A DNA stretch of 64,000 nucleotides from Ornatilinea apprima. Lineage in GTDB: Bacteria; Chloroflexota; Anaerolineae; Anaerolineales; Anaerolineaceae. Shown here piece by piece: positions 1 through 64,000 of the stretch. The position numbers were made by a program, and so were the translations under genes. The number at the start of each line of letters is the position of its first letter. Position 1 is the stretch's first letter. The stretch spans positions 1-64,000 of the forward strand of contig NZ_LGCL01000036.1 of the NCBI RefSeq assembly GCF_001306115.1. The letters run 5' to 3'. The notes beneath the pieces are model-generated. The model did no database searches and was not told where the DNA came from. It saw only the letters and a program-made list of their open reading frames with translations.

Positions 1-83
1 AGCAGCGCTACCTGGTTCATTACATAGGGCTTAAACACGGGGTGGGCTTGTTTTCTTCTCATTCCTTTATTGAATCATTGCTT

Positions 84-127
84 TTTAAAAATGTAAAGGG
101 GCTGTCCTCTACTTTTTGGACAGCCCC
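84..127 (-). terminator. Rho-independent terminator of the small acidic protein gene
   Basis: On the minus strand a perfect 10-bp stem (98-107 paired with 118-127, GGGGCTGTCC type) is followed by a T-rich stretch. It lies 30 nt beyond the stop codon of the minus-strand gene at 158-394. Confidence 0.85.
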
Positions 128-157
128 GCGGTGGAAATACTTTCAGGCGTCGATGTT

Positions 158-394
158 TTAGTCTTCGGACCAGGTTTCGTCGGCGTCTTCTTCCTCATCT
201 TCTTCGTCGAGGTCGAGATCTTCCCATTCATCCAATTCTTCCTCTTCTTCTTCCCACTCATCTTCGGTCAGAGGTTCGTCATTGGGTGTATAGGTGATAC
301 AGCCGTTGTCAGGATCGATTTCTACCGCAGCCGCGCTGCAGTAGCCTTCATCTAAGAAAGCGCAATCATCATAATGACAACGAATACGGGGCAT
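158..394 (-). CDS. Small acidic cysteine-containing protein (DUF1540-like)
   Basis: A 78-residue protein. The first third has three cysteines (6, 11, 19) in a spacing resembling the short DUF1540 metal-binding motif, C-x4-C-x7-C followed by an Ala/Val-rich strand. The rest is an extreme Asp/Glu/Trp tail (residues about 40-78) with no predicted fold. The start is set by a good GGAGG eight bases upstream, and a strong terminator follows, so it is a real monocistronic gene. The Cys head suggests bound metal; the tail could mimic nucleic acid or hold cations. Function is unknown, and the DUF1540 assignment rests only on Cys spacing. Confidence 0.7.
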   Translation of the reverse strand: MPRIRCHYDDCAFLDEGYCSAAAVEIDPDNGCITYTPNDEPLTEDEWEEEEEELDEWEDLDLDEEDEEEDADETWSED

Positions 395-543
395 AATTTC
401 CTCCTGCGAAATAATTTCACCCTGAAGTTATTATTTATTCAGAGCAATAATGCAAAAAATGATGACCATAGAATAAGCATTCCAGAGCCAATTGTCAATG
501 AAGAACTGGTCTCCTGGAAATCGAAACGCTATTATATCACTGA

Positions 544-2772
544 TTAACCAGGTTTCAAGCGATGTGCTTCTAATACATTGGGCAAATTTTCAATTCGCGA
601 AAGCACTTTACTCAATTGGCTGATATCGCCAATTTCCAAGACTAGACGAAATGTACCCATGTTGTGAGTTACTTTCAGGTTGATGTCTGAAATGTTAACC
701 CCTTCATTGCTGATCACGTTGTAAATATCCCCCATTAACCCCTGGCGGTCATAGGCGCGGATTTCTACGGCGACAGAAAATGTCTTTTTGGGCTGACCCC
801 AAGAGACCTGAACAATTCTCTCTTTATCATGCTCAGAGAGGCGCATGATGTTGGGGCAGTCCCGCCGATGCACCGTCGCGCCCCGCCCGCGCGTGATGTA
901 GCCCACAATATCGTCACCGGGCGCGGGGTTACAGCAACGCGCGGTGGTCGTTAAAATCCCTTTAAGTCCAACAACGGTAACGGCATTCGAGTCTGGCCTG
1001 GTTGAGGGGGTAATATTGGCTTCAAGTAAGGCGTCTTTGTCTTTGTCCACCTCGCTGATCACGTTGATGATTTTTTTCAGCGAAAGATCACCGCACCCCA
1101 GCGCGGCATACAGGTCATCTTCGGACTTATATTCAAAGGAGGTGGTTAGTTTATCAAAATCAACATCAGGAATGCCCAGGCGGTGCAATTCTTTCTCCAG
1201 GATCAACTTGCCGTGGGCGATATTCTGATCGCGGTCTTGTTTCTTGAACCAGGCGCGAATTTTGGATCGTGCGCGTTGCGTTTTGACCAGCCCCAGATTG
1301 GAATTTAACCAATCGCGGCTGGGACCGCCCTGCTTGGCGGTTAAAATTTCCACCTGGTCGCCGGTTTTAAGGGCGTATTCCAGGTTAACCAGCTTGCCAT
1401 TGATTTTTGCGCCGCGGCAGCGGTGGCCGATTTCGGTGTGGACGTGATACGCAAAATCGATGGGAGTGGAACCGGAGGGCAGGTCAATGATATCGCCGCG
1501 GGGGGTGAAGATGTAGACACGATCTTCAAAGACATCCGACTTCATTCCATCCACAAATTCCTGGGCGTCTTCCACTTCCTGGCGCCACTCCATTAATTTG
1601 CGAATCCAGGTTACCCGCTGTTCGTAAGAACGATCCGTCTTGATTTTTTCTTTATATCGCCAGTGCGCGGCAATACCAAATTCCGCGTTTTGGTGCATTT
1701 CTGTGGTGCGGATTTGCACTTCGAGTGGCCGTCCGTCATTGTAGATGACAGCCGTGTGCAAGGACTGGTAAAAATTATCCTTCGGCGCGGCGATGTAGTC
1801 ATCAAACTCCTGGGGAATTGGCCGCCAGTGGGTGTGAATCAAGCCCAGGGCGGCATAGCAGGAAGGGATATCGGATACGATAATGCGTACCGCGCGAAGG
1901 TCCATGAGGGCCTCAAAGGGCTTGCCGCGGTCCTGCATTTTCTTGTAAATGGAATAGATGTGTTTGGGCCGGCCGCTAATCTCGCAGGCGATATTCGATT
2001 GATCCATCAAGGCTTTAATGTTGTTGATGATATCTTTGACAGTGTCTTCGCGAGATGTGCGCCGTTCTGAGAGTTTTTCCGCAATTTCTTTGTACTTATC
2101 GGGGTTGACATAACGGAAGGATAAATCCTCCAGCTCCCATTTGATGCGCCAGATACCCAGCCGGTTAGCAAGGGGCGCGAAGATATCGAGGGTTTCCTGA
2201 GCGACCCGGCGGCGCTTGGCCTCGGGCATGTAGCTGAGGGTTCGTAAGTTGTGAAGGCGGTCAGCCAGTTTGATGATGACAACCCGAATATCATCTCCCA
2301 TTGCCACGAAGGTTTTGCGCAGCGTTTCGTTGCGCAAGTCTTTGCGACGGGATGAGCGCATCCCGGTTTCGGGGTAATCTTCATTCTCGTCTTCTTCATC
2401 TTCGTCCAGGATGCGGCCATTTTCCCGGGTTATTTGATCGCCGCGGGTAACATTGGGTAGGTTTGTCAGCTTCGTGACGCCGTCGACCAGGCTGGCCACC
2501 TCGTCGCCAAATTCTTGTTTGATGGTATCGAGGGTTATTTGTGTGTCTTCCACGGTGTCATGTAACAGGGCGGCTACGATCACTGAGGGGGGTACCGATA
2601 GCTCTACCAAAATCGCGGCAACTGCAACACAATGGGTAATATACGGCTCGCCAGATGCGCGTTTTTGACCGGCATGAGCCACCTCGGCAAATTTGTAAGC
2701 CCGGTTGATTAACTCGCGATCTACTGCTGTGTATTTTTCTGGCAGTGATTCAAGCAAGGTTTCGATTTTCAT
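544..2772 (-). CDS. rel: Bifunctional (p)ppGpp synthetase/hydrolase (RelA/SpoT family)
   Basis: A 742-residue stringent-response enzyme that makes (p)ppGpp from GTP/GDP plus ATP and hydrolyses it. Domains in order: HD hydrolase (about 25-185) with intact HD at 71-72, the following EDT, and the DRLHNLRTL motif near 171-179; synthetase (about 235-370) with the GRPKHIYSIYKKM and YQSLHT motifs; TGS (about 415-475); a conserved helical/zinc region containing CCNP; C-terminal ACT (about 665-740). Both catalytic halves look functional, as expected for the single Rel of many bacteria. Odd point: an acidic insertion, residues about 122-135, inside the HD domain. The start codon lacks a strong ribosome-binding site but matches the family N-terminus. 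Confidence 0.95.
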   Translation of the reverse strand: MKIETLLESLPEKYTAVDRELINRAYKFAEVAHAGQKRASGEPYITHCVAVAAILVELSVPPSVIVAALLHDTVEDTQITLDTIKQEFGDEVASLVDGVTKLTNLPNVTRGDQITRENGRILDEDEEDENEDYPETGMRSSRRKDLRNETLRKTFVAMGDDIRVVIIKLADRLHNLRTLSYMPEAKRRRVAQETLDIFAPLANRLGIWRIKWELEDLSFRYVNPDKYKEIAEKLSERRTSREDTVKDIINNIKALMDQSNIACEISGRPKHIYSIYKKMQDRGKPFEALMDLRAVRIIVSDIPSCYAALGLIHTHWRPIPQEFDDYIAAPKDNFYQSLHTAVIYNDGRPLEVQIRTTEMHQNAEFGIAAHWRYKEKIKTDRSYEQRVTWIRKLMEWRQEVEDAQEFVDGMKSDVFEDRVYIFTPRGDIIDLPSGSTPIDFAYHVHTEIGHRCRGAKINGKLVNLEYALKTGDQVEILTAKQGGPSRDWLNSNLGLVKTQRARSKIRAWFKKQDRDQNIAHGKLILEKELHRLGIPDVDFDKLTTSFEYKSEDDLYAALGCGDLSLKKIINVISEVDKDKDALLEANITPSTRPDSNAVTVVGLKGILTTTARCCNPAPGDDIVGYITRGRGATVHRRDCPNIMRLSEHDKERIVQVSWGQPKKTFSVAVEIRAYDRQGLMGDIYNVISNEGVNISDINLKVTHNMGTFRLVLEIGDISQLSKVLSRIENLPNVLEAHRLKPG

Positions 2773-2809
2773 AAGGCAGCAAAGATATCCTTCTGAAGTT
2801 GTTGAATAA

Positions 2810-2834
2810 GTATAAACCCCACTTTTCAGTGGGG
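2810..2834 (-). terminator. Terminator of the FAD oxidoreductase operon
   Basis: Perfect CCCCACT/AGTGGGG hairpin (2817-2834) followed on the minus strand by TTTATACTT. It sits downstream of the minus-strand gene ending at 2908 and before the rel gene start. Confidence 0.8.
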
Positions 2835-2907
2835 CAAGTCATCGAACAAGGAAATTGAAGTTCAGAAATACTTGGTCTTGCTGTATCGTGCGGGGTTTTC
2901 TCGCGGA

Positions 2908-4074
2908 TTATTGCAAGACCTCCTGGCTGGTGAACGCGCGGATTGGCTCCATGTACGAAAGCGTTTCCTGGTCATCCGGGCTGAGCTGCTGTGTGAGAAT
3001 GCGTGTGGTTAATTCTCCCAAGGCGGGGCCGAGCATAAAGCCCTGACCGCACATCCCAGCGAGGTGTAAGAATCCTTCTGTGTTGCGGCTCCAGCCGACA
3101 ATGGGAAAGCCGTCGGGCGTCATGGGGTAAAGGCCGCGCCAGGTGCGCCGCACGCGGATGTGTTTAAGGCGCGGCATCACTTGAATCATACGCGAAGCAA
3201 CCTGGGGCAGAAATGAGCTAGTTTCGCGGCTGTCGGTTCCCCAAATCTGCGGAGAGGGGGTTAGGCAGAATAAAAGCTGGCCGGTAACATGCTGGTAAAA
3301 ATAGAAATTGCTGGAACCGGGCATGGGGCGGATGTCCACAATCATAGGCTTTAGAAACGGCGCGACTGGCTCTGTAACGGCTGCTTCGTGGGAATCAGGA
3401 AAAATTGGCAGATCTTCGCCAACAAGGGCGGCTATTTGTCGGGCTTGGGCCCCTGCAGCGTTGATGACGATTGGCGCGGCATAGTTACCCTTATCCGTGC
3501 GCACGCCAGTAACGCGGCCGCTGACCTGCGTAATTTCCAATACGCGCTCAGAGAAACGAAATTGAACTCCCTGACGCGCGCTGTGATCATAAAAAGCGGC
3601 TGCCATTTTGAGGGGAGAGGCAGAGCCATCTTTGGGTGAATACGTTCCACCGTGCAGACCAGCTGGGTTTAAGTCTGGCACGACTTCCAGTAGTTCTCTT
3701 GCGGGCAGCCAATCGATGTTTAACTGGTATTGCTTTTGTTTTTCCAAAAGTTGCTTGAGGGTGTTTTCTTCTTCGGAGCGGTAGGCAACAAAACAATAGC
3801 CTCCTTGCGCCCATTCGATTGAATCGCCGTAAACAGACTGCCAGGTGGAGAAGATTTCCAGCGAACGCTGGCACAGGCGAATTTTTGCGGGATCGGAGTG
3901 CGTGGCGCGAATACCGCCGATGGCCTTTTTATTCGATTGCTGGCCAACGGAGGCTTCCTGGTCAATGACCAGAACGTGGTAACCGGCTTTGGAAGCGTAA
4001 AAAGCGGCAGGTAGTCCAACAGAACCTGCACCAATGATGATGATGTCGTGTGTGGTCGTGTGAGATGGGTTCAT
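2908..4074 (-). CDS. FAD-dependent amino-acid oxidase/dehydrogenase subunit (DAO family)
   Basis: A 388-residue flavoprotein. An N-terminal dinucleotide-binding GxGxxG (IIGAGSVGLPAA, about residues 14-25) is followed by the DAO-family substrate domain and a C-terminal GMCGQGFMLGP segment that closes over FAD. It resembles the beta subunits of sarcosine oxidase, hydrogen cyanide synthase (HcnC) and dye-linked proline dehydrogenase, which oxidise a secondary or alpha-amino group. Its start overlaps the stop of the upstream 697-residue gene by 4 bp (ATGA), so the two are translationally coupled and very likely form one complex. This subunit would hold the substrate site. The substrate (proline, glycine, sarcosine, opine) cannot be told from sequence. 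Confidence 0.85.
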   Translation of the reverse strand: MNPSHTTTHDIIIIGAGSVGLPAAFYASKAGYHVLVIDQEASVGQQSNKKAIGGIRATHSDPAKIRLCQRSLEIFSTWQSVYGDSIEWAQGGYCFVAYRSEEENTLKQLLEKQKQYQLNIDWLPARELLEVVPDLNPAGLHGGTYSPKDGSASPLKMAAAFYDHSARQGVQFRFSERVLEITQVSGRVTGVRTDKGNYAAPIVINAAGAQARQIAALVGEDLPIFPDSHEAAVTEPVAPFLKPMIVDIRPMPGSSNFYFYQHVTGQLLFCLTPSPQIWGTDSRETSSFLPQVASRMIQVMPRLKHIRVRRTWRGLYPMTPDGFPIVGWSRNTEGFLHLAGMCGQGFMLGPALGELTTRILTQQLSPDDQETLSYMEPIRAFTSQEVLQ

Positions 4075-6164
4075 TCGGTTAACCTGTTTGGATCGCCATC
4101 AAATAAGCCCAGGGGGGCTTCAATGAACAATGGGCGCTGAACCAGGGGGATGACTTCAGCGGCAGGGATGCCTTCTTCTTTGAAAAGCCGCATAATAAGG
4201 CTGGGGCACGTTTTTCCGCCGCAAGCGCCCATGCCGGCCCGTGTAACGGCTTTAATCTGGTTCATGTCGCGGCAGCCCGAACGGATCAGCGCGCGGATCT
4301 CACCGGCAGTAACGCGCTCGCAGCAACAAATGATGGTGTTGTCTTCCAGAGGCGGTTGTATGGTATCTGCTAGCGGCTGAGACGGTGTTTGCGCCTGAAA
4401 ACCCGCAATTTGCGTAGCGATAGCCGCGGGCGCCTGAACCCTCAGTATCATGGTGCGGTCTGATGAGGGAATGGGGTGAATATCCTGGATTTGGAAGCTG
4501 CCAAGCGGGTGGCCGTTGGTGTCTAATACGGATATCCAATCTCCCGGCTGGTACCCTTGCGGATTGAATTCAAAAGGAATGGAAACAAAGGGTAGTTCAG
4601 CATTCTGCCGCCCATCCACGAGTGTGATTGCCAAACCCGGGCAGCCCGCCACGCAGCGCTCGCAAGCCTCGCAGCTCTGCTCATCCCCAATGTATTCGGG
4701 AATGGCGCGGATATTGCTTTCGGGGATGCGGATTAATTTATGCGGGCAGACCGCTGAGCAGGGGTTGCAGGGAATCTCTTGTGTGCAGTGGATGACCGGG
4801 AACACGCCTTTGATGGAGTTTATTTGCGCTTCAGGAACCACTTTTCCGGGCCGTGATTTGAGAATCTGGCTCATTTCTGACCACTCTTCTGGCACGGGCT
4901 GACTGGTTTTGTTCAACCAGCGGGCGATTTCCAATCCGCGGATTTTGCCGGAAAATATGGCAGCCGATGCTTCGGCTATTTCTTCAGCGTCGCCAGCGGC
5001 AAACGCTTTCAGGCCGTATTCAACGGCTTTGTGATAAAACTCATTTACCGGATCCAGCCCCACGGCAATGAGAACGCTGTCGCAGGCAAATGTTTTTTCC
5101 GTCCCGGCGAGGGGGTGGAATTGAGCGTCTACCGCGGCGATGGTGATCGATTCCACATGATCCCTTCCGTTGGCGCTCAGAATGGTGTGCGAGGTGTAAA
5201 TAGGCACGCCAAAGCGGTGCAGCTTGTCAAGGTGAACTTTATAACCGCCGCATTGGCTGGCGGCTTCTACCAGACCCACAACTTCGATCCCGGCCTGAAG
5301 GGCATGGTAACCAGCGATGAGGCCAACGTTGCCGCCGCCGACGATAAACAGTCTCTGAGCGGGTTTAACCAAATCGCGGTTGACAAGGGTCTGAAAAGCT
5401 CCGGCTCCATAAACGCCGGGCAAGGTGTTGTTCTGGAAGGCCAGGAACTTTTCACGGGCACCGGATGCGACCAGGAGCACCTGGGGTTCAATGAGAACGT
5501 ACTGGTTATTCTCTTTGAGCACGCCCACTTTTTGATCCGAAAACACGCCGACAGCGGTTGATTGGGTCCAAATTTCTACGGATGGATGGGCGCGTAATTT
5601 CTTCTCAAGGCGCTGGGCGATGTCAATTCCGCGCCGCCCGGCATAAACAGCACGGGTAGAGCCGAAGAAACGGTGGGTTTGCAGGACAAGCTTGCCGCCC
5701 AATTTCTGTTTGTCATCCACCAGCAGCACGTCTACGCCCAGGCTGCCCAATTCCATCGCAGCCGAAAGCCCGGCGGGGCCGCCGCCAATGATCAGCACTG
5801 TGATTTTTTTGGATTGGGGCGGAGAGGTGAAGCCTGATGGCGCGCCGGCCGGGGGAAGATCGGGCAGCCCGTCGACGGGGTTTACATCCATGCCGGGCTG
5901 AACCAGTTCCATGCAAGATTTCACTGGGCGTCCGTTGGCCAATACCAGGCACTGCGAGCATTGACCGTTGGCGCAAAAAATCCCCAGCGGGCTATGGTCT
6001 TTTGGGTGATGACCAAAAATGTGGATGCCGTGGGCGATCAGCGCAGCGGAGATTGTTTCGCCAGGGAGAGCTGTCAGCGGTTGTCCCTGCCAATAAAAGG
6101 TCAGTGTTTCTGGGCTTGGTGGGATGGACAAAATGGGATGTTGAGTTAATCGGTTGTTTGCCAT
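4071..6164 (-). CDS. Multidomain 2Fe-2S/FAD/4Fe-4S/BFD electron-transfer subunit of an amino-acid dehydrogenase
   Basis: A 697-residue fusion. Residues about 20-95 form a 2Fe-2S ferredoxin domain (C64, C69, C72, C84). Residues about 121-425 are a pyridine-nucleotide-disulfide-oxidoreductase fold with GGGPAGLSAA (127-136) and a second GGGNVG (276-281). Two 4Fe-4S motifs follow (C460/466/469/473 and C498/501/504/508), and a C-terminal BFD-type 2Fe-2S domain (C613-615, C648, C653). In related systems (HcnA/HcnB, octopine/nopaline oxidase, archaeal proline dehydrogenase) these modules are usually on separate polypeptides. Here they pass electrons from the coupled DAO subunit (2908-4074) to an unknown acceptor. 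The exact reaction is unassigned. Confidence 0.85.
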   Translation of the reverse strand: MANNRLTQHPILSIPPSPETLTFYWQGQPLTALPGETISAALIAHGIHIFGHHPKDHSPLGIFCANGQCSQCLVLANGRPVKSCMELVQPGMDVNPVDGLPDLPPAGAPSGFTSPPQSKKITVLIIGGGPAGLSAAMELGSLGVDVLLVDDKQKLGGKLVLQTHRFFGSTRAVYAGRRGIDIAQRLEKKLRAHPSVEIWTQSTAVGVFSDQKVGVLKENNQYVLIEPQVLLVASGAREKFLAFQNNTLPGVYGAGAFQTLVNRDLVKPAQRLFIVGGGNVGLIAGYHALQAGIEVVGLVEAASQCGGYKVHLDKLHRFGVPIYTSHTILSANGRDHVESITIAAVDAQFHPLAGTEKTFACDSVLIAVGLDPVNEFYHKAVEYGLKAFAAGDAEEIAEASAAIFSGKIRGLEIARWLNKTSQPVPEEWSEMSQILKSRPGKVVPEAQINSIKGVFPVIHCTQEIPCNPCSAVCPHKLIRIPESNIRAIPEYIGDEQSCEACERCVAGCPGLAITLVDGRQNAELPFVSIPFEFNPQGYQPGDWISVLDTNGHPLGSFQIQDIHPIPSSDRTMILRVQAPAAIATQIAGFQAQTPSQPLADTIQPPLEDNTIICCCERVTAGEIRALIRSGCRDMNQIKAVTRAGMGACGGKTCPSLIMRLFKEEGIPAAEVIPLVQRPLFIEAPLGLFDGDPNRLTE

Positions 6165-6349
6165 TCTTTTTCAGTGATACTGCTTCTTATCGAGTTTTGT
6201 TTTGAATTGTAGCAAAAGTGGATCGGGGTCTCCTATTGCAATATAACCCATTTCCGCTAAATGATTGTCATATTGAAACCCGCAAAAATGACTTCATGAT
6301 AGAATTAAACATTAAGTGATTATTATTTGATCTTTTTTCAGGAGGCGAT

Positions 6350-7321
6350 ATGAAACGGGTAGCAGTCTTGACCAGTGGAGGGGACGCGCCGGGCATGAAT
6401 GCGGCTATCAGGGCGGTAGTACGCGCTGGTATCGCAAAGGGCTGGGAGATGTATGGGGTGCGCCTGGGATATAAAGGGCTGATTGAAGGTCGAATATCCC
6501 AGTTAGGCGTGCGCGATGTGGGTGGAATTATGCAGCGAGGCGGCACGGTTTTGGGCAGCGCGCGCTGTTTGGAATTCAAAACAAAAGAGGGACAGATTCA
6601 AGCCATCCGCTCCATGAATCAATTGGGGATTGAAGCCCTGGTTGTGATTGGCGGCAATGGTTCTCAAACTGGCGCGAACGCGCTGCGCTTGAATGACTTC
6701 CCGGTGGTTGGCGTTGCCTCGACGATTGACAATGACTTATTCGGGTCTGATATTACCATTGGGGTGGATACGGCCCTCAATATTGCTCTGGAGGCGATTG
6801 ACCGCCTGAAGACGACAGCGTCTTCTCACCAGCGCGCATTTTTGCTGGAAGTAATGGGGCGCGATTGCGGTTACCTGGCACTGATGTCTGCGATTGCGGG
6901 CGGGGCAGAGATGGTAGTGATCCCTGAAGTTGAAACCGAACCAGAAGAGGTGGTGCAGGCCATCTGGAGGGCGTATGAAGCCGGCAAGGCTCACGCGATC
7001 ATTGTGGTTGCTGAGGGCGCGAAATACAACGCCAACCGGTTGGCAGCTTACTGTGAGGAACATCAAGAACGCCTGGGGTTCTTACTGCGCGCCACTCAAT
7101 TGGGGCATGTACAGCGCGGGGGGAATCCCGGCGCGTTTGATCGTATTCTGGCCACGCGCTTGGGCGCAGCAGCCATTGACCAGATTGAAAAAGGAGAGTA
7201 CGGCGTTCTGATGGGATGGATAAAGAACGAAGCGACTGCGACGCCTCTGGAAGAGGTGGTAGCCAAGAAAAAGCCGCTGGATATGAAATTGTATGAATTG
7301 GCAAAAGTATTGGATCGCTAA
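6350..7321 (+). CDS. pfkA: 6-phosphofructokinase
   Basis: A 323-residue glycolytic kinase converting fructose 6-phosphate to fructose 1,6-bisphosphate. Its residue numbering runs parallel to E. coli PfkA: nucleotide loop GGDAPGMN (10-17), R72, catalytic TIDND (125-129, D127 base), MGRDCGYLA, and QLGHVQRGGNP near the C-terminus. G104, which favours ATP over pyrophosphate, is present, but the usual D103 of GGDGS is Asn (GGNGS), and the residues before TIDND are Ala-Ser rather than Pro-Gly. GGAGGCG-type ribosome-binding site just upstream. It stands alone, convergent with prfB, with a shared terminator. Confidence 0.93.
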   Translation: MKRVAVLTSGGDAPGMNAAIRAVVRAGIAKGWEMYGVRLGYKGLIEGRISQLGVRDVGGIMQRGGTVLGSARCLEFKTKEGQIQAIRSMNQLGIEALVVIGGNGSQTGANALRLNDFPVVGVASTIDNDLFGSDITIGVDTALNIALEAIDRLKTTASSHQRAFLLEVMGRDCGYLALMSAIAGGAEMVVIPEVETEPEEVVQAIWRAYEAGKAHAIIVVAEGAKYNANRLAAYCEEHQERLGFLLRATQLGHVQRGGNPGAFDRILATRLGAAAIDQIEKGEYGVLMGWIKNEATATPLEEVVAKKKPLDMKLYELAKVLDR

Positions 7322-7337
7322 GCAGTGTGCGAACATC

Positions 7338-7376
7338 AAAAAAGCCACGGACTTTTATGCGCCGTGGCTTTTTTTG
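7338..7376. terminator. Bidirectional terminator between pfkA and prfB
   Basis: Ten-base-pair stem AAAGCCACGG/CCGTGGCTTT (7341-7350 with 7362-7371), A-rich on one side and T-rich on the other, so it works as a canonical terminator for both convergent genes. Confidence 0.9.
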
Positions 7377-8466
7377 TTATTTATTTCTGCTCATTCGTAA
7401 ATAGGCTTCAATGAAGCCGTCCAGGTCTCCATCCAGCACCGCTTGGGAATTGCCCATCTCAAAGTTGGTGCGGTGGTCTTTGACCATCTGGTAGGGGTGG
7501 AGCACATACGAACGGATCTGGCTGCCCCATTCGGCTTTCTGATACTCGCCGCGCAGTTCAGCCATTTGTTTTTCCTGCTCTTCGCGATGTTTTTCCAGCA
7601 GGCGCGAGCGCAGCACGCGCATGGCGTTTTCGCGGTTCTGCAGTTGAGAACGCTCATTCTGGCAGGAGACGACAAGACCGCTGGGAATGTGGGTGATGCG
7701 GACGGCGGTGGCGTTTTTCTGCACGTTTTGGCCGCCGGCGCCCGATGAACGGTAAATATCGATGCGCAGGTCGTTTGGGTCAATCTGGATCGCATCGTCG
7801 TCATCGGTCACTTCTGGGAGGACTTCCACCTGAGCGAAAGAGGTGTGACGGCGGTGAGCGGAGTCAAAGGGCGACAGCCTGACGAGCCGGTGAACGCCTT
7901 TCTCAGCGCGCAGGTAACCATACGCGAACCGGCCATTGATTGCGATGGTCGCCGATTTCAGTCCGGCTTCTTCCCCTTCTGTGTAGTCGAGGGTTTCGGT
8001 TTGGAAGTTGTGTTTCTCTGCCCAGCGCAGATACATGCGTTCCAGCATACCGGCCCAATCTTGCGAGTCGGTTCCACCCGCTCCAGCGTGAATGGCCAGA
8101 ATGGCGTTGCCTTTATCGTGACGGCCAGATAGAAGCGTGTCTAACTCGCGCTTTTCAATTTCCTTTTCAAAAATTAGTGTTTCCGCTTCCAACTCCACGC
8201 GCAGGGATTCATCTTCCATTTCCGCCAATTCAAGGGAATCGCGGATGCGGCGGTGAAGTCCTTCCCACGATTCGATTTCTTCGCGCAGCTCGGCGATCTT
8301 TTTCATCACCTTTTGCGCTTCATCGGGGGAATTCCACAAATCGGGATCCTCAGACCTGGCTTGCAGGCCTGCTAATTCAGATTTCTTTTTGGGTAAGTCA
8401 AAGATGCACCATTAAAGATAGGATGTTTGTATCACACACTTTAATGCGTTCTACAAGGTCTTGCAT
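7377..8466 (-). CDS. prfB: Peptide chain release factor 2, expressed by programmed +1 frameshifting
   Basis: RF2 releases peptides at UGA and UAA. The true start is ATG at 8466, preceded by AAGGAG. After 22 codons there is an in-frame TGA inside CTTTGAC (8397-8403), the classic RF2 recoding site. A +1 shift continues through DLPKKKSELAGLQ into the conserved DPDLWN segment and gives about 362 residues, the usual RF2 length. The stop-recognition SPF motif, GGQ catalytic loop (GSGAGGQNVQ) and C-terminal WGSQIRSYV block are present. A short GGTG lies three bases before the CTT slippery codon, the position of the stimulating Shine-Dalgarno element in E. coli. Last gene of the tig-to-prfB block. 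Confidence 0.95.
8397..8403 (-). promoter_or_regulatory. prfB programmed +1 ribosomal frameshift site
   Basis: Read on the minus strand this is CTT TGA C: Leu, in-frame UGA, then the +1 frame GAC (Asp). Low RF2 favours the shift, so RF2 controls its own synthesis. Upstream GGTG can pair with the CACC of the 16S 3' end. Confidence 0.93.
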
Positions 8467-8481
8467 TTGAGTAACTCCTTA

Positions 8482-9384
8482 TTAATTGTGGAAAATACCA
8501 TTGACAAAGGCTTCGCGGTCAAAGTGTTCCAGGTCTTCGGGTTTTTCGCCCAGGCCAGCGTAAAGGATGGGCAGCCCCAGTGTTTTTTGAATGGCAAATG
8601 CCATCCCACCGCGGGCCGAAGAATCCAGTTTGGATAGAATGATGCCAGTCACCTGTACAGCTTCCTTGAAGGCTTTGGCTTGCTGTAAGGCGTTTTGGCC
8701 GGTGGTCGCATCTAAAACCAGCCAAACCGCGTGGGGCGCGCCGGAGAGGGCCTTGCCGGATACGCGATAGACTTTTTTCAACTCTTCCATCAGGTTATAG
8801 CGGGTGTGAAGCCTGCCAGCGGTATCAACGATCACATAATCAAAGCCGCGGGCAGCCGCAGATTGAATAGCATCAAAGGCCACCGCGCCGGGGTCTCCGC
8901 CAGGTTGGCCTGCCACCACCGGTAAATTGAGCCGCTCGCCCCACACCTGCAACTGGTCGACAGCCGCGGCGCGGTAGGTGTCGGCGGCGGCCAGCAGCAC
9001 TTTCTTGCCTTGATTGGCAAATTGTTTTCCCAGCTTGGCCGCTGTGGTGGTTTTCCCCGATCCATTGACGCCAACCATCAGAATCACAAGCGGTTTTTGG
9101 TCGGGAAGAACCGGTTCGGGAATGGGTAGCAGGCGGTTGAGAAGCTCTTGTTTTAATACCTGGCTTAACTCTTCGGAGCGCGTAAGGCCATTTTCCACGA
9201 CCACTTGTTTCAAAGCGCGAATCACATCGGTGGATGTTTCAATACCCAGGTCGGCCTGAACCAGAAGCGCTTCCAGGTCATCCCATGTGTTTTGATTAAT
9301 TTCTGATACGCCCAAAAAGGCGCTGATGCGCCCAAAAGCAACTTTTCTTGTTCGGTCTAAGCCGGTCAGCCATTTATTAAACAT
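8482..9384 (-). CDS. ftsY: Signal recognition particle receptor FtsY
   Basis: A 300-residue SRP-type GTPase (NG domain only), which docks SRP-ribosome complexes at the membrane. Visible motifs: P-loop GVNGSGKTT (about 105-113), the [11 protein letters not shown] insertion segment, DTAGRLHT (G3) and [10 protein letters not shown] (G4/G5). The acidic membrane-binding A domain of E. coli FtsY is absent, as in many bacteria; the short N-terminal helix would serve for membrane contact. A GTG two codons earlier (9390) is possible, but AGGG favours ATG at 9384. It starts 11 nt after the rlmN stop and ends 15 nt before prfB, consistent with one operon. Confidence 0.95.
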
Positions 9385-9395
9385 AAGCACCCTGG

Positions 9396-10475
9396 TCAGT
9401 CTGAAATTATAACATTGGAGGACGGATTATTCAGCGATTCTGTCGCCAGCTGCCCGCAGCCAGCCTGGATATCAATACCGCGGCGCATGCGAATAGTGCA
9501 GGGGACCCCGGCTTTTTCGAGGATGGCGCGGAATGTTTCGGCTCTTTCACGGCCAGCCGCCTGCCCGGTGAACTGTCGCGTTGGGTTGAGTGGAATGGCG
9601 TTGACATGACAGAGCGTGCCTTTGAGCAGGGCGGCCAATTGGCGCGCCTGTTCGGGGGTGTCTGTCTGGTTTTCGATTAATGCCCATTCAAATGTAACCC
9701 GGCGGTGGGTCTGCTCAATGTAATAGCGCACAGCATCCATTAATGTTTCAATGGGCCAACGGCGGTTCACCGGCAACAAGGCAGAGCGGGTGGGGTTGTC
9801 GGCGGCATGCAGGCTGATGGCCAGATTGATCTGGCGTTTTTCATCCGCAAAACGCCTGATTTTGCTCACCAACCCGACCGTTGAAATGGTGAAGCGGCGC
9901 TCTCCCAGATTCATGCCCTGGGGGTGGTTCAGGCGGTCAATGGAATCCATTGTCGCCTGGTAATTGTGAAACGGTTCGCCCATGCCCATATAGACGATGT
10001 TGGTGACCTTCTCGCCCATTTTTTGTAGCTCGCGGGCATAATAAAGCACCTGTTCAATAATTTCGCCGGAAGAGAGATTGCGCTTGAAGCCCATTTGCCC
10101 GGTGGCACAAAAGACGCAGCCCATCGCGCAGCCAGCTTGCGTGGATATACACAAGGTACGGCGCTCGTCATAATGCATGAGGACGGCTTCAATGGCCAGC
10201 TGGTCTTCCAGTTTGAAGAGTGTTTTGACGGTTTCTCCGTCACTGGAGCGAAGCACGCGGTCGGGCGTGAGCGATTGGATGCTCAAATTGGCCTGCAGCT
10301 TTTGGCGTAAGCCCAGAGGAAGGTTGGTAAACTCGTCCCAGGAAGACCAGAGCTGCTGGTATAGGCCGTTCCAGATTTGAGCGGCGCGAAACTTCGGCTC
10401 TCCCCAAGCTTGGAGGAGTTCTGCGAGCTCTTCAAGCGAAAGGTCGTAAATCAGGAGCTTACGGTTGGTTTCCAC
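9396..10475 (-). CDS. rlmN: 23S rRNA A2503/tRNA A37 C2-methyltransferase (radical SAM)
   Basis: A 359-residue radical-SAM methyltransferase that methylates C2 of A2503 in 23S rRNA and, in some bacteria, A37 of tRNAs. The radical-SAM CxxxCxxC is at C116, C120 and C123 (CAMGCVFC), followed by GMGEP (SAM binding) and the C-terminal region with the conserved GIDIQAGCGQL, where the second methyl-carrying Cys lies. Translation begins at GTG 10475, one base past the TGA of the upstream phosphatase gene, with GGAAG inside that gene's last codons, so the two are translationally coupled. Confidence 0.95.
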   Translation of the reverse strand: METNRKLLIYDLSLEELAELLQAWGEPKFRAAQIWNGLYQQLWSSWDEFTNLPLGLRQKLQANLSIQSLTPDRVLRSSDGETVKTLFKLEDQLAIEAVLMHYDERRTLCISTQAGCAMGCVFCATGQMGFKRNLSSGEIIEQVLYYARELQKMGEKVTNIVYMGMGEPFHNYQATMDSIDRLNHPQGMNLGERRFTISTVGLVSKIRRFADEKRQINLAISLHAADNPTRSALLPVNRRWPIETLMDAVRYYIEQTHRRVTFEWALIENQTDTPEQARQLAALLKGTLCHVNAIPLNPTRQFTGQAAGRERAETFRAILEKAGVPCTIRMRRGIDIQAGCGQLATESLNNPSSNVIISD

Positions 10476-10476
10476 T

Positions 10477-11271
10477 TCAGTCTTCCAACAGGGTTGCGAT
10501 TAACTCTGACACATGATCACAGACCAGGTCGGGAGCCTGCGGCCAGGTTTCCAGGTCTTGCCGGCTGGTTACGCCGCTGAGCACCAAACCGGTGCGGCAG
10601 CCGGCGTTTTGGCCGGTGAGAATATCGGTGTCCAGCCGGTCGCCAACCACTAAAACTTCTTGCGGGGTAAGTTTGAGGTGTTCCAGCGCCATGTTTACCA
10701 TTACGGGGGCGGGTTTGCCTGCATATTGAGGGGTGACGCCGGTGGCGATGGAGATAAATCCGATCATCGCGCCCGCGCCGGGTTGCAAGCCAAGAGGCGT
10801 TGGATAGGATGGGTCGGGGTTGGTGCCGACAAACATCGCGCCGTTATTAATCAGCAAGGTGGCTTTGGATAGTTTTTCATAATTCAGAGAGCGGTCCAAA
10901 CCGGCCACCACGGCCAACACATTTTCTTCATTGTGATGAAAGCCCGCCTCTGCGAGGGTATTGATCAGGCCTTTTTCTCCAGCAACGTACACCGGACCCC
11001 CAGAGGGAAAATGTTTTTTCAGCAAATAGGCGGTGGCCATCGCCGAGGTAATGATTTGCTGTGGTTCCACCTGCACACCGAAGGTGAGAAATTTTTGAAT
11101 GTACATCTCAACCGATCGGGTGGCGTTGTTGGTGGCAAAGGCATAACGGATGCCGTGCTGATCCAATCTTTTGAACAGGGCAGGTAAATCGGCAAGAGGG
11201 GTGTCCTCGCGCCAAAGCACGCCGTCCATGTCGAATATGATCCCTTTAATAGGAGGAGTGAAGGTTGGCAT
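10477..11271 (-). CDS. HAD-superfamily IIA sugar/nucleotide phosphatase (NagD-like)
   Basis: A 264-residue HAD hydrolase of subclass IIA. Motif I is FDMDGVLW (about 13-20) with the nucleophile and acid/base aspartates; motif II is TNNATRS; the C2 cap contains GLDRSLNYEKL; motif III/IV is GKPAP plus GDRLDTDI. Relatives dephosphorylate p-nitrophenyl phosphate, glycerol phosphate, phosphoglycolate or nucleotides. Substrate here is unknown. It is followed with one-base spacing by rlmN. A 10-bp hairpin lies upstream, between it and clpP. Confidence 0.88.
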   Translation of the reverse strand: MPTFTPPIKGIIFDMDGVLWREDTPLADLPALFKRLDQHGIRYAFATNNATRSVEMYIQKFLTFGVQVEPQQIITSAMATAYLLKKHFPSGGPVYVAGEKGLINTLAEAGFHHNEENVLAVVAGLDRSLNYEKLSKATLLINNGAMFVGTNPDPSYPTPLGLQPGAGAMIGFISIATGVTPQYAGKPAPVMVNMALEHLKLTPQEVLVVGDRLDTDILTGQNAGCRTGLVLSGVTSRQDLETWPQAPDLVCDHVSELIATLLED

Positions 11272-11287
11272 AATTCCCTTTACAAGT

Positions 11288-11319
11288 CAGGCCGGATAGA
11301 AAAGGATCCATCCGGCCTG
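11288..11319 (-). other. Intercistronic hairpin between clpP and the HAD gene
   Basis: Perfect 10-bp stem CAGGCCGGAT/ATCCGGCCTG (11288-11297 with 11310-11319) with no T tract on the minus strand. More likely an mRNA processing or stability element, or a weak terminator, than a strong terminator. Confidence 0.6.
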
Positions 11320-11346
11320 GAAAGCATGCGTTCGTTTCCTGAAAAA

Positions 11347-11952
11347 TTATTTTTCAGGCGGCGTCAAGACCTGATCGACCAGGCCATATTTCACAGCCGC
11401 GTCCGCGTCCAGATAGAAATCGCGTTCAGTGTCGCGTTCGATCACTTCCATTGTCTGGCCGGTCGCCTGGCTGAGAATGTTGTTGAGGCGCGCTTTGAGG
11501 CGCAGGATTTCGCGGGCCTGAATCTCAATGTCTGAGGCCTGACCCTGCGCGCCGCCCAGAGGTTGGTGCATGTGAATGGTGGCATGTGGCAGCGCGTACC
11601 GCTGTCCTTTGGTGCCAGCGGCCAATAAAACAGTGCCAAACGAAGCGGTTACGCCCACGGCCACGGTGCTGATTTTGTTGGGAATCATCTGCATGGTGTC
11701 GTAGATGGCGAGGCCGGCGTAAATTTGGCCGCCAGGCGAGTTGATGTACATTTGAATCTCTTTGTCCGGGTCTTCGCGGCTTAAGAAGAGAAGTTGGGCA
11801 ACGATCAGGTTCGCAACCTGGTCATCAATGGGCGTGCCCAAGAAAATGATGCGTTCCTTCAGCAGCAACGAATAAATATCGTAGGCGCGTTCCCCACGGC
11901 CGGACGTTTCAATGACCATCGGGATGACGGAGTTAAAATTGTTCAGTGACAT
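11347..11952 (-). CDS. clpP: ATP-dependent Clp protease proteolytic subunit
   Basis: A 201-residue serine protease that forms the double-ring chamber used with ClpX/ClpA/ClpC. The catalytic triad is visible: S104 in [14 protein letters not shown]129 in [10 protein letters not shown]178 in ERDFYL. Start at 11952 is chosen because AAGGAAGG precedes it and because it gives the usual length; a further upstream ATG would add 12 unrelated residues. Downstream of tig by 50 nt, the common tig-clpP arrangement; no clpX follows here. The position before the catalytic Ser is Ala and after it Phe (usually Met), a mild variation. Confidence 0.95.
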
Positions 11953-12002
11953 TTCTGCCTTCCTTGTTAAGACCCGAATTTGCCACATTTCGCGGCAGCG
12001 TT

Positions 12003-13418
12003 TTATTCTGCCGCGGGTTCCTGGTTTTCTTCGCCAGCAGCGGGCGTTTCGGGTTGTTCAACGGTAGAGGACTCAACTTCCTGATCGGCTTTGCCAGTGG
12101 CAATATCCTTTAGGCGGTTGAGAATTTGGCGGTTATACATACGGTTAGCGGTATCCATCGTGACGGCGCTGGCCAGGTCTTGGAATGCTTTGCCTTTTTT
12201 ATATTTGCTATAATCGGGCATGGACTGCATTTCAAACAGAGTGCGAGCCACGGCGGTCTTGACTTCGTCGGGGTCAAGCTCCACTTTTTCCTGCTCGGCA
12301 ATTTGTTCAAGCACTAAGGAACGCTCGAGACGCAAGCGGGCAGCGGGTTTGACTTCTTCTTCAATGAATTTTTCTTTGTCAGACTGGCGGATCTTTAAGT
12401 ATGTATCCAGGTCCAGATTATTTTGCGCTAAATCTTGTTTGATCGATTCGAGGACGTGCTCGATTTCATGATCAAGGAGCTGCGGAGGGTATTTGACTGT
12501 GGAGTTCTTGACGATGGTCTGATCAAGCAGGTCTGCCATAAAATCCTGGTCGTACTGCTGCTGGCGGTCTGCTTCCATTTGCGTGCGAATCTCAGTTTTC
12601 AGCGCGTCCACCGAGTCAAATTCGCCAAGGTTCTTGACGAATTCTTCGTTGACTTCGGGCAGGTTAAGGACTTTAACGCTCTGAACCTGAATGGTGAAGT
12701 CGATGGCTTTGCCCTTCAAACGATCGGAGGCGAAGTCTTCGGGGTAGGTGTAGTGAACAACTTTTTCTTGCCCTTCTGCCATCCCCACCAATTCTTTCGT
12801 GAAGCCGTCATATGGCCAATTATCCGGGCGCGTTTCATTACCGCCCACAATCAGTTCGGCCGGGGTTTCATTGAAGACAGGAGCTTCATCTTCGGCGGCA
12901 TCCACCAGCTTACCGGTGATTTTCACAAACACCAAGTCGCCTTCCTGCGCCGGGCGGTCAACTGGTTCCGATTCGGCGTAGTTCTGACGCAGGTTTTCGA
13001 TGACTTTGTTAACATCATCATCGGTTACAGCTTCCAAATTGTATTCTTTGCGAATAGAACGGTAATCGCACAGCTCCACACTGGGTTTGAGGGGGATCAG
13101 AAAATTAAATTTCGGAGGATTGATGCTGACGATCTCTTGCAAAGTGCCGGGGGCAGAAGGTTCCAGCGCGGCTTCGTCCAGGAAGCGCGGGTAGTATTCC
13201 TCAACAATCAGTTCAATGGCCTCTTGCTCGATAGCCTGCTCACCGTAAAGGCGCAGAACCACTTCGTAGGGGGCTTTTCCAGGGCGAAAGCCAGAGATTT
13301 TGGCTTGCTTGGAAATATTGCGGGCAGCCCGGCGCTTAAATTGCTCCAGGACTTCACTGTCCAGTTCGGCGGTAAGCAGAACTTGCTGGTCATCACGAAA
13401 TTCTTTTTCGATTTTCAC
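12003..13418 (-). CDS. tig: Trigger factor, ribosome-associated chaperone
   Basis: A 471-residue chaperone that binds the ribosome near the peptide exit. The ribosome-docking signature GFRPGKAP is at 43-50. A peptidyl-prolyl isomerase (FKBP-like) domain spans about 155-250, preceded by the [13 protein letters not shown] strand, and a long helical C-terminal chaperone domain runs to about 435. The last 30 residues are a Glu/Pro-rich tail ([22 protein letters not shown]) not needed for the fold. The PPIase region carries a short insertion (about 180-205) compared with E. coli. First gene of the block that runs to prfB. Confidence 0.95.
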
Positions 13419-13451
13419 GCTCTATCCTCGTCTTAAATTTTTTATCGCTGT

Positions 13452-13536
13452 TGGTAGGGAAGGAGGGGCTCGAACCCTCACGCCTGTCGGCACATGATCC
13501 TAAGTCATGCCTGTCTGCCAATTCCAGCACTTCCCC
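13452..13536 (-). tRNA. tRNA-Leu (anticodon UAG)
   Basis: On the minus strand: 7-bp acceptor stem GGGGAAG/CTTCCCT, D arm with TTGGCAGA, anticodon stem CATGA/TCATG with loop CTTAGGA (anticodon TAG at loop positions 3-5), a long class II variable arm with GCC/GGC, T arm GAGGG-TTCGAGC-CCCTC, and an encoded CCA end. The long variable arm and UAG anticodon identify leucine (CUN codons). It lies upstream of tig. Confidence 0.95.
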
Positions 13537-13625
13537 GTTCAGCGGCATATTTATAAGCAAAGGGTATTATACCAAGAAGTGAAACAGGCGTCTATCAATT
13601 GTACTCACTTGTTCATAGTTTGAAT

Positions 13626-13653
13626 CAGCCCGGAGAGGATTTGCTCCGGGCTG
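13626..13653. other. Hairpin between the mutarotase-like gene and tRNA-Leu
   Basis: Ten-base-pair stem CAGCCCGGAG/CTCCGGGCTG with an 8-base loop. On the minus strand it comes 26 nt after the stop at 13679, with a T run before rather than after the stem. Probably ends or stabilises the sugar-operon transcript. Confidence 0.6.
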
Positions 13654-13678
13654 AAAAAAACGTTTTATATTGAGATTG

Positions 13679-14764
13679 TTACAAAATGGGAATTCCCAGG
13701 AGAATCTGGGTAATGCGGCCAATGGTCTCGCGCTGGCCGGTGTAATACCAGATTTGCATTTGCTCGCTCACGCTTCGCAGCCCGTTAGGCCCTCCCACAC
13801 TTTGTCCCTGGCATTCCAATTCGCCAAAGCCGCCCAACGCGCCGTCATCGTTGTAGACATAGACGGATTGGCCGTTGATTCCGGGGCGGGTGGGCGGTTC
13901 TTCCGCGTATTCCGCGGAAGGATTGTTAAAATAATTACGGACAATCAGGGTCGATGACTGCGGGCTGGTGTGGATGATATAGCCTAAACGACCGGTCAAC
14001 CCGGCGGCGTAGTAGGCCAGCTTGAACTGATGGCTGCCGGTCAGCTTGACCTGGGCGTAACCGGGATGGTTGTACAGATACGGTTCGGCGACTGGGTTGC
14101 GGTAGAACTCAACCATTTCGGGAATGCTGGTTGGGATGAGCAGGTCGCCGCCGGGTTGAAGCTGCATGAGGGTCCACACGGCACTGTAGATGGGATTAGG
14201 GTCTTCGTCCACCAGAGTGAAGGCCTGTTCAAAGCCACCGAAGCGGTAGGCTGGTTTCAGTTCCGGGTAAATGGGCAGCTTGCGAAGCGGGTCTGCGGCG
14301 ATGCGGATTTTTTGTTCCAGATAGAGCCGTTTTGTGCCCGTCGCCAGTATGCGTGTATCCATTTGAATGCGTTGCGACAGCCGAAATTCCGTGGAGGAAA
14401 CTTGCTCCAGCGAGTAATTCCCCGGGTCCAGAGCGGCTGGGAGCGAATAAGAGCCGTCGAAATCAAACCGGTTGCTGATGTGAAACTGCAGCTCGGGGGA
14501 AATCCAGGCGCGGGTGCCGCCAACATTCCATTCTCCGCGTTCGATTAACGCTTGAAATTGCCGTGGATCGTTAAAGGCCTGGCTCATCCAGCCGATGGAG
14601 GGCGTATCTTCATCTATAAAGGGGCCAAAAATGCGGCCACCGCGCTGCCACAAAATAATAGAAAGTCCGTCTTGGAGGGTCAGCTGCGAAAATGGAAGGC
14701 CGGCTTCTTGCAGGCGCTGTTTGACAGTGTGCAAATTGATGCCAGATGGGGTTTGCGTTCTCAT
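13679..14764 (-). CDS. Mutarotase-like beta-sandwich protein (resembles DUF6786)
   Basis: A 361-residue soluble protein rich in predicted beta strands and aromatic residues, with no signal peptide. Segments such as GRIFGPF near the N-terminus and the alternating hydrophobic strands recall aldose-1-epimerase-like DUF6786 proteins, but I cannot see a classical catalytic His/Glu set, so this is a tentative fold assignment. It is the last gene of the leftward sugar operon (SorC-FGGY kinase-SAF dehydrogenase-VOC-this gene), starting only 7 nt after the VOC stop. An accessory role in handling the sugar (anomer conversion or binding) is inferred from context. Confidence 0.55.
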   Translation of the reverse strand: MRTQTPSGINLHTVKQRLQEAGLPFSQLTLQDGLSIILWQRGGRIFGPFIDEDTPSIGWMSQAFNDPRQFQALIERGEWNVGGTRAWISPELQFHISNRFDFDGSYSLPAALDPGNYSLEQVSSTEFRLSQRIQMDTRILATGTKRLYLEQKIRIAADPLRKLPIYPELKPAYRFGGFEQAFTLVDEDPNPIYSAVWTLMQLQPGGDLLIPTSIPEMVEFYRNPVAEPYLYNHPGYAQVKLTGSHQFKLAYYAAGLTGRLGYIIHTSPQSSTLIVRNYFNNPSAEYAEEPPTRPGINGQSVYVYNDDGALGGFGELECQGQSVGGPNGLRSVSEQMQIWYYTGQRETIGRITQILLGIPIL

Positions 14765-14771
14765 GGCAGAA

Positions 14772-15296
14772 TTATTCTCCTGAGGCAGGGTAGACCTTTT
14801 CTGGTGGGTTGCGGTGTTTGGGGCGCTCGATCAGTTCAATGGTGACACCGATGGCGTTTTCGGTGTTCAGATAGGCGTAATGCCCATCGCCGTCCAGCCC
14901 AAAACCGGAGCCGTCTTGAATCATTTCCAGACCGGCTTCGGCGGCCTGGGAGAGGGCGGTTTGCATATCTTCAACCAGCACACCAAAGTGATGCACGCCG
15001 TAGCCGTGCTGGTCAATGAAATCCTGGTATATTGTCTGGCCTTCTTTGGCCTCAATCAATTCAACGCGCATAGGACCAAAATAACCCAGGGCAACGCGGA
15101 AACGATGCTCGACAGGCTGGCCGTGGTAAGTCATTTTTTTGACCAGCGGCGGTCCGTAAGTGTAAAAATGCCATTCATTGATTCCGAACAATTTTGAATA
15201 ATTATCAACCGTCTCTTCCAGGTTGGAAACGATCAATGCCACCTGGGCAATGCCATTTTTCAAAAACGGTAAAGGCAACTTTGGTTGCGGGATCAT
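14772..15296 (-). CDS. VOC (glyoxalase/bleomycin resistance) superfamily protein
   Basis: A 174-residue protein with two beta-alpha-beta-beta-beta modules of the vicinal-oxygen-chelate fold. The start QVALIVSNLEETVDNYSKLFG and the GVHHFGVLVEDMQTAL block are like methylmalonyl-CoA epimerase and related lyases or isomerases, and a C-terminal Glu (GVTIELIE) supplies a metal ligand. GGAGG sits upstream of the ATG. Within the leftward sugar operon, it could isomerise or cleave a keto-acid or keto-sugar intermediate; this is inference. Confidence 0.75.
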   Translation of the reverse strand: MIPQPKLPLPFLKNGIAQVALIVSNLEETVDNYSKLFGINEWHFYTYGPPLVKKMTYHGQPVEHRFRVALGYFGPMRVELIEAKEGQTIYQDFIDQHGYGVHHFGVLVEDMQTALSQAAEAGLEMIQDGSGFGLDGDGHYAYLNTENAIGVTIELIERPKHRNPPEKVYPASGE

Positions 15297-15363
15297 CGAA
15301 ACCTCCTGAGGGATGAAGGAATCCTGCCCTCATCCCATAAAAAATTCTAGCATGAGCGCGGAA

Positions 15364-16662
15364 TCAGACCGCAGATTGGTGAAGCATTTCGTCCTGCATT
15401 TTTCGCAGCTGGTAGACAAATTTGGAGGTGTCGGGGGCAACGGCGTCTTCGGTGAGCGGTGTGCCTTGGGGAATGTCTTTGAGAATGGTCGCACCCGGAG
15501 CGATGCCCATTGGGATGGCTTTCATGGCACGGGCGTCTTTGTAGGTGTAAATGCGGTTGAAGATATCCGCGCTGCCAATGCCGCCGATGACTTCACCGGC
15601 TTTGAGATCACGTTTGGCAACCGAAACAACCTCTGATACCATGTCTTTGGCTACCACGGTGGTTTCACCGTAGATGGCGGCTTCGGCCACAGCTAATGGC
15701 GTTTCGATGTTGCAGAGATGGAAGGGACGCAGGAAGAGATAATATGGGCCGTTGCCCATCGAGACAAAGCGCAGGTCAGCGTGAATGCGCGGGTCATCGG
15801 TGGTGACAATGGCGAAAACGCCGGGGGCGATGTTACCGGTGGAGTAATCTACGCAGCCGCTCTTGGAGAGCACGCCGCCGTCTTTTTGCGGGATAAAGTG
15901 CTTTGTCAGATCGGGCAGGTCCACTTTGGGACCATGCATACCGGGAATATCGGGAACCAGCCCTGTGGCGTTGGAGACAGCGGCCATCTCGACCATTGTT
16001 TTTGTGCCGTCCTTGAAAGACGCCAGCATTTTGGGGTTCATGTTTTTGCTTTCAGCTTCGGCGCGGCAGGAATCAGGGCTGGCTTCGTAATTGATAACGT
16101 TATTCTTTCCCTTGCCCAGGCAAACAACTTCGAAACCCATACTGGAAGAAAAGTCGTAGAGCATTTTACAAACGGCTGGCTCGTCGCCGGCGGCAACGGT
16201 GTAGACGCAGCCGGTTTTCCGGGCCATGCGGCTGAGGAAAACGCCCACGGTAACATCGGTCTCCACATTTAACATGGTGATGTTCTTTTTATTGAGGATG
16301 CAGTTCCAGGCAACTTGCGCGCCAATTTCGGTGATGCCAGTGGCTTCCACAACCGCGTCGATGTTGTCCAGGCGAGTGAGCAGTAATGCGTCTTCGGTTA
16401 CCAGATATTTGCCTTTGCTGAGGGCATCGGAGGCGACGGCGTAATTGGACGTAACCACGATTTCAGAGCGCGGGATGCCAATAGAGATAAATGTCTCAAT
16501 GGGCCGTTCGGGGTTCACGTCGGCGATTGCGACGGTTTCCATGCCAGGCATTTTGCGGGTGATGTGGACCATGCCAGAGCCCATCTGGCCACAGCCGACA
16601 AGCCCAACGCGAATCAATTTTCCAGCGTTCTGGAGTTTTAATAAATGTTGATATAGTTCCAT
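15364..16662 (-). CDS. NAD(P)-dependent oxidoreductase with C-terminal SAF domain (homoserine-dehydrogenase-like, COG4091 type)
   Basis: A 432-residue protein. The Rossmann motif VGCGQMGSG (about 22-30) and a homoserine-dehydrogenase-like core (VEATGITEIGAQVA; LNVETDVTVG; VYTVAAGDEPA) are followed by a SAF domain (about 350-420: VSVAKRDLKAGEVIGG and PLTEDAVAPD), the antifreeze/pyruvoyl-type fold found in sugar-acid dehydratases. Homologues are called predicted homoserine dehydrogenases, but they usually sit in sugar or polyol operons, as here, so a sugar-derived substrate is more likely. Immediately downstream of the FGGY kinase (24 nt). The precise reaction is unknown. Confidence 0.8.
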   Translation of the reverse strand: MELYQHLLKLQNAGKLIRVGLVGCGQMGSGMVHITRKMPGMETVAIADVNPERPIETFISIGIPRSEIVVTSNYAVASDALSKGKYLVTEDALLLTRLDNIDAVVEATGITEIGAQVAWNCILNKKNITMLNVETDVTVGVFLSRMARKTGCVYTVAAGDEPAVCKMLYDFSSSMGFEVVCLGKGKNNVINYEASPDSCRAEAESKNMNPKMLASFKDGTKTMVEMAAVSNATGLVPDIPGMHGPKVDLPDLTKHFIPQKDGGVLSKSGCVDYSTGNIAPGVFAIVTTDDPRIHADLRFVSMGNGPYYLFLRPFHLCNIETPLAVAEAAIYGETTVVAKDMVSEVVSVAKRDLKAGEVIGGIGSADIFNRIYTYKDARAMKAIPMGIAPGATILKDIPQGTPLTEDAVAPDTSKFVYQLRKMQDEMLHQSAV

Positions 16663-16686
16663 TGGAATGACTCCATGATTAAAAAT

Positions 16687-18249
16687 TTATTCCTTCGAGA
16701 GTTTGCGAAGATTTGCCAATTCTCTGAAGTTGGGTTTGATGTTGTTGTAAACATTTTTGAAGAGGCCAAAATATTGCATATAGCGCTCGTGGTTGGCGGC
16801 GATGGGTTCCAACGGATCGATATACTCAGCCCAATCGCGCGCGATGGTGAAATCTGTAAACACCCCGGTTGAGACACCTGCCAGGATGGCATCTCCAAAG
16901 GGAGCACCGGTGCGGCGGTGGGTGAGAACAGTTTCTATATTGAAAACATCGGTGATGATGCGGCGCCACAACTGGCTCTTGGCGCCACCTTCATTCAATA
17001 CCAGGGGATATCGGATGGGGATGCCTGCGTCTTTGATCAACTGGAAGGAATCGTACAGCGCGTATGCGACGCCTTCCATCGCAGCGCGAATGAGGTGGCC
17101 TTTGTGATGGTTCAGCGAGAGACCGAAGACCACGCCGCGGGCATACACATCCCAAATGGGCGTGCGCTCGCCCATTAAGAAAGGTAAAAAGAGCAACCCT
17201 TCAGAGCCGACCGGCACTTTTTGGGCTTCGAGGTTGAGCAGATCGTAGGAATTGATGCCCATTGTGCGCTCGGCTTCAATTTCCAGAGGGGAGTAATTGT
17301 CGCGGATATAGCGCAGCGTTTGCCCACCGGTGGTTGTGGTGGGGACGGTGATGTAGGTGTTTTCTGAATCTACGGTGTAGGCGAAATTGATGGAGGAGGC
17401 GCCAATCTCGGTGAACATAAAGCCGGTGTCTTTGAAGATGACGCCAAAATTACCGCAGGTGCCCAGGTTCATCTGGATGTCGCCCGTTTCAATGGCGCCG
17501 CCGCCCAGCCAGCCCGCGTTGCAATCCACCTGACCAGCCGCAACGGGCGTGCCAGCCGCCAACCCGGTTTGTTCTGCGGCAGCGGTGGTTACTTCTCCGA
17601 CAATGTCTGTGCAGCGGTAAATGGGAGGGATCAGGTCGGGGCTGATTCCCAGTTTATCGAGGAAATCCTTTTTGAATCCACGGCCTAGAATATCGTAGGC
17701 CACACCGTAAAAGGCGGCCGCTGAAAGGTTGACGGTGGCTTTGCCCGTCAGTTTGAGGGTGACGTAGCCGTCAATGGTCAGCGCTTTGTCAATGCGCTTG
17801 AAGTCATCGGGGCGGTTGCGCTGTTCCCATAACAAGTTGACGAGTGAAGGGTGGTCATCGAGGCGATTGGCTGTGAGATTGAAAACTTCATTCTCGCCGA
17901 GGTTCTCTTTGATCCATTCCACTTCGGTCAGGGCGCGTCGGTCCATCAGATTGTAGGCGCGGTTGACCGGCTGGTGGTTTTCATCTACCATCACCATTGA
18001 GGGCAGCGCGGATGAAACGGCTACGCCGCGGATCTCTTTGGGGTTGACCCGGGATTCGGCTAAGGCCATGCGAATCAGGCGGCAGGCAGCATCCCAATAG
18101 CGGTGAGCATCGTGCTCCGACCAGCCAGGCTGGTCCGTGTAGATAGGATATTCTTCAAAGGCAAAGCCTAAAACCTGGCCTTGTGTGTCGATGATGCAGG
18201 CTTTCGCGCCTCCTGTGCCGAAATCGATTCCTAGCAGAAAATCAGCCAT
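16687..18249 (-). CDS. FGGY-family carbohydrate kinase (xylulokinase-like)
   Basis: A 520-residue sugar kinase that phosphorylates a ketose or polyol with ATP. N-terminal phosphate-binding [16 protein letters not shown] segment; [10 protein letters not shown]; the catalytic Asp in [14 protein letters not shown]; the ATP-binding [14 protein letters not shown] near the C-terminus. The start at 18249 is favoured by GAGGAG seven bases upstream; a longer reading from 18276 would overlap the regulator gene. Second gene of the leftward operon. Substrate could be a pentulose, a deoxyketose or a tetritol; the family cannot be resolved further by eye. The rightward arm carries a second, different FGGY kinase. 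Confidence 0.88.
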
Positions 18250-18272
18250 CCGGTTCGCTCCTCTTGTTTTCG

Positions 18273-19220
18273 TCAATTGCGCAGCAGCATCTCGGCTGTG
18301 CGGTCATCGGTTACCAGAACATTGATCAATTTCGCGCGCAGCGCGGCGCGAATGGCAATCCATTTTTCTTCGCCGCCGGCCACACCGATCACCCGGGAGA
18401 TGCGTTTGACCTGGTGTAGTTCCAGACCAATAATGCGGTTGTGGATGGGGTCTTCGATCCGCTCGCCATTTTGATTGAAGTACTGCAGGCAAATATCTCC
18501 AATGGCGCCTTTTGCAACCAGACGGTCGACTTCTTGCGGGGTAAAAATTTCATTTTGCAACACCGCTGAATCCGGGGAAAAAACGCCCAGCCCAACCACG
18601 GCAATCTGCGCGGCAGCGGCCATACTCAGTGCTTTTGAAACCGCGGGGGCATTGATCAGCGCGTTGCGAACTTCCGGTGAATTGACAACACCGGGCGCGC
18701 TGAGAATGATAGGCCTGGCTTCAAAGGCCTGGGCCATCCGGCGAGTCAAATCTACGCCATTGATTTCAGCGTCTGGCTGGCTCATGCCACCTAACATCTG
18801 CACCACACGGATGGCCGGCCAATGTTCAGCGGGCAGCGAGTCTACCACAGAGAGGAGTGAGCTGCCCCAGGTAAGTCCAATGACCTCATCTCCCTTGATG
18901 CTGCGAACCAGCGCTTCGGCAGCCAAAGGTCCCAGCGCGCGGATGACACCTTCACGATTGTAGGAAGGGGGAGTGGTGGTAATGACTTCATCGATGCCAT
19001 ATTTTTTCTCGATGGCGTGTTCCAGGTCTGAGCGGCCGTCTTCAGGGGCGGACAGGCTGATTTGAACGATCTTCTGTTCTCGGGCCTGCTTAAGCATACG
19101 AGACACCTTGATACGAGACAAACCAAGCCGCTTGCCGATTTGCTTCTGGGTCAATCCGTCTTCGTAATATGACTTGGCAATTTTATACAGGATGCGCTGC
19201 TGGTCTATTTCGTCGTACAT
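18273..19220 (-). CDS. SorC-family sugar-responsive transcriptional regulator (leftward)
   Basis: A 315-residue regulator. The N-terminal helix-turn-helix (about 5-55, [24 protein letters not shown]) is followed by a large phosphosugar-binding domain with the family landmarks [31 protein letters not shown] and [11 protein letters not shown]. SorC proteins are tetramers that bind DNA until a phosphorylated sugar is sensed. First gene of the leftward operon, divergent from a second SorC gene (19559). Its promoter (19267-19295) is followed by a palindrome shared with the other promoter. Confidence 0.93.
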
Positions 19221-19233
19221 AAGCTTCCGTGAA

Positions 19234-19247
19234 TGAAAATATTTTCA
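19234..19247. promoter_or_regulatory. Palindromic operator of the leftward SorC promoter
   Basis: Perfect 14-bp palindrome TGAAAATATTTTCA, lying about 12-25 bp downstream of the predicted transcription start of the leftward regulator and just before its ATG. An identical copy is at 19456-19469, so it is a strong candidate SorC binding site. Confidence 0.75.
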
Positions 19248-19266
19248 GTATTGAAAATCTGTTTAG

Positions 19267-19295
19267 ATCATACCAAACCCACAGTCTCAAGTCAA
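19267..19295 (-). promoter_or_regulatory. Sigma-70-type promoter of the leftward sugar operon
   Basis: On the minus strand TTGACT (19290-19295), a 17-bp spacer and TATGAT (19267-19272). Both boxes match the consensus at 5 of 6 positions. Points to the SorC gene at 19220. Confidence 0.7.
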
Positions 19296-19305
19296 GTGAA
19301 CATTA

Positions 19306-19321
19306 ATGATCATGTGATCAT
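19306..19321. promoter_or_regulatory. Central palindrome between the two divergent promoters
   Basis: Inverted repeat ATGATCA-TG-TGATCAT, with 7-bp arms. It sits upstream of both promoters, so it could bind an activator or a global regulator; no specific factor is recognised. The rest of the 338-bp intergenic region (19221-19558) holds only the promoters and the paired operators. Confidence 0.45.
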
Positions 19322-19403
19322 ATTGGCTGGAATGGTTGATTTGGAAACAGGACGGCATCTGTGGTTGCAATTGTTTATGTATGGTTATTGGAAATTTGGG
19401 TAC

Positions 19404-19432
19404 TTGACATGCATTTTACAATATGTTAATAT
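19404..19432 (+). promoter_or_regulatory. Sigma-70-type promoter of the rightward sugar operon
   Basis: Consensus TTGACA (19404-19409), a 17-bp spacer, and TAATAT (19427-19432). The operator palindrome at 19455-19470 starts about 15 bp past the predicted transcription start. Confidence 0.7.
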
Positions 19433-19454
19433 GCTTATGAACAATTTTGCAAAT

Positions 19455-19470
19455 ATGAAAATATTTTCAT
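19455..19470. promoter_or_regulatory. Palindromic operator of the rightward SorC promoter
   Basis: Perfect 16-bp palindrome ATGAAAATATTTTCAT containing the same 14-bp core as 19234-19247. Position just past the start of transcription suggests roadblock-type repression. Confidence 0.75.
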
Positions 19471-19558
19471 TAAATGTTCATTGCTGAAATTAACGCACCC
19501 AATTATTGGTAATCCCATCTTTTTAACCGCTCAACTTTATCCACCGAATGGATCTTGC

Positions 19559-20551
19559 ATGGCGAAACTAACCACCAAAGAAGAAATGCGGCTGCTGAGC
19601 AAGGTTGGAAAGCTCTATTATGAAGAAGGGCTTACCCAAAATGAGATCGTCGACAGGCTGCAGCTGTCTCGCGCGAAGATCTCTCGTCTCTTGCAGGCGG
19701 CTCGTGATCGTGGGGTGGTTCAAATCATGGTCATTTCGCCTCCTGGAATTTACCCAGATTTGGAAATGCAAATTGAAACCCGCTACCAGTTGAAAGAAGC
19801 CATTGTGGTCGAAGTAACCGAGCCAGAATCGTCTGAATCTGTCTCGCGTGAACTGGGCGTAGCGGCTGCCAATTACCTTCAGCGCATCATTCGTGAAGAT
19901 GAAACGCTGGGTGTTTCGTGGGGAACCACGCTGAGCCACATGGCTGCATCTCTGCAGCCAAATATCTTTCCTGAAGCGCAGGTGGTGCAATTATTGGGCG
20001 GTTTAGGCGCACCCGAATCGGAAGTGCATGCCACCGATATTTGCCGCCGCATGGCGCGTATGTTGGGCTGCCGGCTGACATTGATGCCTTCACCGGGAAT
20101 CGTGGACCGCCAGGAGATTAAAGATATTATTCTCTCGGACAGTCATGTTCAAAAAGCGTTTGACAGTTTCAGAGATTTATCGACCGTTTTTCTGGGGATT
20201 GGCGCGCCAAATGACCAATCGGTGATGCTGACCTCGGGGACGATCTTAACCCAAAAAGACTTGCAGGAACTGCTCGAGTGCGGCGCGGTTGGGGATATTG
20301 CGCTGCGCTTCTTTGACAAGTTTGGCCAGCCTGTGCGCTCCGAGTTGGATTCGCGGGTAATTGGCATTGGATTAGACCAGTTATGCAAAGTGGATCGGGT
20401 GGTTGGAGTAGCCGGTGGTAGTCACAAGGTAGAAGCCATTTTGGGGGCGCTGCGCGGAAAGCTGGTCAATGTTCTCATCACTGACCAGGTTACGGCTCGG
20501 CGCTTGCTGGAGCCGTTTGGAAATTTCAACGGTGCGCGTGGCAGGAATTAA
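19559..20551 (+). CDS. SorC-family sugar-responsive transcriptional regulator (rightward)
   Basis: A 330-residue paralogue of the leftward SorC regulator. Helix-turn-helix at about 10-60 (YYEEGLTQNEIVDRLQLSRAKISR), then the effector domain with GVSWGTTL, VVQLLGGLG, GIGAPN, GDIALRFFDKFG and VVGVAGGSHK. Start at 19559 aligns with the paralogue; an upstream in-frame ATG at 19481 would overlap the promoter/operator region, although no strong ribosome-binding site marks 19559. First gene of the rightward isomerase/transporter/kinase operon. Two SorC proteins with the same operator imply cross-regulation or different inducers. Confidence 0.92.
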   Translation: MAKLTTKEEMRLLSKVGKLYYEEGLTQNEIVDRLQLSRAKISRLLQAARDRGVVQIMVISPPGIYPDLEMQIETRYQLKEAIVVEVTEPESSESVSRELGVAAANYLQRIIREDETLGVSWGTTLSHMAASLQPNIFPEAQVVQLLGGLGAPESEVHATDICRRMARMLGCRLTLMPSPGIVDRQEIKDIILSDSHVQKAFDSFRDLSTVFLGIGAPNDQSVMLTSGTILTQKDLQELLECGAVGDIALRFFDKFGQPVRSELDSRVIGIGLDQLCKVDRVVGVAGGSHKVEAILGALRGKLVNVLITDQVTARRLLEPFGNFNGARGRN

Positions 20552-20614
20552 TGTGTGATTTTGCAACACAGGTTGCTTAAAACAAGAAATCAATTGTATG
20601 AGGAGAGGTAAAAA

Positions 20615-22027
20615 ATGGCCAAAGCGACATTGGGTTTGATTGTTGGTAACCGGGATTTCTTTCCCAGCCGGTTTGTAACGGAAGGAAGAAATGATTTGCT
20701 GCAACTGTTCAAAGAAATGGACATTGAGGCGATTGTCATTGATGAGAAAGAAACCAATCTGGGCGGTGTTGAAACCCGCTCGGAGGCAAAAATTTGTGGC
20801 GAATTGTTCAAAAAGAATATTGACAAAATCGAAGGTGTGCTGGTCATTTTGCCCAATTTTGGAAATGAGCTTGGTATTGCTGAAACGCTGCGAATTTCTG
20901 GCTTGAATGTGCCGGTGTTGGTGCAGGCTTATCCGGATGATGTGCAGAAAATGAGCCTGGAAGGCCGGCGCGATTCTTTCTGTGGCAAGTTCTCGGCCTG
21001 CAACGTTTTGCGCCAATATGGATACGCATATTCGCTGACTGCCAATCACACTGTTCACCCGAAGTCGGAAAGTTTCCGCAAGGACCTGGAAAAATTTGTG
21101 GCGGTCTGTAAAGTGGTCAAGGGCCTGAAGAAGGCCCGCCTTGGCGCGATCGGCGCGCGCCCGGACGCCTTTAAGACGGTGCGCTTTAGTGAAAAACTGT
21201 TTGAACGCTCCGGAATCAGTGTTACCACGGTTGACCTCTCGGAGATTATCGGTAATGCCAGCCGCTTGAAAGACACCGATTCGCAAGTTGTGAGCAAGCT
21301 GGATGAAATCAAGAGCTACGTCCCAACGCAAAAAGTACCGGCTGCCTCGCTGTTGAAAATGGCGAAGTTGGGTCTGGTAATTGAGAATTGGATGAATGAT
21401 AACGAAATCGATGCCACTGCTATACAGTGCTGGGAATCGATCCAGAAGAATTACGGGGTCAATGTTTGCGGCCTGATGAGCATGATGGGTGAAAAACTAT
21501 TACCGAGCGCGTGCGAAGTGGATGTGGCGGGCGTTTTGGGTATGTATGCTTTGACCCTGGCTTCTGGCAAACCCAGCGCGCTGGTGGATTGGAACAACAA
21601 TTACGGCGATGACCCGAATAAGTGTGTGCTCTTCCACTGCGGCAACTTCCCCAAGTCTTTCTATGACGACAAAGTGGAAATGTACCTGGCAGATGTTCTG
21701 GGGACGACTTTGGGTAATGAAAATGTGTACGGCGCTCTGGCGGGCCGCATTCCAAGTGGACCTTTGACTTACGCGCGCGTCAGCACCGACGATGTGAACG
21801 GAAAAATTCGCACTTACTTTGGCGAGGGCCGCTTTACGGATGATGAGCTCCCGACCTTTGGCGGCCGCGGCGTCATCGAAATCCCCAATATGCAGACCTT
21901 GCTGCAGAACCTTTGCAAGGGTGGGTTTGAGCATCATGTCGGTATCAGCCGATCTCACGTTGCGGGTGTTCTGGAAGAGGCGTTTGGCACGTATCTAGGA
22001 TGGGAAGTTTACTATCACAAAGGATAG
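20615..22027 (+). CDS. L-fucose/L-arabinose isomerase-family protein
   Basis: A 470-residue enzyme of the fucose/arabinose isomerase superfamily (COG2407-like), which interconverts an aldose and its ketose using a divalent metal. Supporting segments: N-terminal LGLIVGNRDFFP, the central WESIQKNYGVNVCGLMSMMGEKLLPSACEVD-type region where the metal-binding Glu (MMGE) and Asp (CEVD) fall, VDWNNNYGDD, and late FHCGNFP and HHVGISRSH, which contribute His ligands. AGGAGAGG precedes the ATG. The family also contains sugar isomerases with unusual substrates, so L-fucose or L-arabinose should not be assumed. Likely makes the ketose for one of the FGGY kinases. Confidence 0.82.
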   Translation: MAKATLGLIVGNRDFFPSRFVTEGRNDLLQLFKEMDIEAIVIDEKETNLGGVETRSEAKICGELFKKNIDKIEGVLVILPNFGNELGIAETLRISGLNVPVLVQAYPDDVQKMSLEGRRDSFCGKFSACNVLRQYGYAYSLTANHTVHPKSESFRKDLEKFVAVCKVVKGLKKARLGAIGARPDAFKTVRFSEKLFERSGISVTTVDLSEIIGNASRLKDTDSQVVSKLDEIKSYVPTQKVPAASLLKMAKLGLVIENWMNDNEIDATAIQCWESIQKNYGVNVCGLMSMMGEKLLPSACEVDVAGVLGMYALTLASGKPSALVDWNNNYGDDPNKCVLFHCGNFPKSFYDDKVEMYLADVLGTTLGNENVYGALAGRIPSGPLTYARVSTDDVNGKIRTYFGEGRFTDDELPTFGGRGVIEIPNMQTLLQNLCKGGFEHHVGISRSHVAGVLEEAFGTYLGWEVYYHKG

Positions 22028-22092
22028 TGGACTGGATTAGATACGCCTGCTAACCTGACGATCTTCCGGTATGAAAGAACCATCACGGTTAG

Positions 22093-22102
22093 AGGAGGTG
22101 AT
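22093..22102 (+). other. Orphan extended Shine-Dalgarno-like sequence in the binding-protein leader
   Basis: AGGAGGTGAT is a 10-nt perfect complement of the 16S rRNA 3' end, but no start codon lies 4-12 bases downstream. The binding-protein gene starts 127 nt later with its own AGAGGAG. Confidence 0.6.
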
Positions 22103-22228
22103 AATAAGGTTAGGAAGCGAGAAGAGAGAACCTTAAGAAAATGCAGTCAGTATTTGGCTGCAGAGCTCAAAATGGAGCGAAGCAACAGCTTTCTGAATTC
22201 TCTACCAATAAAGAGGAGATCTCAACAA

Positions 22229-23251
22229 ATGAAGAAGCTTTTTGGAATTCTGAGTGTTTTGATCATTGCTGCTTTCATTCTCGGCGCATGCGCACCGAAA
22301 GCCGCTGCCCCGGCCGCCGACGATGGCGAAAAGAAGATCAAAATCTGTTTTGTTTTCCAGGACCTGGAAACTGAATTCTGGGTAGCCGGCCACAAAGCGA
22401 TCACCGAAACCCTGGCCAGCAAAGGCATTGAAGTTTTGGAGCGCAATGCTAACGAAGATGCCAACCGCAGCTTGGAAATGGTTAAGGACTGCATCACCCA
22501 GGGCGTCGACGGCATCATGCTGATCCCGCAAGATGGTGAAAGCGCTGTGAATATCATTGGCGTTGCCAACGAAGCCGGTATTCCGATTGGTATCTTCAAT
22601 CGCCCGCCTTCCAATGATAGCAACCCTGCGATCGTGATTGTTGCTGACAACGAAGCCATTGCTGAAGACGCTGTTGAATATATGGCGCAGCAGGCTCAGA
22701 AACTTGGCCGCCAGGTTACTCCCTTAATCATGGTTGGCGATCTGGGTGACCCCAATGCCGTTGGCCGCCGCCAGGGCTTTATGAATGTCATCGAAAAATA
22801 CCCTGATCTGTGGACGACCGCTCCGATCGAAGTCCCGACCAAATGGGACGCCGCTGTTGCTCAGGCTGGTCTCGAGAACGCCATGCAGGCGAACCCGGAT
22901 GTTGACTTCCTGTTCACTTCTTCTGACTTCATGTTCCCGCTGATCCAGGGCGTGTTGGAACCGCTTGGAAAATGGGCGAAAGTTGGAGAAGAGAACCATG
23001 TGATCATGGGTGGTCTGGACGGTGATGTGACGGCCTGCCGCTTACTGAAAGAAGGTTGGATTGACGCGACTGGTGTGCAAGACCTGTATTTCGAAGCTGA
23101 CTCTCTAATGACCGCGATGCTTTCTTCCATCGCTTTGGGTGAGAAGACCCCCGAGAACTGGATTGACGATCCTGGTTTCGCTTTGACCGGTGGAAACCTG
23201 GCCGAGCGCGAAATGGATATGTGGGGCTGCAAACTCCTGGCTGAGAAGTAA
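22229..23251 (+). CDS. Sugar ABC transporter substrate-binding lipoprotein (RbsB-like)
   Basis: A 340-residue periplasmic-binding-protein type 1 domain on a lipoprotein anchor. Signal peptide with lipobox LGAC (Cys at about 21), then an Ala-rich linker and two Rossmann-like lobes beginning KIKICFVFQDLETEFW and carrying the family's QGVDGIMLIPQD and VGDLGDPNAVGRRQGF segments. Relatives bind ribose, xylose, arabinose, allose or other monosaccharides in the extracytoplasmic space. Start at 22229 chosen for AGAGGAG and the signal peptide. The leader has an orphan Shine-Dalgarno-like sequence and the gene is followed by a strong hairpin. Confidence 0.92.
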   Translation: MKKLFGILSVLIIAAFILGACAPKAAAPAADDGEKKIKICFVFQDLETEFWVAGHKAITETLASKGIEVLERNANEDANRSLEMVKDCITQGVDGIMLIPQDGESAVNIIGVANEAGIPIGIFNRPPSNDSNPAIVIVADNEAIAEDAVEYMAQQAQKLGRQVTPLIMVGDLGDPNAVGRRQGFMNVIEKYPDLWTTAPIEVPTKWDAAVAQAGLENAMQANPDVDFLFTSSDFMFPLIQGVLEPLGKWAKVGEENHVIMGGLDGDVTACRLLKEGWIDATGVQDLYFEADSLMTAMLSSIALGEKTPENWIDDPGFALTGGNLAEREMDMWGCKLLAEK

Positions 23252-23277
23252 GCGCAGCTACTTTTACAGCACTTCGA

Positions 23278-23306
23278 TTGGGGGGCAGGCATTGCCTGCC
23301 CCCCAA
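23278..23306 (+). other. Stem-loop between the sugar-binding protein and its permease
   Basis: Near-perfect inverted repeat with 14-bp arms (23278-23291 and 23293-23306), very GC-rich, followed by A rather than T residues. It is not a standard terminator; it probably stabilises the binding-protein mRNA end or limits expression of the permeases. Confidence 0.65.
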
Positions 23307-23388
23307 AAAACTCGAATTTGGTCTCTCATCCTGAATTTCCTGAGCACCCACTCTTGCTTCATTTTCAACTAGAAGGACTTTTCGCACA

Positions 23389-24474
23389 ATGACGACGATT
23401 AACCTAGAGAAATCCAAAACATGGGTAAAGGTGCAGCAATTTTTCCATCGAATGCTGTTGTCTGAGTATTTTGTGCTTTACCTGTGCTTGTTTTATTTTG
23501 TCGTTCTTATACCATTTGTTCCCATCATTGCATCAGGCAGAAACCTGACGAATTTATTTTCCAATATCTGGCCGTTATTTGCGATTGCGCTGGGGCAAAC
23601 ATTTGTGTTAATTATTGCCGGCATTGACCTTTCCCAAGGGTCGATTATGGCCGTCTCGTCTGTAGTTGGGGCGGTCATCATCACCAATCAGGTCGATCCG
23701 ATTTTATTTACCAAAAGTCCTTTATGGGGGAGCGTGGTGTCAGAGTCTGGCGGCTTGCTGGCCGGTCAGAGCTATGCCATACCGGTTGCGATTCTTGCCA
23801 TGCTGATGACGGGTGTGATTATTGGTTTTATCAATGGTATCTCTGTGGCCTGGTTCAAGATTCCGGCGTTTATGGTAACGCTGGTGACCCAAATTTTCTT
23901 CTCTGCCTTTGCAATCTATTTAACCAAGTCTGAAAATGTTATCCACCTGCCCAAAGAGTTTACTGCTATTGGTAACGGGACCCTGTTTGGCATGTCTTTG
24001 CTGCCATACACGCTGTTCTTGACCCTGGCTTTAGCTGCGTGCGCCCATTTTTTGCTCAGCCAAACCGTATTCGGCCGCTGGCTTTATGCAATTGGAAACA
24101 ATGTGCGCACGGCGGTTGTCTCGGGCGTGCCAACCGAAAAAGTAGTCGTTCTGGCTTATGTGTTCAGTGGTTTCTGCGCTTCTTTTGGCGCTGTGCTGTA
24201 CACGGCCCGGTTGGAAGCCGGGCGGCCGACTTTGGGCGCGAACCTGCTGCTGGATATTGTGGGCGCGGCTGTGATTGGCGGCGCCAGCCTTTCGGGCGGC
24301 AAAGGCAAAGTGGTCTGGACGCTGTTCGGCGTTCTCTTCTTGATGCTACTGGCAAATTCGCTGAGCCTGTTGAATGTGCCATACTTCACCATTTACATGG
24401 TGAAAGGTGGAGTCATTTTGCTGGCCGCGCTGGTGGATGTTACCCGCACACGCATTTTACAAAGAAACGCATAG
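23389..24474 (+). CDS. Sugar ABC transporter permease 1 (RbsC-like)
   Basis: A 361-residue integral membrane protein with about 8-10 hydrophobic segments. The BPD_transp_2 family signature is present: ALGQTFVLIIAGIDLSQGSIMAVSS near the N-terminus, VTLVTQIFFSAFAIYLT in the middle, and GAAVIGGASLSGGKGKVVWTLFGVLFL in the C-terminal half. Together with the second permease (26000-27025) it would form a heterodimeric channel, with the two-domain ATPase encoded between them. It starts 137 nt after the binding-protein gene, beyond a stem-loop. Confidence 0.92.
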   Translation: MTTINLEKSKTWVKVQQFFHRMLLSEYFVLYLCLFYFVVLIPFVPIIASGRNLTNLFSNIWPLFAIALGQTFVLIIAGIDLSQGSIMAVSSVVGAVIITNQVDPILFTKSPLWGSVVSESGGLLAGQSYAIPVAILAMLMTGVIIGFINGISVAWFKIPAFMVTLVTQIFFSAFAIYLTKSENVIHLPKEFTAIGNGTLFGMSLLPYTLFLTLALAACAHFLLSQTVFGRWLYAIGNNVRTAVVSGVPTEKVVVLAYVFSGFCASFGAVLYTARLEAGRPTLGANLLLDIVGAAVIGGASLSGGKGKVVWTLFGVLFLMLLANSLSLLNVPYFTIYMVKGGVILLAALVDVTRTRILQRNA

Positions 24475-24492
24475 GGTGAAGGAGCGAAATTG

Positions 24493-26013
24493 ATGAGAAA
24501 TGTTATTTTGGAATTCAAAGCGATTAATAAGAGCTTCTTCGGCGTTCAAGTGTTGGAGGGTGTTTCCTTTCAGCTTGAGCAGGGCAGTGTGTTGGGCTTA
24601 ATCGGTGAGAATGGGGCGGGGAAAACCACCATGATGAATATTTTGGGCGGTGTTATCCCCTATGATTCAGGCGAGCTGCTTTTGCGGGGCGAGCATTATC
24701 GACCAGAAAATCCAGGAGACGCGCAGAAAGCCGGGATTGGTTTCATTCACCAGGAATTAAACCTTTTTACCAATTTAAGCATCGCCGAAAACCTGTTCAT
24801 TGAGTCGTTTCCCCGAGTTAAAGGAATGCCCTTTATTGATCGTAAAACCATTCACGATCATACAAAAGAATTTCTACAGATGGTCGACCTTGAGTTTTCG
24901 CCCGATGTACTTGTAGAGCGATTATCACCAGGCGAGCGACAGCTGGTTGAAATTGCCAAAGCGCTGAGTTCGGATGCGCAAATCATCATCTTTGATGAGC
25001 CGACCACCTCACTGACCAATCGGGAGACTGAGAGGTTGTTCAACATTATCGAGCGCCTCAAGAAGGACGGCCGGTCGATCATTTATATTTCCCACATTCT
25101 GGGTGATGTAAAGCGCCTCGCCGACAACATTCTGGTTTTGCGCGACGGATCGGTGGTGGGCGGAGGCTCTGCCAATGATTTTGACATCAACCGCATGATT
25201 TCCATGATGGTTGGGCGCGACATTACTCAGCTCTATCCTTCTCGCAAAACCGCACCCACTACCACCCCTGTTCTCTCCGTCAATGGGTTGCGGCAGTCGG
25301 GTATTGTGGAAAACATCAATCTCCAACTGCACAAAAAAGAGATTTTAGGCATGTTCGGGTTGATGGGGTCGGGACGCTCTGAGCTGGCGCGCATCATCTT
25401 CGGCCTCGACCCATACGAATCGGGTGAAATTGTCATCAATGGAAAGAAGGCCAGCCGCGTAAATCCGCGAACCAGCATTGCCAATGAGATCGCCTTTGTG
25501 ACTGAGAACCGCCGTGAAGAAGGTCTGCTCATGAACCTGCCTGTGGCGGATAATATTGGGCTGGTTGCGCTGCCGACCTACTCCACGCAACGGCTCAGGA
25601 GGGTTGACCGCTCGCGCATCACGAAAGCGATTGACGATGTGACGGATTTGCTGAAGATCAAAGTGGCGAATGTGCACAAAAGCCTGGCAAAAGGTCTCAG
25701 CGGCGGCAACCAGCAGAAGGCAGTGATCGGAAAGTGGTTGCTTTCCAGGCCCAGCGTTCTGATTGTGGACGAGCCGACTCGCGGTATTGACGTGGGCGCG
25801 AAGTATGAGGTGTATAACATCATCAATGATCTGTCTGCGGAGGGTGCCTGCGTGCTCTTCATTTCTTCTGAACTTGAAGAACTGATGGGTGTGTGTGACC
25901 GCATTCTGGTGATGAGCTATGGCGAAATCACGGGTGAATTTGTCCGCGAGGAATTTAATAAAGAAAGTATTCTGCGCGCTGCATTCAGGGAGAATGGAAA
26001 TGGCTCAAAGTAA
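24493..26013 (+). CDS. Sugar ABC transporter ATP-binding protein with two ABC domains (RbsA/XylG-like)
   Basis: A 506-residue ATPase with two nucleotide-binding domains. Domain 1: Walker A GENGAGKTT, signature LSPGERQ, Walker B IIIFDEPT. Domain 2: degenerate Walker A region GLMGSGRSE, signature LSGGNQQK, Walker B VLIVDEPTRGID. The weaker second P-loop is normal for this subfamily. AAGGAG precedes ATG 24493; the TTG just before is too close. It powers import through the two flanking permeases, and the downstream permease gene overlaps its 3' end by 14 bp. Confidence 0.94.
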   Translation: MRNVILEFKAINKSFFGVQVLEGVSFQLEQGSVLGLIGENGAGKTTMMNILGGVIPYDSGELLLRGEHYRPENPGDAQKAGIGFIHQELNLFTNLSIAENLFIESFPRVKGMPFIDRKTIHDHTKEFLQMVDLEFSPDVLVERLSPGERQLVEIAKALSSDAQIIIFDEPTTSLTNRETERLFNIIERLKKDGRSIIYISHILGDVKRLADNILVLRDGSVVGGGSANDFDINRMISMMVGRDITQLYPSRKTAPTTTPVLSVNGLRQSGIVENINLQLHKKEILGMFGLMGSGRSELARIIFGLDPYESGEIVINGKKASRVNPRTSIANEIAFVTENRREEGLLMNLPVADNIGLVALPTYSTQRLRRVDRSRITKAIDDVTDLLKIKVANVHKSLAKGLSGGNQQKAVIGKWLLSRPSVLIVDEPTRGIDVGAKYEVYNIINDLSAEGACVLFISSELEELMGVCDRILVMSYGEITGEFVREEFNKESILRAAFRENGNGSK

Positions 26014-27025
26014 TCATAAACTGCTGATGCTGGCCCTTAAGAACACGCCGATCATTCTTTTTGTCGTTGTTTTTGTGGTCTTCGGTGTGCTTTCGCCCAG
26101 GTTTTTCTCGCTGCAAAATTTTGAAAACCTGCTCCGACAATCATCTTACATCGGCATTATCGCGGTAGGTATGACGTTTGTACTGCTGACGGGCGGGATT
26201 GACCTATCCGTTGGGGCGATTATGTATGTGGCCGCTGTGATCTTTGGAAAGATGGTTGAAGCGGGGATGAACCCCTGGCTGGCGGTGGCGGCCGGTATGC
26301 TGGCCGGCACGTTTTTTGGCGCGATCAACGCGTTCTTCATTACGAAACTCAAAATTATTCCGTTCATGGTTACCCTGGGAACGTTAACTGCGCTGCGCGG
26401 CCTGGGACTATTCATGACCAAATCGTATCCGCTGCATATACCTGACAATGTAAAGATCGGCGCAATTAAGTTTTTTGGGTTTATTCCTGTGCCGATTTTC
26501 TTGTTTGGTCTGGTGGTGCTGATTGCCTTTCTGGTGCTCAATCTCACACCTATTGGCCGGCAGATTTACGCGGTGGGGAATGATGTTGAAGCAGCTAAGA
26601 AAGCCGGTTTGAACACCAACCGCGTTCTCGCTACGGTTTACATTATCAGTGGTTTCTGCGCGGCGATGGGTGGTCTGATTGCCCTTTCGATGCAGGGATC
26701 CGTTCAGGCCGGATTTGGCACCGGTGACGAGTTCGACGCGATTGCCGGTTCGGTTTTGGGCGGCACAAGCCTGTTCGGCGGTGTGGGCACGGTTTTCCCC
26801 GGCACGGTTCTCGGCATGGTGCTGATCCAGATGATTCAAGCCGGGCTTGTGTACATCCAATTGGATCTGTATATCCAGCCTTTGGTAACGGCGGGGGTGA
26901 TTTTCCTGGCGGTGTTTATTGATGCCTTCCGCAGCGGGTTGTTGAAGAAGATGGAGCGCCGCAATATCCGCATGCAGCGCGAGACTGAGACGAAAACGGA
27001 AGTTAATACCGTACCAACTTCTTAA
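26000..27025 (+). CDS. Sugar ABC transporter permease 2 (RbsC-like)
   Basis: A 341-residue membrane protein of the same family as permease 1, but clearly divergent from it. It has the core VGMTFVLLTGGIDLSVGAIMYVAAV, MVTLGTLTALRGLGLFM, GRQIYAVGNDVEAAKKAGLN, and GTSLFGGVGTVFPGTVLGMVLIQMI. The polar C-terminal tail has many Arg and Glu residues. Start at 26000 is set by AGGGAG eight bases upstream inside the ATPase gene. Two different permeases around one fused ATPase implies a heterodimeric channel. Confidence 0.92.
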   Translation: MAQSNHKLLMLALKNTPIILFVVVFVVFGVLSPRFFSLQNFENLLRQSSYIGIIAVGMTFVLLTGGIDLSVGAIMYVAAVIFGKMVEAGMNPWLAVAAGMLAGTFFGAINAFFITKLKIIPFMVTLGTLTALRGLGLFMTKSYPLHIPDNVKIGAIKFFGFIPVPIFLFGLVVLIAFLVLNLTPIGRQIYAVGNDVEAAKKAGLNTNRVLATVYIISGFCAAMGGLIALSMQGSVQAGFGTGDEFDAIAGSVLGGTSLFGGVGTVFPGTVLGMVLIQMIQAGLVYIQLDLYIQPLVTAGVIFLAVFIDAFRSGLLKKMERRNIRMQRETETKTEVNTVPTS

Positions 27026-27050
27026 CCTGTTTGAATTATGGGTATTTTGG

Positions 27051-27082
27051 GCTCCTCTTGTTAACAGATTAGCAAGAGGAGC
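27051..27082 (+). other. Hairpin after the sugar ABC transporter
   Basis: Stem GCTCCTCTTG/CAAGAGGAGC (10 bp, 12-base loop) followed by only a weak T-rich stretch. Probably attenuates transcription into the kinase gene or protects the transporter mRNA. Confidence 0.55.
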
Positions 27083-27126
27083 ATTTCTCATCCAGATAAA
27101 TACAGCCATCATTGGAGGATAACCCC

Positions 27127-28635
27127 ATGACTCATTTGCTCGGATTGGATATTGGAACCACTGGTTGCAAAGCTACACTGTTTGATTTGCAGGGAAAACT
27201 GGTCTCGGCGGCCAGCCATGAGTATTCTGTTCAATTTCCCAAGCCCGGTTGGGCGGAACAGGACGCGGAGCTGGTGTGGGACCTTGCTCAACAAGTGATG
27301 AGGGAAGTGACCTACAAGAGCGGGCAGCGAAATGTAGCCGCGATCGGGTTGTCGGTTCAGGGGGAGGCCATTACCCCGGTGGACGCCAAAGGCAACGCGC
27401 TGCGCCCGATGATTTTAGGGATGGACACTCGCACTGTAGAGCAAAACCAATGGCTGGAAGAAAAATTCGGCAAGAAACGTTTGTTTGAAAAAACCGGCAT
27501 GCCCATCCATACCATTAACACACTCCCAAAGCTGCTCTGGCTGCGCGAGTTTGAGCCCCAGTTGTGGAAGGAAGCCGAACGCTTCATGCTCTATGAAGAT
27601 TTTCTGATTCGCAAGATGACCGGTGAATCTGTGGTCAGCCGCTGCCTGGCGTCGCGCACGCAGTTGTACAGCCACCAGGAAGATGGGTGGTCCGTGGAAG
27701 TATTGGAAGCCCTAGACCTGGATCAAAAGCGCCTGTCCGTAATTGCCGATTCGGGCTTCGCGGTTGGGCGGCTGCATCGCAAGATTTCTGACGCGATTGG
27801 ATTTGCGGAACCACCAATGGTAGTGACGGGTGGGCATGATCAATCTTGCGGTGCGTTTGGGGTGGGCCTGACCCAGCCTGGGTTAGCCAGCGTATCTACG
27901 GGGACAGCCGAGGTGGTGGAAGTGGCGCTGGCTTCTCCCAATGTAAGCCAACCTTTGTTTGAAGGGAATATCTCGGTTTATGCACATGTGTACAAGAAAT
28001 TGTTTGTCACCATGACGTTAAACCATAGTGGCGGGTTGTTGTTCCGCTGGTTCCGCGACACTTTTGGACAAGAAGAAATTCGCGAGGCGCAGACCAGCGG
28101 TGAAGACGCCTACCAGCTTTTGTTAGCCAACGCGCCAGAAGGGCCGACGAATCTGCTGGTTTTGCCGCATTTCTCTGGCTCAGGCACACCTACCTTTGAC
28201 ACTGCCTCTAAGGGCGCTATTCTGGGAATGGGATTCACGACCTCAAAGGCCGAAATGGCCAAGGCGATTCTGGAGGGGTTGACGTATGAGCTGCGATTGA
28301 ATTTGGATGTGATGCGCAGCGGCGGCGTGCAGATTGATGAGCTGCGCGCGATTGGCGGAGGCGCAAAGTCGGATCTGTGGCTGCAGTTGAAAGCCGATAT
28401 CACCGGCACGCGGGTTGTCGTTCCGCAGGTTACCGAAGCCGCCTCAATGGGAGCCGCTTTTCTGGCCGGGCAGGGCGCCGGTTTGTTCGCAGACGCTGGT
28501 GAGGCAGTTAACCAATATTTGCGGTTTGGAAAAGTGTTCGAGCCGGACAACCGCCGCGTGAAACAGTATGAAGAAAAATTCGCGTTGTATTCGGAAGTGT
28601 ACCCAACGTTAAAGTCCCTTCATCATCGTATGTAA
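27127..28635 (+). CDS. FGGY-family carbohydrate kinase (xylulokinase-like), second copy
   Basis: A 502-residue kinase closing the rightward sugar operon. Phosphate-binding LGLDIGTTGCKATLFD, GMDTRT, the catalytic Asp in TGGHDQSCGAFGVG, and a C-terminal RAIGGGAKSDLWLQLKAD adenine/ribose segment. Start ATG 27127 has GGAGG eight bases upstream; the upstream TTG is the ribosome-binding region itself. It differs strongly in sequence from the leftward FGGY kinase (16687-18249), so the locus probably phosphorylates two different compounds, or the two sit in sequential pathways. Substrate unassigned. Confidence 0.88.
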   Translation: MTHLLGLDIGTTGCKATLFDLQGKLVSAASHEYSVQFPKPGWAEQDAELVWDLAQQVMREVTYKSGQRNVAAIGLSVQGEAITPVDAKGNALRPMILGMDTRTVEQNQWLEEKFGKKRLFEKTGMPIHTINTLPKLLWLREFEPQLWKEAERFMLYEDFLIRKMTGESVVSRCLASRTQLYSHQEDGWSVEVLEALDLDQKRLSVIADSGFAVGRLHRKISDAIGFAEPPMVVTGGHDQSCGAFGVGLTQPGLASVSTGTAEVVEVALASPNVSQPLFEGNISVYAHVYKKLFVTMTLNHSGGLLFRWFRDTFGQEEIREAQTSGEDAYQLLLANAPEGPTNLLVLPHFSGSGTPTFDTASKGAILGMGFTTSKAEMAKAILEGLTYELRLNLDVMRSGGVQIDELRAIGGGAKSDLWLQLKADITGTRVVVPQVTEAASMGAAFLAGQGAGLFADAGEAVNQYLRFGKVFEPDNRRVKQYEEKFALYSEVYPTLKSLHHRM

Positions 28636-28659
28636 ATCAGTGTTATGACCCCAGCTCTC

Positions 28660-28690
28660 AACCCGGCTTGAATGCTGGGTTGTTTGTTGC
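28660..28690 (+). terminator. Terminator of the rightward sugar operon
   Basis: AACCCGGC/GCTGGGTT stem (28660-28667 with 28674-28681, one G-T pair), followed by a T-rich GTTTGTTG, 25 nt after the kinase stop. Confidence 0.7.
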
Positions 28691-28764
28691 GCATAGGCGA
28701 AGATAGGGTTTGAACATTTAAGATATAATGGGGAAAGCCTTGAGGATTGGAGGAATCTTCGAAA

Positions 28765-29190
28765 TTGAGCAGGGTCATAAATCCAGAATCCGCGGGAAAA
28801 GAACGCACGCGGTTGATCAAATGCATTGTGCTGGCGCTGCGCGAGCTTATGCAGCAGACCGAGCCCAACTCAGCTAGCAAAGACCTGGCGGCATTTATTG
28901 CCATTGCGCTGCAAGAAATTCACGATTCAATTGACAGCAGTGTAAACGCGTGGGAAAAGAGAGGGTATTGGGTCAAAGCCGATCGCTTCCGCATGGAGTG
29001 GGAATGGACTGGACGGGTGAGTCGCGCGATGAAGAACGCGCTTTTGGGCGAAGATTGGGGGGAGGTAGCCGGGCAATCGGCATTGATTATGCAAAAATTC
29101 TTTACGGTTCAGGTGCCGGCGCGGCACCGCTTGGGGACGCCGTGGGTTGGGGCGTATCAACGATTTCTTAATGAATCAAAAAACGAATAA
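28765..29190 (+). CDS. Conserved hypothetical protein, partner of the DUF364 gene
   Basis: A 141-residue, mostly helical, soluble protein of unknown family. It has a KERTRLIKCIVLALRELMQ helix and a C-terminal RHRLGTPWVGAYQRF segment. The best start is a TTG at 28765 with GGAGGA about 11 bases upstream; the TTG at 28747 lies in the ribosome-binding site. A TATAAT at 28724-28729 could be its -10 box, though no good -35 accompanies it. The DUF364 gene begins 9 nt downstream, so they are probably co-expressed. No function proposed. Confidence 0.6.
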   Translation: MSRVINPESAGKERTRLIKCIVLALRELMQQTEPNSASKDLAAFIAIALQEIHDSIDSSVNAWEKRGYWVKADRFRMEWEWTGRVSRAMKNALLGEDWGEVAGQSALIMQKFFTVQVPARHRLGTPWVGAYQRFLNESKNE

Positions 29191-29199
29191 GGGGATCAA

Positions 29200-29952
29200 A
29201 TGGAAGCGATTCGCCAGTTAATTCAAACGTTGAGACCGGCTGAGATTGATGACGTGCGGATTGGTCTGCATTGGATTGGAGTGACTGCCCGAGCGCAAGG
29301 TAGGCTGACATGCGGATTGGCCTCAACCGTACCGGCATCCCATGATCACCACAGCGATTTTGACGTACCGGAAGCAGGCCGCCTGTCATTATTAAGCGGA
29401 CTGGAGCTGGCAGAATGGGCATTGTCTGATCACCCGATTCGCACTGGGATTGGGTTGGCCGCCATTAACGCGATGGTAGATCCCTGCCCCGAATTGTGGG
29501 AAGATATCAACGCTGAGCAGGTGATCTTGCGTTATGCTGAACAAGGTCCGGTGGGGTTATTGGGCCGCTTCCCATTTATTCCCCGCCTGCGTGAAAAAGT
29601 GAAACAGCTTTATGTATTTGAGTTGAACCCACAGCCGGGTGAATATGGAACAGACGATATGAAAACCATTTTGCCCGACTGCGCGGTGGTGGCCATTACT
29701 GGCATGACGCTGGTCAACCACACCTTCGAAAAGGTCATTTCTTGCCGGTCTCCAGACTCGATCAGTCTGGTTATGGGGCCCACAACGCCCGTCAGCCCGG
29801 TGCTGTTCGATTATGGGATTGACTTGATTTCTGGCACGGTTGTAGAGAAGATTGAACCGGTGATGCGCTGTCTGATCCAGGGGGGCGCTTACCGGCAGCT
29901 TCACCAGGCCGGGACGCGCCTGGTCACTATTCAATCCCCTCGTTTGAGATAA
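29200..29952 (+). CDS. DUF364 (putative heavy-metal chelation) domain protein
   Basis: A 250-residue protein with a DUF4213-like N-terminus and a DUF364 domain: GIGLAAINAMVDPCPE, VGLLGRFPFIPRLREK, FELNPQPGEYG, and LPDCAVVAITGMTLVNHTFEKVI, MGPTTPVSP. DUF364 proteins resemble PLP-free enolase-like/rossmannoid folds and are often found with metal or cofactor loci; the family has no firm function. AAGGGGAT precedes the ATG. Neighbour 28765-29190 overlaps in transcription. Not linked to a metal transporter here. Confidence 0.8.
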   Translation: MEAIRQLIQTLRPAEIDDVRIGLHWIGVTARAQGRLTCGLASTVPASHDHHSDFDVPEAGRLSLLSGLELAEWALSDHPIRTGIGLAAINAMVDPCPELWEDINAEQVILRYAEQGPVGLLGRFPFIPRLREKVKQLYVFELNPQPGEYGTDDMKTILPDCAVVAITGMTLVNHTFEKVISCRSPDSISLVMGPTTPVSPVLFDYGIDLISGTVVEKIEPVMRCLIQGGAYRQLHQAGTRLVTIQSPRLR

Positions 29953-29999
29953 TAAGTGGTTCTTGACGCTCTTATTAAAATATTATTGCTTGAGGTACT

Positions 30000-32129
30000 A
30001 TGGAAATTGCACAACAGATCGCAAAGCAGCTCAATATTAAACCTTCACAATCGTCAGCGGTGATTGAACTGCTGGATGAAGGCAACACGATTCCATTTAT
30101 CGCCCGTTACCGAAAAGAGAGAACTGGAACGCTCGATGAAGAGCAGATCCGAAATGTATCGATTCTGGTTGAACGCCTGCGCGCAATGGAAGAACGCCGC
30201 TCAACCATTATCGCGACGGTTGAATCGTTAGGAAAAATGACTCCCGAACTGCTGGAAAAAATCCAGCAGGCGGATACCATGACGACTCTGGAAGACCTGT
30301 ACCTGCCGTACAAGCCCAAGCGCAAAACGCGTGCCAGCATCGCGCGGGAGAAAGGGCTGGAAGGTCTGGCGGAGAAGATACTCAAGCAAGATTTATCCAA
30401 AGTTCCTGTTGAGCAGGCAGCAGAGGCATTCCTTAATGATCAGGTTCCCACAGTAGAAGACGCCCTGGCTGGCGCGCGCGATATTGTCGCTGAAACAATT
30501 GCTGACCACGCGGATGTGCGCAGCGCGACCCGTGAAAAGGCAATGGGCTGGGGCATGCTGCGGTGCGAAAAACTGGACGACAGCCAGGATGAACGCAAGG
30601 TCTACGAACTGTATTACGACTATGAATGTCGAATTGACCGCCTGCGCCCGCACCAGATTTTGGCGATGAATCGCGGCGAAAAGGAAAAGGTGCTGCGCGT
30701 GGGTGTTGAAGTGGCTGAGCGGGACTGGCGGAACGCGATGGTGAATTCTTTCCCGCCCGACCGGCGCTCGCTGTGGAATGAACAGTTGCAGCAAGCGATG
30801 GAGGATTGTGCTGAACGGCTGTTGCTGCCGGCAATTGAGCGCGACGTGCGCCGAAAATTAACTGAGACGGCGGAGGCTCACGCCATTCGCATTTTTGCGG
30901 ACAACTTGCGGGCGCTGCTTACCCAGCCCCCTCTGGCGGGGCATGTTGTTTTAGGTTTGGACCCTGCCTACCGCACGGGCTGCAAAGTGGCGGTGGTGGA
31001 CGCGACTGGCAAAGTGCTGACCACGGATACCATTTACCCGCATGAGCCAAAACGCCAGTGGAAGGAATCTTTGCAAACTTTGGACGTGCTGGTCAAGCGC
31101 TACCAGGTGAGCTTGATCACCATTGGAAACGGGACTGCGTCTCGCGAGACCGAACAACTGGTGGCTGAATTCATTCACAGCAGACCGGGTTTGCAGTACT
31201 TAATCACCAATGAAGCGGGTGCGAGCGTGTACAGCGCCAGCGAGCTGGCCAGGGCCGAGCTGCCGGATATGGACGTAAGCCTGCGAGGGGCGGTTTCCAT
31301 CGCGCGGCGCGTGCAAGACCCTCTGGCTGAGCTGGTGAAAATCGATCCCAAGTCGATTGGGGTGGGGATGTACCAGCATGATGTCAATCAAACTGAACTC
31401 ACGAACGCGCTTACCGGAGTTGTCGAGAGTGTGGTGAACCAGGTAGGTGTGGATTTGAATACTGCTTCACCGGCGTTGTTGACGTTTGTTTCAGGGATTG
31501 GGCCGAAGCTGGCCGAGAAGGTGGTTGCTTACCGTAATGAGTACGGCCAGTTCCGTGATCGCACGCAGTTAAAAGATGTCTCGGGCCTTGGGCAGAAAGC
31601 ATTTGTACAGGCGGCAGGCTTTTTACGCATACGCAATGGAAAGAACCCTCTGGATGAGACGGCCATTCACCCCGAAAGCTATGCGGTGGCGAAAGCTGTG
31701 ATGGAGCGGGCTGGATTGGATTTGAAAGCGCCTATTGCAGAAAAGCAAGCCAAAATTCAAACTTTGGTAGAAGTAGAAGGCCTGGAAAGCCTGGCGAAAG
31801 AATTAAACACAGGGCTGCCAACATTGAGGGATATTTTGGAACAACTGGTGCGCCCCGGCCGCGATCCGCGCGAGGATTTGCCCGCGCCAATTCTGCGCAG
31901 CGATGTGCTGTCAATGGAAGACTTGATTGTGGGTATGCGCCTGAAGGGAACCGTGCGTAATGTGGTGGATTTTGGCGCGTTTGTGGATATTGGTGTGAAA
32001 CAGGACGGCCTGGTCCACCGCAGCCAGGTGCCGGTTGGGTATTCGCTGAACGTGGGCGATATTGTGGATGTTGAAATTGTCAAAATCGAAACCGAACGAG
32101 GGCGCATCGGGCTTTCGATTGTGGAGTAG
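30000..32129 (+). CDS. tex: Tex-family RNA-binding transcription accessory protein
   Basis: A 709-residue nucleic-acid-binding protein related to yeast Spt6. Helical N-terminal Tex domain (about 1-200), YqgF/RNase H-like domain (about 315-440, VLGLDPAYRTGCKVAVVDATG), helix-hairpin-helix repeats (about 485-560, VNTASPALLTFVSGIGPKLA-like), and C-terminal S1 domain (about 635-705, GMRLKGTVRNVVDFGAFVDIG). Length and domain order match the family. Thought to affect transcription and RNA handling; in some pathogens it regulates toxins. Followed by a hairpin shared with the convergent Nudix gene. Confidence 0.95.
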   Translation: MEIAQQIAKQLNIKPSQSSAVIELLDEGNTIPFIARYRKERTGTLDEEQIRNVSILVERLRAMEERRSTIIATVESLGKMTPELLEKIQQADTMTTLEDLYLPYKPKRKTRASIAREKGLEGLAEKILKQDLSKVPVEQAAEAFLNDQVPTVEDALAGARDIVAETIADHADVRSATREKAMGWGMLRCEKLDDSQDERKVYELYYDYECRIDRLRPHQILAMNRGEKEKVLRVGVEVAERDWRNAMVNSFPPDRRSLWNEQLQQAMEDCAERLLLPAIERDVRRKLTETAEAHAIRIFADNLRALLTQPPLAGHVVLGLDPAYRTGCKVAVVDATGKVLTTDTIYPHEPKRQWKESLQTLDVLVKRYQVSLITIGNGTASRETEQLVAEFIHSRPGLQYLITNEAGASVYSASELARAELPDMDVSLRGAVSIARRVQDPLAELVKIDPKSIGVGMYQHDVNQTELTNALTGVVESVVNQVGVDLNTASPALLTFVSGIGPKLAEKVVAYRNEYGQFRDRTQLKDVSGLGQKAFVQAAGFLRIRNGKNPLDETAIHPESYAVAKAVMERAGLDLKAPIAEKQAKIQTLVEVEGLESLAKELNTGLPTLRDILEQLVRPGRDPREDLPAPILRSDVLSMEDLIVGMRLKGTVRNVVDFGAFVDIGVKQDGLVHRSQVPVGYSLNVGDIVDVEIVKIETERGRIGLSIVE

Positions 32130-32143
32130 CTGTAAATGGGACA

Positions 32144-32176
32144 ACAGCCGCGCTGAGACAAAAGCAGCGCGGCTGT
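32144..32176. terminator. Hairpin between convergent tex and Nudix genes
   Basis: Perfect 12-bp stem ACAGCCGCGCTG/CAGCGCGGCTGT with a 9-base loop; the plus-strand side has a T-rich tail starting 8 bases later. Probably ends both transcripts. Confidence 0.7.
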
Positions 32177-32183
32177 ATCCATC

Positions 32184-32627
32184 TTATTTTGACGCTGACT
32201 GCGGCTGGATCAGCGCCAGGTAGTGGCGTAAATTTTCTCTGGTTATTTGTGTCAGGTCTGGCGGCGCGACATGCGGGTCAAACCAGCCGATCTCAGCGCA
32301 TTTGCCGGGTTCCTGAATGGCCGGCTCGCCGGATGTGATGGAACAGATAAAGGTTGGTGAGACCCAATGCTGTTTTTCCTCCGGCAGAATGTGGTCAACT
32401 ACGTCCAAAAGCCTGCCGACGGAAATGGTGATGCCGAATTCCTCGCGCATTTCGCGGATCAACGATTGGGCCAGGGTTTCGCCAAACTCCACGGAGCCGC
32501 CGGGAAACTCCCACAAGCCGCGTTCATTTTTTGCCAGCGGACCTCTGCGGGCAAGAAAAACCAGACCTTGTGCGTTGACGATGAGCGCGCCAACACCTAC
32601 GCCGATGTAATCGATGCCTCTTTTCAT
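32184..32627 (-). CDS. Nudix hydrolase
   Basis: A 147-residue enzyme that hydrolyses nucleoside diphosphates linked to another moiety. The Nudix box is complete: GGSVEFGETLAQSLIREMREEFGI fits GX5EX7REUXEEXGU (about residues 43-66). Close relatives (MutT-like, CTP pyrophosphohydrolase-like) clean up oxidised or unwanted nucleotides. It starts 34 bp from the divergent IMPACT gene. Substrate unknown. Confidence 0.9.
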   Translation of the reverse strand: MKRGIDYIGVGVGALIVNAQGLVFLARRGPLAKNERGLWEFPGGSVEFGETLAQSLIREMREEFGITISVGRLLDVVDHILPEEKQHWVSPTFICSITSGEPAIQEPGKCAEIGWFDPHVAPPDLTQITRENLRHYLALIQPQSASK

Positions 32628-32660
32628 GAGTGTGACCTTTCCTGCTACAAGGATCTTTCG

Positions 32661-33317
32661 ATGAGTGAGAAGAAACCTTATCTACTGCCGGCCGGGCCAG
32701 CCCGAACAGAAATTCGGGTGGTAAACAGCCGCTTCATCGCCTCAGCCGGGCCGGCACGGACGGTGGAAGAAGCGCGGGCATTCATTGAGGCAGCGCGGGC
32801 GGAGTTTGCCGATGCTACTCACAATGTGCCCGGCTTTGTGATTGGCTACCCGCCTTCGGTGATTACCCACTACAGCGATGACGGCGAGCCGTCTGGTACG
32901 GCCGGGAGGCCGGTTTTGGCGGTTTTACAGGGCAGCGGGTTGGGGGACGTTGTGGTGGTGATTACGCGCTATTTCGGCGGCACCAAACTGGGCACGGGCG
33001 GGCTGGTGCGGGCTTACACCGAGGCCACCCAGGAGGTTCTGCGCATCCTACCGCGCGCACATCGAATTTTAACCCATTCGGTGATGCTGGCAATCCCTTA
33101 TTCCTATTTGGAACGGGTGAGGCTGCTTGCGCCTGCTCACCAGGGTTTGATCCTGGATGAGGATTTTGGCGCGGATGTTACCTTGTCCCTGCGGTTTCCG
33201 ATTGAGGCATTGGAAGGGTTTCAAACCGCGTTGGGTGAATTGACCCGGGGAAGCGTGTTGGCTGAGATTATTGAAGCAAATACTGAAACCTTGATGCCCG
33301 TGGATCAGAGCGATTGA
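32661..33317 (+). CDS. YigZ/IMPACT-family protein
   Basis: A 218-residue protein with an N-terminal UPF0029 (IMPACT) domain including the signature VVVVITRYFGGTKLGTGGLVRAY (about 95-117) and HYSDDGEPSGTAGRP, then a DUF1949 ferredoxin-like domain (about 140-205). The bacterial family (E. coli YigZ) is linked to translation or proline peptidase functions, but is poorly understood. Start at 32661 has a weak AAGGAT; reading further upstream would run through the divergent Nudix gene region. Its 3' end overlaps the convergent glycosyltransferase gene by 13 bp. Confidence 0.9.
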   Translation: MSEKKPYLLPAGPARTEIRVVNSRFIASAGPARTVEEARAFIEAARAEFADATHNVPGFVIGYPPSVITHYSDDGEPSGTAGRPVLAVLQGSGLGDVVVVITRYFGGTKLGTGGLVRAYTEATQEVLRILPRAHRILTHSVMLAIPYSYLERVRLLAPAHQGLILDEDFGADVTLSLRFPIEALEGFQTALGELTRGSVLAEIIEANTETLMPVDQSD

Positions 33318-34402
33318 GCGGAGAGGTGCTTGAGGATGAATTCGCTGATTTGGTCCGCGCCATTGGGAACCGCGCGCACCAGCCGGGGAGCAGAAAGCAG
33401 CGCATCCATGTGGTTTATCCACTTTCCCGAATAAAAATCCTGGTCCGAAATGCAAATCGCGTTGAAGTTCTGGTCTACATAGGCAGAGAGCAGTGGGCTT
33501 TCACGGAACTGGTCGCGGGGGATGTAGCCGAAGGCTAAACCCGCGTGGTATACCTCTGAAATGGTGCTGTATCCCAATTTTCCAATCACTGCCTGGCTGG
33601 CGTTGACCAGGTCGGGATGATAGAAGGCGCTGCGGTGTGGCAGCAGCACCAGGTTATCTTGAATCTGGTGTTCGTTGCTGCTGCCGGGCAGCATGAACCA
33701 CACCGATGAAAGCTTGCGAAGCTGATCCAATGCGGCATATTTTTCAGGAATGCCGCCCATTGTGATCAACACAGCCGGATTGTTATCTTTAATACCGAGG
33801 CGGTTTCTCACTTCGGAGGGGGGACTCTTGGGCCTGCGGCTAACGGGATGGGTGGTCAGGTCGGCGGCGGGGGATGGCTGGCAGAGCGGCTGGGTTTGGA
33901 TGTGATGATCTGCCTGGCGGAAAACCTGAGCCAGACCGGGGATAATCTGAGCGAAAGCTGGCTGAGTGGAAAGATACCCCTCATAGATCCAATCCCAGGT
34001 GAAATTTTCGATTAATATGGAGGGAATCCCGGCAGCCTGCGCCGCGGCAATACCGAGGGGGGCGATATCGCAAAGAACTGCCTGGCAGCGGCAGTTAACC
34101 AGGCTGGCGGCAAGGCATGAGAGCAGTTCGGGTTGGAAGGGAAAATACTGATGCAGGGCGGAAATGGTGGCGGGCAAGTCTTCTTCGAGGGGAGAGCGCT
34201 GTACCAGGCCGATGTCGCTGCGTTCTTTGTGGAGGGTGAAGCAGGACGCCGGCAGCGCATCCTCAAAAAACCAGCCTGGCACAAGGGTAAAGATATGAAA
34301 GTGGATGTGCGGAGAGCGCGCGAGCAGGCTTTGCATTACAGCGACGGAACGGGAGGCGTGCCCGAAGCCGTGGGGTGAAATGAAATAGGCCAGATTCAGC
34401 AT
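33305..34402 (-). CDS. Glycosyltransferase-like protein (UDP-GlcNAc transferase/GT28-like fold)
   Basis: A 365-residue protein of GT-B type. N-terminal AYFISPHGFGHASRSVA is typical of MurG-like and macrolide-type transferases that lean on a His in a GFGH motif; the C-terminal half has VLITMGGIPEKY and a GKLGYSTISEVYHAG-like donor-binding region (HAGLAFGYIPRDQFRESPLLSAY). Relatives in bacterial genomes are labelled as glycosyltransferases of unknown specificity. Its ATG overlaps the stop of the upstream YbaK gene by 7 bp, so the two are coupled. Acceptor and donor unknown. Confidence 0.7.
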   Translation of the reverse strand: MLNLAYFISPHGFGHASRSVAVMQSLLARSPHIHFHIFTLVPGWFFEDALPASCFTLHKERSDIGLVQRSPLEEDLPATISALHQYFPFQPELLSCLAASLVNCRCQAVLCDIAPLGIAAAQAAGIPSILIENFTWDWIYEGYLSTQPAFAQIIPGLAQVFRQADHHIQTQPLCQPSPAADLTTHPVSRRPKSPPSEVRNRLGIKDNNPAVLITMGGIPEKYAALDQLRKLSSVWFMLPGSSNEHQIQDNLVLLPHRSAFYHPDLVNASQAVIGKLGYSTISEVYHAGLAFGYIPRDQFRESPLLSAYVDQNFNAICISDQDFYSGKWINHMDALLSAPRLVRAVPNGADQISEFILKHLSAQSL

Positions 34403-34884
34403 AGGGCATCGTCCAAGGTAACGACAATAGCCTGCGGCACGGCGCGCAGCACATCTTGCGGGTGGATGAGAATGGCAGTGCCGCGCTCACCAGACCCCAG
34501 AGAAATTTCTGGCAGGGAGAAAATGCAATTTTCGATCAGAACCGGGATTTCCGCATCCAGTCCAAAGGGGTTGACTGTGCCGGGTTCGCAGCCGGTAACC
34601 TGCAGCACTTCTTCCCGGCTGGCCAGGGTGAGCCGCGACTGCTGCCAATAAACGCGCAGGGCTTTCCAGGGAATCTGGTTCGGCCCAGGGGTTAATACCA
34701 TAAAGTAGCGCTGTTCTGATAAGCGGAAGAGAATTGAGCGGATGACCTGTTCTGGAGACTGTCCGCGCTGAACTGCCGCGTCTTCCAGGGATTCTACTGG
34801 GCGCTGATGATGGAAGAGGCGAAACGGCACCTTCTGTTGTTCCAGAAAGCGGATGGAAGCGGGTAAAGAGGGTTGATTTGACAT
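34396..34884 (-). CDS. YbaK/aminoacyl-tRNA-deacylase domain protein
   Basis: A 162-residue editing-domain protein. The fold is recognised from VIRSILFRLSEQRYFMVLTPG, the CEPGTVNPFGL loop corresponding to the family's GG-x-SPFG region, and IPVLIENCIF. YbaK/ProX proteins free Cys or Ala wrongly attached to tRNA-Pro. Lysine 30-like catalytic residue is not obvious by eye, so activity is uncertain. The overlap with the glycosyltransferase gene suggests co-translation rather than shared function. Confidence 0.8.
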   Translation of the reverse strand: MSNQPSLPASIRFLEQQKVPFRLFHHQRPVESLEDAAVQRGQSPEQVIRSILFRLSEQRYFMVLTPGPNQIPWKALRVYWQQSRLTLASREEVLQVTGCEPGTVNPFGLDAEIPVLIENCIFSLPEISLGSGERGTAILIHPQDVLRAVPQAIVVTLDDALC

Positions 34885-34924
34885 CGCGAACAGCAGCCTA
34901 TTTTTAATACCTCTTGATTATACC

Positions 34925-34960
34925 CGCAAAAAATGGCGCGTTGTTTTTTGCGCGCCATTT
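34925..34960 (-). terminator. Terminator of the small membrane protein gene
   Basis: Perfect 10-bp AAATGGCGCG/CGCGCCATTT stem followed on the minus strand by TTTTTT, 5 nt past the stop at 34966. Confidence 0.9.
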
Positions 34961-34965
34961 ACCGT

Positions 34966-35193
34966 CTAGAAGAGACTGCGTAAAACGATGAGAAGGCCCA
35001 CGATCAAAATTGGAATACCAACCGGTGAAGCGATAATCGTAACGGTCAGCACCAGGCCGACAATCATCAACGCCATTCCCAGCAATGAGCCAACCAGACG
35101 GCCGGTCAAGCTCAAAATGAAGGCCAGTAAATCCCATAATGCCACAAATGGCCACAAATACCAGGGCGTTTTCGCGCGTTTTTCATTGGACAT
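34966..35193 (-). CDS. Small membrane protein, two transmembrane segments
   Basis: A 75-residue protein: a short basic N-terminus (MSNEKRAKTP), then two hydrophobic stretches, residues about 14-33 and 45-75, separated by Thr/Gly/Arg. No known family. Start 35193 has GGAG eight bases upstream. It is divergent from the L,D-transpeptidase gene and ends in a strong terminator, so it forms its own transcript. Function unknown. Confidence 0.65.
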   Translation of the reverse strand: MSNEKRAKTPWYLWPFVALWDLLAFILSLTGRLVGSLLGMALMIVGLVLTVTIIASPVGIPILIVGLLIVLRSLF

Positions 35194-35211
35194 GATTAAA
35201 CTCCAGCTCAC

Positions 35212-35240
35212 TTGTTAAGAGATAATTGATTTTCTATAAT
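35212..35240 (+). promoter_or_regulatory. Sigma-70-type promoter of the L,D-transpeptidase gene
   Basis: TTGTTA (35212-35217), 17-bp spacer and consensus TATAAT (35235-35240). An inverted repeat TTGATT/AATCAA (35226-35243) overlaps the -10 box and may be a regulator site. Confidence 0.65.
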
Positions 35241-35341
35241 CAATATACGTGAAAATGAAACGGGCGTTGCAGCCCAGAGGAACTTTATTGTGTGTTTCAG
35301 CGTTTTATTGTAGAGACTATTGAGAGGTGAGTTTTATTCTT

Positions 35342-36862
35342 ATGCAATCTTTGCCCAATACGCAATTATCGTTTAAAAAAAGCAGCAGCGTTAATATCAA
35401 TTTTCTTGCCGCTGGAGTTGTTATTGTTCTTTTGGCGTTGATTTTCTGGTGCGTTTTCTTCTTTGTTTGGGGGTATTTTCACGTCAGCCAGCGCATACTG
35501 CCGGGCGTTACAGCCGCGGGTGTGCAAGTGGGCGGGATGACCATCAGCGAAGCCGAGGCCGCCATCCATGAACAGTGGAATATGGGGCATCAGGTTTTGA
35601 TTGGCAGTGAAGACCAATGGTGGAGAACTCCTTCTTTATCGCTGGGAATTTATGTTGACTCGGTGAAGATTGCCCGGGACGCCTTTGAGATGGGCCGGGG
35701 GTCCGGCGCGCTGGCTGAGTGGATTACTATTCTGTTGGGCGGGCAGCCATCTGGCGGACCGGAGATTCTTTTTAACGAAGAAATGGCCCGAAACACGCTG
35801 ACGCAAATCAGCCAGCTTGTGTATGCCGCCCCGCAGCCGAATGAGATTGTCTATGAGAATGGGCAGTGGGTTGCGAAAGGTGGCTTAAATGGAAAAGCAT
35901 TGGATGTGGAACGCGCCGTTTTGATTCTGCGCAGCGATCCGGGGCGTGTACTTTCGCAAGGCCAATTGGAATTGACCTATGTGCCGATTGCTGTTGAAAC
36001 GGTCAATTCTGAAATATTGCAAGTACTGAACCAGATTGGCAACCGCCCGCTGACAGCGAGTCTGTATGATCCATTCAGCGGCGACATCCGCGATTATGAA
36101 ATTGGGATGGATCGCATTGGCCCTTACCTGGGATGGGACGCCCAAACCCAAAGCATGACCTTGAATACAACCGGGTTGATAGCAGAGGTAACCACGATGT
36201 TGGAGACCAGCCAAGGTGTGAAGGTGCGCATGGATGACGATCTCTCCGCTGTGGAAGAGGCGTGGAAATCTGGCCGCAGCCTGGAGTTCAGCGTGGTGGA
36301 CTTGCCCCGCCCTTACCAGGTGGAGTCGGGCGACACGCTTCTGAAGATTTCCCAAAAATTCAGGCTGCCGTACTGGTACATTCTGCAGGCAAATCCCGGC
36401 ATTCAGCCCAACAGCCTGATCGTTGGAGCCGAAATCACTATCCCCTCGCGAAATGAAATGCTGCCGCTGCCTTATGTGCGCAATAAGCGGATCGTTATCT
36501 CTATTCCGGAGCAGCGGATGCGCGTATATGAGAACGGAGAGCAGGTGCATGAGTTTATCGTCAGCACGGGCATCGCGACCTCTCCCACTTTTCCAGGAGT
36601 TTACCAGGTTCGCACGCACGAATTAAGCGCGTACGCCTCTAACTGGGATTTGACGATGCCGCATTTTCTGGGTATCTATGAAGCCTGGCCGGGTTTTATG
36701 AATGGGATTCACGGCTTGCCCACCCTATCCAATGGCCGGATTTTATGGGGAAATGTATTGGGCGGGCCCGCATCTTACGGCTGCATTATCCTTTCTTTGG
36801 AAAACGCAGAGCTGCTGTATCAATGGGCGGAAGATGGTGTGGTGGTGGAGATTATTGGATAA
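35342..36862 (+). CDS. L,D-transpeptidase (YkuD) with VanW-type peptidoglycan-binding domains and LysM
   Basis: A 506-residue cell-wall enzyme that would cross-link or anchor to peptide stems. One N-terminal transmembrane helix (about 20-45), then two PG_binding_4/VanW-like modules (about 60-280), a LysM repeat (about 324-369, YQVESGDTLLKISQKF), and a C-terminal YkuD domain (about 383-506) with HGLP (H457) and the catalytic Cys481 in PASYGCIILS. The usual SHGC-[IV]-R motif is altered here to SYGCII, so the conserved His and Arg around the Cys are replaced. Start at ATG 35342 is preceded by GAGAGGTGAG. Confidence 0.88.
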   Translation: MQSLPNTQLSFKKSSSVNINFLAAGVVIVLLALIFWCVFFFVWGYFHVSQRILPGVTAAGVQVGGMTISEAEAAIHEQWNMGHQVLIGSEDQWWRTPSLSLGIYVDSVKIARDAFEMGRGSGALAEWITILLGGQPSGGPEILFNEEMARNTLTQISQLVYAAPQPNEIVYENGQWVAKGGLNGKALDVERAVLILRSDPGRVLSQGQLELTYVPIAVETVNSEILQVLNQIGNRPLTASLYDPFSGDIRDYEIGMDRIGPYLGWDAQTQSMTLNTTGLIAEVTTMLETSQGVKVRMDDDLSAVEEAWKSGRSLEFSVVDLPRPYQVESGDTLLKISQKFRLPYWYILQANPGIQPNSLIVGAEITIPSRNEMLPLPYVRNKRIVISIPEQRMRVYENGEQVHEFIVSTGIATSPTFPGVYQVRTHELSAYASNWDLTMPHFLGIYEAWPGFMNGIHGLPTLSNGRILWGNVLGGPASYGCIILSLENAELLYQWAEDGVVVEIIG

Positions 36863-36868
36863 TGAAGA

Positions 36869-36896
36869 AAAGGCGGACACAATGTTCCGCCTCTTT
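36869..36896. terminator. Terminator between convergent genes
   Basis: Stem of at least 7 bp (AGGCGGA with TCCGCCT, 36871-36877 and 36886-36892), flanked by an A run on one side and by CTTT on the other. The minus strand reads into TTTTCTT, so it can end both transcripts. Confidence 0.75.
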
Positions 36897-36919
36897 GATG
36901 TTTTCTCTGGCAAAGAACC

Positions 36920-38029
36920 TCAAGAGCTATCCTTCGAGCGAAAAACCCGCAGCTCCATTTGCCCGCGATTCCACAGCCAGGGATAAGCGGCTGGAACGAC
37001 CGCGCCTGCCACCAGCAGTAAGCCGGTGATGAGCAAAATGGAGGCTATGATGCTGATGGGGGGAAAGACAGCCGCGACCAAGAAGAATAGAATAGCGAGC
37101 AGCACGATACCCAGGCCAATGCCGCCCAAAATCCCCGCCGATTTCCACCCGCGCTTTTGGGATGCCAAGCGGGGACCATACAGCTGCCCGCTCTGCGCGT
37201 TGAGGGCGACCAGGATTTTCTGGTTGTCGTCTGATGTGTAATAGGTGATGTAAGCTGGGGCCAGAAGTTGAGTCCAGTTTTGGTTGGAGTAGTCTGCGGT
37301 TACGGAGAAATTTCGAACATGCTGCGCGCTGCAGGCCGTCTGGCAATCTGTTTGCAAGACTTGTTGCAGGCGCATCTCGGCTTGCGGCCAGGCTTGTTCG
37401 GGGAGAACGTCTGGACAGCGAAGCCAGGCTGAGGATGCATGCGCGGGATCGAAATCAATGGCCCGTTCAAAGTCGTATTGCCCCAATGCAGTGGAAAGCT
37501 GCTCCTGGTCGGTGAGGGCGTTAACCGCAACGTTCTGATAAGAACGGGAGATCTTTCCCAGGCGCGGTTCCCATCGGATGCGCGTTTCCTGAATAGGCTG
37601 GGTGTGCCATTCGCCATTGGTAAAGATTTCTTTGGTACTCTGAACCTGGTAATCAAAACCGGCCTCCGCCTGCCAGGTTCCCTGCGCGGCGGCGTCGACC
37701 AGCCAGAGGGGGAAATAAATCGGCAGCGCTCTTTGCGCCAGGTGTTGGGGAGAAAAATCGGGAGCGGAAAGCCATACGCCCTCACAAAAGCGGGTGAAGC
37801 GAGCGGCCAGGTGGGAAGGAGAAATAGCAAAGGGAATGATCTTCTCGGGCGGTTCAGGCCGGACAGGGCCGGAGAAGGGCTGCAGCCTGCCTTGCGAGCA
37901 TTGGGGGCAATTGTCGGCTGCGCTGCCGGCAGGTTTAAGAAAAGCCCGGCTGCATGCATGGCAAACGACCGTCTCAAGCGGCAGGCCCCACATCTCTTGG
38001 ATTGTGTTGGGTGCTATTTCCTGGTTCAT
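36920..38029 (-). CDS. Zinc-ribbon membrane protein, paralogue B of a tandem pair
   Basis: A 369-residue protein. Near the N-terminus is a zinc ribbon (CHAC...CPQC), followed by a long soluble region and two transmembrane segments near the C-terminus. The phrase HVRNFSVTADYSNQNW matches HVRNFSMSADFANETW in the upstream gene (38026-39315), so the two are paralogues by duplication. The ATG overlaps the upstream stop (ATGA, 38026-38029). A longer reading to 38218 would overlap that gene extensively. Relatives are often mislabelled replication-related proteins. Function unknown. Confidence 0.75.
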   Translation of the reverse strand: MNQEIAPNTIQEMWGLPLETVVCHACSRAFLKPAGSAADNCPQCSQGRLQPFSGPVRPEPPEKIIPFAISPSHLAARFTRFCEGVWLSAPDFSPQHLAQRALPIYFPLWLVDAAAQGTWQAEAGFDYQVQSTKEIFTNGEWHTQPIQETRIRWEPRLGKISRSYQNVAVNALTDQEQLSTALGQYDFERAIDFDPAHASSAWLRCPDVLPEQAWPQAEMRLQQVLQTDCQTACSAQHVRNFSVTADYSNQNWTQLLAPAYITYYTSDDNQKILVALNAQSGQLYGPRLASQKRGWKSAGILGGIGLGIVLLAILFFLVAAVFPPISIIASILLITGLLLVAGAVVPAAYPWLWNRGQMELRVFRSKDSS

Positions 38030-39315
38030 TCCGCCTCCGATTCTACGGCCTTTTTGTAGAGTGAAACTGAGAAGATAATTCCAGCAACCAGCAGCACAAA
38101 GCCCAGAATGAGCGGCACGATGCCAATTCCGCCGGCCAGCAGAAGCGGCAGGCCAATCAACAAAAGCAGGAAGCCAGGGGAAAGCGAGGCGGCAATGGCT
38201 GCCCAAATCTTCCACCATTCAACCGGTTTTTGACCGGCAATTTCGCCCGTTTGCCCATTGATCATGACCTGATACTTTTTTTCTTCAAAGTGATAGGTGC
38301 TGAGAAAGACCGGTAAAAAGATATAGCGCCAGGTCTCGTTGGCAAAGTCGGCGGACATGCTGAAATTTCTGACATGGTGGGTTGGAATATCCGCGTAACA
38401 AGCTTCACGGTTTTTCTCGCGCATTTTATCTTTAGCGGTGTCCCAGGCTTCTTGCAGTGATAAGTCGAAATGGTTGGCTTGCCAGCCGGCTAGAAAATCG
38501 GGTGAGAAAGATTGGAGTGCGTTGAGGTCAAAGGGTTGAATTTCTTCCAGGATGCGCTGGCTGACTTTGCGTGTGCCAGGGATCAGGATGTCATCAAAAC
38601 TTTGATTAACCTGCCCGTCTTCCCAACGCCAGTCGATGGTCGTGCGGGTTTTCCACTCTTTGCTTCCGGCATCATAATATCGCTCACTGCGTTCATAGCC
38701 AACCAGCGCTTTCCAGTCCGCATTGATCTCGGCGTCGAACGTCCAAAAGGGAAGGTATACACCACGAAACGAGTTGACCGTGGCTGAGGAAGATAAGCTT
38801 TGGGGGTGGAACCAGCCTTTACCCAACCAATTCGATACAATGGTTTTCAATTGATTCTGGTTGATCGAAAAAGGAATGATGTATTTGGGTTGTAATTCTT
38901 CCACAGGCAAATCGGCGATGTGAATCTTGTTTGAAGCGCAAAATGAGCATGTGCCGGATATCGCGTTTTCGGGTACGCTGGTGGCGGCGCCGCACTGCTC
39001 ACATACCAGATCCTTTCGCCCGGCTGTCCACTGGACGTGGTTGGCTTTTTCCATCACGTCCACGCGAAATTCATGCTCTTCGGCGGCTTTCCCGGCGACC
39101 TGCGTCTGAACGGCATGCACATACCCACAATGTTCACAGGCGACACCGCCCGCTGCAATGTCGTAGCGCGTAACCGCGCCGCAACGCGGACAGGTGTATG
39201 TAACCAATTTATCGCGTGAACCATTCACCTGCTTCACTGGCGCGAAAACAGTTACACCCGGTAATTTGGACTCCACTTGCGAAAACCCTTCAGGAATGTG
39301 CCATTCTTTGCTCAT
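38026..39315 (-). CDS. Zinc-ribbon membrane protein, paralogue A of a tandem pair
   Basis: A 429-residue protein with two zinc ribbons (CPRC...CEHC, about residues 42-62, and CEQC...CSFC, about 103-123), a soluble core, and two or three transmembrane segments at the C-terminus (about 360-425). Shares the HVRNF-type core and overall plan with the downstream paralogue. Translationally coupled to it, so the pair probably forms a heteromer, perhaps at the membrane with zinc ribbons inside the cell. Function unknown. Confidence 0.78.
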   Translation of the reverse strand: MSKEWHIPEGFSQVESKLPGVTVFAPVKQVNGSRDKLVTYTCPRCGAVTRYDIAAGGVACEHCGYVHAVQTQVAGKAAEEHEFRVDVMEKANHVQWTAGRKDLVCEQCGAATSVPENAISGTCSFCASNKIHIADLPVEELQPKYIIPFSINQNQLKTIVSNWLGKGWFHPQSLSSSATVNSFRGVYLPFWTFDAEINADWKALVGYERSERYYDAGSKEWKTRTTIDWRWEDGQVNQSFDDILIPGTRKVSQRILEEIQPFDLNALQSFSPDFLAGWQANHFDLSLQEAWDTAKDKMREKNREACYADIPTHHVRNFSMSADFANETWRYIFLPVFLSTYHFEEKKYQVMINGQTGEIAGQKPVEWWKIWAAIAASLSPGFLLLLIGLPLLLAGGIGIVPLILGFVLLVAGIIFSVSLYKKAVESEAE

Positions 39316-39678
39316 TGTTTTATCCTTATACTAAAATCAGACCCCATTATTTTAACATTTTTTACTCGGTCTTAATGCAGTGTTGTAATGCGGGTCAAAA
39401 TTTGCTATATTAATTGTCATACAATTACTTTTACTATCCAACTCGGTAGGAAAACTGTACAATACATATACGAAAAATTTTGTTATTGATTGTATTTAAT
39501 TGTTCGATGGGATATCCAACCTTTCAACTAATTTTCCTTGCTATGATGAAGCACATGTCCCATGTCAATTGGTGGCGATGGGACATTTTTAATGATGAGA
39601 TGGTCTGGTCAAATTGACCGGCTCTGAAAGCTGGAGGCCGGTCTTACCCAATGATTAATCCACAGACGAGAGGAAATT
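39316..39678. other. Intergenic leader region upstream of the xanthine-dehydrogenase-family genes
   Basis: 363 bp, AT-rich in its left half (divergent promoters likely but no clear -35/-10 pair). In the right half are a terminator-like hairpin (39554-39590) and a second hairpin, GACCGGC/GCCGGTC (39616-39622 with 39637-39643), then GAGAGGAAATT before the ATG at 39679. No open reading frame precedes the first hairpin. Confidence 0.6.
39554..39590 (+). terminator. Terminator-like hairpin in the leader of the molybdenum-hydroxylase operon
   Basis: Perfect 9-bp ATGTCCCAT/ATGGGACAT stem (39555-39563 with 39578-39586) followed by TTTTT, but no gene upstream on this strand. The 8-nt CGATGGGA within its 3' arm (39576-39583) recurs at 39505-39512, which could pair with the 5' arm instead. 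That is the layout of a transcription attenuator. Confidence 0.6.
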
Positions 39679-40362
39679 ATGGGAGAGAAAACCGAATTGA
39701 GTAAGGTCAGGCAAGTACAAGTTGATGGTCTCGCGTTTCTTTTGGCGGATGCCGACGCCAGTCTGGATGATGTTGAGCAGTTTAGCGGACTTCCGAGCCT
39801 GGTAAAAGAGGGTTTGCATCTCGGAACGAACTGGCACCACCGGAACGAGTACACCGTAGAAAAATCATTGCTGTCTCCCAGTCTTGCGCAGCAATGGGTC
39901 GCATCCTTACTGGCAGTTGGGGCGGCCCTGGAGTTTGAGGATGGAGCGAAAGCCAGTGTGGCTGACCTCTTATCACGCCGGGGGACACGCGGTAAATTGA
40001 AAGCCTTGCTGATTCCGATGGATCAGGGGGCGTTTGGCGCAGAAGCGCATGTTGGAATGACACCGGGAGACACACCGATTGTTTCCAGCACGGTTGGATT
40101 GGTCCTAGAAGGCGGGAAGGTTGCCGCTTTACGCATCGCGCTGGCTGGCGCTTTCAAAGAAAGCGTTCGGTTGAGCGCGGCAGCAGAGGCATTCCTGGGC
40201 AAGGAATTCTCTCAGGACTTGATCACGCAGGTCGCCGACTCAGTGGAAGAGGAATCCACACCCAAAGCGGATTATCGTGGAAGTGTTGAATATCGGAAGA
40301 GAATGGCTGGCGTGCTGACGCGGCGCGCCCTGGAAACTTGTTTGAAGGGAGCCGTGAAATAA
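39679..40362 (+). CDS. Degenerate FAD-subunit-like protein of a molybdenum hydroxylase (CoxM C-terminal)
   Basis: A 227-residue protein. Residues about 125-225 are a CO-dehydrogenase flavoprotein C-terminal domain: TPGDTPIVSSTVGLVLEGGKVAALRIALAG, FKESVRLSAAAEAFLGK and RGSVEYRKRMAGVLTRRALE. The part before that corresponds to the end of the FAD_binding_5 domain (LLAVGAALEFEDGAKASVADLL) but lacks the FAD motifs (the GGT and IRNVGTIGGN-type loops). So it cannot bind FAD in the usual way. It stops 1 bp into the ATG of the molybdenum subunit gene. Likely a structural partner. Confidence 0.75.
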   Translation: MGEKTELSKVRQVQVDGLAFLLADADASLDDVEQFSGLPSLVKEGLHLGTNWHHRNEYTVEKSLLSPSLAQQWVASLLAVGAALEFEDGAKASVADLLSRRGTRGKLKALLIPMDQGAFGAEAHVGMTPGDTPIVSSTVGLVLEGGKVAALRIALAGAFKESVRLSAAAEAFLGKEFSQDLITQVADSVEEESTPKADYRGSVEYRKRMAGVLTRRALETCLKGAVK

Positions 40363-43271
40363 TGGCAGAGAAAATGGTTTCAATCGAATTTGTTCTCAAT
40401 GGTGAGGCTCAGCAAGCCGCAGCTGACCCAAAGCAGAGCCTTTTGGAATTTTTACGCGGGCAAGGGTTATTTGGCACCAAGAACGGTTGCAGTGAAGGCG
40501 ACTGTGGCATGTGCACCGTTTTGTTGGATGGAAAACCGGTGCGGAGCTGCATGCTTAAAACGCCGGCTGCCGATGGCCATGAGATTTTCACAGTGGAAGG
40601 ATTAAGCAAGGACGGTAATCTGCACCCGATTCAGGAAGCTTTTTTTGACGCAGGCGCTATTCAATGCGGTTTTTGTACGCCCGCCCAGTTGCTCACGGTG
40701 AAAGCGCTGCTGGACCGGAACAGTAATCCTTCTGAAGACGAAATCCGCGAGGCTGTCAGCGGCGTGCTGTGCCGTTGCACAGGTTACGTCAAAATTATTG
40801 AGGCAACTCAGCGCGCCGCGGCAATGATGCGGGGCGAGCCTGTGCCGCCGATAAAAACCATTGAAGAAACCCTGCCGAAAATGGATGATCCGCTTCGACT
40901 GCCAGAAGCGTTCTATCGCAAAGAGCACAATCATGGAATTTTGCCTCACATTGTCTATACCCCAGAAGAAATGTCGAAGACCGATTTTGTGGGCAAACCG
41001 GAAAAGAAGGTGGATGGGCGAAAGCTGGTGTTAGGTAAACCGGTCTTCACCGATGATTTCCGCTTGCCTGGAATGCTGTATGCTGAGTTATTGGTCAGCC
41101 CGCACGCGCACGCGCGAATCAAGAACATTGACGCAAGCAAGGCTCTGGCGTTGCCCGGAGTGGTGAAGGTGCTGACATACAAAGACCTGCCGCGCGTTAA
41201 TTATGCTTCTGGCGGTCAAAGCTATCCACAACCGCTGCCTTTCGACCAGGTAAGCTTGGATGATAAAGTGCGGCATGTGGGTGACCGAGTGGCCTTAGTT
41301 GCCGCCGAGACGCCGGAGCTGGCCCAGAAGGCGCTGCGCCTGATCAATGTGGAATATGAAGTATTGCCGCACGTCACCGACATGGAAGCGGCGATGAAAG
41401 ACGGCGCGCCGGTGATCCATGACGAGCCGGGTGTTGAAGGCATCTTTGATACTCAGCACAATGTTATTTACCATATCGATGAGCATGTTGGCGACATTGA
41501 AAAGGCTTTTGCAGAAGCTGATCATGTGTTTGAACGTGAGTTCCGCACTCCCAAGCAGCATCACGCGCAAATGGAGCTGCACGCCTGCATCACCTATTGG
41601 GATGAGGATGACCGCTTGGTGGTGCGCACCAGCACGCAGGTGCCTTTCCACGTGCGCCGCATCATTGCTCCGCTGATTGGGCTGCCCATCAAACGCATTC
41701 GTGTGGTCAAACCCCGCATTGGCGGCGGTTTTGGCGGCAAGCAAGAGATTTTACTGGAAGATTTGTGCGCGCATATGACGATTGCCACTGGACGCCCCGT
41801 TCGCTTGCAGTACTCGCGCCGCCAGGAGTTTATGAGCGGACGCAGCCGTCATCCTCAGATCATCAAATTCAAACTGGCCGTGAAAGATAATGAAGTTACC
41901 GGCACCGAGCTTCGCCTGATTGGCGATACCGGCGCGTATGCTTCACACGGGTTAACGGTGCAAATGGTGGCTGGTCTCAAAAGCCTGACGCTGTATAACG
42001 CGCCTAATTCGCATTTCTTGTGCGATGTGGTCTACACCAACACACCCCCGGCGGGCGCATTCCGAGGCTATGGGACGATGCAGTGCGAATTTGCCCTGGA
42101 AGTGATGATGGAAGAAATCGCTGAGAAACTGGGGTTGGACGTGATTGAGTTCAAACGCAAGAACCTGATTAAAGTTGGCGACAACATGTGGGTCGCGCAA
42201 AAGCTGGGTGAGGGGCGGGAAGGGTACGCCCAGGTGATGACGACCAGCGCGTTTGATGAATGTCTCAAAATCGGTGTGGAAGCGACTGATTTCTATAACA
42301 AGCGCAAAGCCTACCAGAATCAAAGCGGAAGCAAGCGTAAGGGCATCGGTGTGGCAACTGTGATGCACGGCAGCGGTATTGCGGGTTTGGATATGGGCGC
42401 CGCGACGCTGAAGATGAATGACGATGGCTCATTCAACCTGCAGATGGGCGCTACGGACCTGGGCACCGGCTCTGATACCATTCTGGCGCAAATGGCGGCA
42501 GAAATTCTGAGTATTCCGGTTGAAGATTTTATCGTCTACTCTTCAGACACCGATTTCACCCCCTTTGACACGGGCGCATACGCCTCCAGCACGACCTATA
42601 TCAGCGGTGGCGCGGTTCGCAATGTGGCCTTGGAGATCAAGAAGCAAATCCAGGCGCACGCAGCAGATATGCTGGAGTGGAAGAACCCCGAAGAATTAGA
42701 GCTGCGCGACCGAAAAGTGATTGCCCCAGACGGCCGCTCTGTTACCTTTGAGCAGGTGGCGTTGAGCAGTACTCACCAGATGAACCAACACCAGATTATG
42801 GCAACCGCTTCTCACATGAGTTACATGAGCCCTCCGCCAACGGCTGCCCAGTTCGTGGAAGTGGAGGTGGACACAGAGACCGGTGAGGTGAAGGTTGAGC
42901 GCATGTTGATGGTGGTAGACTGCGGCCGGGTCATCAACCCAATCACCGCTGCCGGCCAGGTGGAAGGCGGTATGCAGCAAGCCCTGGGCTTCGCACACAG
43001 CGAGTTCTCCCTCTTTGATGAGTCGGGTGATATGGTCAACGCGCGCCTGGCTGAATACCACGCCTACAAAGCGCATGAAATGCCGGCTACGGATGTCATC
43101 TTTGTGCAAACGGATGACCCGAACGGGCCTTTTGGCGCGAAATCGATTTCTGAGCTGGCCATTGATGGGGTTGCCCCGGCTCTGGTAAGCGCGATTCACG
43201 ACGCGACTGGTGTCTGGATTCGCGAGCTGCCGCTCACTCCGGAAAAGGTTTGGCGCTCGCTCAATCAATAG
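40362..43271 (+). CDS. Molybdopterin-dependent hydroxylase: fused 2Fe-2S and Mo subunit (xanthine dehydrogenase family)
   Basis: A 969-residue fusion of small and large subunits. N-terminal plant-type 2Fe-2S cluster (C43, C48, C51, C63), then a second 2Fe-2S domain (C102, C105, C137, C139), then Mo-binding domains beginning around residue 210 (DDFRLPGMLYAELLVSPHAHARI), with GGGFGGKQE, AFRGYG and a late KSISELAIDG segment holding the catalytic Glu. Family members oxidise purines, nicotinate, aldehydes or CO. The stop-start overlap with the preceding gene shows co-translation. No FAD subunit of full length is encoded here. Substrate unknown. Confidence 0.9.
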   Translation: MAEKMVSIEFVLNGEAQQAAADPKQSLLEFLRGQGLFGTKNGCSEGDCGMCTVLLDGKPVRSCMLKTPAADGHEIFTVEGLSKDGNLHPIQEAFFDAGAIQCGFCTPAQLLTVKALLDRNSNPSEDEIREAVSGVLCRCTGYVKIIEATQRAAAMMRGEPVPPIKTIEETLPKMDDPLRLPEAFYRKEHNHGILPHIVYTPEEMSKTDFVGKPEKKVDGRKLVLGKPVFTDDFRLPGMLYAELLVSPHAHARIKNIDASKALALPGVVKVLTYKDLPRVNYASGGQSYPQPLPFDQVSLDDKVRHVGDRVALVAAETPELAQKALRLINVEYEVLPHVTDMEAAMKDGAPVIHDEPGVEGIFDTQHNVIYHIDEHVGDIEKAFAEADHVFEREFRTPKQHHAQMELHACITYWDEDDRLVVRTSTQVPFHVRRIIAPLIGLPIKRIRVVKPRIGGGFGGKQEILLEDLCAHMTIATGRPVRLQYSRRQEFMSGRSRHPQIIKFKLAVKDNEVTGTELRLIGDTGAYASHGLTVQMVAGLKSLTLYNAPNSHFLCDVVYTNTPPAGAFRGYGTMQCEFALEVMMEEIAEKLGLDVIEFKRKNLIKVGDNMWVAQKLGEGREGYAQVMTTSAFDECLKIGVEATDFYNKRKAYQNQSGSKRKGIGVATVMHGSGIAGLDMGAATLKMNDDGSFNLQMGATDLGTGSDTILAQMAAEILSIPVEDFIVYSSDTDFTPFDTGAYASSTTYISGGAVRNVALEIKKQIQAHAADMLEWKNPEELELRDRKVIAPDGRSVTFEQVALSSTHQMNQHQIMATASHMSYMSPPPTAAQFVEVEVDTETGEVKVERMLMVVDCGRVINPITAAGQVEGGMQQALGFAHSEFSLFDESGDMVNARLAEYHAYKAHEMPATDVIFVQTDDPNGPFGAKSISELAIDGVAPALVSAIHDATGVWIRELPLTPEKVWRSLNQ

Positions 43272-43294
43272 AAGCCCACGCAATTTGAAAATCG

Positions 43295-43337
43295 AAAAGG
43301 CTGGCCCGCAACCGGAGTCGCGGCCAGCCTTTTTCTT
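43295..43337. terminator. Bidirectional terminator after the molybdenum hydroxylase gene
   Basis: Eleven-base-pair stem AAAAGGCTGGC/GCCAGCCTTTT with an internal loop containing further GC pairs and T residues on both sides. Separates it from the convergent DUF1475 gene. Confidence 0.88.
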
Positions 43338-43352
43338 TTACAGCAAGGTGAA

Positions 43353-43691
43353 TTATGCTGATAAGGAATACCGCCTGCCGTGAAAGAAGCGATTCCAATC
43401 ATCGCGACTGCTTTGAAGCGCAATGTAGATATAGAAGCTGACGGTAAAAAAGCCTAAAACCATAATGAAAGCGACCCAGATGATTGATTTTAGGGCGCTC
43501 TTTTCGCGGTAGATGACCCACATCGAAAACAGAGAAAACCCCACATACAAGTCAACCAGTGAGACAATTCCCCACGGCATGGAAAGTAGCTGCGAGCCCT
43601 CAGTGAAAAAATTGCCGCGTGTGAAGGCATAGATCAGAACCGCGGTCATTGCAAATACACCGATCAGTGAGATGGTCTTGGTAATTTTCAT
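43353..43691 (-). CDS. DUF1475-like small membrane protein
   Basis: A 112-residue membrane protein with three to four hydrophobic segments. TKTISLIGVFAMTAVLIYAF, PWGIVSLVDLYVGFSLFSMWVIYRE, KSIIWVAFIMVLGFFTVSFYIYIAL look like the DUF1475 family. Start 43691 is chosen for GGGAGG just upstream; a longer reading would overlap the DUF1295 gene. It is 49 nt downstream of that DUF1295 gene, a pairing suggesting a shared lipid or membrane role. Function unknown. Confidence 0.72.
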   Translation of the reverse strand: MKITKTISLIGVFAMTAVLIYAFTRGNFFTEGSQLLSMPWGIVSLVDLYVGFSLFSMWVIYREKSALKSIIWVAFIMVLGFFTVSFYIYIALQSSRDDWNRFFHGRRYSLSA

Positions 43692-43740
43692 TAAGCCTCC
43701 CTGCAGGATAATCAAAATTATTCGTTTGAAAAACGCTTCT

Positions 43741-44535
43741 CTACTCATTTGGGTTGGATGGATGTTTGGGAAACCAGGGGAAGAATGAGCTGGTCGTCTC
43801 AATATATTCCTTGTATTGTGGTTTGGTTTCTTTGAGTGTCTTTTCCAAAAGCGCGACACCGGACACCCGCAAGAGAAGCACCGTCATCAAAATGGGGCTG
43901 AAAACGCTCCAGAACGCCCCCAACGAGGCGGCAATCAAATAGTAACCCCACCACTGCGCAGCGTCTCCAAAATAGTTGGGATGGCGGGTGTAGCGCCAGA
44001 CGCCGGTATTAAGGACTTTCCCTTTATTTTCTGGGTTGGCTTTGAACCGCGATAATTGGGCATCTCCGGCGGTTTCAAAGTAGAAACCATACAACCATAC
44101 CAATCCACCAGCAATCACGAGCGGCAAAATGCCTGGCTGTGTGCTGATCATGGCGGCAGTGAGAGGGGTTGAAATCATCCACATTAAGACGCCCTGGAGA
44201 ATAAAGGTCTGAAAATAACTGTACCACCACCAGCTTTTGCCATGTTCCTCACGCCAAGCACGGTAGCGAAAGTCTTCAGGTTTATTTCGATTGCGGATGA
44301 AAATGTAGATTGACAGTCTCAGCCCCCAAACGGATACCAGAATCAACAGTAAGACCTGCGCCCATGACATGGGGCTGGCGACCATGAACACCAGCCAGGC
44401 GGTTAGGACAAACCCCAGTCCCCAGAAAATATCGACAATGCTGGTATTTTTGAGGGCCAGGCTGGCGACCCAGATGGCGGTCATATAAGCAAAGATGAAA
44501 ACGCCGGTTAAAAGAACAGCTTGCTGGATACCCAT
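43741..44535 (-). CDS. DUF1295 membrane protein (steroid 5-alpha-reductase-like)
   Basis: A 264-residue protein with about six transmembrane helices. The diagnostic C-terminal block LNTGVWRYTRHPNYFGD (about 178-194) places it with DUF1295, the steroid 5-alpha reductase-like fold of NADPH-dependent membrane reductases and isoprenylcysteine methyltransferase relatives. Substrate unknown, likely a lipid. Followed by the DUF1475 gene on the same strand. Confidence 0.85.
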   Translation of the reverse strand: MGIQQAVLLTGVFIFAYMTAIWVASLALKNTSIVDIFWGLGFVLTAWLVFMVASPMSWAQVLLLILVSVWGLRLSIYIFIRNRNKPEDFRYRAWREEHGKSWWWYSYFQTFILQGVLMWMISTPLTAAMISTQPGILPLVIAGGLVWLYGFYFETAGDAQLSRFKANPENKGKVLNTGVWRYTRHPNYFGDAAQWWGYYLIAASLGAFWSVFSPILMTVLLLRVSGVALLEKTLKETKPQYKEYIETTSSFFPWFPKHPSNPNE

Positions 44536-44619
44536 TTTTCACTCCTCTGTTGATTTGATTCTACTCGAACCCGATCAACGGGGTGAATGCTTGTATCAGC
44601 TTTAGTTGGCGTGTTGGGG

Positions 44620-45066
44620 TTATTCGCTGATGACTTTTCCGCCCTTGAGCGTGGCCTGGTACGATTTTAGCTGTTCCCATTCACCGTTGGCCGCAAGGCG
44701 GGCTTGATTGGGCCATGTCTGCGGATCGGCCAGGCGGATTCCAGCTTTCTTCAAAATGATCTCCAGTTCGGAGCGGTTGCACTCCGATAGCTGCTGGAAG
44801 GTATTAATCCCCGCGCTATTGAGAATTATCTCGATTTTGGGACCGATCCCTTCCACCTGCTTCAAATTGTCGGGAGTGACGGGCGTTTGGGGGGCGGTAG
44901 GCGCAATTTTAATTTCTTGCAACCGGCTTTGCTGCCTCGGGGAAGTGGATAATGACGGCCATCCTTCTTTTTGCTGCTCGATGAGCTGTTTGATCACCAC
45001 ATACAGCCCAAAACCGGCTGCAAAGAAGTAGACAGTTCGTTTCATTGTTTTGATCATTTTTTTCAT
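44620..45066 (-). CDS. Helix-hairpin-helix domain protein with N-terminal membrane anchor
   Basis: A 148-residue protein. A basic start and a short hydrophobic segment (about 10-25) suggest a membrane anchor; residues about 68-130 are a helix-hairpin-helix domain (LKQVEGIGPKIEIILNSAGINTFQQLSECNRSELEIILKKAG) of the kind seen in DUF4332 proteins and L21 fusions. Such domains bind nucleic acid non-specifically. The rest is linker. Specific role unknown. Confidence 0.78.
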   Translation of the reverse strand: MKKMIKTMKRTVYFFAAGFGLYVVIKQLIEQQKEGWPSLSTSPRQQSRLQEIKIAPTAPQTPVTPDNLKQVEGIGPKIEIILNSAGINTFQQLSECNRSELEIILKKAGIRLADPQTWPNQARLAANGEWEQLKSYQATLKGGKVISE

Positions 45067-45270
45067 GATAGCTTCCCTTAGTTGGTCACTTCATCGGGTG
45101 ACCTCGTTATCTGTTTGCCTGAAGTAATGGGGGATGGTTTCTGGCAGGGCGAAAACAAAATTCCACATGCCGGCTTTAACATCCGTCCATTTTTTTTCAG
45201 TAAAGAAAAAATAGCCTAGCGTATAAGGCTAAGACCATTTTACCAGTATATTGATGAGAAAATATACGCT

Positions 45271-47217
45271 TCAGGCGCGAAGAATCAGGAATTGGTAAGG
45301 AGTAAGACGCAGTTGTTCAAGGTTTAGATTTTCTTTGGTAATCAGGTTCTCAAATGTGTAACCCAGGCCGTACAATCTCAGCAGGTTAAAATCCAATTCC
45401 TGCGGCTTCTCAGAAAAATTGGCAAGTATGATCAGACGCTCTTTAGCTGTGCTTCGGACGTACCCTAAAACATGCGGGTTCCAGGTATCCATGACCTGAA
45501 TATGCCCGTTGGCCAGTGCCGGCTCAGTTTTGCGGATGCGGATGAACTTCTGCATCTCCTGGAAAATGCGGTATTCTACAGACCCTGGATTATTCCGATT
45601 TTCGTATTTTGACCAGTCTGCGCGGGGACGGTGAACCCAACGGCTATCTGAGGCTTTGGCCGGGTCGTTTCTATAGCTGTAGTCATTCAACGTGCCAATT
45701 TCGTCTCCCAGGTAGATCAAGGGGATGCCGCCGATGGTCATGATGACCCGATGCAAGAGGAGAATGCGATTTATGCTGTTCTGAATTTCTTCCTCTGAAT
45801 TTTCTGTGAGGGCTTTTTCCAGACCAGCCAGAGAGGCGCATGTGCCGGAGATGCGCGCATCACCGGTGCGCGGGTTTTCCTGGAAAGGCAAGCCGCGGGC
45901 GAAACTTTCGGGATAACGGCCGGTATAAAACGCATTCAAGAATTTGCGATGATCGTATCCGTTGATGCCAAGACGACCAGCATCATCGTCTGAGAATGTC
46001 CAGCCGATATCGTCATGGCAACGCACATAATTTACCCAGGCGGTGTGCTCTGGCAGGGAGAAGCGTTCGACCAGGGCCTGCTTGAGAAGATTGATTTCGC
46101 GGGTGGCCAGGGTGTTCCAAAGGAGGGCCATGATGAGAGGATTATATGAAAGCTGGCACTCCGCGGGCGAAATGTAACGAACGACTTCGTCGGGGTGGAC
46201 GATGGCCTCGGATTTGAAGAGCAAAGCGGGGGCTGCGATGCGCGCAACGGCATTGTAAGCCTGTATGAGGATATGCGCTTTTGGCAGGTTTTCGCAGACC
46301 GTTCCCATTTCTTTCCAGGTGAATGCAACCGCGTCCATGCGCAGCACTTCAACACCGGCATTGGCCAATGAGAGCATCTCTTCGGCCATTCTGATAAAGA
46401 CAGCCGGGTTCTGGTAATTCAAATCCCATTGGTAGGAGTTGAAGGTTGTCCAGACCCATTTTTTTACTTCCGGTAAGTAGGTGAATGACCCTGGGCGTTG
46501 TTCGGGAAAGATTTCGCGCAGGTTGCGCTCGTATGCGTCAGGCATTACCCGGTCTGGAAACATGAAGTAGTAATCCTGATATTCAGGATCGCCAGCAATG
46601 GCGTTAAGCGCCCATTGATGCTCGTTGGATGTATGATTGAAAACGAAATCAAGCACCAGGCTGACGCCGTTTTCACGCAACTGGCGTGATAATTGGGCCA
46701 GTTGCTTCATCGTGCCTATCGATGGATTGATTTCTCGGTAGCTGCTGATGGCATAGCCGCCGTCATTCTCGCCGTCGGGAGACTTAAATAACGGCATCAG
46801 GTGCAGATACGTCAGCCCCAATTCGCGGAAGTAGGGAATTTTGGATTGGATGCCCTCTAGGCTGCCAGCAAACAGGTCTACATAGCAGACACCGCCAACC
46901 ATTTGATTGGATTGGAACCAGTCAGGATTTGATTCGCGGCTCAAGTCGAGCTGTTTCAAGTCCGCGGGGCGGGCAAACCAGGACTGCGCAAGGCTTTGAA
47001 GCAGTTTTTCCAAATGGAAATAGAAATCGTGCTGATTTGCGTAGAGCTGGAGGAGAAGAGAGAAAAGGGTCTCAAAATGGCGCTCAAGGCGAGCATTGAA
47101 AGCCTGCCAATCTTCGGGAGATCGCTGGCGTTCTGCTTTGAATTGCTCTTCAATACGGGGGCGCAGGCGATCCAGCGCCAGGAGGGCCTTGTTTTGGTAA
47201 TGGATGGCTTTTTCCAT
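45271..47217 (-). CDS. Amylosucrase (GH13)
   Basis: A 648-residue sucrose-using transglucosidase that transfers glucose to glycogen-like alpha-1,4 glucan, releasing fructose, or hydrolyses sucrose. The helical N-terminal domain (about 1-85) and (beta/alpha)8 barrel match amylosucrase. Catalytic residues are visible: nucleophile D295 in VLRMDAVAF, acid/base E337 in FKSEAIVHP, D402 in VRCHDDIGWTF. Start is ATG 47217, with GTG at 47223 as an alternative. It lies after the ABC permeases of the LacI-controlled operon, separated by a strong hairpin (47254-47286). Confidence 0.9.
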   Translation of the reverse strand: MEKAIHYQNKALLALDRLRPRIEEQFKAERQRSPEDWQAFNARLERHFETLFSLLLQLYANQHDFYFHLEKLLQSLAQSWFARPADLKQLDLSRESNPDWFQSNQMVGGVCYVDLFAGSLEGIQSKIPYFRELGLTYLHLMPLFKSPDGENDGGYAISSYREINPSIGTMKQLAQLSRQLRENGVSLVLDFVFNHTSNEHQWALNAIAGDPEYQDYYFMFPDRVMPDAYERNLREIFPEQRPGSFTYLPEVKKWVWTTFNSYQWDLNYQNPAVFIRMAEEMLSLANAGVEVLRMDAVAFTWKEMGTVCENLPKAHILIQAYNAVARIAAPALLFKSEAIVHPDEVVRYISPAECQLSYNPLIMALLWNTLATREINLLKQALVERFSLPEHTAWVNYVRCHDDIGWTFSDDDAGRLGINGYDHRKFLNAFYTGRYPESFARGLPFQENPRTGDARISGTCASLAGLEKALTENSEEEIQNSINRILLLHRVIMTIGGIPLIYLGDEIGTLNDYSYRNDPAKASDSRWVHRPRADWSKYENRNNPGSVEYRIFQEMQKFIRIRKTEPALANGHIQVMDTWNPHVLGYVRSTAKERLIILANFSEKPQELDFNLLRLYGLGYTFENLITKENLNLEQLRLTPYQFLILRA

Positions 47218-47253
47218 TTTCACTCATTCCCATTGGCTGGGTGCCTGGGTATT

Positions 47254-47286
47254 CTAACCGGCGAGACGGATAATCTCGCCGGTTAG
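47254..47286 (-). other. Hairpin between the sugar permease and amylosucrase genes
   Basis: Perfect 13-bp stem CTAACCGGCGAGA/TCTCGCCGGTTAG with a 7-base loop and no T tract. Probably a processing or attenuation element. Confidence 0.65.
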
Positions 47287-47308
47287 CGATTCAGGAGACC
47301 AACCAAAT

Positions 47309-48403
47309 CTAACCTTTGACAGACCCTGCCATCAGGCCGCGCACAAAGTAACGCTGCAAGGAGAAGAATACAACCAGGGGCAGGATCATTGAAACGAACG
47401 CGCCGGCGGTGAGCACGTGCCAATCCTGGCCGCGCGAACCCACCATATCCGCCAGGCGCATGGTCATCACTTGTACGGCTGGCTTGCTGCCGATGAAGAC
47501 CAGGGAGACCAAATAGTCATTCCACACCCAGATGAACTGGAAGATAGCAAAGGAAGCCAATGCCGGAACCGAAAGCGGCAAAACCAGTCTCTGGAAAATG
47601 GTGAAATGCGATGCGCCATCAATGAAGGCTGATTCGAAAATGTCTCTGGGGATGGTGCTGATGTAGTTGTAAAGCAGATAGGTGGCCAGGGGCAAACCAA
47701 AACCGGTGTGTGCCAGCCAGACGGCGAGGAAAGTGCCGTTCAGGTCCAGCTTTACATAGTCGCGCAGGATCGGGATGAGGGCCAACTGCAGCGGCACAAC
47801 CAGCAGCGCAACCACGATGATAAAGAAGAATTTGCGGCCAGGGAAGCGCATCCACGCGAAACCATATGCCGCAAAGGCGGCGATCAGGATGGGAATGACT
47901 GTGGACGGCACAGTTACCACAATGGTGTTGATGAAAGCTTGAGAGAGATCATCACCTTTTTCAGTTTTTGTGCTGCCATCGGGCGCAACATATTGATACT
48001 CTTTTCCGGACAATACGTTTTGGTAATTGTCAAGGGTGAAGTTGGTGTTTGCTGCCCATACTCTATCCTGGACGCTCACAATCCTCTGGCGGCGATTCTC
48101 CCATATCAGTTTCTGGCCGTTTGGGGTGACATACCCGTCGCGAAGCTGCCGGTCAGTCACTGTTGCGCCAGCTACTTGAATAGGCTGCTCAAGATCGACC
48201 TCTTTTGGCAGACTGACGGATTCTACCGTCTTAAATTCGCGGTGCGGGAAGATTGTCCACCAACCTGAATTGACGATGTCTTCACGGGTGCGGATCGAGG
48301 AAACCAAAAGACCGATGGTGGGTACTGTCCAGACCAGGCATATGAGCAAAAGGGTGAAGTTGACAAAAAACTTTGACCAGAATTTTCGTTTCGACTGGCT
48401 CAT
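47309..48403 (-). CDS. Carbohydrate ABC transporter permease (MalG-like)
   Basis: A 364-residue inner-membrane permease with about six helices and an unusually long extracytoplasmic segment (about 45-145) between the first and second, carrying many charged residues. The cytoplasmic EAA motif is in FESAFIDGASHFTIFQRLVLPLSVPALA, the site that contacts the ATPase. Its start overlaps the stop of the MalF-like gene by 4 bp (ATGA). The operon has no ATPase, so it should use a shared one. Confidence 0.92.
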   Translation of the reverse strand: MSQSKRKFWSKFFVNFTLLLICLVWTVPTIGLLVSSIRTREDIVNSGWWTIFPHREFKTVESVSLPKEVDLEQPIQVAGATVTDRQLRDGYVTPNGQKLIWENRRQRIVSVQDRVWAANTNFTLDNYQNVLSGKEYQYVAPDGSTKTEKGDDLSQAFINTIVVTVPSTVIPILIAAFAAYGFAWMRFPGRKFFFIIVVALLVVPLQLALIPILRDYVKLDLNGTFLAVWLAHTGFGLPLATYLLYNYISTIPRDIFESAFIDGASHFTIFQRLVLPLSVPALASFAIFQFIWVWNDYLVSLVFIGSKPAVQVMTMRLADMVGSRGQDWHVLTAGAFVSMILPLVVFFSLQRYFVRGLMAGSVKG

Positions 48404-49524
48404 TTGAACACCTCCCGCTTGCCAAACTGGCTGAGGTTATAAATCATGATCGGGATGACCGCAATGAGCAAGACAATTGAAATTGCCGAGCCGTAACCAA
48501 AGTTGCGGTTCGAGAAGAACTGCCGGTAAAACTGCGTGGCAATCACCTCTGTGCCGTATTGTCCGCCTGTCATCACCAACACAACGTCAAAGATTTTCAG
48601 GGAGAAAATGACGATGGTGGTCGTTACGGTGATAATGGTGCCCTGGATCTGGGGGATGATGATTTTGAAAAAGATTTGAAATTCGTTGGCACCATCCACG
48701 CGCGCGGCTTCGAGCAACTCTTCCGGAACGCCTTTGATGGCAGATGAGAAGATGACCATCGCGTAGCCTGTCTGAAGCCAGACCATGATCACGATCAGGA
48801 AGAAATTGTTCCAGGGCTGCAACAGGGTAGTCCAGGCTTGAGGCTCACCACCAAAGAGGGTAACAATGGCATTGAGCAAACCAGTTTGAACCATGTTTGC
48901 CGGGCGGTAATAGTAAATGAAGCGCCAAATAACACCCGCGCCAACAAAGGAAATGGCCATTGGCAGGAAAATGAGCGATTTTGCGATGGATTCAAAAGAA
49001 CTGCGGTCGGCCAGAACAGCGATTAACAAGCCGAAAATGACGCTAAGCGAGGTGCCGATAACCAGCCAGTACAGATTATTGCGGAATGATTCGAGCATCG
49101 CACGTTCGGTAAAGGCGGCCACATAATTTTGCAACCCCACAAAAACAGTAGAGTTGTTGTTGAACAGGCTGAGATAAAATGTTCGCAGGGTTGGCAGGAA
49201 TAAGAACCAGGTGAGGATAGCAACAGCGGGGCCAACAAAAACGAACGGTGAAAGACGACGGGTCCAAACGTCAGGCAGCTGCTCAATTAACCAGTTCGAG
49301 ACAATGTAGAGGATGGCAACGCCACCCACACCCCAAATGATGGCGACCAGTGCGGTAACGATTTGCGGCGCATTACTATCTCGCAAGAAGAGAAAGCCCT
49401 GCCAGAGACCAATAAAAGTTAATATGGGTACGAAAATGGAGATGAGAATCCGCCCCAGGCTGGATGCCAACCAGTCAATTGGGGAAGAGATGCTCTCTCT
49501 GTTACCAATTCCTTTCGTAGACAT
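48400..49524 (-). CDS. Carbohydrate ABC transporter permease (MalF-like)
   Basis: A 374-residue permease with about eight transmembrane segments, one of them an extra N-terminal pair (about 20-80). EAA motif: LLEAARVDGANEFQIFFKIIIPQIQG. Similar to alpha-glucoside permeases such as AglF. Lies 136 nt downstream of the binding-protein gene, beyond a hairpin, and overlaps the MalG-like gene. Confidence 0.92.
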   Translation of the reverse strand: MSTKGIGNRESISSPIDWLASSLGRILISIFVPILTFIGLWQGFLFLRDSNAPQIVTALVAIIWGVGGVAILYIVSNWLIEQLPDVWTRRLSPFVFVGPAVAILTWFLFLPTLRTFYLSLFNNNSTVFVGLQNYVAAFTERAMLESFRNNLYWLVIGTSLSVIFGLLIAVLADRSSFESIAKSLIFLPMAISFVGAGVIWRFIYYYRPANMVQTGLLNAIVTLFGGEPQAWTTLLQPWNNFFLIVIMVWLQTGYAMVIFSSAIKGVPEELLEAARVDGANEFQIFFKIIIPQIQGTIITVTTTIVIFSLKIFDVVLVMTGGQYGTEVIATQFYRQFFSNRNFGYGSAISIVLLIAVIPIMIYNLSQFGKREVFK

Positions 49525-49572
49525 GTGGTCTCCTGTTCTTAATTATTTGATTCTGATTGCTAACTTTGAAAA

Positions 49573-49612
49573 GAGAAGCAGGATAACAACCTGCATGGCT
49601 ACCCTGCTTCTC
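49573..49612 (-). other. Hairpin between the alpha-glucoside binding protein and MalF-like permease
   Basis: Perfect 10-bp stem GAGAAGCAGG/CCTGCTTCTC with a 20-base loop, followed on the minus strand by TTTTC. Likely lowers expression of the permeases relative to the binding protein. Confidence 0.65.
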
Positions 49613-49660
49613 AACGTACAGACTTATCTTAAGGAGAGAATTCTCCTCTGATTGGGTTGG

Positions 49661-51082
49661 TTATTTCGGCCAGGCCGCGTCAATTTCTGCCAGGGCGGTG
49701 TCGAGGTCAACGGTGCCGCTTACCCAGTCGGTCATGCCTTTCCAGAATGAGCCAGCGCCAACTTCACCGGGCATCAGGTCTGAGGCATCGAAGCGCAGGC
49801 TGGTGGCGTTGAGGATGATCTCGGCCACGCCGCGGTCTACGTCGTTCGAGTACCAGTCCAGGCTTGAGTCGAGGTGGGGCGAAATCGCGCCGCCCGAGCG
49901 AACCCAAGACTCAACCGAAGCGCCAGTGGTGAAGAACTCCATGACAGCGCGAACTTCGGGGCGGTCATTGAACATGGCCATGATGTCGCCCGCTACGAGC
50001 ACAGGCTTGCCATAGGCTTCGTCGATGGGAGGCAGGTAGAAGAAGCCGTAGTCAACACCGGCTTCGACGCCAGCCGGGAAGAAGCTGGTGATGAAGTTAC
50101 CCTGTTTGTGGAAGTAGCACTTAGCCGGGTCTTCGAACATGGGGGCCGGGGCGTCACCGAAGAAGGTGGTGACGATGGAAGCGCGACCGCCGTAGACATA
50201 TTCGTCGTTCAGCCAGATCTCACCCACTTTTTCAGCAGCAGCCTTGACTTCGGGGGACGAGAATTTCAATTCGCCAGATACCCACTTGTCATAGTTTTCG
50301 AGGGAGGTGGTGCGCAGCATAACTTCTTCCATCCAGTCAGTCGCCGGCCAACCGGTGGCGGTACCGGATTCGATACCGATACACCACGGGGTGTCGCCGT
50401 CAGCAACGATCTGGTCGGAGAGGGCTAACATTTCGTCCCAGGTCTGGGGGATTTCATAGCCAGCGACCTCGAAGTCATCTTTGGGATACCACACCAGGCT
50501 TTTACCGTTCACGCGCTGCCAAACACCGGCCATGATTTCGCCATCAGGGGATTCCATCATTGCCATATCCAACCAGGACTGGTTGTAGTTGGCCTGCAGT
50601 TTTTCCATATCCAGGAACTGGCTTACATCAACGACTTTACCATCGCGAACGAAGTTGGCCAGAAGGCCAGGCTGCGGGAAGTCGGCAATATCAGGAGCGT
50701 CGCCGCCATCCACACGAATGGAGATGGTGGTTTCGAACTCTTTCGAGCCTTCGTACTGAATATCGATGCCGGTTTTCTCTTCGAAGTCGGCAACGGCGGC
50801 GTTGAATTTCACGGCGTCTTCATCGGTGAAGGGGCCGGCCATTGTAACAACGGTGCCAGAGTATTCACCAGCAAACGCAGCTTCCAAGAAGGAAGCGGGC
50901 TCTTCAACCACGGGTTCAGCCGTAGGGGCTTCAGCGGGTTGTTCGGGAGCTTTGGTCGGTTCAGCCGGAGCCTGGGTAGGCTCTACTGGGGCTTCAGTTT
51001 CAACGGGTCCGGGCGCGCAAGCGGCCAGAACCATTGCGGCCACAACCAACACGGCAATTAATTGCCAGACTGATTTTTTCAT
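49661..51082 (-). CDS. Alpha-glucoside ABC transporter substrate-binding lipoprotein
   Basis: A 473-residue extracellular solute-binding protein (SBP_bac_1/AglE-like). Signal peptide with lipobox LAAC (Cys about 22), then a Pro/Ala/Glu/Thr-rich linker (about 25-65), and two lobes beginning GTVVTMAGPFTDEDAVKF. Contains Trp-rich sugar-binding regions (GWPATDWMEE, WVRSGGAISPH). Relatives bind trehalose, maltose, sucrose or other alpha-glucosides. GGAGGAGAAA precedes the ATG. Second gene after the LacI-type regulator; leader has an orphan Shine-Dalgarno-like sequence. Confidence 0.93.
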   Translation of the reverse strand: MKKSVWQLIAVLVVAAMVLAACAPGPVETEAPVEPTQAPAEPTKAPEQPAEAPTAEPVVEEPASFLEAAFAGEYSGTVVTMAGPFTDEDAVKFNAAVADFEEKTGIDIQYEGSKEFETTISIRVDGGDAPDIADFPQPGLLANFVRDGKVVDVSQFLDMEKLQANYNQSWLDMAMMESPDGEIMAGVWQRVNGKSLVWYPKDDFEVAGYEIPQTWDEMLALSDQIVADGDTPWCIGIESGTATGWPATDWMEEVMLRTTSLENYDKWVSGELKFSSPEVKAAAEKVGEIWLNDEYVYGGRASIVTTFFGDAPAPMFEDPAKCYFHKQGNFITSFFPAGVEAGVDYGFFYLPPIDEAYGKPVLVAGDIMAMFNDRPEVRAVMEFFTTGASVESWVRSGGAISPHLDSSLDWYSNDVDRGVAEIILNATSLRFDASDLMPGEVGAGSFWKGMTDWVSGTVDLDTALAEIDAAWPK

Positions 51083-51182
51083 TTTCTCCTCCGAGATTTG
51101 TTTTCCAACACTTTGCCAGATTTGATACTTCTTGAATTCGACTTGCTAGAACAACGATTTTAGTTTCTTTGTATCCGATAAC

Positions 51183-51193
51183 CACCTCCTTTC
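51183..51193 (-). other. Orphan extended Shine-Dalgarno-like sequence in the alpha-glucoside binding-protein leader
   Basis: On the minus strand GAAAGGAGGTG, an 11-nt perfect complement of the 16S rRNA 3' end with no start codon 4-12 bases beyond it. The binding-protein gene begins 100 nt later. Confidence 0.6.
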
Positions 51194-51206
51194 AAAGAAA
51201 TTGTGA

Positions 51207-52208
51207 TCAAGCGGTTTCCCGCTCAATTAGCGTCAGCGGTAAGCGTATGTGCTGCGCGGGCCGGTCGGGATTTTGGATGCGATTGATGAGTAATTCAGCC
51301 GCGATGCGACCGGATTCATCCAACGGTTGGTGAATGGTCGTCAGCCCAAAATATTCAGCCAAGTCCAGGTCGTCGAATCCAATGACTGCAAGGTCTTGGG
51401 GGACGCGCAGGTTCAATTCTTTGGCTGCGCGCAATACACCAATGGCTTGAAGGTCGGTTGCCGCAAAGATAGCTGCTGGGGGATTTGGCTGCATGAGGAC
51501 TTTCTTGGCCAGCACTCGAGTTGCTTCAATATCATGGCTGGCGTAGTGGATGCTGTGCGCATCCAGAGTAATGCCGCTTTCCGAAAGGCGATTCATGAAG
51601 CCAAGCAAGCGGCTCGAAATGGGATTAATACCGTATTCTACTGTGTCCGCAGTGCCAATGAAGGCAATATTAGTATACCCCTTTTGCAGCAAATAGTTGG
51701 CGGCCATTCTTCCACCTGATTGATCATCAATCTCCAGGCAGTTGAGAGAATACATGGGGTATTCGATTAATACTACTTCGATATTGTGTTTACTCAAGCG
51801 TTCCGCTTGTTCGGCGGTTAATTGGAGAGAAATTAGGATAAGGCCATCCAGATTGCGGGTGAGGGGGATCGTCTCGAGGTAGCTGTTCAAATTTGTGATG
51901 GAGTCGACAGAAAAGACGACCAATTCGTATTGAGAACTGGAAAGCACCGAAGCCACGCCACGAAGTCGCTGAACAAAGGATGGCTCAGTAAAGAAAGGTG
52001 TGATGACCCCAATTCGCCCCAAATTTTTTAAGGCCCGCGCTCGGGCTTCTGCTTTGGGAATAAAACCCAACTCCGAAATGGTGTCAATCACCGCGACACG
52101 GGTCTCGGCATTGACCTTGTTCGGACTATTCAGGACGCGCGATACGGTAGAAATGCTCACTCCGGCTTTTTTCGCGACGTCATAGATCGTTGGGCGGCTA
52201 CCTGACAT
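51207..52208 (-). CDS. LacI-family transcriptional regulator
   Basis: A 333-residue repressor. LacI helix-turn-helix at about 6-30 (TIYDVAKKAGVSISTVSRVLN) plus the hinge, then a periplasmic-binding-protein-like effector domain with the usual VIGFDDLDLAEYFGLTTIHQP near the C-terminus. A matching LacI-type operator overlaps its own -10 box, so it is very likely autoregulated, and it would control the following ABC and amylosucrase genes. The inducer is probably an alpha-glucoside. Confidence 0.93.
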   Translation of the reverse strand: MSGSRPTIYDVAKKAGVSISTVSRVLNSPNKVNAETRVAVIDTISELGFIPKAEARARALKNLGRIGVITPFFTEPSFVQRLRGVASVLSSSQYELVVFSVDSITNLNSYLETIPLTRNLDGLILISLQLTAEQAERLSKHNIEVVLIEYPMYSLNCLEIDDQSGGRMAANYLLQKGYTNIAFIGTADTVEYGINPISSRLLGFMNRLSESGITLDAHSIHYASHDIEATRVLAKKVLMQPNPPAAIFAATDLQAIGVLRAAKELNLRVPQDLAVIGFDDLDLAEYFGLTTIHQPLDESGRIAAELLINRIQNPDRPAQHIRLPLTLIERETA

Positions 52209-52256
52209 TCTCTATCATTTCTGAATAACTAATTAGGAAAAATTGATGTTGCTTTT

Positions 52257-52272
52257 ATGAAAGCACTTTCAT
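52257..52272. promoter_or_regulatory. LacI-family operator of the alpha-glucoside operon
   Basis: ATGAAAGCACTTTCAT: 7-bp arms around a CA centre, matching the TGAAAGCGCTTTCA pattern of many LacI-family sites. It overlaps the last bases of the -10 box of the lacI-type gene. Confidence 0.8.
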
Positions 52273-52299
52273 GATACATTAAACCAATCTTAAAGTCAA
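52271..52299 (-). promoter_or_regulatory. Promoter of the LacI-controlled operon
   Basis: On the minus strand TTGACT (52294-52299), 17-bp spacer, TATCAT (52271-52276). Five of six matches in each box. The operator covers its downstream edge. Confidence 0.75.
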
Positions 52300-52314
52300 T
52301 AGTTAACGGGAGAT

Positions 52315-52359
52315 TATTAAGAATTAAATAAGCGGTCTCCTGGGTATCAGGGGACCGCT
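52315..52359 (-). terminator. Terminator of the trehalose synthase gene
   Basis: Hairpin AGCGGTC(T)CC / GGGGACCGCT (52331-52340 with 52350-52359, one wobble) followed on the minus strand by a T-rich TTATTTAATTCTTAAT. It separates treS from the LacI operon promoter. Confidence 0.8.
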
Positions 52360-52383
52360 GGACTATTACCATTGTTGGTTAGG

Positions 52384-54012
52384 TTATGACAATTTGAGCC
52401 AGAAATAACCCAATGGAGGAATTTGCAATTGAAGCTGTTGGTCTGATAGGGCGCTCTTCTTTTGCGTGAAGAGGTTTTCAAAGGCGGTTATGTGGGCATC
52501 AAGAGGTAAGGTTACTGGCTGCTCTGCAGTTGAAAGGTTGATAAGGATGAGAATGGTTTGCTGTTGATCGGAGCGGTAAAACGCCACTAGAGCAGGATTA
52601 TTAACGTTTGCCCAGCGAAAATCTCCCTGGCTCAGGGTGGGGTTGGCTTTTCGGACCGCAATCATTTTTTTGATGCGATTGAGAATTGAATCTGGCTTCT
52701 CCAATTGGTCGGCCAAGTTAACCTGTTGGTATCCATATACCGGATCGGAAATGACTGGCAGATAAAGGGCAGACGGATCTGCAGTGGAGAATCCGGCGTT
52801 TTTGCCGGCGTTCCATTGCATGGGGGTGCGCACGCCGTTGCGATCGAAAAGCCAGATGTTATCTCCCATGCCGATTTCATCGCCATAATATATGATGGGC
52901 GAACCGGGCAGAGAGAAAAGCAGGGCATTGGCAAGTTCAATTTTGGCCTGATTGTTGTCAAGTAAAGGGGCCATGCGGCGGCGAATGCCCAGGTTAAGGC
53001 GCATGCGCGGTTCCGGGGCGTATTCCTGCCACATCCACTGGCGCTCTTCATCAGTAACCATTTCAAGGGTTAATTCATCATGGTTGCGTAGGAAGGTGCA
53101 CCATTGGCAATTTTCAGGGATGGAAGGGGTTCGGTCAAGGATCCAGCGCAGGTCACTGCTGTCTTGTTTGCGCATAGCCATGTATATTCTCGGCATAACC
53201 GGGAAATGGAAGCCCATTTGGAAAATATCGCCGTCACCGAAATAGCGTCTCACATCATCAGGCCACTGGTTGGCTTCGCAAAGCAAGATTCTACCTGGGT
53301 AGTTTTGGTCAACGAATGCGCGCAGTTCTTTTAGATACTCCAGCGTTTCGGGCAGGTTTTCGCAGTTGGTACCTTCGCGCTCAAACAAGTAGGGCACCGC
53401 GTCCGCCCTAAATCCATCGACGCCCATCTCCAGCCAAAAGCTGAGGATTTTTAAGATTTCAGCCCGCAGACCAGGGTCGTCGTAGTTCAGGTCGGGTTGA
53501 GAGGCGTAGAAGCGGTGCCAATAGTACAATTTTGCTTCGTCATCCCAGCTCCAGTTGGAGGGTTCGGTGTCCAGGAAGATGATTCGCGCGTCCTGATATT
53601 TCTTGTCGGTGTCGCTCCACACATAGTAGTTGCGATACGGCGAATTGGGATCTTTTCGAGCGGCCTGGAACCAGGGATGCTGGTCGGAGGTGTGGTTCAG
53701 CACCAGGTCGGTGATCACGCGCATTCCTTTGCTGTGGGCGGCATGCAAGAATTCCTTGAAGTCCTCAAGGGTGCCAAAGTTGGGGTGAACATTGTAGTAG
53801 TCAGAGATATCGTAGCCGTCATCTTTCAAAGGAGAAGGGTAGAAGGGCAGCAGCCAGATACAATCCACCCCCAAGTCCTTTAGATAATCCAGCTTTTGGA
53901 TGGCGCCCTGAAAATCACCGTGTCCATCATGATTGCCGTCAAAAAAAGCTTTCAGGTTCAGCTCATAAAAAACTGCATCTTTGTACCATAGATTCGAAGG
54001 AGTCATTGTCAT
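52384..54012 (-). CDS. treS: Trehalose synthase / maltose alpha-D-glucosyltransferase (GH13)
   Basis: A 542-residue GH13 enzyme interconverting maltose and trehalose. The start ([26 protein letters not shown]) and [16 protein letters not shown] are characteristic of TreS. Catalytic residues: nucleophile D204 in [10 protein letters not shown], acid/base E246 in LLCEANQW, D312 in [12 protein letters not shown]. The C-terminus is a short beta domain, with no maltokinase fusion. Between the LacI operon and the GPH symporter on the same strand, so probably a separate transcript; physically within the alpha-glucoside cluster. Confidence 0.9.
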
Positions 54013-54058
54013 TCCAATCCGAAATAAGGGGATATTGTTTGTTACTACGAATCATACC

Positions 54059-54095
54059 AAAAAACGCCGAAGCTGATAACCAGTTCGGCTTTTTG
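54059..54095 (-). terminator. Terminator of the GPH symporter gene
   Basis: GCCGAA/TTCGGC stem with flanking paired bases, followed on the minus strand by TTTTTT (54059-54064). 22 nt past the stop at 54117. Confidence 0.8.
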
Positions 54096-54116
54096 TATAG
54101 TTGATCATGCGGTAAA

Positions 54117-55619
54117 TTACATCTTTGGGGTCATATCTCTGCTAACGGTGGGCTGAAGACGAGCGGCTTTGCGATTTTTTCGGCGGTTGAGCATGGTGCG
54201 AATTTTCTTCTGCCGTTCGCGGGATAGTGGATACTTCCAGGCGAACAGAATGGCAAATAGAAGCAAGATAATGATTACCGGCCCGGTAATGAAGCGAATA
54301 GCGTTAACCGCCTGGGCAGGCTGTAAAAATGTGGTTGTGTTGGCCGGGGGGGATTGGTAACCAAACCACCCCAGTGCCTGCAGAGCAATAAAGGTGGCAA
54401 TCGCACTGCTCAATTTACGAATAAAATTGATGGCCCCATAATACATGCCTTCGTGCCGTTTGTTTGTGCGCAGTTCGTCCCAATCGATTACATCGGGGAA
54501 AATGGCTTCGGGCATGATGTGGGCCGTGGAAACGCTGAGGCCTGCCAGGGCTGCCAGCACGATGATTAGTTGAATTTGGCCGGCTTGAATGGAAAAGACA
54601 AACAATTGCACCACAATCCAGAAAGCCATACCAATGATGTAGGCGGATCGTTTGCTAAAACGATGCGCCAGCCTGTTCCAGATGGGAATGGAAAGGGTTG
54701 CAACCAGCAGCAGCACACCAAAGACAACCGACTCCAGCGCGATGGACGCGCCGAAAAAGTCGACTTTTGCCAGTAAATTTCCTTGCGCAACGATGTAGAG
54801 CAAGAAGAATGGCAGCATTAGCCCTTCGATATCGAAAGCGATCCAATTCAGCACATATATACCCGTGGCGAATTTGAATGGGGTGTTTTGCCAGAGCAGC
54901 TTTAAGGTGCCGCGAAAGGTATAAGTCTCCGTTTGGATGTTTTCTGAAGGCTGCTTTTCTTTCACAATAAAGAAGATAACTAGATAGGGCAAAATGGCCG
55001 CGCCGCCAAAAATGGCCGCGATGGTCATGTAAGCCTGCTGCTGGCTCAGGCCAGCGTGCAAAGCTCCGTCCATGATGGATGGGGCAGCAACCGCTGTTAC
55101 CAGCGACGCAACGAGGTTGAAGAACATGCGCATACTGGTTAGCGAGGTACGTCCGTCGTAGGTGGGTGCCAGTTCTGGTGTGAGTGCCAGGTAGGGAACA
55201 GTAATCAGGGTTTGAATGGTATCGCTGACCATGTAGGCCAGGGTTACATGGATCATCAGCATTGCCTGGGTTTGCCAGGGTGGGGCCCACCAAAGCAAAA
55301 GAAAAGCCAGCGCAAATGGGACGGCAAAAACCAGCAGGAATGGACGCCGGCGGCCCCAGCGCGTGCGGACATTATCACTGACCGCGCCAATGATCGGATC
55401 GTTGATGGCATCCCAGATGATGCTGATCAACGCGGCAAAAGAAGCCAGACGCGGGTCGAGCCCAACAACGTCGGTAAGGAAGATGGCGTAGAAAAATTGG
55501 CGCAGGGTGTTAAAACTGGCCCGTCCCCAGTCGCCAGTGCCATAGATGACGCGCTGGAAGAGAGGTAGCTTTTCAAGGGGGGCTTCTGTAAGGGTTGTCG
55601 TGGAGGAGTCTGCCTGCAT
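54117..55619 (-). CDS. Glycoside-pentoside-hexuronide (GPH) family sugar:cation symporter
   Basis: A 500-residue major-facilitator-type transporter with about 12 hydrophobic helices. GPH landmarks: YGTGDWGRASFNTLRQFFYAIFLTDVVGLDPR near the N-terminus, the WDAINDPIIGAVSDNVRTRWGRRRPFLL loop, and a basic C-terminal tail (RRKNRKAAR). Family members import melibiose, lactose, glucuronides or pentosides with H+ or Na+. Located beside treS, so an alpha-glucoside is a plausible substrate. Confidence 0.9.
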   Translation of the reverse strand: MQADSSTTTLTEAPLEKLPLFQRVIYGTGDWGRASFNTLRQFFYAIFLTDVVGLDPRLASFAALISIIWDAINDPIIGAVSDNVRTRWGRRRPFLLVFAVPFALAFLLLWWAPPWQTQAMLMIHVTLAYMVSDTIQTLITVPYLALTPELAPTYDGRTSLTSMRMFFNLVASLVTAVAAPSIMDGALHAGLSQQQAYMTIAAIFGGAAILPYLVIFFIVKEKQPSENIQTETYTFRGTLKLLWQNTPFKFATGIYVLNWIAFDIEGLMLPFFLLYIVAQGNLLAKVDFFGASIALESVVFGVLLLVATLSIPIWNRLAHRFSKRSAYIIGMAFWIVVQLFVFSIQAGQIQLIIVLAALAGLSVSTAHIMPEAIFPDVIDWDELRTNKRHEGMYYGAINFIRKLSSAIATFIALQALGWFGYQSPPANTTTFLQPAQAVNAIRFITGPVIIILLLFAILFAWKYPLSRERQKKIRTMLNRRKNRKAARLQPTVSRDMTPKM

Positions 55620-55629
55620 GGAATCCGCC

Positions 55630-56757
55630 TTATTCTGCGAGTTGGAGGGTGTAGCTGCGGTGGGTTTTATTCCAAATCACACCCATCCGTTCCATGTCTG
55701 ATTTGCTCAAAAAATTGCGCTCATCTACTTGAACAATCTCAGCTCGGTCGAAACGGTTGGCGGAGCGGATGGTGCGGTCTAATTCGGCATATAAGAGCGC
55801 ATTCGCGCCCAGCCCCTGGAATTCAGGCAGGATACCAAGTCCGTTAATGTTGAGCCGGCGCGTGCGTTTTTGTTCCATAAGCACGTCGGCCCAACCGAAG
55901 GGAAACAACTTGCCTTTGATTCTTTTGAGGGCTTGCGATACGTCTGGATAAGTTAGAATGAAGCCGGCGATTTGATCGCCTTTCATAATGAGCTTAACCA
56001 GGTCGGGGGTCATCACCTGCAGCATAGTCTTGGCCATAAAGGTAAACTCTGCCGGGGTGGAAGGATAATAATTCGCTTTGGTGCGGAAAGCCTGTTCGTG
56101 AACGCTATCCAGCTCGGGTATCCATTTTCTCATCTCCGCAAGCGACGAAAAGCCCTTGACCCAGAAATTACCACGTTGCTTTACTTTTTCGGCTACTTCA
56201 AAGAGTTTATCGGGAAGGACCATTGATGTATCGAGGTAACCCGAAAAATAGTCCGTTTCTTTGGTGAATCCATACTTTTCAAAGAGCGCGTTGTAATACT
56301 GCGGATTGTAGGGGATGCCCATTGCGGGGTCGTCTTCAAACCCTTGTTGCAGCAAGCCGTGCCCGGCGGATCGCAGCATACCTTTGGGCCCCAGGATGCC
56401 GGTGAGGTTTCGCTGACGCGCCCAAACGGCAGCGGCATCGAATAACTTCTGGCTGACCTGGGGGTCATCAACACATTCAAAATAATAAACAAAGGCAATC
56501 TGTTTCTGGTGATGCTGGCAGTAGTTTTGGTTGTAAATGACCTGAATGCGACCCAAAACCTGGCCTTCGCTCTCGACAACAAAAAAATCGGCTTCTGAAT
56601 GCCGATAGAACGGGTGCTCACTTCTGTTCATAGCAGCGTGCAGCTCAGAATCCAGGGGAGGGACCCAATGGGGAGTATCCTTGTAGATTTGGTAGGGGAA
56701 GTGAATAAACGCCTGACGGTCCTGCGATGAGGCGGTATTGATTTTTCGAAAGTTCAT
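55630..56757 (-). CDS. GNAT-related acetyltransferase-like protein (YghO-like)
   Basis: A 375-residue soluble protein. N-terminal half resembles a GNAT domain (FVVESEGQVLGRIQVIYNQNYCQ; ILGPKGMLRSAGHGLLQQGF); the C-terminal part has LNINGLGILPEFQGLGANALLYAEL, the acetyl-CoA-binding pattern Q/R-x-x-G-x-A. Members of this group are annotated as hypothetical N-acetyltransferases of unknown substrate. Transcribed with the GPH gene (10-nt spacing) and preceded by the pyk terminator. Confidence 0.75.
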   Translation of the reverse strand: MNFRKINTASSQDRQAFIHFPYQIYKDTPHWVPPLDSELHAAMNRSEHPFYRHSEADFFVVESEGQVLGRIQVIYNQNYCQHHQKQIAFVYYFECVDDPQVSQKLFDAAAVWARQRNLTGILGPKGMLRSAGHGLLQQGFEDDPAMGIPYNPQYYNALFEKYGFTKETDYFSGYLDTSMVLPDKLFEVAEKVKQRGNFWVKGFSSLAEMRKWIPELDSVHEQAFRTKANYYPSTPAEFTFMAKTMLQVMTPDLVKLIMKGDQIAGFILTYPDVSQALKRIKGKLFPFGWADVLMEQKRTRRLNINGLGILPEFQGLGANALLYAELDRTIRSANRFDRAEIVQVDERNFLSKSDMERMGVIWNKTHRSYTLQLAE

Positions 56758-56780
56758 TTTCCACCTGCAAGTAGATTCTT

Positions 56781-56815
56781 AAAAAAAGCGCAGCGAATTT
56801 GATTCGATGCGCTTT
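56781..56815 (-). terminator. Terminator of the argF-rocD-pyk operon
   Basis: Stem of 8 plus 5 base pairs (56785-56798 with 56802-56815, one mismatch) followed on the minus strand by seven T residues, 24 nt past the pyk stop. Confidence 0.9.
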
Positions 56816-56838
56816 GTGAAAAAGCTGGAAGAAGCTCC

Positions 56839-58302
56839 TTAAACCGGTTCGCCAACGGTGTGCAGCAAGGCCAGGTTGGGCGGGCGCATGGCTCCCACCG
56901 GCAGGCCGGTGATGATGACGGCCTGGTCGCATGGTTTGACGATCTTATTCGATACCAAAATGGCATCAACCTGGGTGACCATTGTCTCAACAGTGTATGT
57001 ATAGGGAACTAAAAATGGCGTAATGCCCCAATACATACTCATGCGTTGATAGGTCTCCATCACGGGTGTCAGCGCGACAACTGGTACGTGGGGGCGCGTT
57101 TTTGATATCAGCATGGCACTGTGACCGGTGAGGGTGAAAACGGCAATGCAAGCGACATTGCGATCTCTGGCGAGTTCATTGGCTGCTCGGGTGGTCGCGA
57201 TAGCGTCTGAATCGGTCGGCTCTTCATACCAGGCAGGAATCTGACCCCATTGGCTGAAGTTTTCTTCGGCGGTCTCAATGATGCTGGTCATCATTTCCAC
57301 GCTGCGGATAGGAAAGCTTCCCATAGCGGTTTCACCCGACAGCATGACCGCATCGGTTCCATCAAATATCGCGTTGGCGACATCTGATGCTTCGGCGCGA
57401 GTGGGACGCGGATTCTGAATCATGGATTCGAGCATTTGGGTGGCGGTGATCACCAGGCGATTATGTTTATTGGCCTCAGTGATGATTTTTTTCTGCATGA
57501 CTGGGACAATCGCCGGTGAGGTTTCGACTGCCAGGTCGCCACGGGCAACCATTACCCCGTCTGCGACTCGCAAAATTTCTGACAAATTCTGGATGGCTTC
57601 GGGCCGTTCAAGTTTGGCGATGATGGGCGTGTCGGCGCGCTGGGGGTCAAATTCTTGCATAGCTTTCCGGACGGTCTCAATATCTTTCGCTGTGCGCACG
57701 AATGACATCGCAATTGCATCCACGCCTTGCGAAAGACCAAATTGAAGGTCTTCGCGGTCTTTTTCGGTGAATGCGGGAATGTTGAGATTGACACCAGGGA
57801 AGTTGACCCCTTTGTGGGAGGTGAGTTTGCCACCCTGAACAACGCTGGCTTCAATAAATCCATCACCGACTTCAACAACTTCCAATTCCTGGTACCCATC
57901 GTTGAGCATGATGTGGTCACCCGCCTTGAGTTGATTTTTTAGGTCGGGGACGTCAAGCGGAATGAAGTGGGTGATGTCTGGGGGTAACTCCGAAACCTGG
58001 GTATCTTCGGTGGACGCCAGGTACACTTTCTGATGAGGCTCCAGCAGTAGACCTTCTTTTGGAAGGTCTCCTACGCGTAATTTTGGGCCTTGCAGGTCTT
58101 GCAAAATGGAAACGGGTTTTTCCAAACGGTTGGAAAGACTGCGAATCGTGGCGATTCTCTTCTGATGTTCAGCGTGATCGCCGTGCGAAAAATTCAATCT
58201 CGCTACATCCATGCCGGCTCTTATCATTGCCATAATGGTGGCGGGATCTTCGCTGGCGGGCCCAATTGTGGCCACGATTTTGGTCCTTTTCCCAGTTTTC
58301 AT
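56839..58302 (-). CDS. pyk: Pyruvate kinase
   Basis: A 487-residue glycolytic enzyme making ATP and pyruvate from phosphoenolpyruvate and ADP. Barrel with KIVATIGPAS (about 8-17), MDVARLNFSHG, KLERPEAIQNL, GVMVARGDLAVE and ITATQMLESM; the B domain and C-terminal allosteric domain follow, with no phosphohistidine extension. Starts 30 nt after rocD, so it is the last gene of an argF-rocD-pyk transcript. Confidence 0.95.
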   Translation of the reverse strand: MKTGKRTKIVATIGPASEDPATIMAMIRAGMDVARLNFSHGDHAEHQKRIATIRSLSNRLEKPVSILQDLQGPKLRVGDLPKEGLLLEPHQKVYLASTEDTQVSELPPDITHFIPLDVPDLKNQLKAGDHIMLNDGYQELEVVEVGDGFIEASVVQGGKLTSHKGVNFPGVNLNIPAFTEKDREDLQFGLSQGVDAIAMSFVRTAKDIETVRKAMQEFDPQRADTPIIAKLERPEAIQNLSEILRVADGVMVARGDLAVETSPAIVPVMQKKIITEANKHNRLVITATQMLESMIQNPRPTRAEASDVANAIFDGTDAVMLSGETAMGSFPIRSVEMMTSIIETAEENFSQWGQIPAWYEEPTDSDAIATTRAANELARDRNVACIAVFTLTGHSAMLISKTRPHVPVVALTPVMETYQRMSMYWGITPFLVPYTYTVETMVTQVDAILVSNKIVKPCDQAVIITGLPVGAMRPPNLALLHTVGEPV

Positions 58303-58332
58303 TTGCTTGTGATCCTTTTCTTTTGAATCCGA

Positions 58333-59538
58333 TCAGGGCATTTGCAGCACATCCAGGATTTTTCCAATCGCCCAATCCACCGTGGGTCGGTCAATAATCA
58401 GCGGGGGCGCGATGCGAATAACATTTTCGTGAGTTTCTTTGGCCAGTAAGCCTTCTTGTTTGAGCACTTCGCAGAAGCGCCGGGCTCCTCTGGCTTCGGG
58501 CTTTAATTCGATGCCAATCAACAACCCTTTGCCGCGAATCTCTTTGACATGATCGGAGGTGGTCTTGTTCAGTTCCGACACAATATAATTACCCATTGTT
58601 TCGGCATTCTGGATCAGATTCTCTTCAACGATGACTTTCAATGATTCGCGGGCAATCGCAGCAGCCAGGGGGCTGCCGCCAAACGTGGATCCGTGCTCAC
58701 CGGGACGCAGCAGGCCGATGGTATCTTGATCTCCGATCACAGCCGAGACGGGGTAAAACCCGCCGGACAGGGCTTTGCCAAGAATAACCATGTCGGGGCA
58801 AATGGATTCGTGATCGCAGGCGAATAATCTGCCTGTGCGACCAAGCCCGGTTTGGATTTCGTCCGCAATCATCAGAACGCGATTGCGTTTGCAAATTTCA
58901 CGTACCTTGGCAAGATACCCGGCAGGAGGAATGATAACGCCGGCTTCTCCTTGAATCGGTTCGATGAGAACTGCCGCGGTATGCGGCGTGATGGCCTGTT
59001 CCAAAGCTTCGGGATTGCCGTACTCTACAGCGATGAAACCGGGTGTGAATGGGCCAAAATCGGATTTATAGAGTTCTTCGGTGGAAAAAGATATGACCGA
59101 GATTGTGCGGCCGTGAAAGTTGTTCCCGGCGACAATGATTTCTGCCTGGTACTTTGGGATTTGTTTGACCGCGTAAGCCCACTTGCGGGCGATTTTTAAG
59201 GCGGTTTCAACAGCTTCGGCGCCACTGTTCATCGGCAAGGCCATTTCGTAACCGGTCAGTTCGCTCAGCTCTTTATACAGTTGAGGAAGCTGAACATTGC
59301 GGAAAGCCCGGGACGTGAGAGTAAGCTGCCGGGCCTGATTCATCATGGCTTCTAAAATGCGAGGGTGAACGTGACCCTGGTTAAGGGCGGAATACGCGCT
59401 GAGGCAATCGAGATATCGATTGCCTTCAACATCGTAAACCCAAACCCCTTCTCCCCGCTCTAAGACTACATCAAGCGGATGATAATTATGCGCACCATAC
59501 TTCTCTTCAAGCTCAATGTAATCAATCGAATTTATCAT
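58333..59538 (-). CDS. rocD: Ornithine aminotransferase
   Basis: A 401-residue PLP enzyme converting ornithine and 2-oxoglutarate into glutamate semialdehyde and glutamate. Family signatures: HNYHPLDVVLERGEGVWVYD near the N-terminus, MNSGAEAVETALKIARKWAY, LIEPIQGEAGVI, MIADEIQTGLGRTGR, and the PLP-binding Lys in ILGKALSGGFYPVSAV. The detailed N-terminus fits RocD/OAT better than ArgD. Follows the carbamoyltransferase gene by 16 nt, so ornithine is a branch point between the two. Confidence 0.92.
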   Translation of the reverse strand: MINSIDYIELEEKYGAHNYHPLDVVLERGEGVWVYDVEGNRYLDCLSAYSALNQGHVHPRILEAMMNQARQLTLTSRAFRNVQLPQLYKELSELTGYEMALPMNSGAEAVETALKIARKWAYAVKQIPKYQAEIIVAGNNFHGRTISVISFSTEELYKSDFGPFTPGFIAVEYGNPEALEQAITPHTAAVLIEPIQGEAGVIIPPAGYLAKVREICKRNRVLMIADEIQTGLGRTGRLFACDHESICPDMVILGKALSGGFYPVSAVIGDQDTIGLLRPGEHGSTFGGSPLAAAIARESLKVIVEENLIQNAETMGNYIVSELNKTTSDHVKEIRGKGLLIGIELKPEARGARRFCEVLKQEGLLAKETHENVIRIAPPLIIDRPTVDWAIGKILDVLQMP

Positions 59539-59554
59539 TTGGGGTTCCTATTAA

Positions 59555-60481
59555 TCAATCTTCTCGTAGTAGATGGACAAGGATCGCCTTTTGAGCGTGC
59601 AGACGGTTGTGAGCCTGCGGGAACAGCGCTGAGTGAGGCCCGTCGGCTACTTCATCGGTAATTTCCTGGCCGCGGTGGGCGGGAAGGCAGTGCATCACAA
59701 TCACGTCTGGTTTGGCTTCCGCGACGAGCGAGGCATTCACCTGGTAAGACGCGAATGCTTGTTCGCGCCTGGCAGTTTCTTCTTCCTGCCCCATGCTGGT
59801 CCAGGTATCGGTGTAGATGACATCCGCATCGGCAACCGCGGCATGAACGTCGCGCATGGAGCGAATTTTGCTGCCGCTTTGGGCGGCGAATTTTTGGCCG
59901 ACTTCCAGGGCGTTGAGTGGGATGTCGAATCCCTCTGGGCCGGCAATGGTAAAGTTTGCACCAAGCATGGAGCAAACGTGCAGTAAGGAAACGGCCACGT
60001 TGTTGCCATCGCCAACAAAAGTAACATTTTTCCCTTTAAGGGTGCCTTTGTATTCCAGAATGGTCATGGCATCGGCCATGCCCTGGCAAGGGTGGTTATA
60101 GTCGCTCAGGCCATTGATCACTGGAATGCTGGACCATTTTGCCAATTCGACAACGTGTTGGTGGTCAAAAACGCGAGCCATGATGGCGCTCACATAACCA
60201 GACATCACACGGGCGATGTCAGCAATGGATTCGCGTTTGCCAAGACCGATCTCGTTGGGAGAAAGATAGAGAGCGTCGCCGCCTAAATGGCGCATAGCCA
60301 TGTCAAAGCTGACACGCGTGCGCAAGCTGGGTTTTTGGAAAATCATCCCCAACACTTTGTTTTTAAGGATGGGCTGATTCCCGCCAGCTTTCCATTCTTC
60401 TTTTAGGCGAATTGCGAGGTCTAAAATGTCTTGAATCTCCTGAGGAGCATAATCAGAAATGGCAATAAAGTCTTTATTCAT
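59555..60481 (-). CDS. argF: Ornithine carbamoyltransferase
   Basis: A 308-residue enzyme joining ornithine and carbamoyl phosphate to citrulline (biosynthetic) or the reverse. Carbamoyl-phosphate site [10 protein letters not shown] (S in place of the common T after KPS), NHPCQ in the middle ([17 protein letters not shown]), and [11 protein letters not shown] near the C-terminus. Start ATG 60481 has GGAGG; an upstream GTG at 60496 is the ribosome-binding region. Heads the argF-rocD-pyk operon; no arginine deiminase or carbamate kinase is nearby. Confidence 0.92.
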
Positions 60482-60579
60482 TTGGCCTCCAAACACGTAT
60501 GTAGCAACAATTTTTATCCTCTTGGAAGTATATCATGAACGATTCAGGAATAAAAACTGATAAAAGTCAGGTGAATGCG

Positions 60580-61398
60580 TTATTTTTTGGATGCGTTTTT
60601 CACCATCAAATCCATGATTGGGTACATCCAGGCGCCAAGCAGATTGGAAAGGAAAAACATCAACTGGCTTTCAAAACCGGGGATAATCAGGGGCTTGTGT
60701 TTTTGAATTCCCCGAATGATGTTTTTAGCGACTTTTTCGGCGGACATGATACCGGCGCTGCTGGAGAGAGCCTCGGTGATTTTGGGTTTATATTGGTTTT
60801 CGTATTCCAACTGTGGGGTTTGGGTGTCGGGGGGGAAAACCGTTTGAACCTGGATATTGTGCAACTTCATCTCTGATCGCAAGGCGTCACTAAAACCGCG
60901 CACGGCGAATTTGGAGCCGGAGTAGGCGGTGTATCCATAAACGCCTAAAAAACCGGCAACCGATGAGATGTTAACAATTTTGCCTGATCTTCGCTGAATC
61001 ATACCTGGGATCACCGTTTTGCAGACGTTCACCGTGCCCATATAATTAACATTCATCATCCAATCGAAAATCTCGTAGCTCAGGTTTTCGAAATGTCCTG
61101 GGTGTGCCACGCCGGCAGAATTAATGACCAGGTCAGGAACACCCATCGATTGCATACAGGCATTAAGCTTTTCTTGCAGAGCGGCACGGTCCACAATGTC
61201 AACGGATATGGTTCTTACCCACTGCTGCTCGGAAGCAAATTGCTGTTGGATGCGGGTGGCGGCCTGCGCCAGCATTTCTTCTCGGCGGGCCAGTATACAA
61301 AGATTGGCGCCCAGGCGGGCAAATTCTTCGGCTAAAGCCAGGCCAATTCCGCTGGAACCACCGGAAATCATGACGAATTGATGAGCGAACGATTTCAT
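60580..61398 (-). CDS. Short-chain dehydrogenase, 3-ketosphinganine-reductase-like
   Basis: A 272-residue NADPH-dependent SDR. SGGSSGIG (12-19), NSAG (93-96), Ser about 146, Y159 and K163 (YTAYSGSK). The segment FPPDTQTPQLEYENQYKP (188-204) is a strong match to the substrate loop of 3-dehydrosphinganine reductases, and the C-terminus ends in a hydrophobic segment as in the membrane-bound eukaryotic enzyme (LMFFLSNLLGAWMYPIMDLMV). So it may reduce a 3-keto-sphingoid or 3-keto-lipid. No sphinganine synthase is in view. Confidence 0.75.
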   Translation of the reverse strand: MKSFAHQFVMISGGSSGIGLALAEEFARLGANLCILARREEMLAQAATRIQQQFASEQQWVRTISVDIVDRAALQEKLNACMQSMGVPDLVINSAGVAHPGHFENLSYEIFDWMMNVNYMGTVNVCKTVIPGMIQRRSGKIVNISSVAGFLGVYGYTAYSGSKFAVRGFSDALRSEMKLHNIQVQTVFPPDTQTPQLEYENQYKPKITEALSSSAGIMSAEKVAKNIIRGIQKHKPLIIPGFESQLMFFLSNLLGAWMYPIMDLMVKNASKK

Positions 61399-61411
61399 AT
61401 TGAATTAGACC

Positions 61412-61636
61412 TTAATGACTGGAACAGGATTCGCACGAGTGGCAGCTGCAAGATGAACAGCCGCTGCTGGATACCGATTTGAGCCCCTCGCTATGGGCGC
61501 AAAATTTGGAAATCATTCTTTTACAGTCACTCGCTCCGCAGCGCGCACAGCGGATTGGCTGATCTGCTTTCGCGAAGGATCGCAGCGATTCAAAAGTTTC
61601 ATGGCAATTTTGACACTGATATTCATAGATAGGCAT
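61412..61636 (-). CDS. FmdB-family zinc-ribbon protein with cysteine-rich tail
   Basis: A 74-residue regulatory-type zinc ribbon. N-terminal IYEYQCQNC...CARCG (C8, C11 and a second pair) is the FmdB/Zn_ribbon_8 motif, first linked to control of formylmethanofuran dehydrogenase genes but widespread and poorly understood. The tail from about 55 is Ser/Cys/His-rich (CSSCSCHSCESC) and probably binds more metal. Start 61636 with GGGAG upstream. First gene of the leftward run to argF. Confidence 0.85.
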   Translation of the reverse strand: MPIYEYQCQNCHETFESLRSFAKADQPIRCARCGASDCKRMISKFCAHSEGLKSVSSSGCSSCSCHSCESCSSH

Positions 61637-61772
61637 TGGGAACTCCCTCATTGTTAATGTTCAGTCTGATTTTAGCGATGGGTTTCGGACTGGTCAATAA
61701 TGAAAAACAAATAACTTTAAGAGTTTGTTAGCAAATGGTACCAATCTGGGTTTTTCATTTGATTCGACTTGC

Positions 61773-61781
61773 GAAAGGAGG
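61773..61781 (+). other. Orphan Shine-Dalgarno-like sequence upstream of the phnD-type gene
   Basis: GAAAGGAGG, a 9-nt perfect complement of the 16S rRNA 3' end, 80 nt before the phnD-type start. A ten-codon reading frame (61796-61828) begins 14 bases after it, so a leader peptide is possible. A TTGCGA/TAATAT pair (61769-61797) also overlaps it and could be a promoter instead. Confidence 0.45.
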
Positions 61782-61860
61782 AAGATTAGACTAATATGAG
61801 TATTGTGCTGATACCCGCAAGGGTTTGAAAGAACAATTTTTATCAGGAGGAAGAGAAAAA

Positions 61861-62856
61861 ATGAAAGCTCGTGTCTATTCAATCATTGCTGTATTGATGC
61901 TGAGCGCTCTTGTTTTGGGCGCCTGCGCCGCCCCGACAGAAGCACCTGCGGCACCCACCGAAGTGCCTGCGGCGCCGACCGAGGTTCCGCCTACTGAGGT
62001 TCCCCCAACAGAAGTTCCCACCCCTGAACCGCCCGCGATCGGGACCGAAGAAAACCCGATCATTTGGGCTGTTGTGCCCTCCGGCGAGACGGAGCGGGTT
62101 GTCTCTGGTTTTGAAGAGCTGGCGAAACTTCTGAAAGAAGAAACCGGTCTGGTGATTGAGCCGTTGGTTGCCACCGAGTATGCCGGCGTGATTGAAGCTC
62201 TTTCCAGCGATCCGCCCAAGGCTCAGATGGCTTCGCTTGCGACCTTCGCGTACATTCTGGCCGCGGAACGCGGTGTGGCTGAAGCTGGCCTGGTAGCTTC
62301 TCGGTTTGGATCCCTGGTATATAATGGTCAGATTTATACCCGCGCCGATTCGGGTATTGAAACCATTGCTGACCTTGAAGGCAAGACCTTCTGCCGCCCT
62401 GACCCCTTGAGCACCAGCGGCTGGATTATTCCCAGCATTACATTAAAAGCAGCGGGCATTGATCCCGACACCGACCTGGCCCAAATTGTGGATGCCGGTT
62501 CGCATGATGCTGCGATTGCCGGTGTTTACAATGGCGACTGCGATGCCGGCTCCTCGTATGTGGATGCCCGCACCCGCATTGAAGCGGATTACCCGGACGT
62601 AATGGATGTGATCAAGGTTATCGAGATCTCGGTTGACATCCCGAACGATGGTGTTCAGTTCTCACCCAGCCTGCCTGCGGAGACTAAACAGGCGATCATT
62701 GATGGTTTGCTGGCAATTGCGGAAACTGAAGAGGGTAAAGCTGCGTTGGATACCGCTTACCAGTGGGGTGGTCTGGAAGCGAAAGACGACACCTTCTACG
62801 ATCCATTCCGCCAGGTTTTGGATGCCGCTGGCGTCAACGTCGAAGACCTGCAATAA
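61861..62856 (+). CDS. phnD: Phosphate/phosphonate-type ABC transporter substrate-binding lipoprotein
   Basis: A 331-residue PhnD-like binding protein. Signal peptide with lipobox LGAC (Cys about 20), then a repetitive linker of APTEVP-like units (about 22-60), then a type II periplasmic-binding fold starting IIWAVVPSGETERVVSGFEELAKLL, with the DLEGKTFCRPDPLSTSGWIIP anion-binding segment typical of PhnD/PtxB. AGGAGGAAGAG precedes ATG 61861. The anion could be phosphonate, phosphite, phosphate or another oxyanion. Followed by a hairpin and phnC. Confidence 0.88.
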   Translation: MKARVYSIIAVLMLSALVLGACAAPTEAPAAPTEVPAAPTEVPPTEVPPTEVPTPEPPAIGTEENPIIWAVVPSGETERVVSGFEELAKLLKEETGLVIEPLVATEYAGVIEALSSDPPKAQMASLATFAYILAAERGVAEAGLVASRFGSLVYNGQIYTRADSGIETIADLEGKTFCRPDPLSTSGWIIPSITLKAAGIDPDTDLAQIVDAGSHDAAIAGVYNGDCDAGSSYVDARTRIEADYPDVMDVIKVIEISVDIPNDGVQFSPSLPAETKQAIIDGLLAIAETEEGKAALDTAYQWGGLEAKDDTFYDPFRQVLDAAGVNVEDLQ

Positions 62857-62905
62857 CAAAAGGCATGATCTCAAGTAAGAATATGCTTACCTGAGGTCTA
62901 AAAGA

Positions 62906-62940
62906 GGAAGCCTAAGGGTCTGTTACCTTTAGGCTTCCTT
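62906..62940 (+). other. Hairpin between the phnD- and phnC-type genes
   Basis: Stem GGAAGCCTAA/TTAGGCTTCC (10 bp) with a 13-base loop and only a short T-rich run after it. Like the other two binding-protein genes in the window, the binding protein is separated from its transporter by a hairpin. Confidence 0.7.
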
Positions 62941-63012
62941 ATCATCCTGTTTATTGTTGCGATTTGTTTTTACCGATCACCCGGTAATCAAACTATTTTC
63001 TGGAGTATTGCC

Positions 63013-63819
63013 ATGCTAGAAATACGCCATCTCACTAAAGTGTATGATGATGGAACTGTTGCTTTGAAGGATGTCAGTTTTACCGTTCAGGATGGTGAAT
63101 TTTTGGTCATCATTGGTTTGAGCGGTTCTGGAAAATCTACCTTGCTGAGATGCATCAATCGCTTGATCAACCCTACAGAAGGTGAGATTCTTTGGGATGG
63201 TGTGGATGTGGCGAAGTTGGAAGGTGAAGAACTGCGCAAAGTTCGGCGGCGAATTGGGATGGTTTTCCAGCATTTCAATCTGGTCAAACGTTCTTCGGTG
63301 ATGACCAATGTGCTGTCTGGCCGGTTGGGCTACGCAGCGACCAGCAGCAGCGTATTTGGACGGTTTTCGCCAGCAGACCGTGAGAAAGCCCGTCAGGCGC
63401 TTACACGGCTGGGGATTTTGGACCAGGCGCATAAGCGCGCAAGTGAATTAAGCGGCGGCCAGCAGCAGCGGGTTGGCATTGCGCGGGCGTTGATGCAAGA
63501 TCCAAAAATGATCCTGGCTGATGAGCCCGTGGCCAGCCTGGACCCGGTGCTGGCACATTCGATTTTGCAGCATCTTGAAAATTTGAACAAAGTTGACAAT
63601 ATCACCGTTCTCTGCTCTTTGCATTACCTGGATTTGGTGCAGCGCTACGCGAGCAGGGTGATTGGTTTGCGGGCAGGTGAGATCGTCTATGAGGGCGATA
63701 AAGCAGATATCATGTCGATCACCGATGAGCAATTCAAAGAGATTTATGGCCAGGAGGCGGAGCGGATGGGCGCAGGCCTGGAGGGCAGCCTCAAGAAATC
63801 AGAAGGAGGCGTGGCATGA
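63013..63819 (+). CDS. phnC: Phosphonate-type ABC transporter ATP-binding protein
   Basis: A 268-residue ABC ATPase. Walker [10 protein letters not shown] (about 35-43), Q-loop MVFQHFNLV, PhnC-type insertion with [14 protein letters not shown], signature LSGGQQQRV, Walker B MILADEP, and H-loop [11 protein letters not shown]. Matches PhnC for phosphonate importers. TGGAG lies before the ATG. Its stop overlaps the ATG of the next gene by 4 bp (ATGA), showing a single operon with the permease. Confidence 0.9.
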
Positions 63820-64000
63820 ACCTCGAACAAAAAGTGAATCGCCCTGGTAAAAAGTCAGAAGAAATGAAGCCAAGCCTGGTACCGCCTTTTATTGCAGCGA
63901 TTGTTTCTGCCGTTATTCCCGGTTTGGGGCAAATGCTGGCGGGCTTCTTCTCTAGAGGTTTGATCCTGCTGGCCAGTTTTGCCACGATGTTGGGGTTATT
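63816..64000 (+). CDS. phnE: ABC transporter permease, partial at window end (PhnE-like)
   Basis: Only the first 61 residues are in the window. The polar start ([16 protein letters not shown]...) is followed by a hydrophobic helix from about residue 23 (VPPFIAAIVSAVIPGLGQMLAG) containing IPGLGQ, which resembles a membrane motif seen at the start of some permease N-terminal extensions rather than canonical PhnE. By position after phnC it is the membrane subunit. The reading frame runs on past the window end; it is not truncated by mutation. Confidence 0.7.
   Translation, partial: MNLEQKVNRPGKKSEEMKPSLVPPFIAAIVSAVIPGLGQMLAGFFSRGLILLASFATMLGL

Follow-up and report, generated by a model that had tools for sequence, protein, structure and literature searches.

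The DeoR protein of Bacillus subtilis, a regulator of the same family as those described here that acts at dra-nupC-pdp, forms a tetramer, which in solution requires its complete two-part operator for binding, and this operator spans positions -60 to -21 and represses (PMC11229326). In its left half, the DeoR operator has a 14-mer of the form TGAAN6TTCA with a half-site spacing of 8 bp (PMC11229326), and counting from the printed operator places its two halves 22 bp apart. CggR of B. subtilis likewise forms a tetramer on tandem imperfect palindromes, which lie downstream of the promoter, and a dimer-of-dimers assembly on a two-part operator has been reported for both proteins (PMC11229326). 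CitI of Weissella paramesenteroides, also of the SorC family, serves two divergent promoters through two intergenic operators (PMC10798043).

The locus analyzed here lies in a stretch of 64,000 nucleotides from Ornatilinea apprima (the window) and carries two divergent SorC genes. It shares with DeoR the 14-mer with half-sites 8 bp apart, a two-part operator of the kind bound by a tetramer, and a site that overlaps a -35 region. However, the half-site sequence is different, the halves of the window elements are 18 bp rather than 22 bp apart, and deoR lies upstream of a single operon without a partner regulator. The palindromes downstream of a promoter recall CggR, although that protein has a different DNA-binding domain and its GC-rich repeats, about 21 bp apart, occupy a site from +32 to +77. 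CitI resembles the present case in its divergent promoters and paired intergenic operators but is a single regulator, works as an activator and is bound more strongly to DNA in the presence of citrate.

Two divergent SorC genes and their promoters

The leftward and rightward genes of the divergent pair, here named sorC-L (18273-19220, minus strand; 315 aa) and sorC-R (19559-20551, plus strand; 330 aa), encode SorC/DeoR-type regulators, and each heads an operon. The left operon continues with genes for an FGGY carbohydrate kinase and a DRL/SAF-domain oxidoreductase (15364-18276, minus strand; Pfam assignments), while the right operon encodes a fucose-isomerase-like protein, a sugar ABC transporter and a xylulokinase-like FGGY kinase (20615-28635, plus strand; Pfam and NCBIfam assignments). 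The left-operon genes are linked to sorC-L elsewhere as well: SorC-L orthologues (45-54% identity) mostly have the same kinase and DRL oxidoreductase genes as neighbours, and in several relatives isomerase and transporter genes adjoin them. The ATG of sorC-R at 19559 matches the start of orthologues that are 61% identical. The assembly of 4.34 Mb contains 11 SorC genes; when its contigs were searched for SorC-L, a single-protein query gave no matches and an alignment-based query succeeded. The neighbours of one SorC paralogue, on contig C7 (loci L001 and L012), are limited to genes for a LacI-family protein and an FKBP-type isomerase.

Both proteins carry the PF04198 C-terminal sugar-binding domain, with scores of 219.5 bits for SorC-L (E 5.6e-65) and 247.1 bits for SorC-R against a cut-off of 27. 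The nearest full-length solved structure is in both cases B. subtilis DeoR (8r7y; E 2e-43 for SorC-L and 1.6e-50 for SorC-R), and the alignments span almost the entire length of the two proteins, including the N-terminal helix-turn-helix DNA-binding domain. Because of this homology to a solved protein, the fold of SorC-L and SorC-R can be considered settled. Their scores against the NCBIfam equivalog model of B. subtilis DeoR (NF053881), 234.4 and 264.9 bits, respectively, are below the curated cut-off of 420, and the two proteins are thus relatives of DeoR rather than DeoR proper.

The preliminary description of this region had drawn attention to its symmetry, and the elements that it named were all recovered. 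A consensus scan predicted sigma-70-like promoters for sorC-L (TTGACT-17-TATGAT, 19295-19267, minus strand) and sorC-R (TTGACA-17-TAATAT, 19404-19432, plus strand), each with a TG preceding the -10 box; both the positions and the start points are consensus-based predictions. Where a promoter could be identified in SorC-L orthologues, TTGAC-17-TAnnAT mostly occupies the corresponding place. The palindrome TGAAAATATTTTCA occurs as an exact match at 19234-19247 and 19456-19469, each copy beginning about 13-17 bp past the inferred start point, and the third palindrome, ATGATCA-TG-TGATCAT, is present between them at 19306-19321. A terminator scan of the intergenic region found none.

At up to two mismatches, TGAAAATATTTTCA has three matches in the 64-kb window compared with 0.41 expected. 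The genome-wide scan proposed with the preliminary description yielded four exact copies of the 14-mer in 4.34 Mb, all four just upstream of SorC genes: two in the window, one before a SorC gene on contig C7 and one before a SorC gene on contig C24. This association of 4/4 exact copies with SorC genes rules out that the 14-mer is a chance AT-rich palindrome. Its general form, TGAAN6TTCA, is found in 18 of 101 SorC promoter regions from the assembly and its relatives, as against 1.5 in shuffled sequences.

A 32-bp candidate operator unit of four half-sites

The palindromes are parts of a larger element. In its predicted form, the operator unit is 32 bp long and comprises four half-sites, each of 6 bp, at offsets 0, 8, 18 and 26, a spacing that we denote 8-10-8. 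A search for repeats identified 19232-19263 and 19440-19471 as inverted copies of each other, and the 14-mer constitutes the promoter-distal half of the elements 19234-19265 and 19438-19469. The candidate operator at 19234-19265 (TGAAAA/TTTTCA/TGAAAA/TGTTTA) spans the sorC-L start region and holds the copy at 19234-19247, while that at 19438-19469 (TGAACA/TTTGCA/TGAAAA/TTTTCA) spans the sorC-R start region and holds the copy at 19456-19469. The third palindrome, too, makes up one half of such an element: the candidate operator at 19289-19320 (AAGTCA/TGAACA/TGATCA/TGATCA) contains the core of 19306-19321 and lies mostly upstream of the sorC-L -35 box, with its fourth half-site overlapping the -35 hexamer. 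None of the three elements is assigned to a strand. For reasons given below, the first two are referred to as SorC-R-type and the third as SorC-L-type sites.

Dozens of related SorC promoters show the same 8-10-8 spacing. When 18 promoters of the SorC-L clade were aligned on their best 14-mer, half-sites recurred at +18 (z 5.5) and +26 (z 4.2), two offsets that had not been selected for in the alignment. The best four-half-site score averaged 13.95 of 16, compared with 9.4 in shuffled sequence, where the 99th percentile is 12. Four half-sites spaced in this way would fit a dimer of dimers on a two-part operator, as for DeoR and CggR. A DeoR-like distance of 22 bp between the halves was considered and rejected, since for all three window elements, each scored with its own matrix, the best partner of the 14-mer lies at 18 bp.

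Two departures from regular spacing were also observed. In the window, an extra TGTTCA at 19475-19480 lies 5 bp beyond the sorC-R operator and is shifted by one base from the register of the half-sites. At the SorC genes with an LSTA helix (L010 and L128), which have TGAAAT/ATTTCA half-sites, the pairs are 19 bp apart instead of 18.

Half-site sequence and regulator clade

Among the candidate operators compared, half-site sequence tracks the clade of the regulator, TGAAAA being found with the SorC-R clade and TGWTCA-like half-sites with the SorC-L orthologues. Maximum-likelihood analysis places SorC-R in a ten-member clade (support 99/91) together with the C7 paralogue and eight relatives with TGAAAA operators, and SorC-L groups with L185, L187 and two Leptolinea proteins (100/97). 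Among the relatives of SorC-R, those whose helix reads LSR[SA]K carry TGAAAA operators downstream of the -10 box, as with TGAAAAtaATTTCAatatTGAAAAtaTTTTCA in L200. Many SorC-L orthologues have an operator of TGATCA/TGAACA/TGTTCA half-sites that abuts the -35 box, such as TGATCAtaTGATCAgtctTGTTCActTGACAC in Leptolinea tardivitalis, whose protein is identical to the window SorC-L at 13 recognition-helix residues and is associated with TGWTCA-like half-sites. The third palindrome of the window (TGATCAcaTGATCAttaaTGTTCActTGACTT) has the same place and is of the same sequence type as this -35-side operator, and the conservation of both place and spacing among SorC-L orthologues rules out that it is the site of an unrelated factor. 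Much of the SorC-L clade also carries, past the -10 box, a second operator with C-type half-sites (TGWWCA, or TGTGCA/TGCACA in L160-L162), although the two nearest orthologues, both from Leptolinea, show no clear operator there. TGAAAA operators past the -10 box were not found among the SorC-L orthologues examined.

To compare the sites quantitatively, half-site matrices were derived from eight SorC-R-clade and 26 SorC-L-clade operators, with the window excluded. Both sets were picked by eye from hits to the four-half-site pattern and for the L set the score applied gave preference to C at position 5, so that absolute matrix scores are approximate. In leave-one-out comparisons of the R-minus-L score, R operators scored at least +26 bits and L operators at most -11.9 bits. 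The corresponding values in the window are +20.6 bits for 19234-19265, +17.0 bits for 19438-19469 and -42.2 bits for 19289-19320. The best and second-best matches to the R matrix in the window are 19234-19265 and 19438-19469, respectively, and the best match to the L matrix is 19289-19320 with 23.8 bits, followed by the two SorC-R-type sites with 12.2 and 10.0 bits. Assembly-wide scans relied on the four-half-site pattern instead of the matrices: the SorC-L pattern, at up to three mismatches of 24, has 19289-19320 as its single match, and the SorC-R pattern has three matches, namely both window sites and C12:287103. The latter element (C12:287103-287134, L018 1501-1532) lies downstream of a TATAAT and in front of a DUF4432 gene that is divergent from an MFS transporter gene; it is a possible extra target of SorC-R.

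These comparisons bear on the two main proposals of the preliminary description. Both types of palindrome are conserved in relatives, each in a different clade, and the view that they are SorC regulatory sites was borne out insofar as they appear to be SorC-family operators placed to block initiation, with one type present in both arms. The proposal that both regulators recognize the shared site was not supported, the SorC-R clade being associated with TGAAAA and the SorC-L orthologues with TGWTCA-like half-sites.

The divergent SorC/SorC pair itself was not encountered in any relative. In Leptolinea UBA4782 (L227/L078), a SorC-L orthologue with an upstream operator is divergent from an operon whose last gene encodes another SorC protein. 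The product of this terminal gene has a QAT helix, and the facing operon carries an 8-10-8 operator of the TGAATA type past its -10 box (L227 2797-2862); TGAATA-type operators are also found at other SorC genes with QAT helices. Unlike in the window, the TGAATA operator is present in one arm only and the operators are not shared between arms. Its occurrence at the operon of a QAT-helix SorC gene supports the notion of clade-specific operators.

The link between helix residues and half-sites has exceptions, such as L205, where a RAK helix is found with TGAACA. Outside the two clades the association is noisy, and the automatically generated table, with parsing artefacts in the QKQ and QAE rows, serves as a pointer only. 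Two further patterns were seen in the collection. TGAGCA-type palindromes are common to SorC genes whose helix residues are RQS, RQM or RVT (L066, L083 and L047), which form an apparent specificity group, and the promoters of L160-L162 (genes L184, L188 and L189) combine two half-site types, TGAACA upstream of the -35 box and TGTGCA/TGCACA past the -10 box.

Proposed asymmetric control of the two operons

With the third palindrome, to which the preliminary description had assigned no regulator, of the SorC-L type and both 14-mer sites of the SorC-R type, control of this locus is more likely asymmetric than mutual. We consider it probable that SorC-R governs both arms from two operators and SorC-L its own promoter from the third. 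Unliganded SorC-R would sit on 19234-19265 and 19438-19469; as these sites start beside the -10 boxes and cross the inferred start points, the bound protein should block initiation at both promoters. SorC-R would then keep both operons repressed until a sugar or sugar phosphate effector frees the DNA, and SorC-L would act on its own promoter only, via the site overlapping its -35 box. The candidate operators, their spacing, their positions and their clade assignment are read from the sequences, and from these we infer binding, repression and effectors.

It is improbable that both SorC-L and SorC-R recognize TGAAAATATTTTCA and repress both arms in a circuit of mutual and self control, with the third palindrome as an extra. 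Identical 14-mers in mirror positions are what such a circuit would display, and the SorC-R-type sites retain SorC-L-matrix scores of 10-12 bits. Each of these sites also has one C-type half-site beside the -10 box (TAAACA and TGAACA, respectively), unlike the eight relatives used for the matrix, and this half-site, which SorC-L could read, might allow weak or joint binding of that protein. However, the SorC-L orthologues examined lack TGAAAA operators and have C at half-site position 5, even where the recognition helix is identical, and a strong SorC-L-type site already lies between the genes. The combination of three A-type half-sites and one C-type half-site in each window operator, not seen in the eight relatives, also raises the idea of mixed tetramers, or of joint operator recognition by the two proteins, so that a composite operator might integrate two sugar signals; of all the schemes considered, we regard this one as the most speculative and very unlikely.

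The TGAAAA sites might instead be read mainly by a paralogue encoded elsewhere, the stand-alone SorC of C7 or the SorC of C24, within a wider network of cross-talk. Both of these genes are preceded by the same exact 14-mer, and the C7 protein, whose gene lacks an adjoining sugar operon, is the sister of SorC-R (100/96), with 61% identity and the same SRAKISRLL helix. We nevertheless hold this to be unlikely as the main route of control, since SorC-R directly adjoins its sites and the promoters of its orthologues carry TGAAAA operators of their own. Cross-talk would moreover add to asymmetric control by SorC-R rather than exclude it. The listed contamination of 8.7% for the assembly bears on cross-talk with both C7 and C24, and contig C7 could be a contaminant of the bin. 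Repression itself is not certain, given that CitI, of the SorC family, uses two operators to activate a pair of divergent promoters (PMC10798043), and the SorC-L-type site, which lies mostly upstream of the -35 box, might by analogy serve activation while only the sites past the -10 boxes repress. Its fourth half-site, however, overlaps the -35 hexamer in the manner of the DeoR operator, which represses from -60 to -21 (PMC11229326), and in many orthologues a further operator of the SorC-L type is located past the -10 box. An activating role has about the same low probability as control by a paralogue.

As for the purpose of asymmetric control by SorC-R, in several relatives a single SorC gene lies beside kinase, DRL, isomerase or transporter genes of both window arms (L171, L190, L194 and L196). 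This suggests a possible coordinating role: the shared SorC-R operator may keep the two halves of the pathway coordinated after a second SorC gene became a neighbour.

Taken together, the analysis replaces a visual symmetry with a wiring diagram that can be tested: two regulators and three operators, with one operator type common to both arms. The 8-10-8 grammar places 18 bp between the dimer sites, compared with 21-22 bp in two structurally studied SorC repressors, and the match between a few recognition-helix residues (RIK, RAK/RSK, QAT and RPK) and half-sites could be used to predict what the SorC regulators of uncultured Chloroflexota and Planctomycetota target.

Follow-up and report, generated by a model that had tools for sequence, protein, structure and literature searches.

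The two-gene molybdenum hydroxylase of Anaerolineae described here, encoded in the window (the whole 64,000-nucleotide stretch of Ornatilinea apprima DNA that was analysed), pairs a fused Fe-S/Mo subunit with a flavoprotein-family partner from which the first FAD subdomain and both FAD loops have been lost. As judged from sequence, this loss is shared by a whole clade, in which the shortened partner is conserved and under selection. The reading that we favor, to which we give a probability of roughly 0.6, is an XdhD-type Mo enzyme without FAD, in which electrons would move between [2Fe-2S] cluster II and ferredoxin or flavodoxin, the partner would be structural, and the substrate would most likely be a purine, with urate as our best guess.

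A truncated flavoprotein-family partner without the FAD loops

The partner, a truncated, YgfM-like flavoprotein-family subunit, is encoded on the plus strand at positions 39679..40362 (227 residues plus stop). FAD-binding medium subunits combine PF00941 (FAD_binding_5, with two glycine-rich loops) and PF03450 (CO_deh_flav_C), and only the latter was found by Pfam: CO_deh_flav_C matched residues 130-219 (E = 3e-17; 63 bits against a cut-off of 25.5), FAD_binding_5 gave no match at E<=1, and neither loop was seen. The missing N-terminal piece was sought upstream by eye, where positions 39316-39678 contain short frames only, and the gene preceding the partner lies on the minus strand. It is also unlikely that another gene supplies the FAD domain, since the only FAD_binding_5 match in the genome lies in a C42 protein that has an Fe-S domain of its own fused to it.

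The AF2 model of the partner (pLDDT 94.4, pTM 0.91) aligned in a structure comparison over residues 5-226 with residues 56-287 of the CO dehydrogenase flavoprotein CutM (Z = 26.1). Residues 1-55 of CutM, which has FAD loops, form the first FAD subdomain and have no counterpart in the window partner. In the model, the middle FAD-domain fold is whole and CO_deh_flav_C is kept, and FAD subdomain 1 (about 55 residues, including the first GG loop) is absent as a unit. The sequence-only reading had described the partner as a C-terminal domain plus a remnant of the FAD domain, devoid of the loops; the loss of the loops is borne out, but "remnant" understates a middle fold that is predicted to be whole.

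The second FAD loop has been rewritten. At the start of the canonical loop (RNxATIGGN in the alignments), the partner has a WHHRNE motif at residues 52-57 (39832..39849, plus strand), and W[HQ]xR was present in 27 of 31 short partners versus 0 of 59 other partners. These 31 were assigned by hand from their length and from where the profile match begins, and contig ends interrupt two of them (L056, L072). The second loop was missing in all 31, a count that is not circular, and the first GG loop in 30, a count that is partly circular owing to the hand sorting; the one exception sits in an over-extended start. Among the 59 other partners, the first loop was kept in 42 and the second in 51. Orthologues, in which the sequence-only reading had proposed to check the conservation of FAD contacts, thus share the loss.

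A partner that has kept flavin binding (FMN or FAD) in modified form, by means of the W(H/Q)xRNE motif and of its two remaining domains (middle and C-terminal), would agree with the two domains that are intact in the model, with the motif that the short clade carries at loop 2 and with a level of constraint like that of canonical FAD partners (see below). We consider it improbable, given that the partner has neither subdomain 1 nor either of the glycine loops, that one subclade has no detected adjacent partner and that the partner diverges fast, eight others being 29-42% identical to that of the window.

Short partners extend through a clade and are under purifying selection

The Mo subunit of the window falls in a fully supported clade of 34 rows, of which 25 have short partners, five have none, two have a partner that is cut, two were scored as undetermined and none has a full-length partner; a 26-row version of the clade under a mixture model likewise had no full-length partner. 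The tree left out Mo frames shorter than 900 residues (among them L038, L157, L158, L094, L156, L088 and L119) as well as rows that nearly duplicated one another in the G and L sets. Over the whole tree, the partner was scored as undetermined in ten rows and ran off the end of the contig in four. On this tree, the short-partner pattern is clade-wide and not the accident of one genome. Together with the upstream region, it rules out a split gene or a recent local truncation. The case of orthologues with full FAD domains and a truncation confined to this copy, which the sequence-only reading had weighed against itself, is likewise opposed by the 34 rows without a full-length partner and by the purifying selection described below.

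Six rows form a subclade in which no adjacent partner was detected (five scored as none, one undetermined), which suggests that the enzyme can work without the partner. A row was scored as none when the available sequence reached 1000 bp or more upstream and 300 bp or more downstream, and neither the 1.2 kb upstream nor the 0.3 kb downstream contained a partner; such a row could hide a partner too diverged for the profile, and outside the clade L126 and L127 received this score despite a partner-like gene 3.1 and 5.2 kb upstream, respectively. Five of the six genomes in this subclade have homologues of the partner elsewhere, in every case in frames of 254-490 residues, and a partner acting in trans may be possible there. 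A scan of the genome contigs with the partner alone as query confirmed nothing.

The dN/dS values were 0.11-0.29 for the nine short pairs that gave a value and 0.19-0.30 for six pairs of canonical FAD partners, which served as the control. By this measure, the short partners are under purifying selection and are constrained like canonical FAD partners, and the comparison with the control rules out a pseudogene. In L159, the partner is naturally fused to the Fe-S/Mo subunit; the model of this fusion (pLDDT 69.5, pTM 0.47), for which the alignment used had roughly 20 residues misplaced in every partner row, is too poor to show docking. A functionless vestige in the course of being lost would account for the six-row subclade and for short partners of low identity whose length varies from 205 to 303 residues (in part through the choice of start), but we regard it as very improbable in view of the constraint at the level of canonical partners, the motif kept in 27 of 31 and the L159 fusion.

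The fused Fe-S/Mo subunit is XdhD-like

The fused [2Fe-2S]-[2Fe-2S]-Mo hydroxylase subunit is encoded on the plus strand at positions 40362..43271 (969 residues plus stop), from an ATG at 40362 that overlaps the stop of the partner by one base; an alternative frame of 977 residues has a TTG start inside the partner gene. The Pfam domains Fer2, Fer2_2, Ald_Xan_dh_C, MoCoBD_1 and MoCoBD_2 all scored above their cut-offs and all eight Fe-S cysteines are present, confirming the fusion of small and Mo subunits noted in the sequence-only reading. Alignment placed Cys43, Cys48, Cys51 and Cys63 at 40488..40550 and Cys102, Cys105, Cys137 and Cys139 at 40665..40778 (both plus strand). We take the first four to be the ligands of the plant-type [2Fe-2S] cluster II, the FAD-adjacent cluster in relatives, and the other four to be those of [2Fe-2S] cluster I. 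All eight are invariant in 8 of 8 aligned rows (window and seven relatives). By sequence alignment, a GAKSISE motif lies at 43134..43154 (plus strand) and includes Glu931, the catalytic Glu of the family; the subunit therefore has the features of the xanthine oxidase family, namely, two [2Fe-2S] domains, an a/b hammerhead, two Moco-binding domains and the catalytic Glu.

The pair resembles Escherichia coli YgfM-XdhD in having a flavoprotein-family gene directly upstream of a fused Fe-S/Mo subunit, and the two fused subunits share the GAKSISE motif and a GEG loop, in which Glu617 of the window subunit (loop at 42207..42215, plus strand) is aligned with Glu606 of E. coli XdhD and with a gap in XdhA. 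In contrast, YgfM has the AGGS and TIGG loops, both of which are gone in the window partner. The window subunit is 37% identical to E. coli XdhD and reached 682 bits with TIGR03313 (XdhD), below the cut-off of 1102, with E. coli XdhD itself at 2123. The pair also missed the cut-off of TIGR03312, and the subunit reached 524 bits with NF045668 (molybdopterin-dependent aldehyde oxidoreductase), for which the cut-off is 1100. The Glu606-type loop, a role for which in E. coli XdhD is proposed in the excerpted text of PMC12507026, was present in the window and in 15 other aligned fused relatives with or without FAD partners and so does not single out the short-partner clade.

Among solved relatives, the Mo part scored best against 4-hydroxybenzoyl-CoA reductase and two aldehyde oxidoreductases (1sij and 1dgj). 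The Mo part differs characteristically from relatives with canonical partners at 14 positions, which suggests that the substrate may have changed. A coevolving patch on the Fe-S domain found no support, as only two of the 16 positions that emerged from the comparison lie in the Fe-S part.

Genome context is consistent with a purine substrate

No purine genes were found beside the window pair. Among the other clade loci (flanks of 1 kb or more on each side are available for 21 of 33, and purine genes besides the deaminase were looked for by eye in 25), the L036 short-partner pair adjoins an 8-oxoguanine deaminase (659 bits against a curated cut-off of 532), this being the one clade locus with the deaminase (present again as L081). 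The clade member L085 leads an SsnA-NpdG-CofE-Luc cluster, which among the clade loci was otherwise seen only with L088, a split frame that is not in the tree. Fused relatives outside the clade also sit in SsnA/F420 clusters. O. apprima has an SsnA-NpdG-CofE-Luc-FAD/FeS-Mo cluster on C42 without such a pair, which in L129, L138 and L146 sits between Luc and FAD/FeS; of the three Mo large subunits in the genome, only that of the window has the fused-type length. Co-occurrence with SsnA was not significant (18 of 19 short-partner genomes versus 289 of 377 others; Fisher p 0.09). Here, SsnA was counted at E<=1e-130 (307 of 396 genomes, 303 over the cut-off), and the 19 genomes are those with matches at E<=1.1e-46 minus two full-length sisters, a cut short fragment in G310 being uncounted. 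No electron-carrier gene was seen by eye adjacent to the window pair, and eight flavodoxin-domain matches lie elsewhere in the genome.

An enzyme that likewise lacks FAD and hands electrons to a carrier could instead act in the oxidative direction on an aldehyde or a heterocycle other than a purine, as does Desulfovibrio gigas aldehyde oxidoreductase. The solved relatives of the Mo part, the 14 clade-specific positions and the small number of clade loci with purine genes favor such a substrate, but the XdhD-type Glu loop and gene order, the purine neighbors in L036, L085 and L088, and the SsnA/F420 clusters of fused relatives outside the clade argue against it, and we hold it to be rather unlikely.

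Discussion

The sequence-only reading had taken Fe-S to FAD to acceptor as the usual path of electrons. This path is less universal than stated, as FAD-less relatives in the family are already in print (PMC4726530, PMC10223205 and PMC12507026, as excerpted). According to the excerpt of PMC12507026, E. coli YgfM-XdhD is a urate reductase that converts urate to yanthine with NADH, and Clostridioides difficile XdhD has no YgfM, with ferredoxin proposed as its carrier; flavodoxin is the partner of D. gigas aldehyde oxidoreductase in the excerpt of PMC10223205. Likened by description and not by sequence, C. difficile XdhD is also an XdhD-type enzyme without an FAD subunit, but it has no partner, whereas the window has a truncated, conserved one. 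D. gigas aldehyde oxidoreductase (1sij) combines two [2Fe-2S] domains and the Mo domains in a single chain and has no FAD domain, which is the layout of the partnerless subclade. Only that subclade shares its lack of an FAD-subunit gene; the window keeps a truncated flavoprotein-family gene, and its fused subunit scores higher on XDH/XdhD models. What is particular to this clade is the retained truncated, conserved partner, and no description of an FAD subunit truncated in this manner was found in the titles and abstracts that searches of the open-licence PMC literature listed.

We hypothesize that the fused subunit would convert the substrate at its Mo site and that electrons would travel along the chain of Mo, [2Fe-2S] I and [2Fe-2S] II that is general in the family. 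With FAD subdomain 1 and loop 2 missing from the partner, there would be no flavin terminal in the protein. Cluster II would be left to trade electrons directly with ferredoxin or flavodoxin as its soluble carrier, and the partner would be kept as a structural cap and possibly as a docking surface. A structural partner and a direct transfer of electrons to another carrier, as the sequence-only reading had suggested, are thus the best supported of the predicted mechanisms. In the direction that we infer, urate would be reduced to 2,8-dioxopurine, and the window pair would supply the XdhD step that is lacking in the SsnA/F420 cluster of O. apprima.

More tentatively, the electron source of an XdhD-type urate enzyme may have changed throughout the clade, with the NAD(P)H-FAD input lost stepwise (loop 2, then subdomain 1, then the whole subunit in one branch) and the deflavinated subunit reused as an adaptor on which a low-potential ferredoxin, flavodoxin or F420-linked reductase docks to reach [2Fe-2S] II, so driving reductive urate breakdown in Anaerolineae. 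We view this fuller scheme as possible and well short of probable.

In this family, a redox module is visible at several stages of dismantling: a full flavoprotein, a full-length subunit minus one loop, a truncated but conserved subunit, and none. These stages make it testable whether a flavin subunit can persist as a scaffold or for docking once its flavin has been lost. If the link to urate is true, the pair would also be a candidate for the urate-reducing enzyme in genomes where the SsnA/F420 cluster has none.

A truncated partner beside a fused Fe-S/Mo subunit

The pair consists of a flavoprotein-family partner gene (39679-40362, plus strand, 227 aa), in which Pfam found CO_deh_flav_C alone, and a gene for a fused hydroxylase subunit (40362-43271, plus strand, 969 aa, ATG at 40362, stop ending at 43271), read in the same direction with a one-base overlap. 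The fusion of Fe-S and Mo parts recognized in the sequence-only reading was borne out, as Pfam placed two [2Fe-2S] domains, a hammerhead, and two Moco domains within the 969 residues. The top NCBIfam models for the fused subunit were XdhA (xanthine dehydrogenase; 708 bits, cut-off 780) and XdhD (TIGR03313; 682 bits, cut-off 1102), and the partner had a weak match to TIGR03312, the YgfM model (30 bits against a cut-off of 241.5).

By eye, two adjoining minus-strand genes at 36920-39315 looked like paralogues with zinc-ribbon CxxC motifs. Several genes past the Mo subunit (43353-49524) are apparently in the same order, also by eye, as in the nearest relative, an Ornatilinea sp. record (L032:4076-10000; 75% identity).

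Loss of the whole first FAD subdomain

An AlphaFold2 model of the partner, built with an alignment of 49 partners, reached a pLDDT of 94.4 and a pTM of 0.91, and its top Foldseek match was 4zoh_B, which is glyceraldehyde oxidoreductase's flavoprotein chain (E 1.6e-13). VIA-align superimposed partner residues 5-226 on residues 56-287 of CutM (1ffu_C; Z 26.1, rmsd 2.8, 217 aligned), which indicates that, in the model, the first FAD subdomain is gone as a unit and the remainder is a well-formed fold. The FAD domain is thus incomplete, as first read, but more of it is kept than the remnant first described, as all but subdomain 1 is well folded in the model.

The GG of FAD loop 1 was missing in 30 of 31 short partners (the exception sits in an over-extended start), a count that is partly circular since these partners were picked by hand on length and profile start; the GG of loop 2 was missing in all 31. 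Among 59 other partners, a set that takes in E. coli YgfM and XdhB, some FAD/Fe-S fusion proteins, and a small number of cut frames, loop 1 GG was kept in 42 and loop 2 GG in 51. A W(H/Q)xR motif occurred in 27/31 short partners versus 0/59 others.

The short form is widespread and constrained

Among 101 genomes (own plus 100 relatives), the seven best partner matches outside the own genome were short frames from five genomes, and a sixth, G012, had one lower in the ranking; these frames span 217-250 aa. Class-wide, 19 of 396 genomes, own included, had a short-form match at E<=1.1e-46, a range that also took in a full-length sister form in G404 and G224. A local accident in one genome is therefore ruled out. 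In one record (L159:1-2877, genome G477), a short partner is naturally fused to the Fe-S/Mo subunit in a single frame cut by the contig end.

Fused-subunit relatives came from a contig scan of which the best 80 of 582 were kept. In a tree of 98 rows (LG+G4, SH-aLRT as sole support measure), the window's clade had a support of 100 and held 25 rows with a short partner, which are all the short rows in the tree, 5 without a partner, 2 whose partner runs off the end of a contig, 2 undetermined, and none with a full-length partner, so that here too the truncation is not a recent local one. When 48 of the rows were placed in a mixture-model tree, the clade (26 of its rows) again had a support of 100. 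Inside it, no partner was seen in a six-row subclade (L080, L083-L087; support 99); five rows were scored none, and L083, whose contig stops inside the gene, was for that reason undetermined. Most relatives are metagenome-assembled, and the labels of L075 (Methanosarcinaceae) and L080 (Acidithiobacillus), amid otherwise Chloroflexota rows, probably reflect mis-binning. Rows scored none also occurred outside the clade, two with a partner-like gene some kilobases off.

Nearest among the full-length rows are L169, L170, and L174, which kept loop 1 GG and had lost loop 2 GG. A separate group (L040, L041, L042, L102, L104, L108, L114, L117) has a full-length partner that lost loop 1 GG and reads VGPRP- or LGTYP-like there, which indicates, as judged from sequence, that the FAD site was eroded more than once, independently.

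Short partners gave NG86 dN/dS values of 0.11-0.29 (nine pairs that yielded a value, another two being saturated; most pairs are from one family of genomes) versus 0.19-0.30 for canonical-loop partners (six pairs), values that are rough where dS exceeded 1, as in several pairs. These ranges indicate about equal constraint on the short partner and on partners with intact FAD loops. The Mo subunits gave 0.03-0.14 (the eleven short-partner pairs) and 0.05-0.12 (canonical), respectively.

Likeness to XdhD and electron transfer

In E. coli, ygfM likewise lies directly upstream of xdhD. The window's fused subunit is 37% identical to E. coli XdhD over 924 columns, with an identical GAKSISE motif and a shared GEG loop (Glu606 in XdhD, Glu617 here) where XdhA has a gap. 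Glu606 is proposed to orient urate (PMC12507026, excerpt). Each of the 15 other fused relatives in the alignment also has the loop Glu, which therefore marks the wider family, not the window's clade.

According to the same excerpt, XdhD reduces urate to yanthine with NADH when accompanied by a ~30-kDa protein that co-purifies with it and is putatively YgfM, and C. difficile XdhD, without YgfM, may use ferredoxin (PMC12507026). Excerpted accounts place the Mo, two clusters, and FAD of glyceraldehyde oxidoreductase almost in line, with 7.0 A between FAD and cluster II (PMC4726530), and describe D. gigas aldehyde oxidoreductase, in which the FAD domain is absent, as working in a reconstituted chain together with flavodoxin (PMC10223205). 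Were FAD absent from the window's enzyme, as predicted, cluster II would be the natural exit or entry point for electrons. The genome has eight flavodoxin-domain matches.

Purine genes and a possible role in trans

No purine genes were seen by eye beside the window pair. In one relative (L036), the short-partner pair comes after a gene for 8-oxoguanine deaminase (659 bits against a cut-off of 532), an enzyme that yields urate, and before a BMP-family transporter. In a Symbiobacteriaceae record, an 8-oxoguanine-deaminase-like gene (L142:8874-10280) directly follows the fused Mo gene, an arrangement like that of L036, but L142 lies far from the window's clade.

The partnerless L085 heads a cluster of SsnA, NpdG, CofE, and luciferase-family genes (NCBIfam check on L085), as does L088, which is not in the tree. 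At L088:2577-5480, ahead of this cluster, the Mo subunit is divided between two frames, of 583 and 378 aa, either an assembly error or a pseudogene. Outside the window's clade, L129, L138, and L146 carry SsnA, NpdG, CofE, Luc, partner, fused Mo, FAD/FeS, and Mo genes, in that order, as one cluster.

The own genome has three Mo-hydroxylase large subunits, of which the window's alone has the fused length. Another, of 752 aa (C1:88327-90585; L179:4328-6586), lies beside a dihydropyrimidinase-like gene, and no Fe-S or FAD subunit gene was seen next to it by eye. On contig C42 (44793-54162; L197, L198, L180), SsnA, NpdG, CofE, Luc, FAD/FeS, Mo, and nucleotidyltransferase genes form a cluster in that order, the CofE and nucleotidyltransferase assignments having been made by eye. 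This cluster resembles the reductive urate pathway in its Chloroflexota form, but lacks a ygfM-xdhD pair. We infer that the step absent from it may be provided in trans by the pair in the window.
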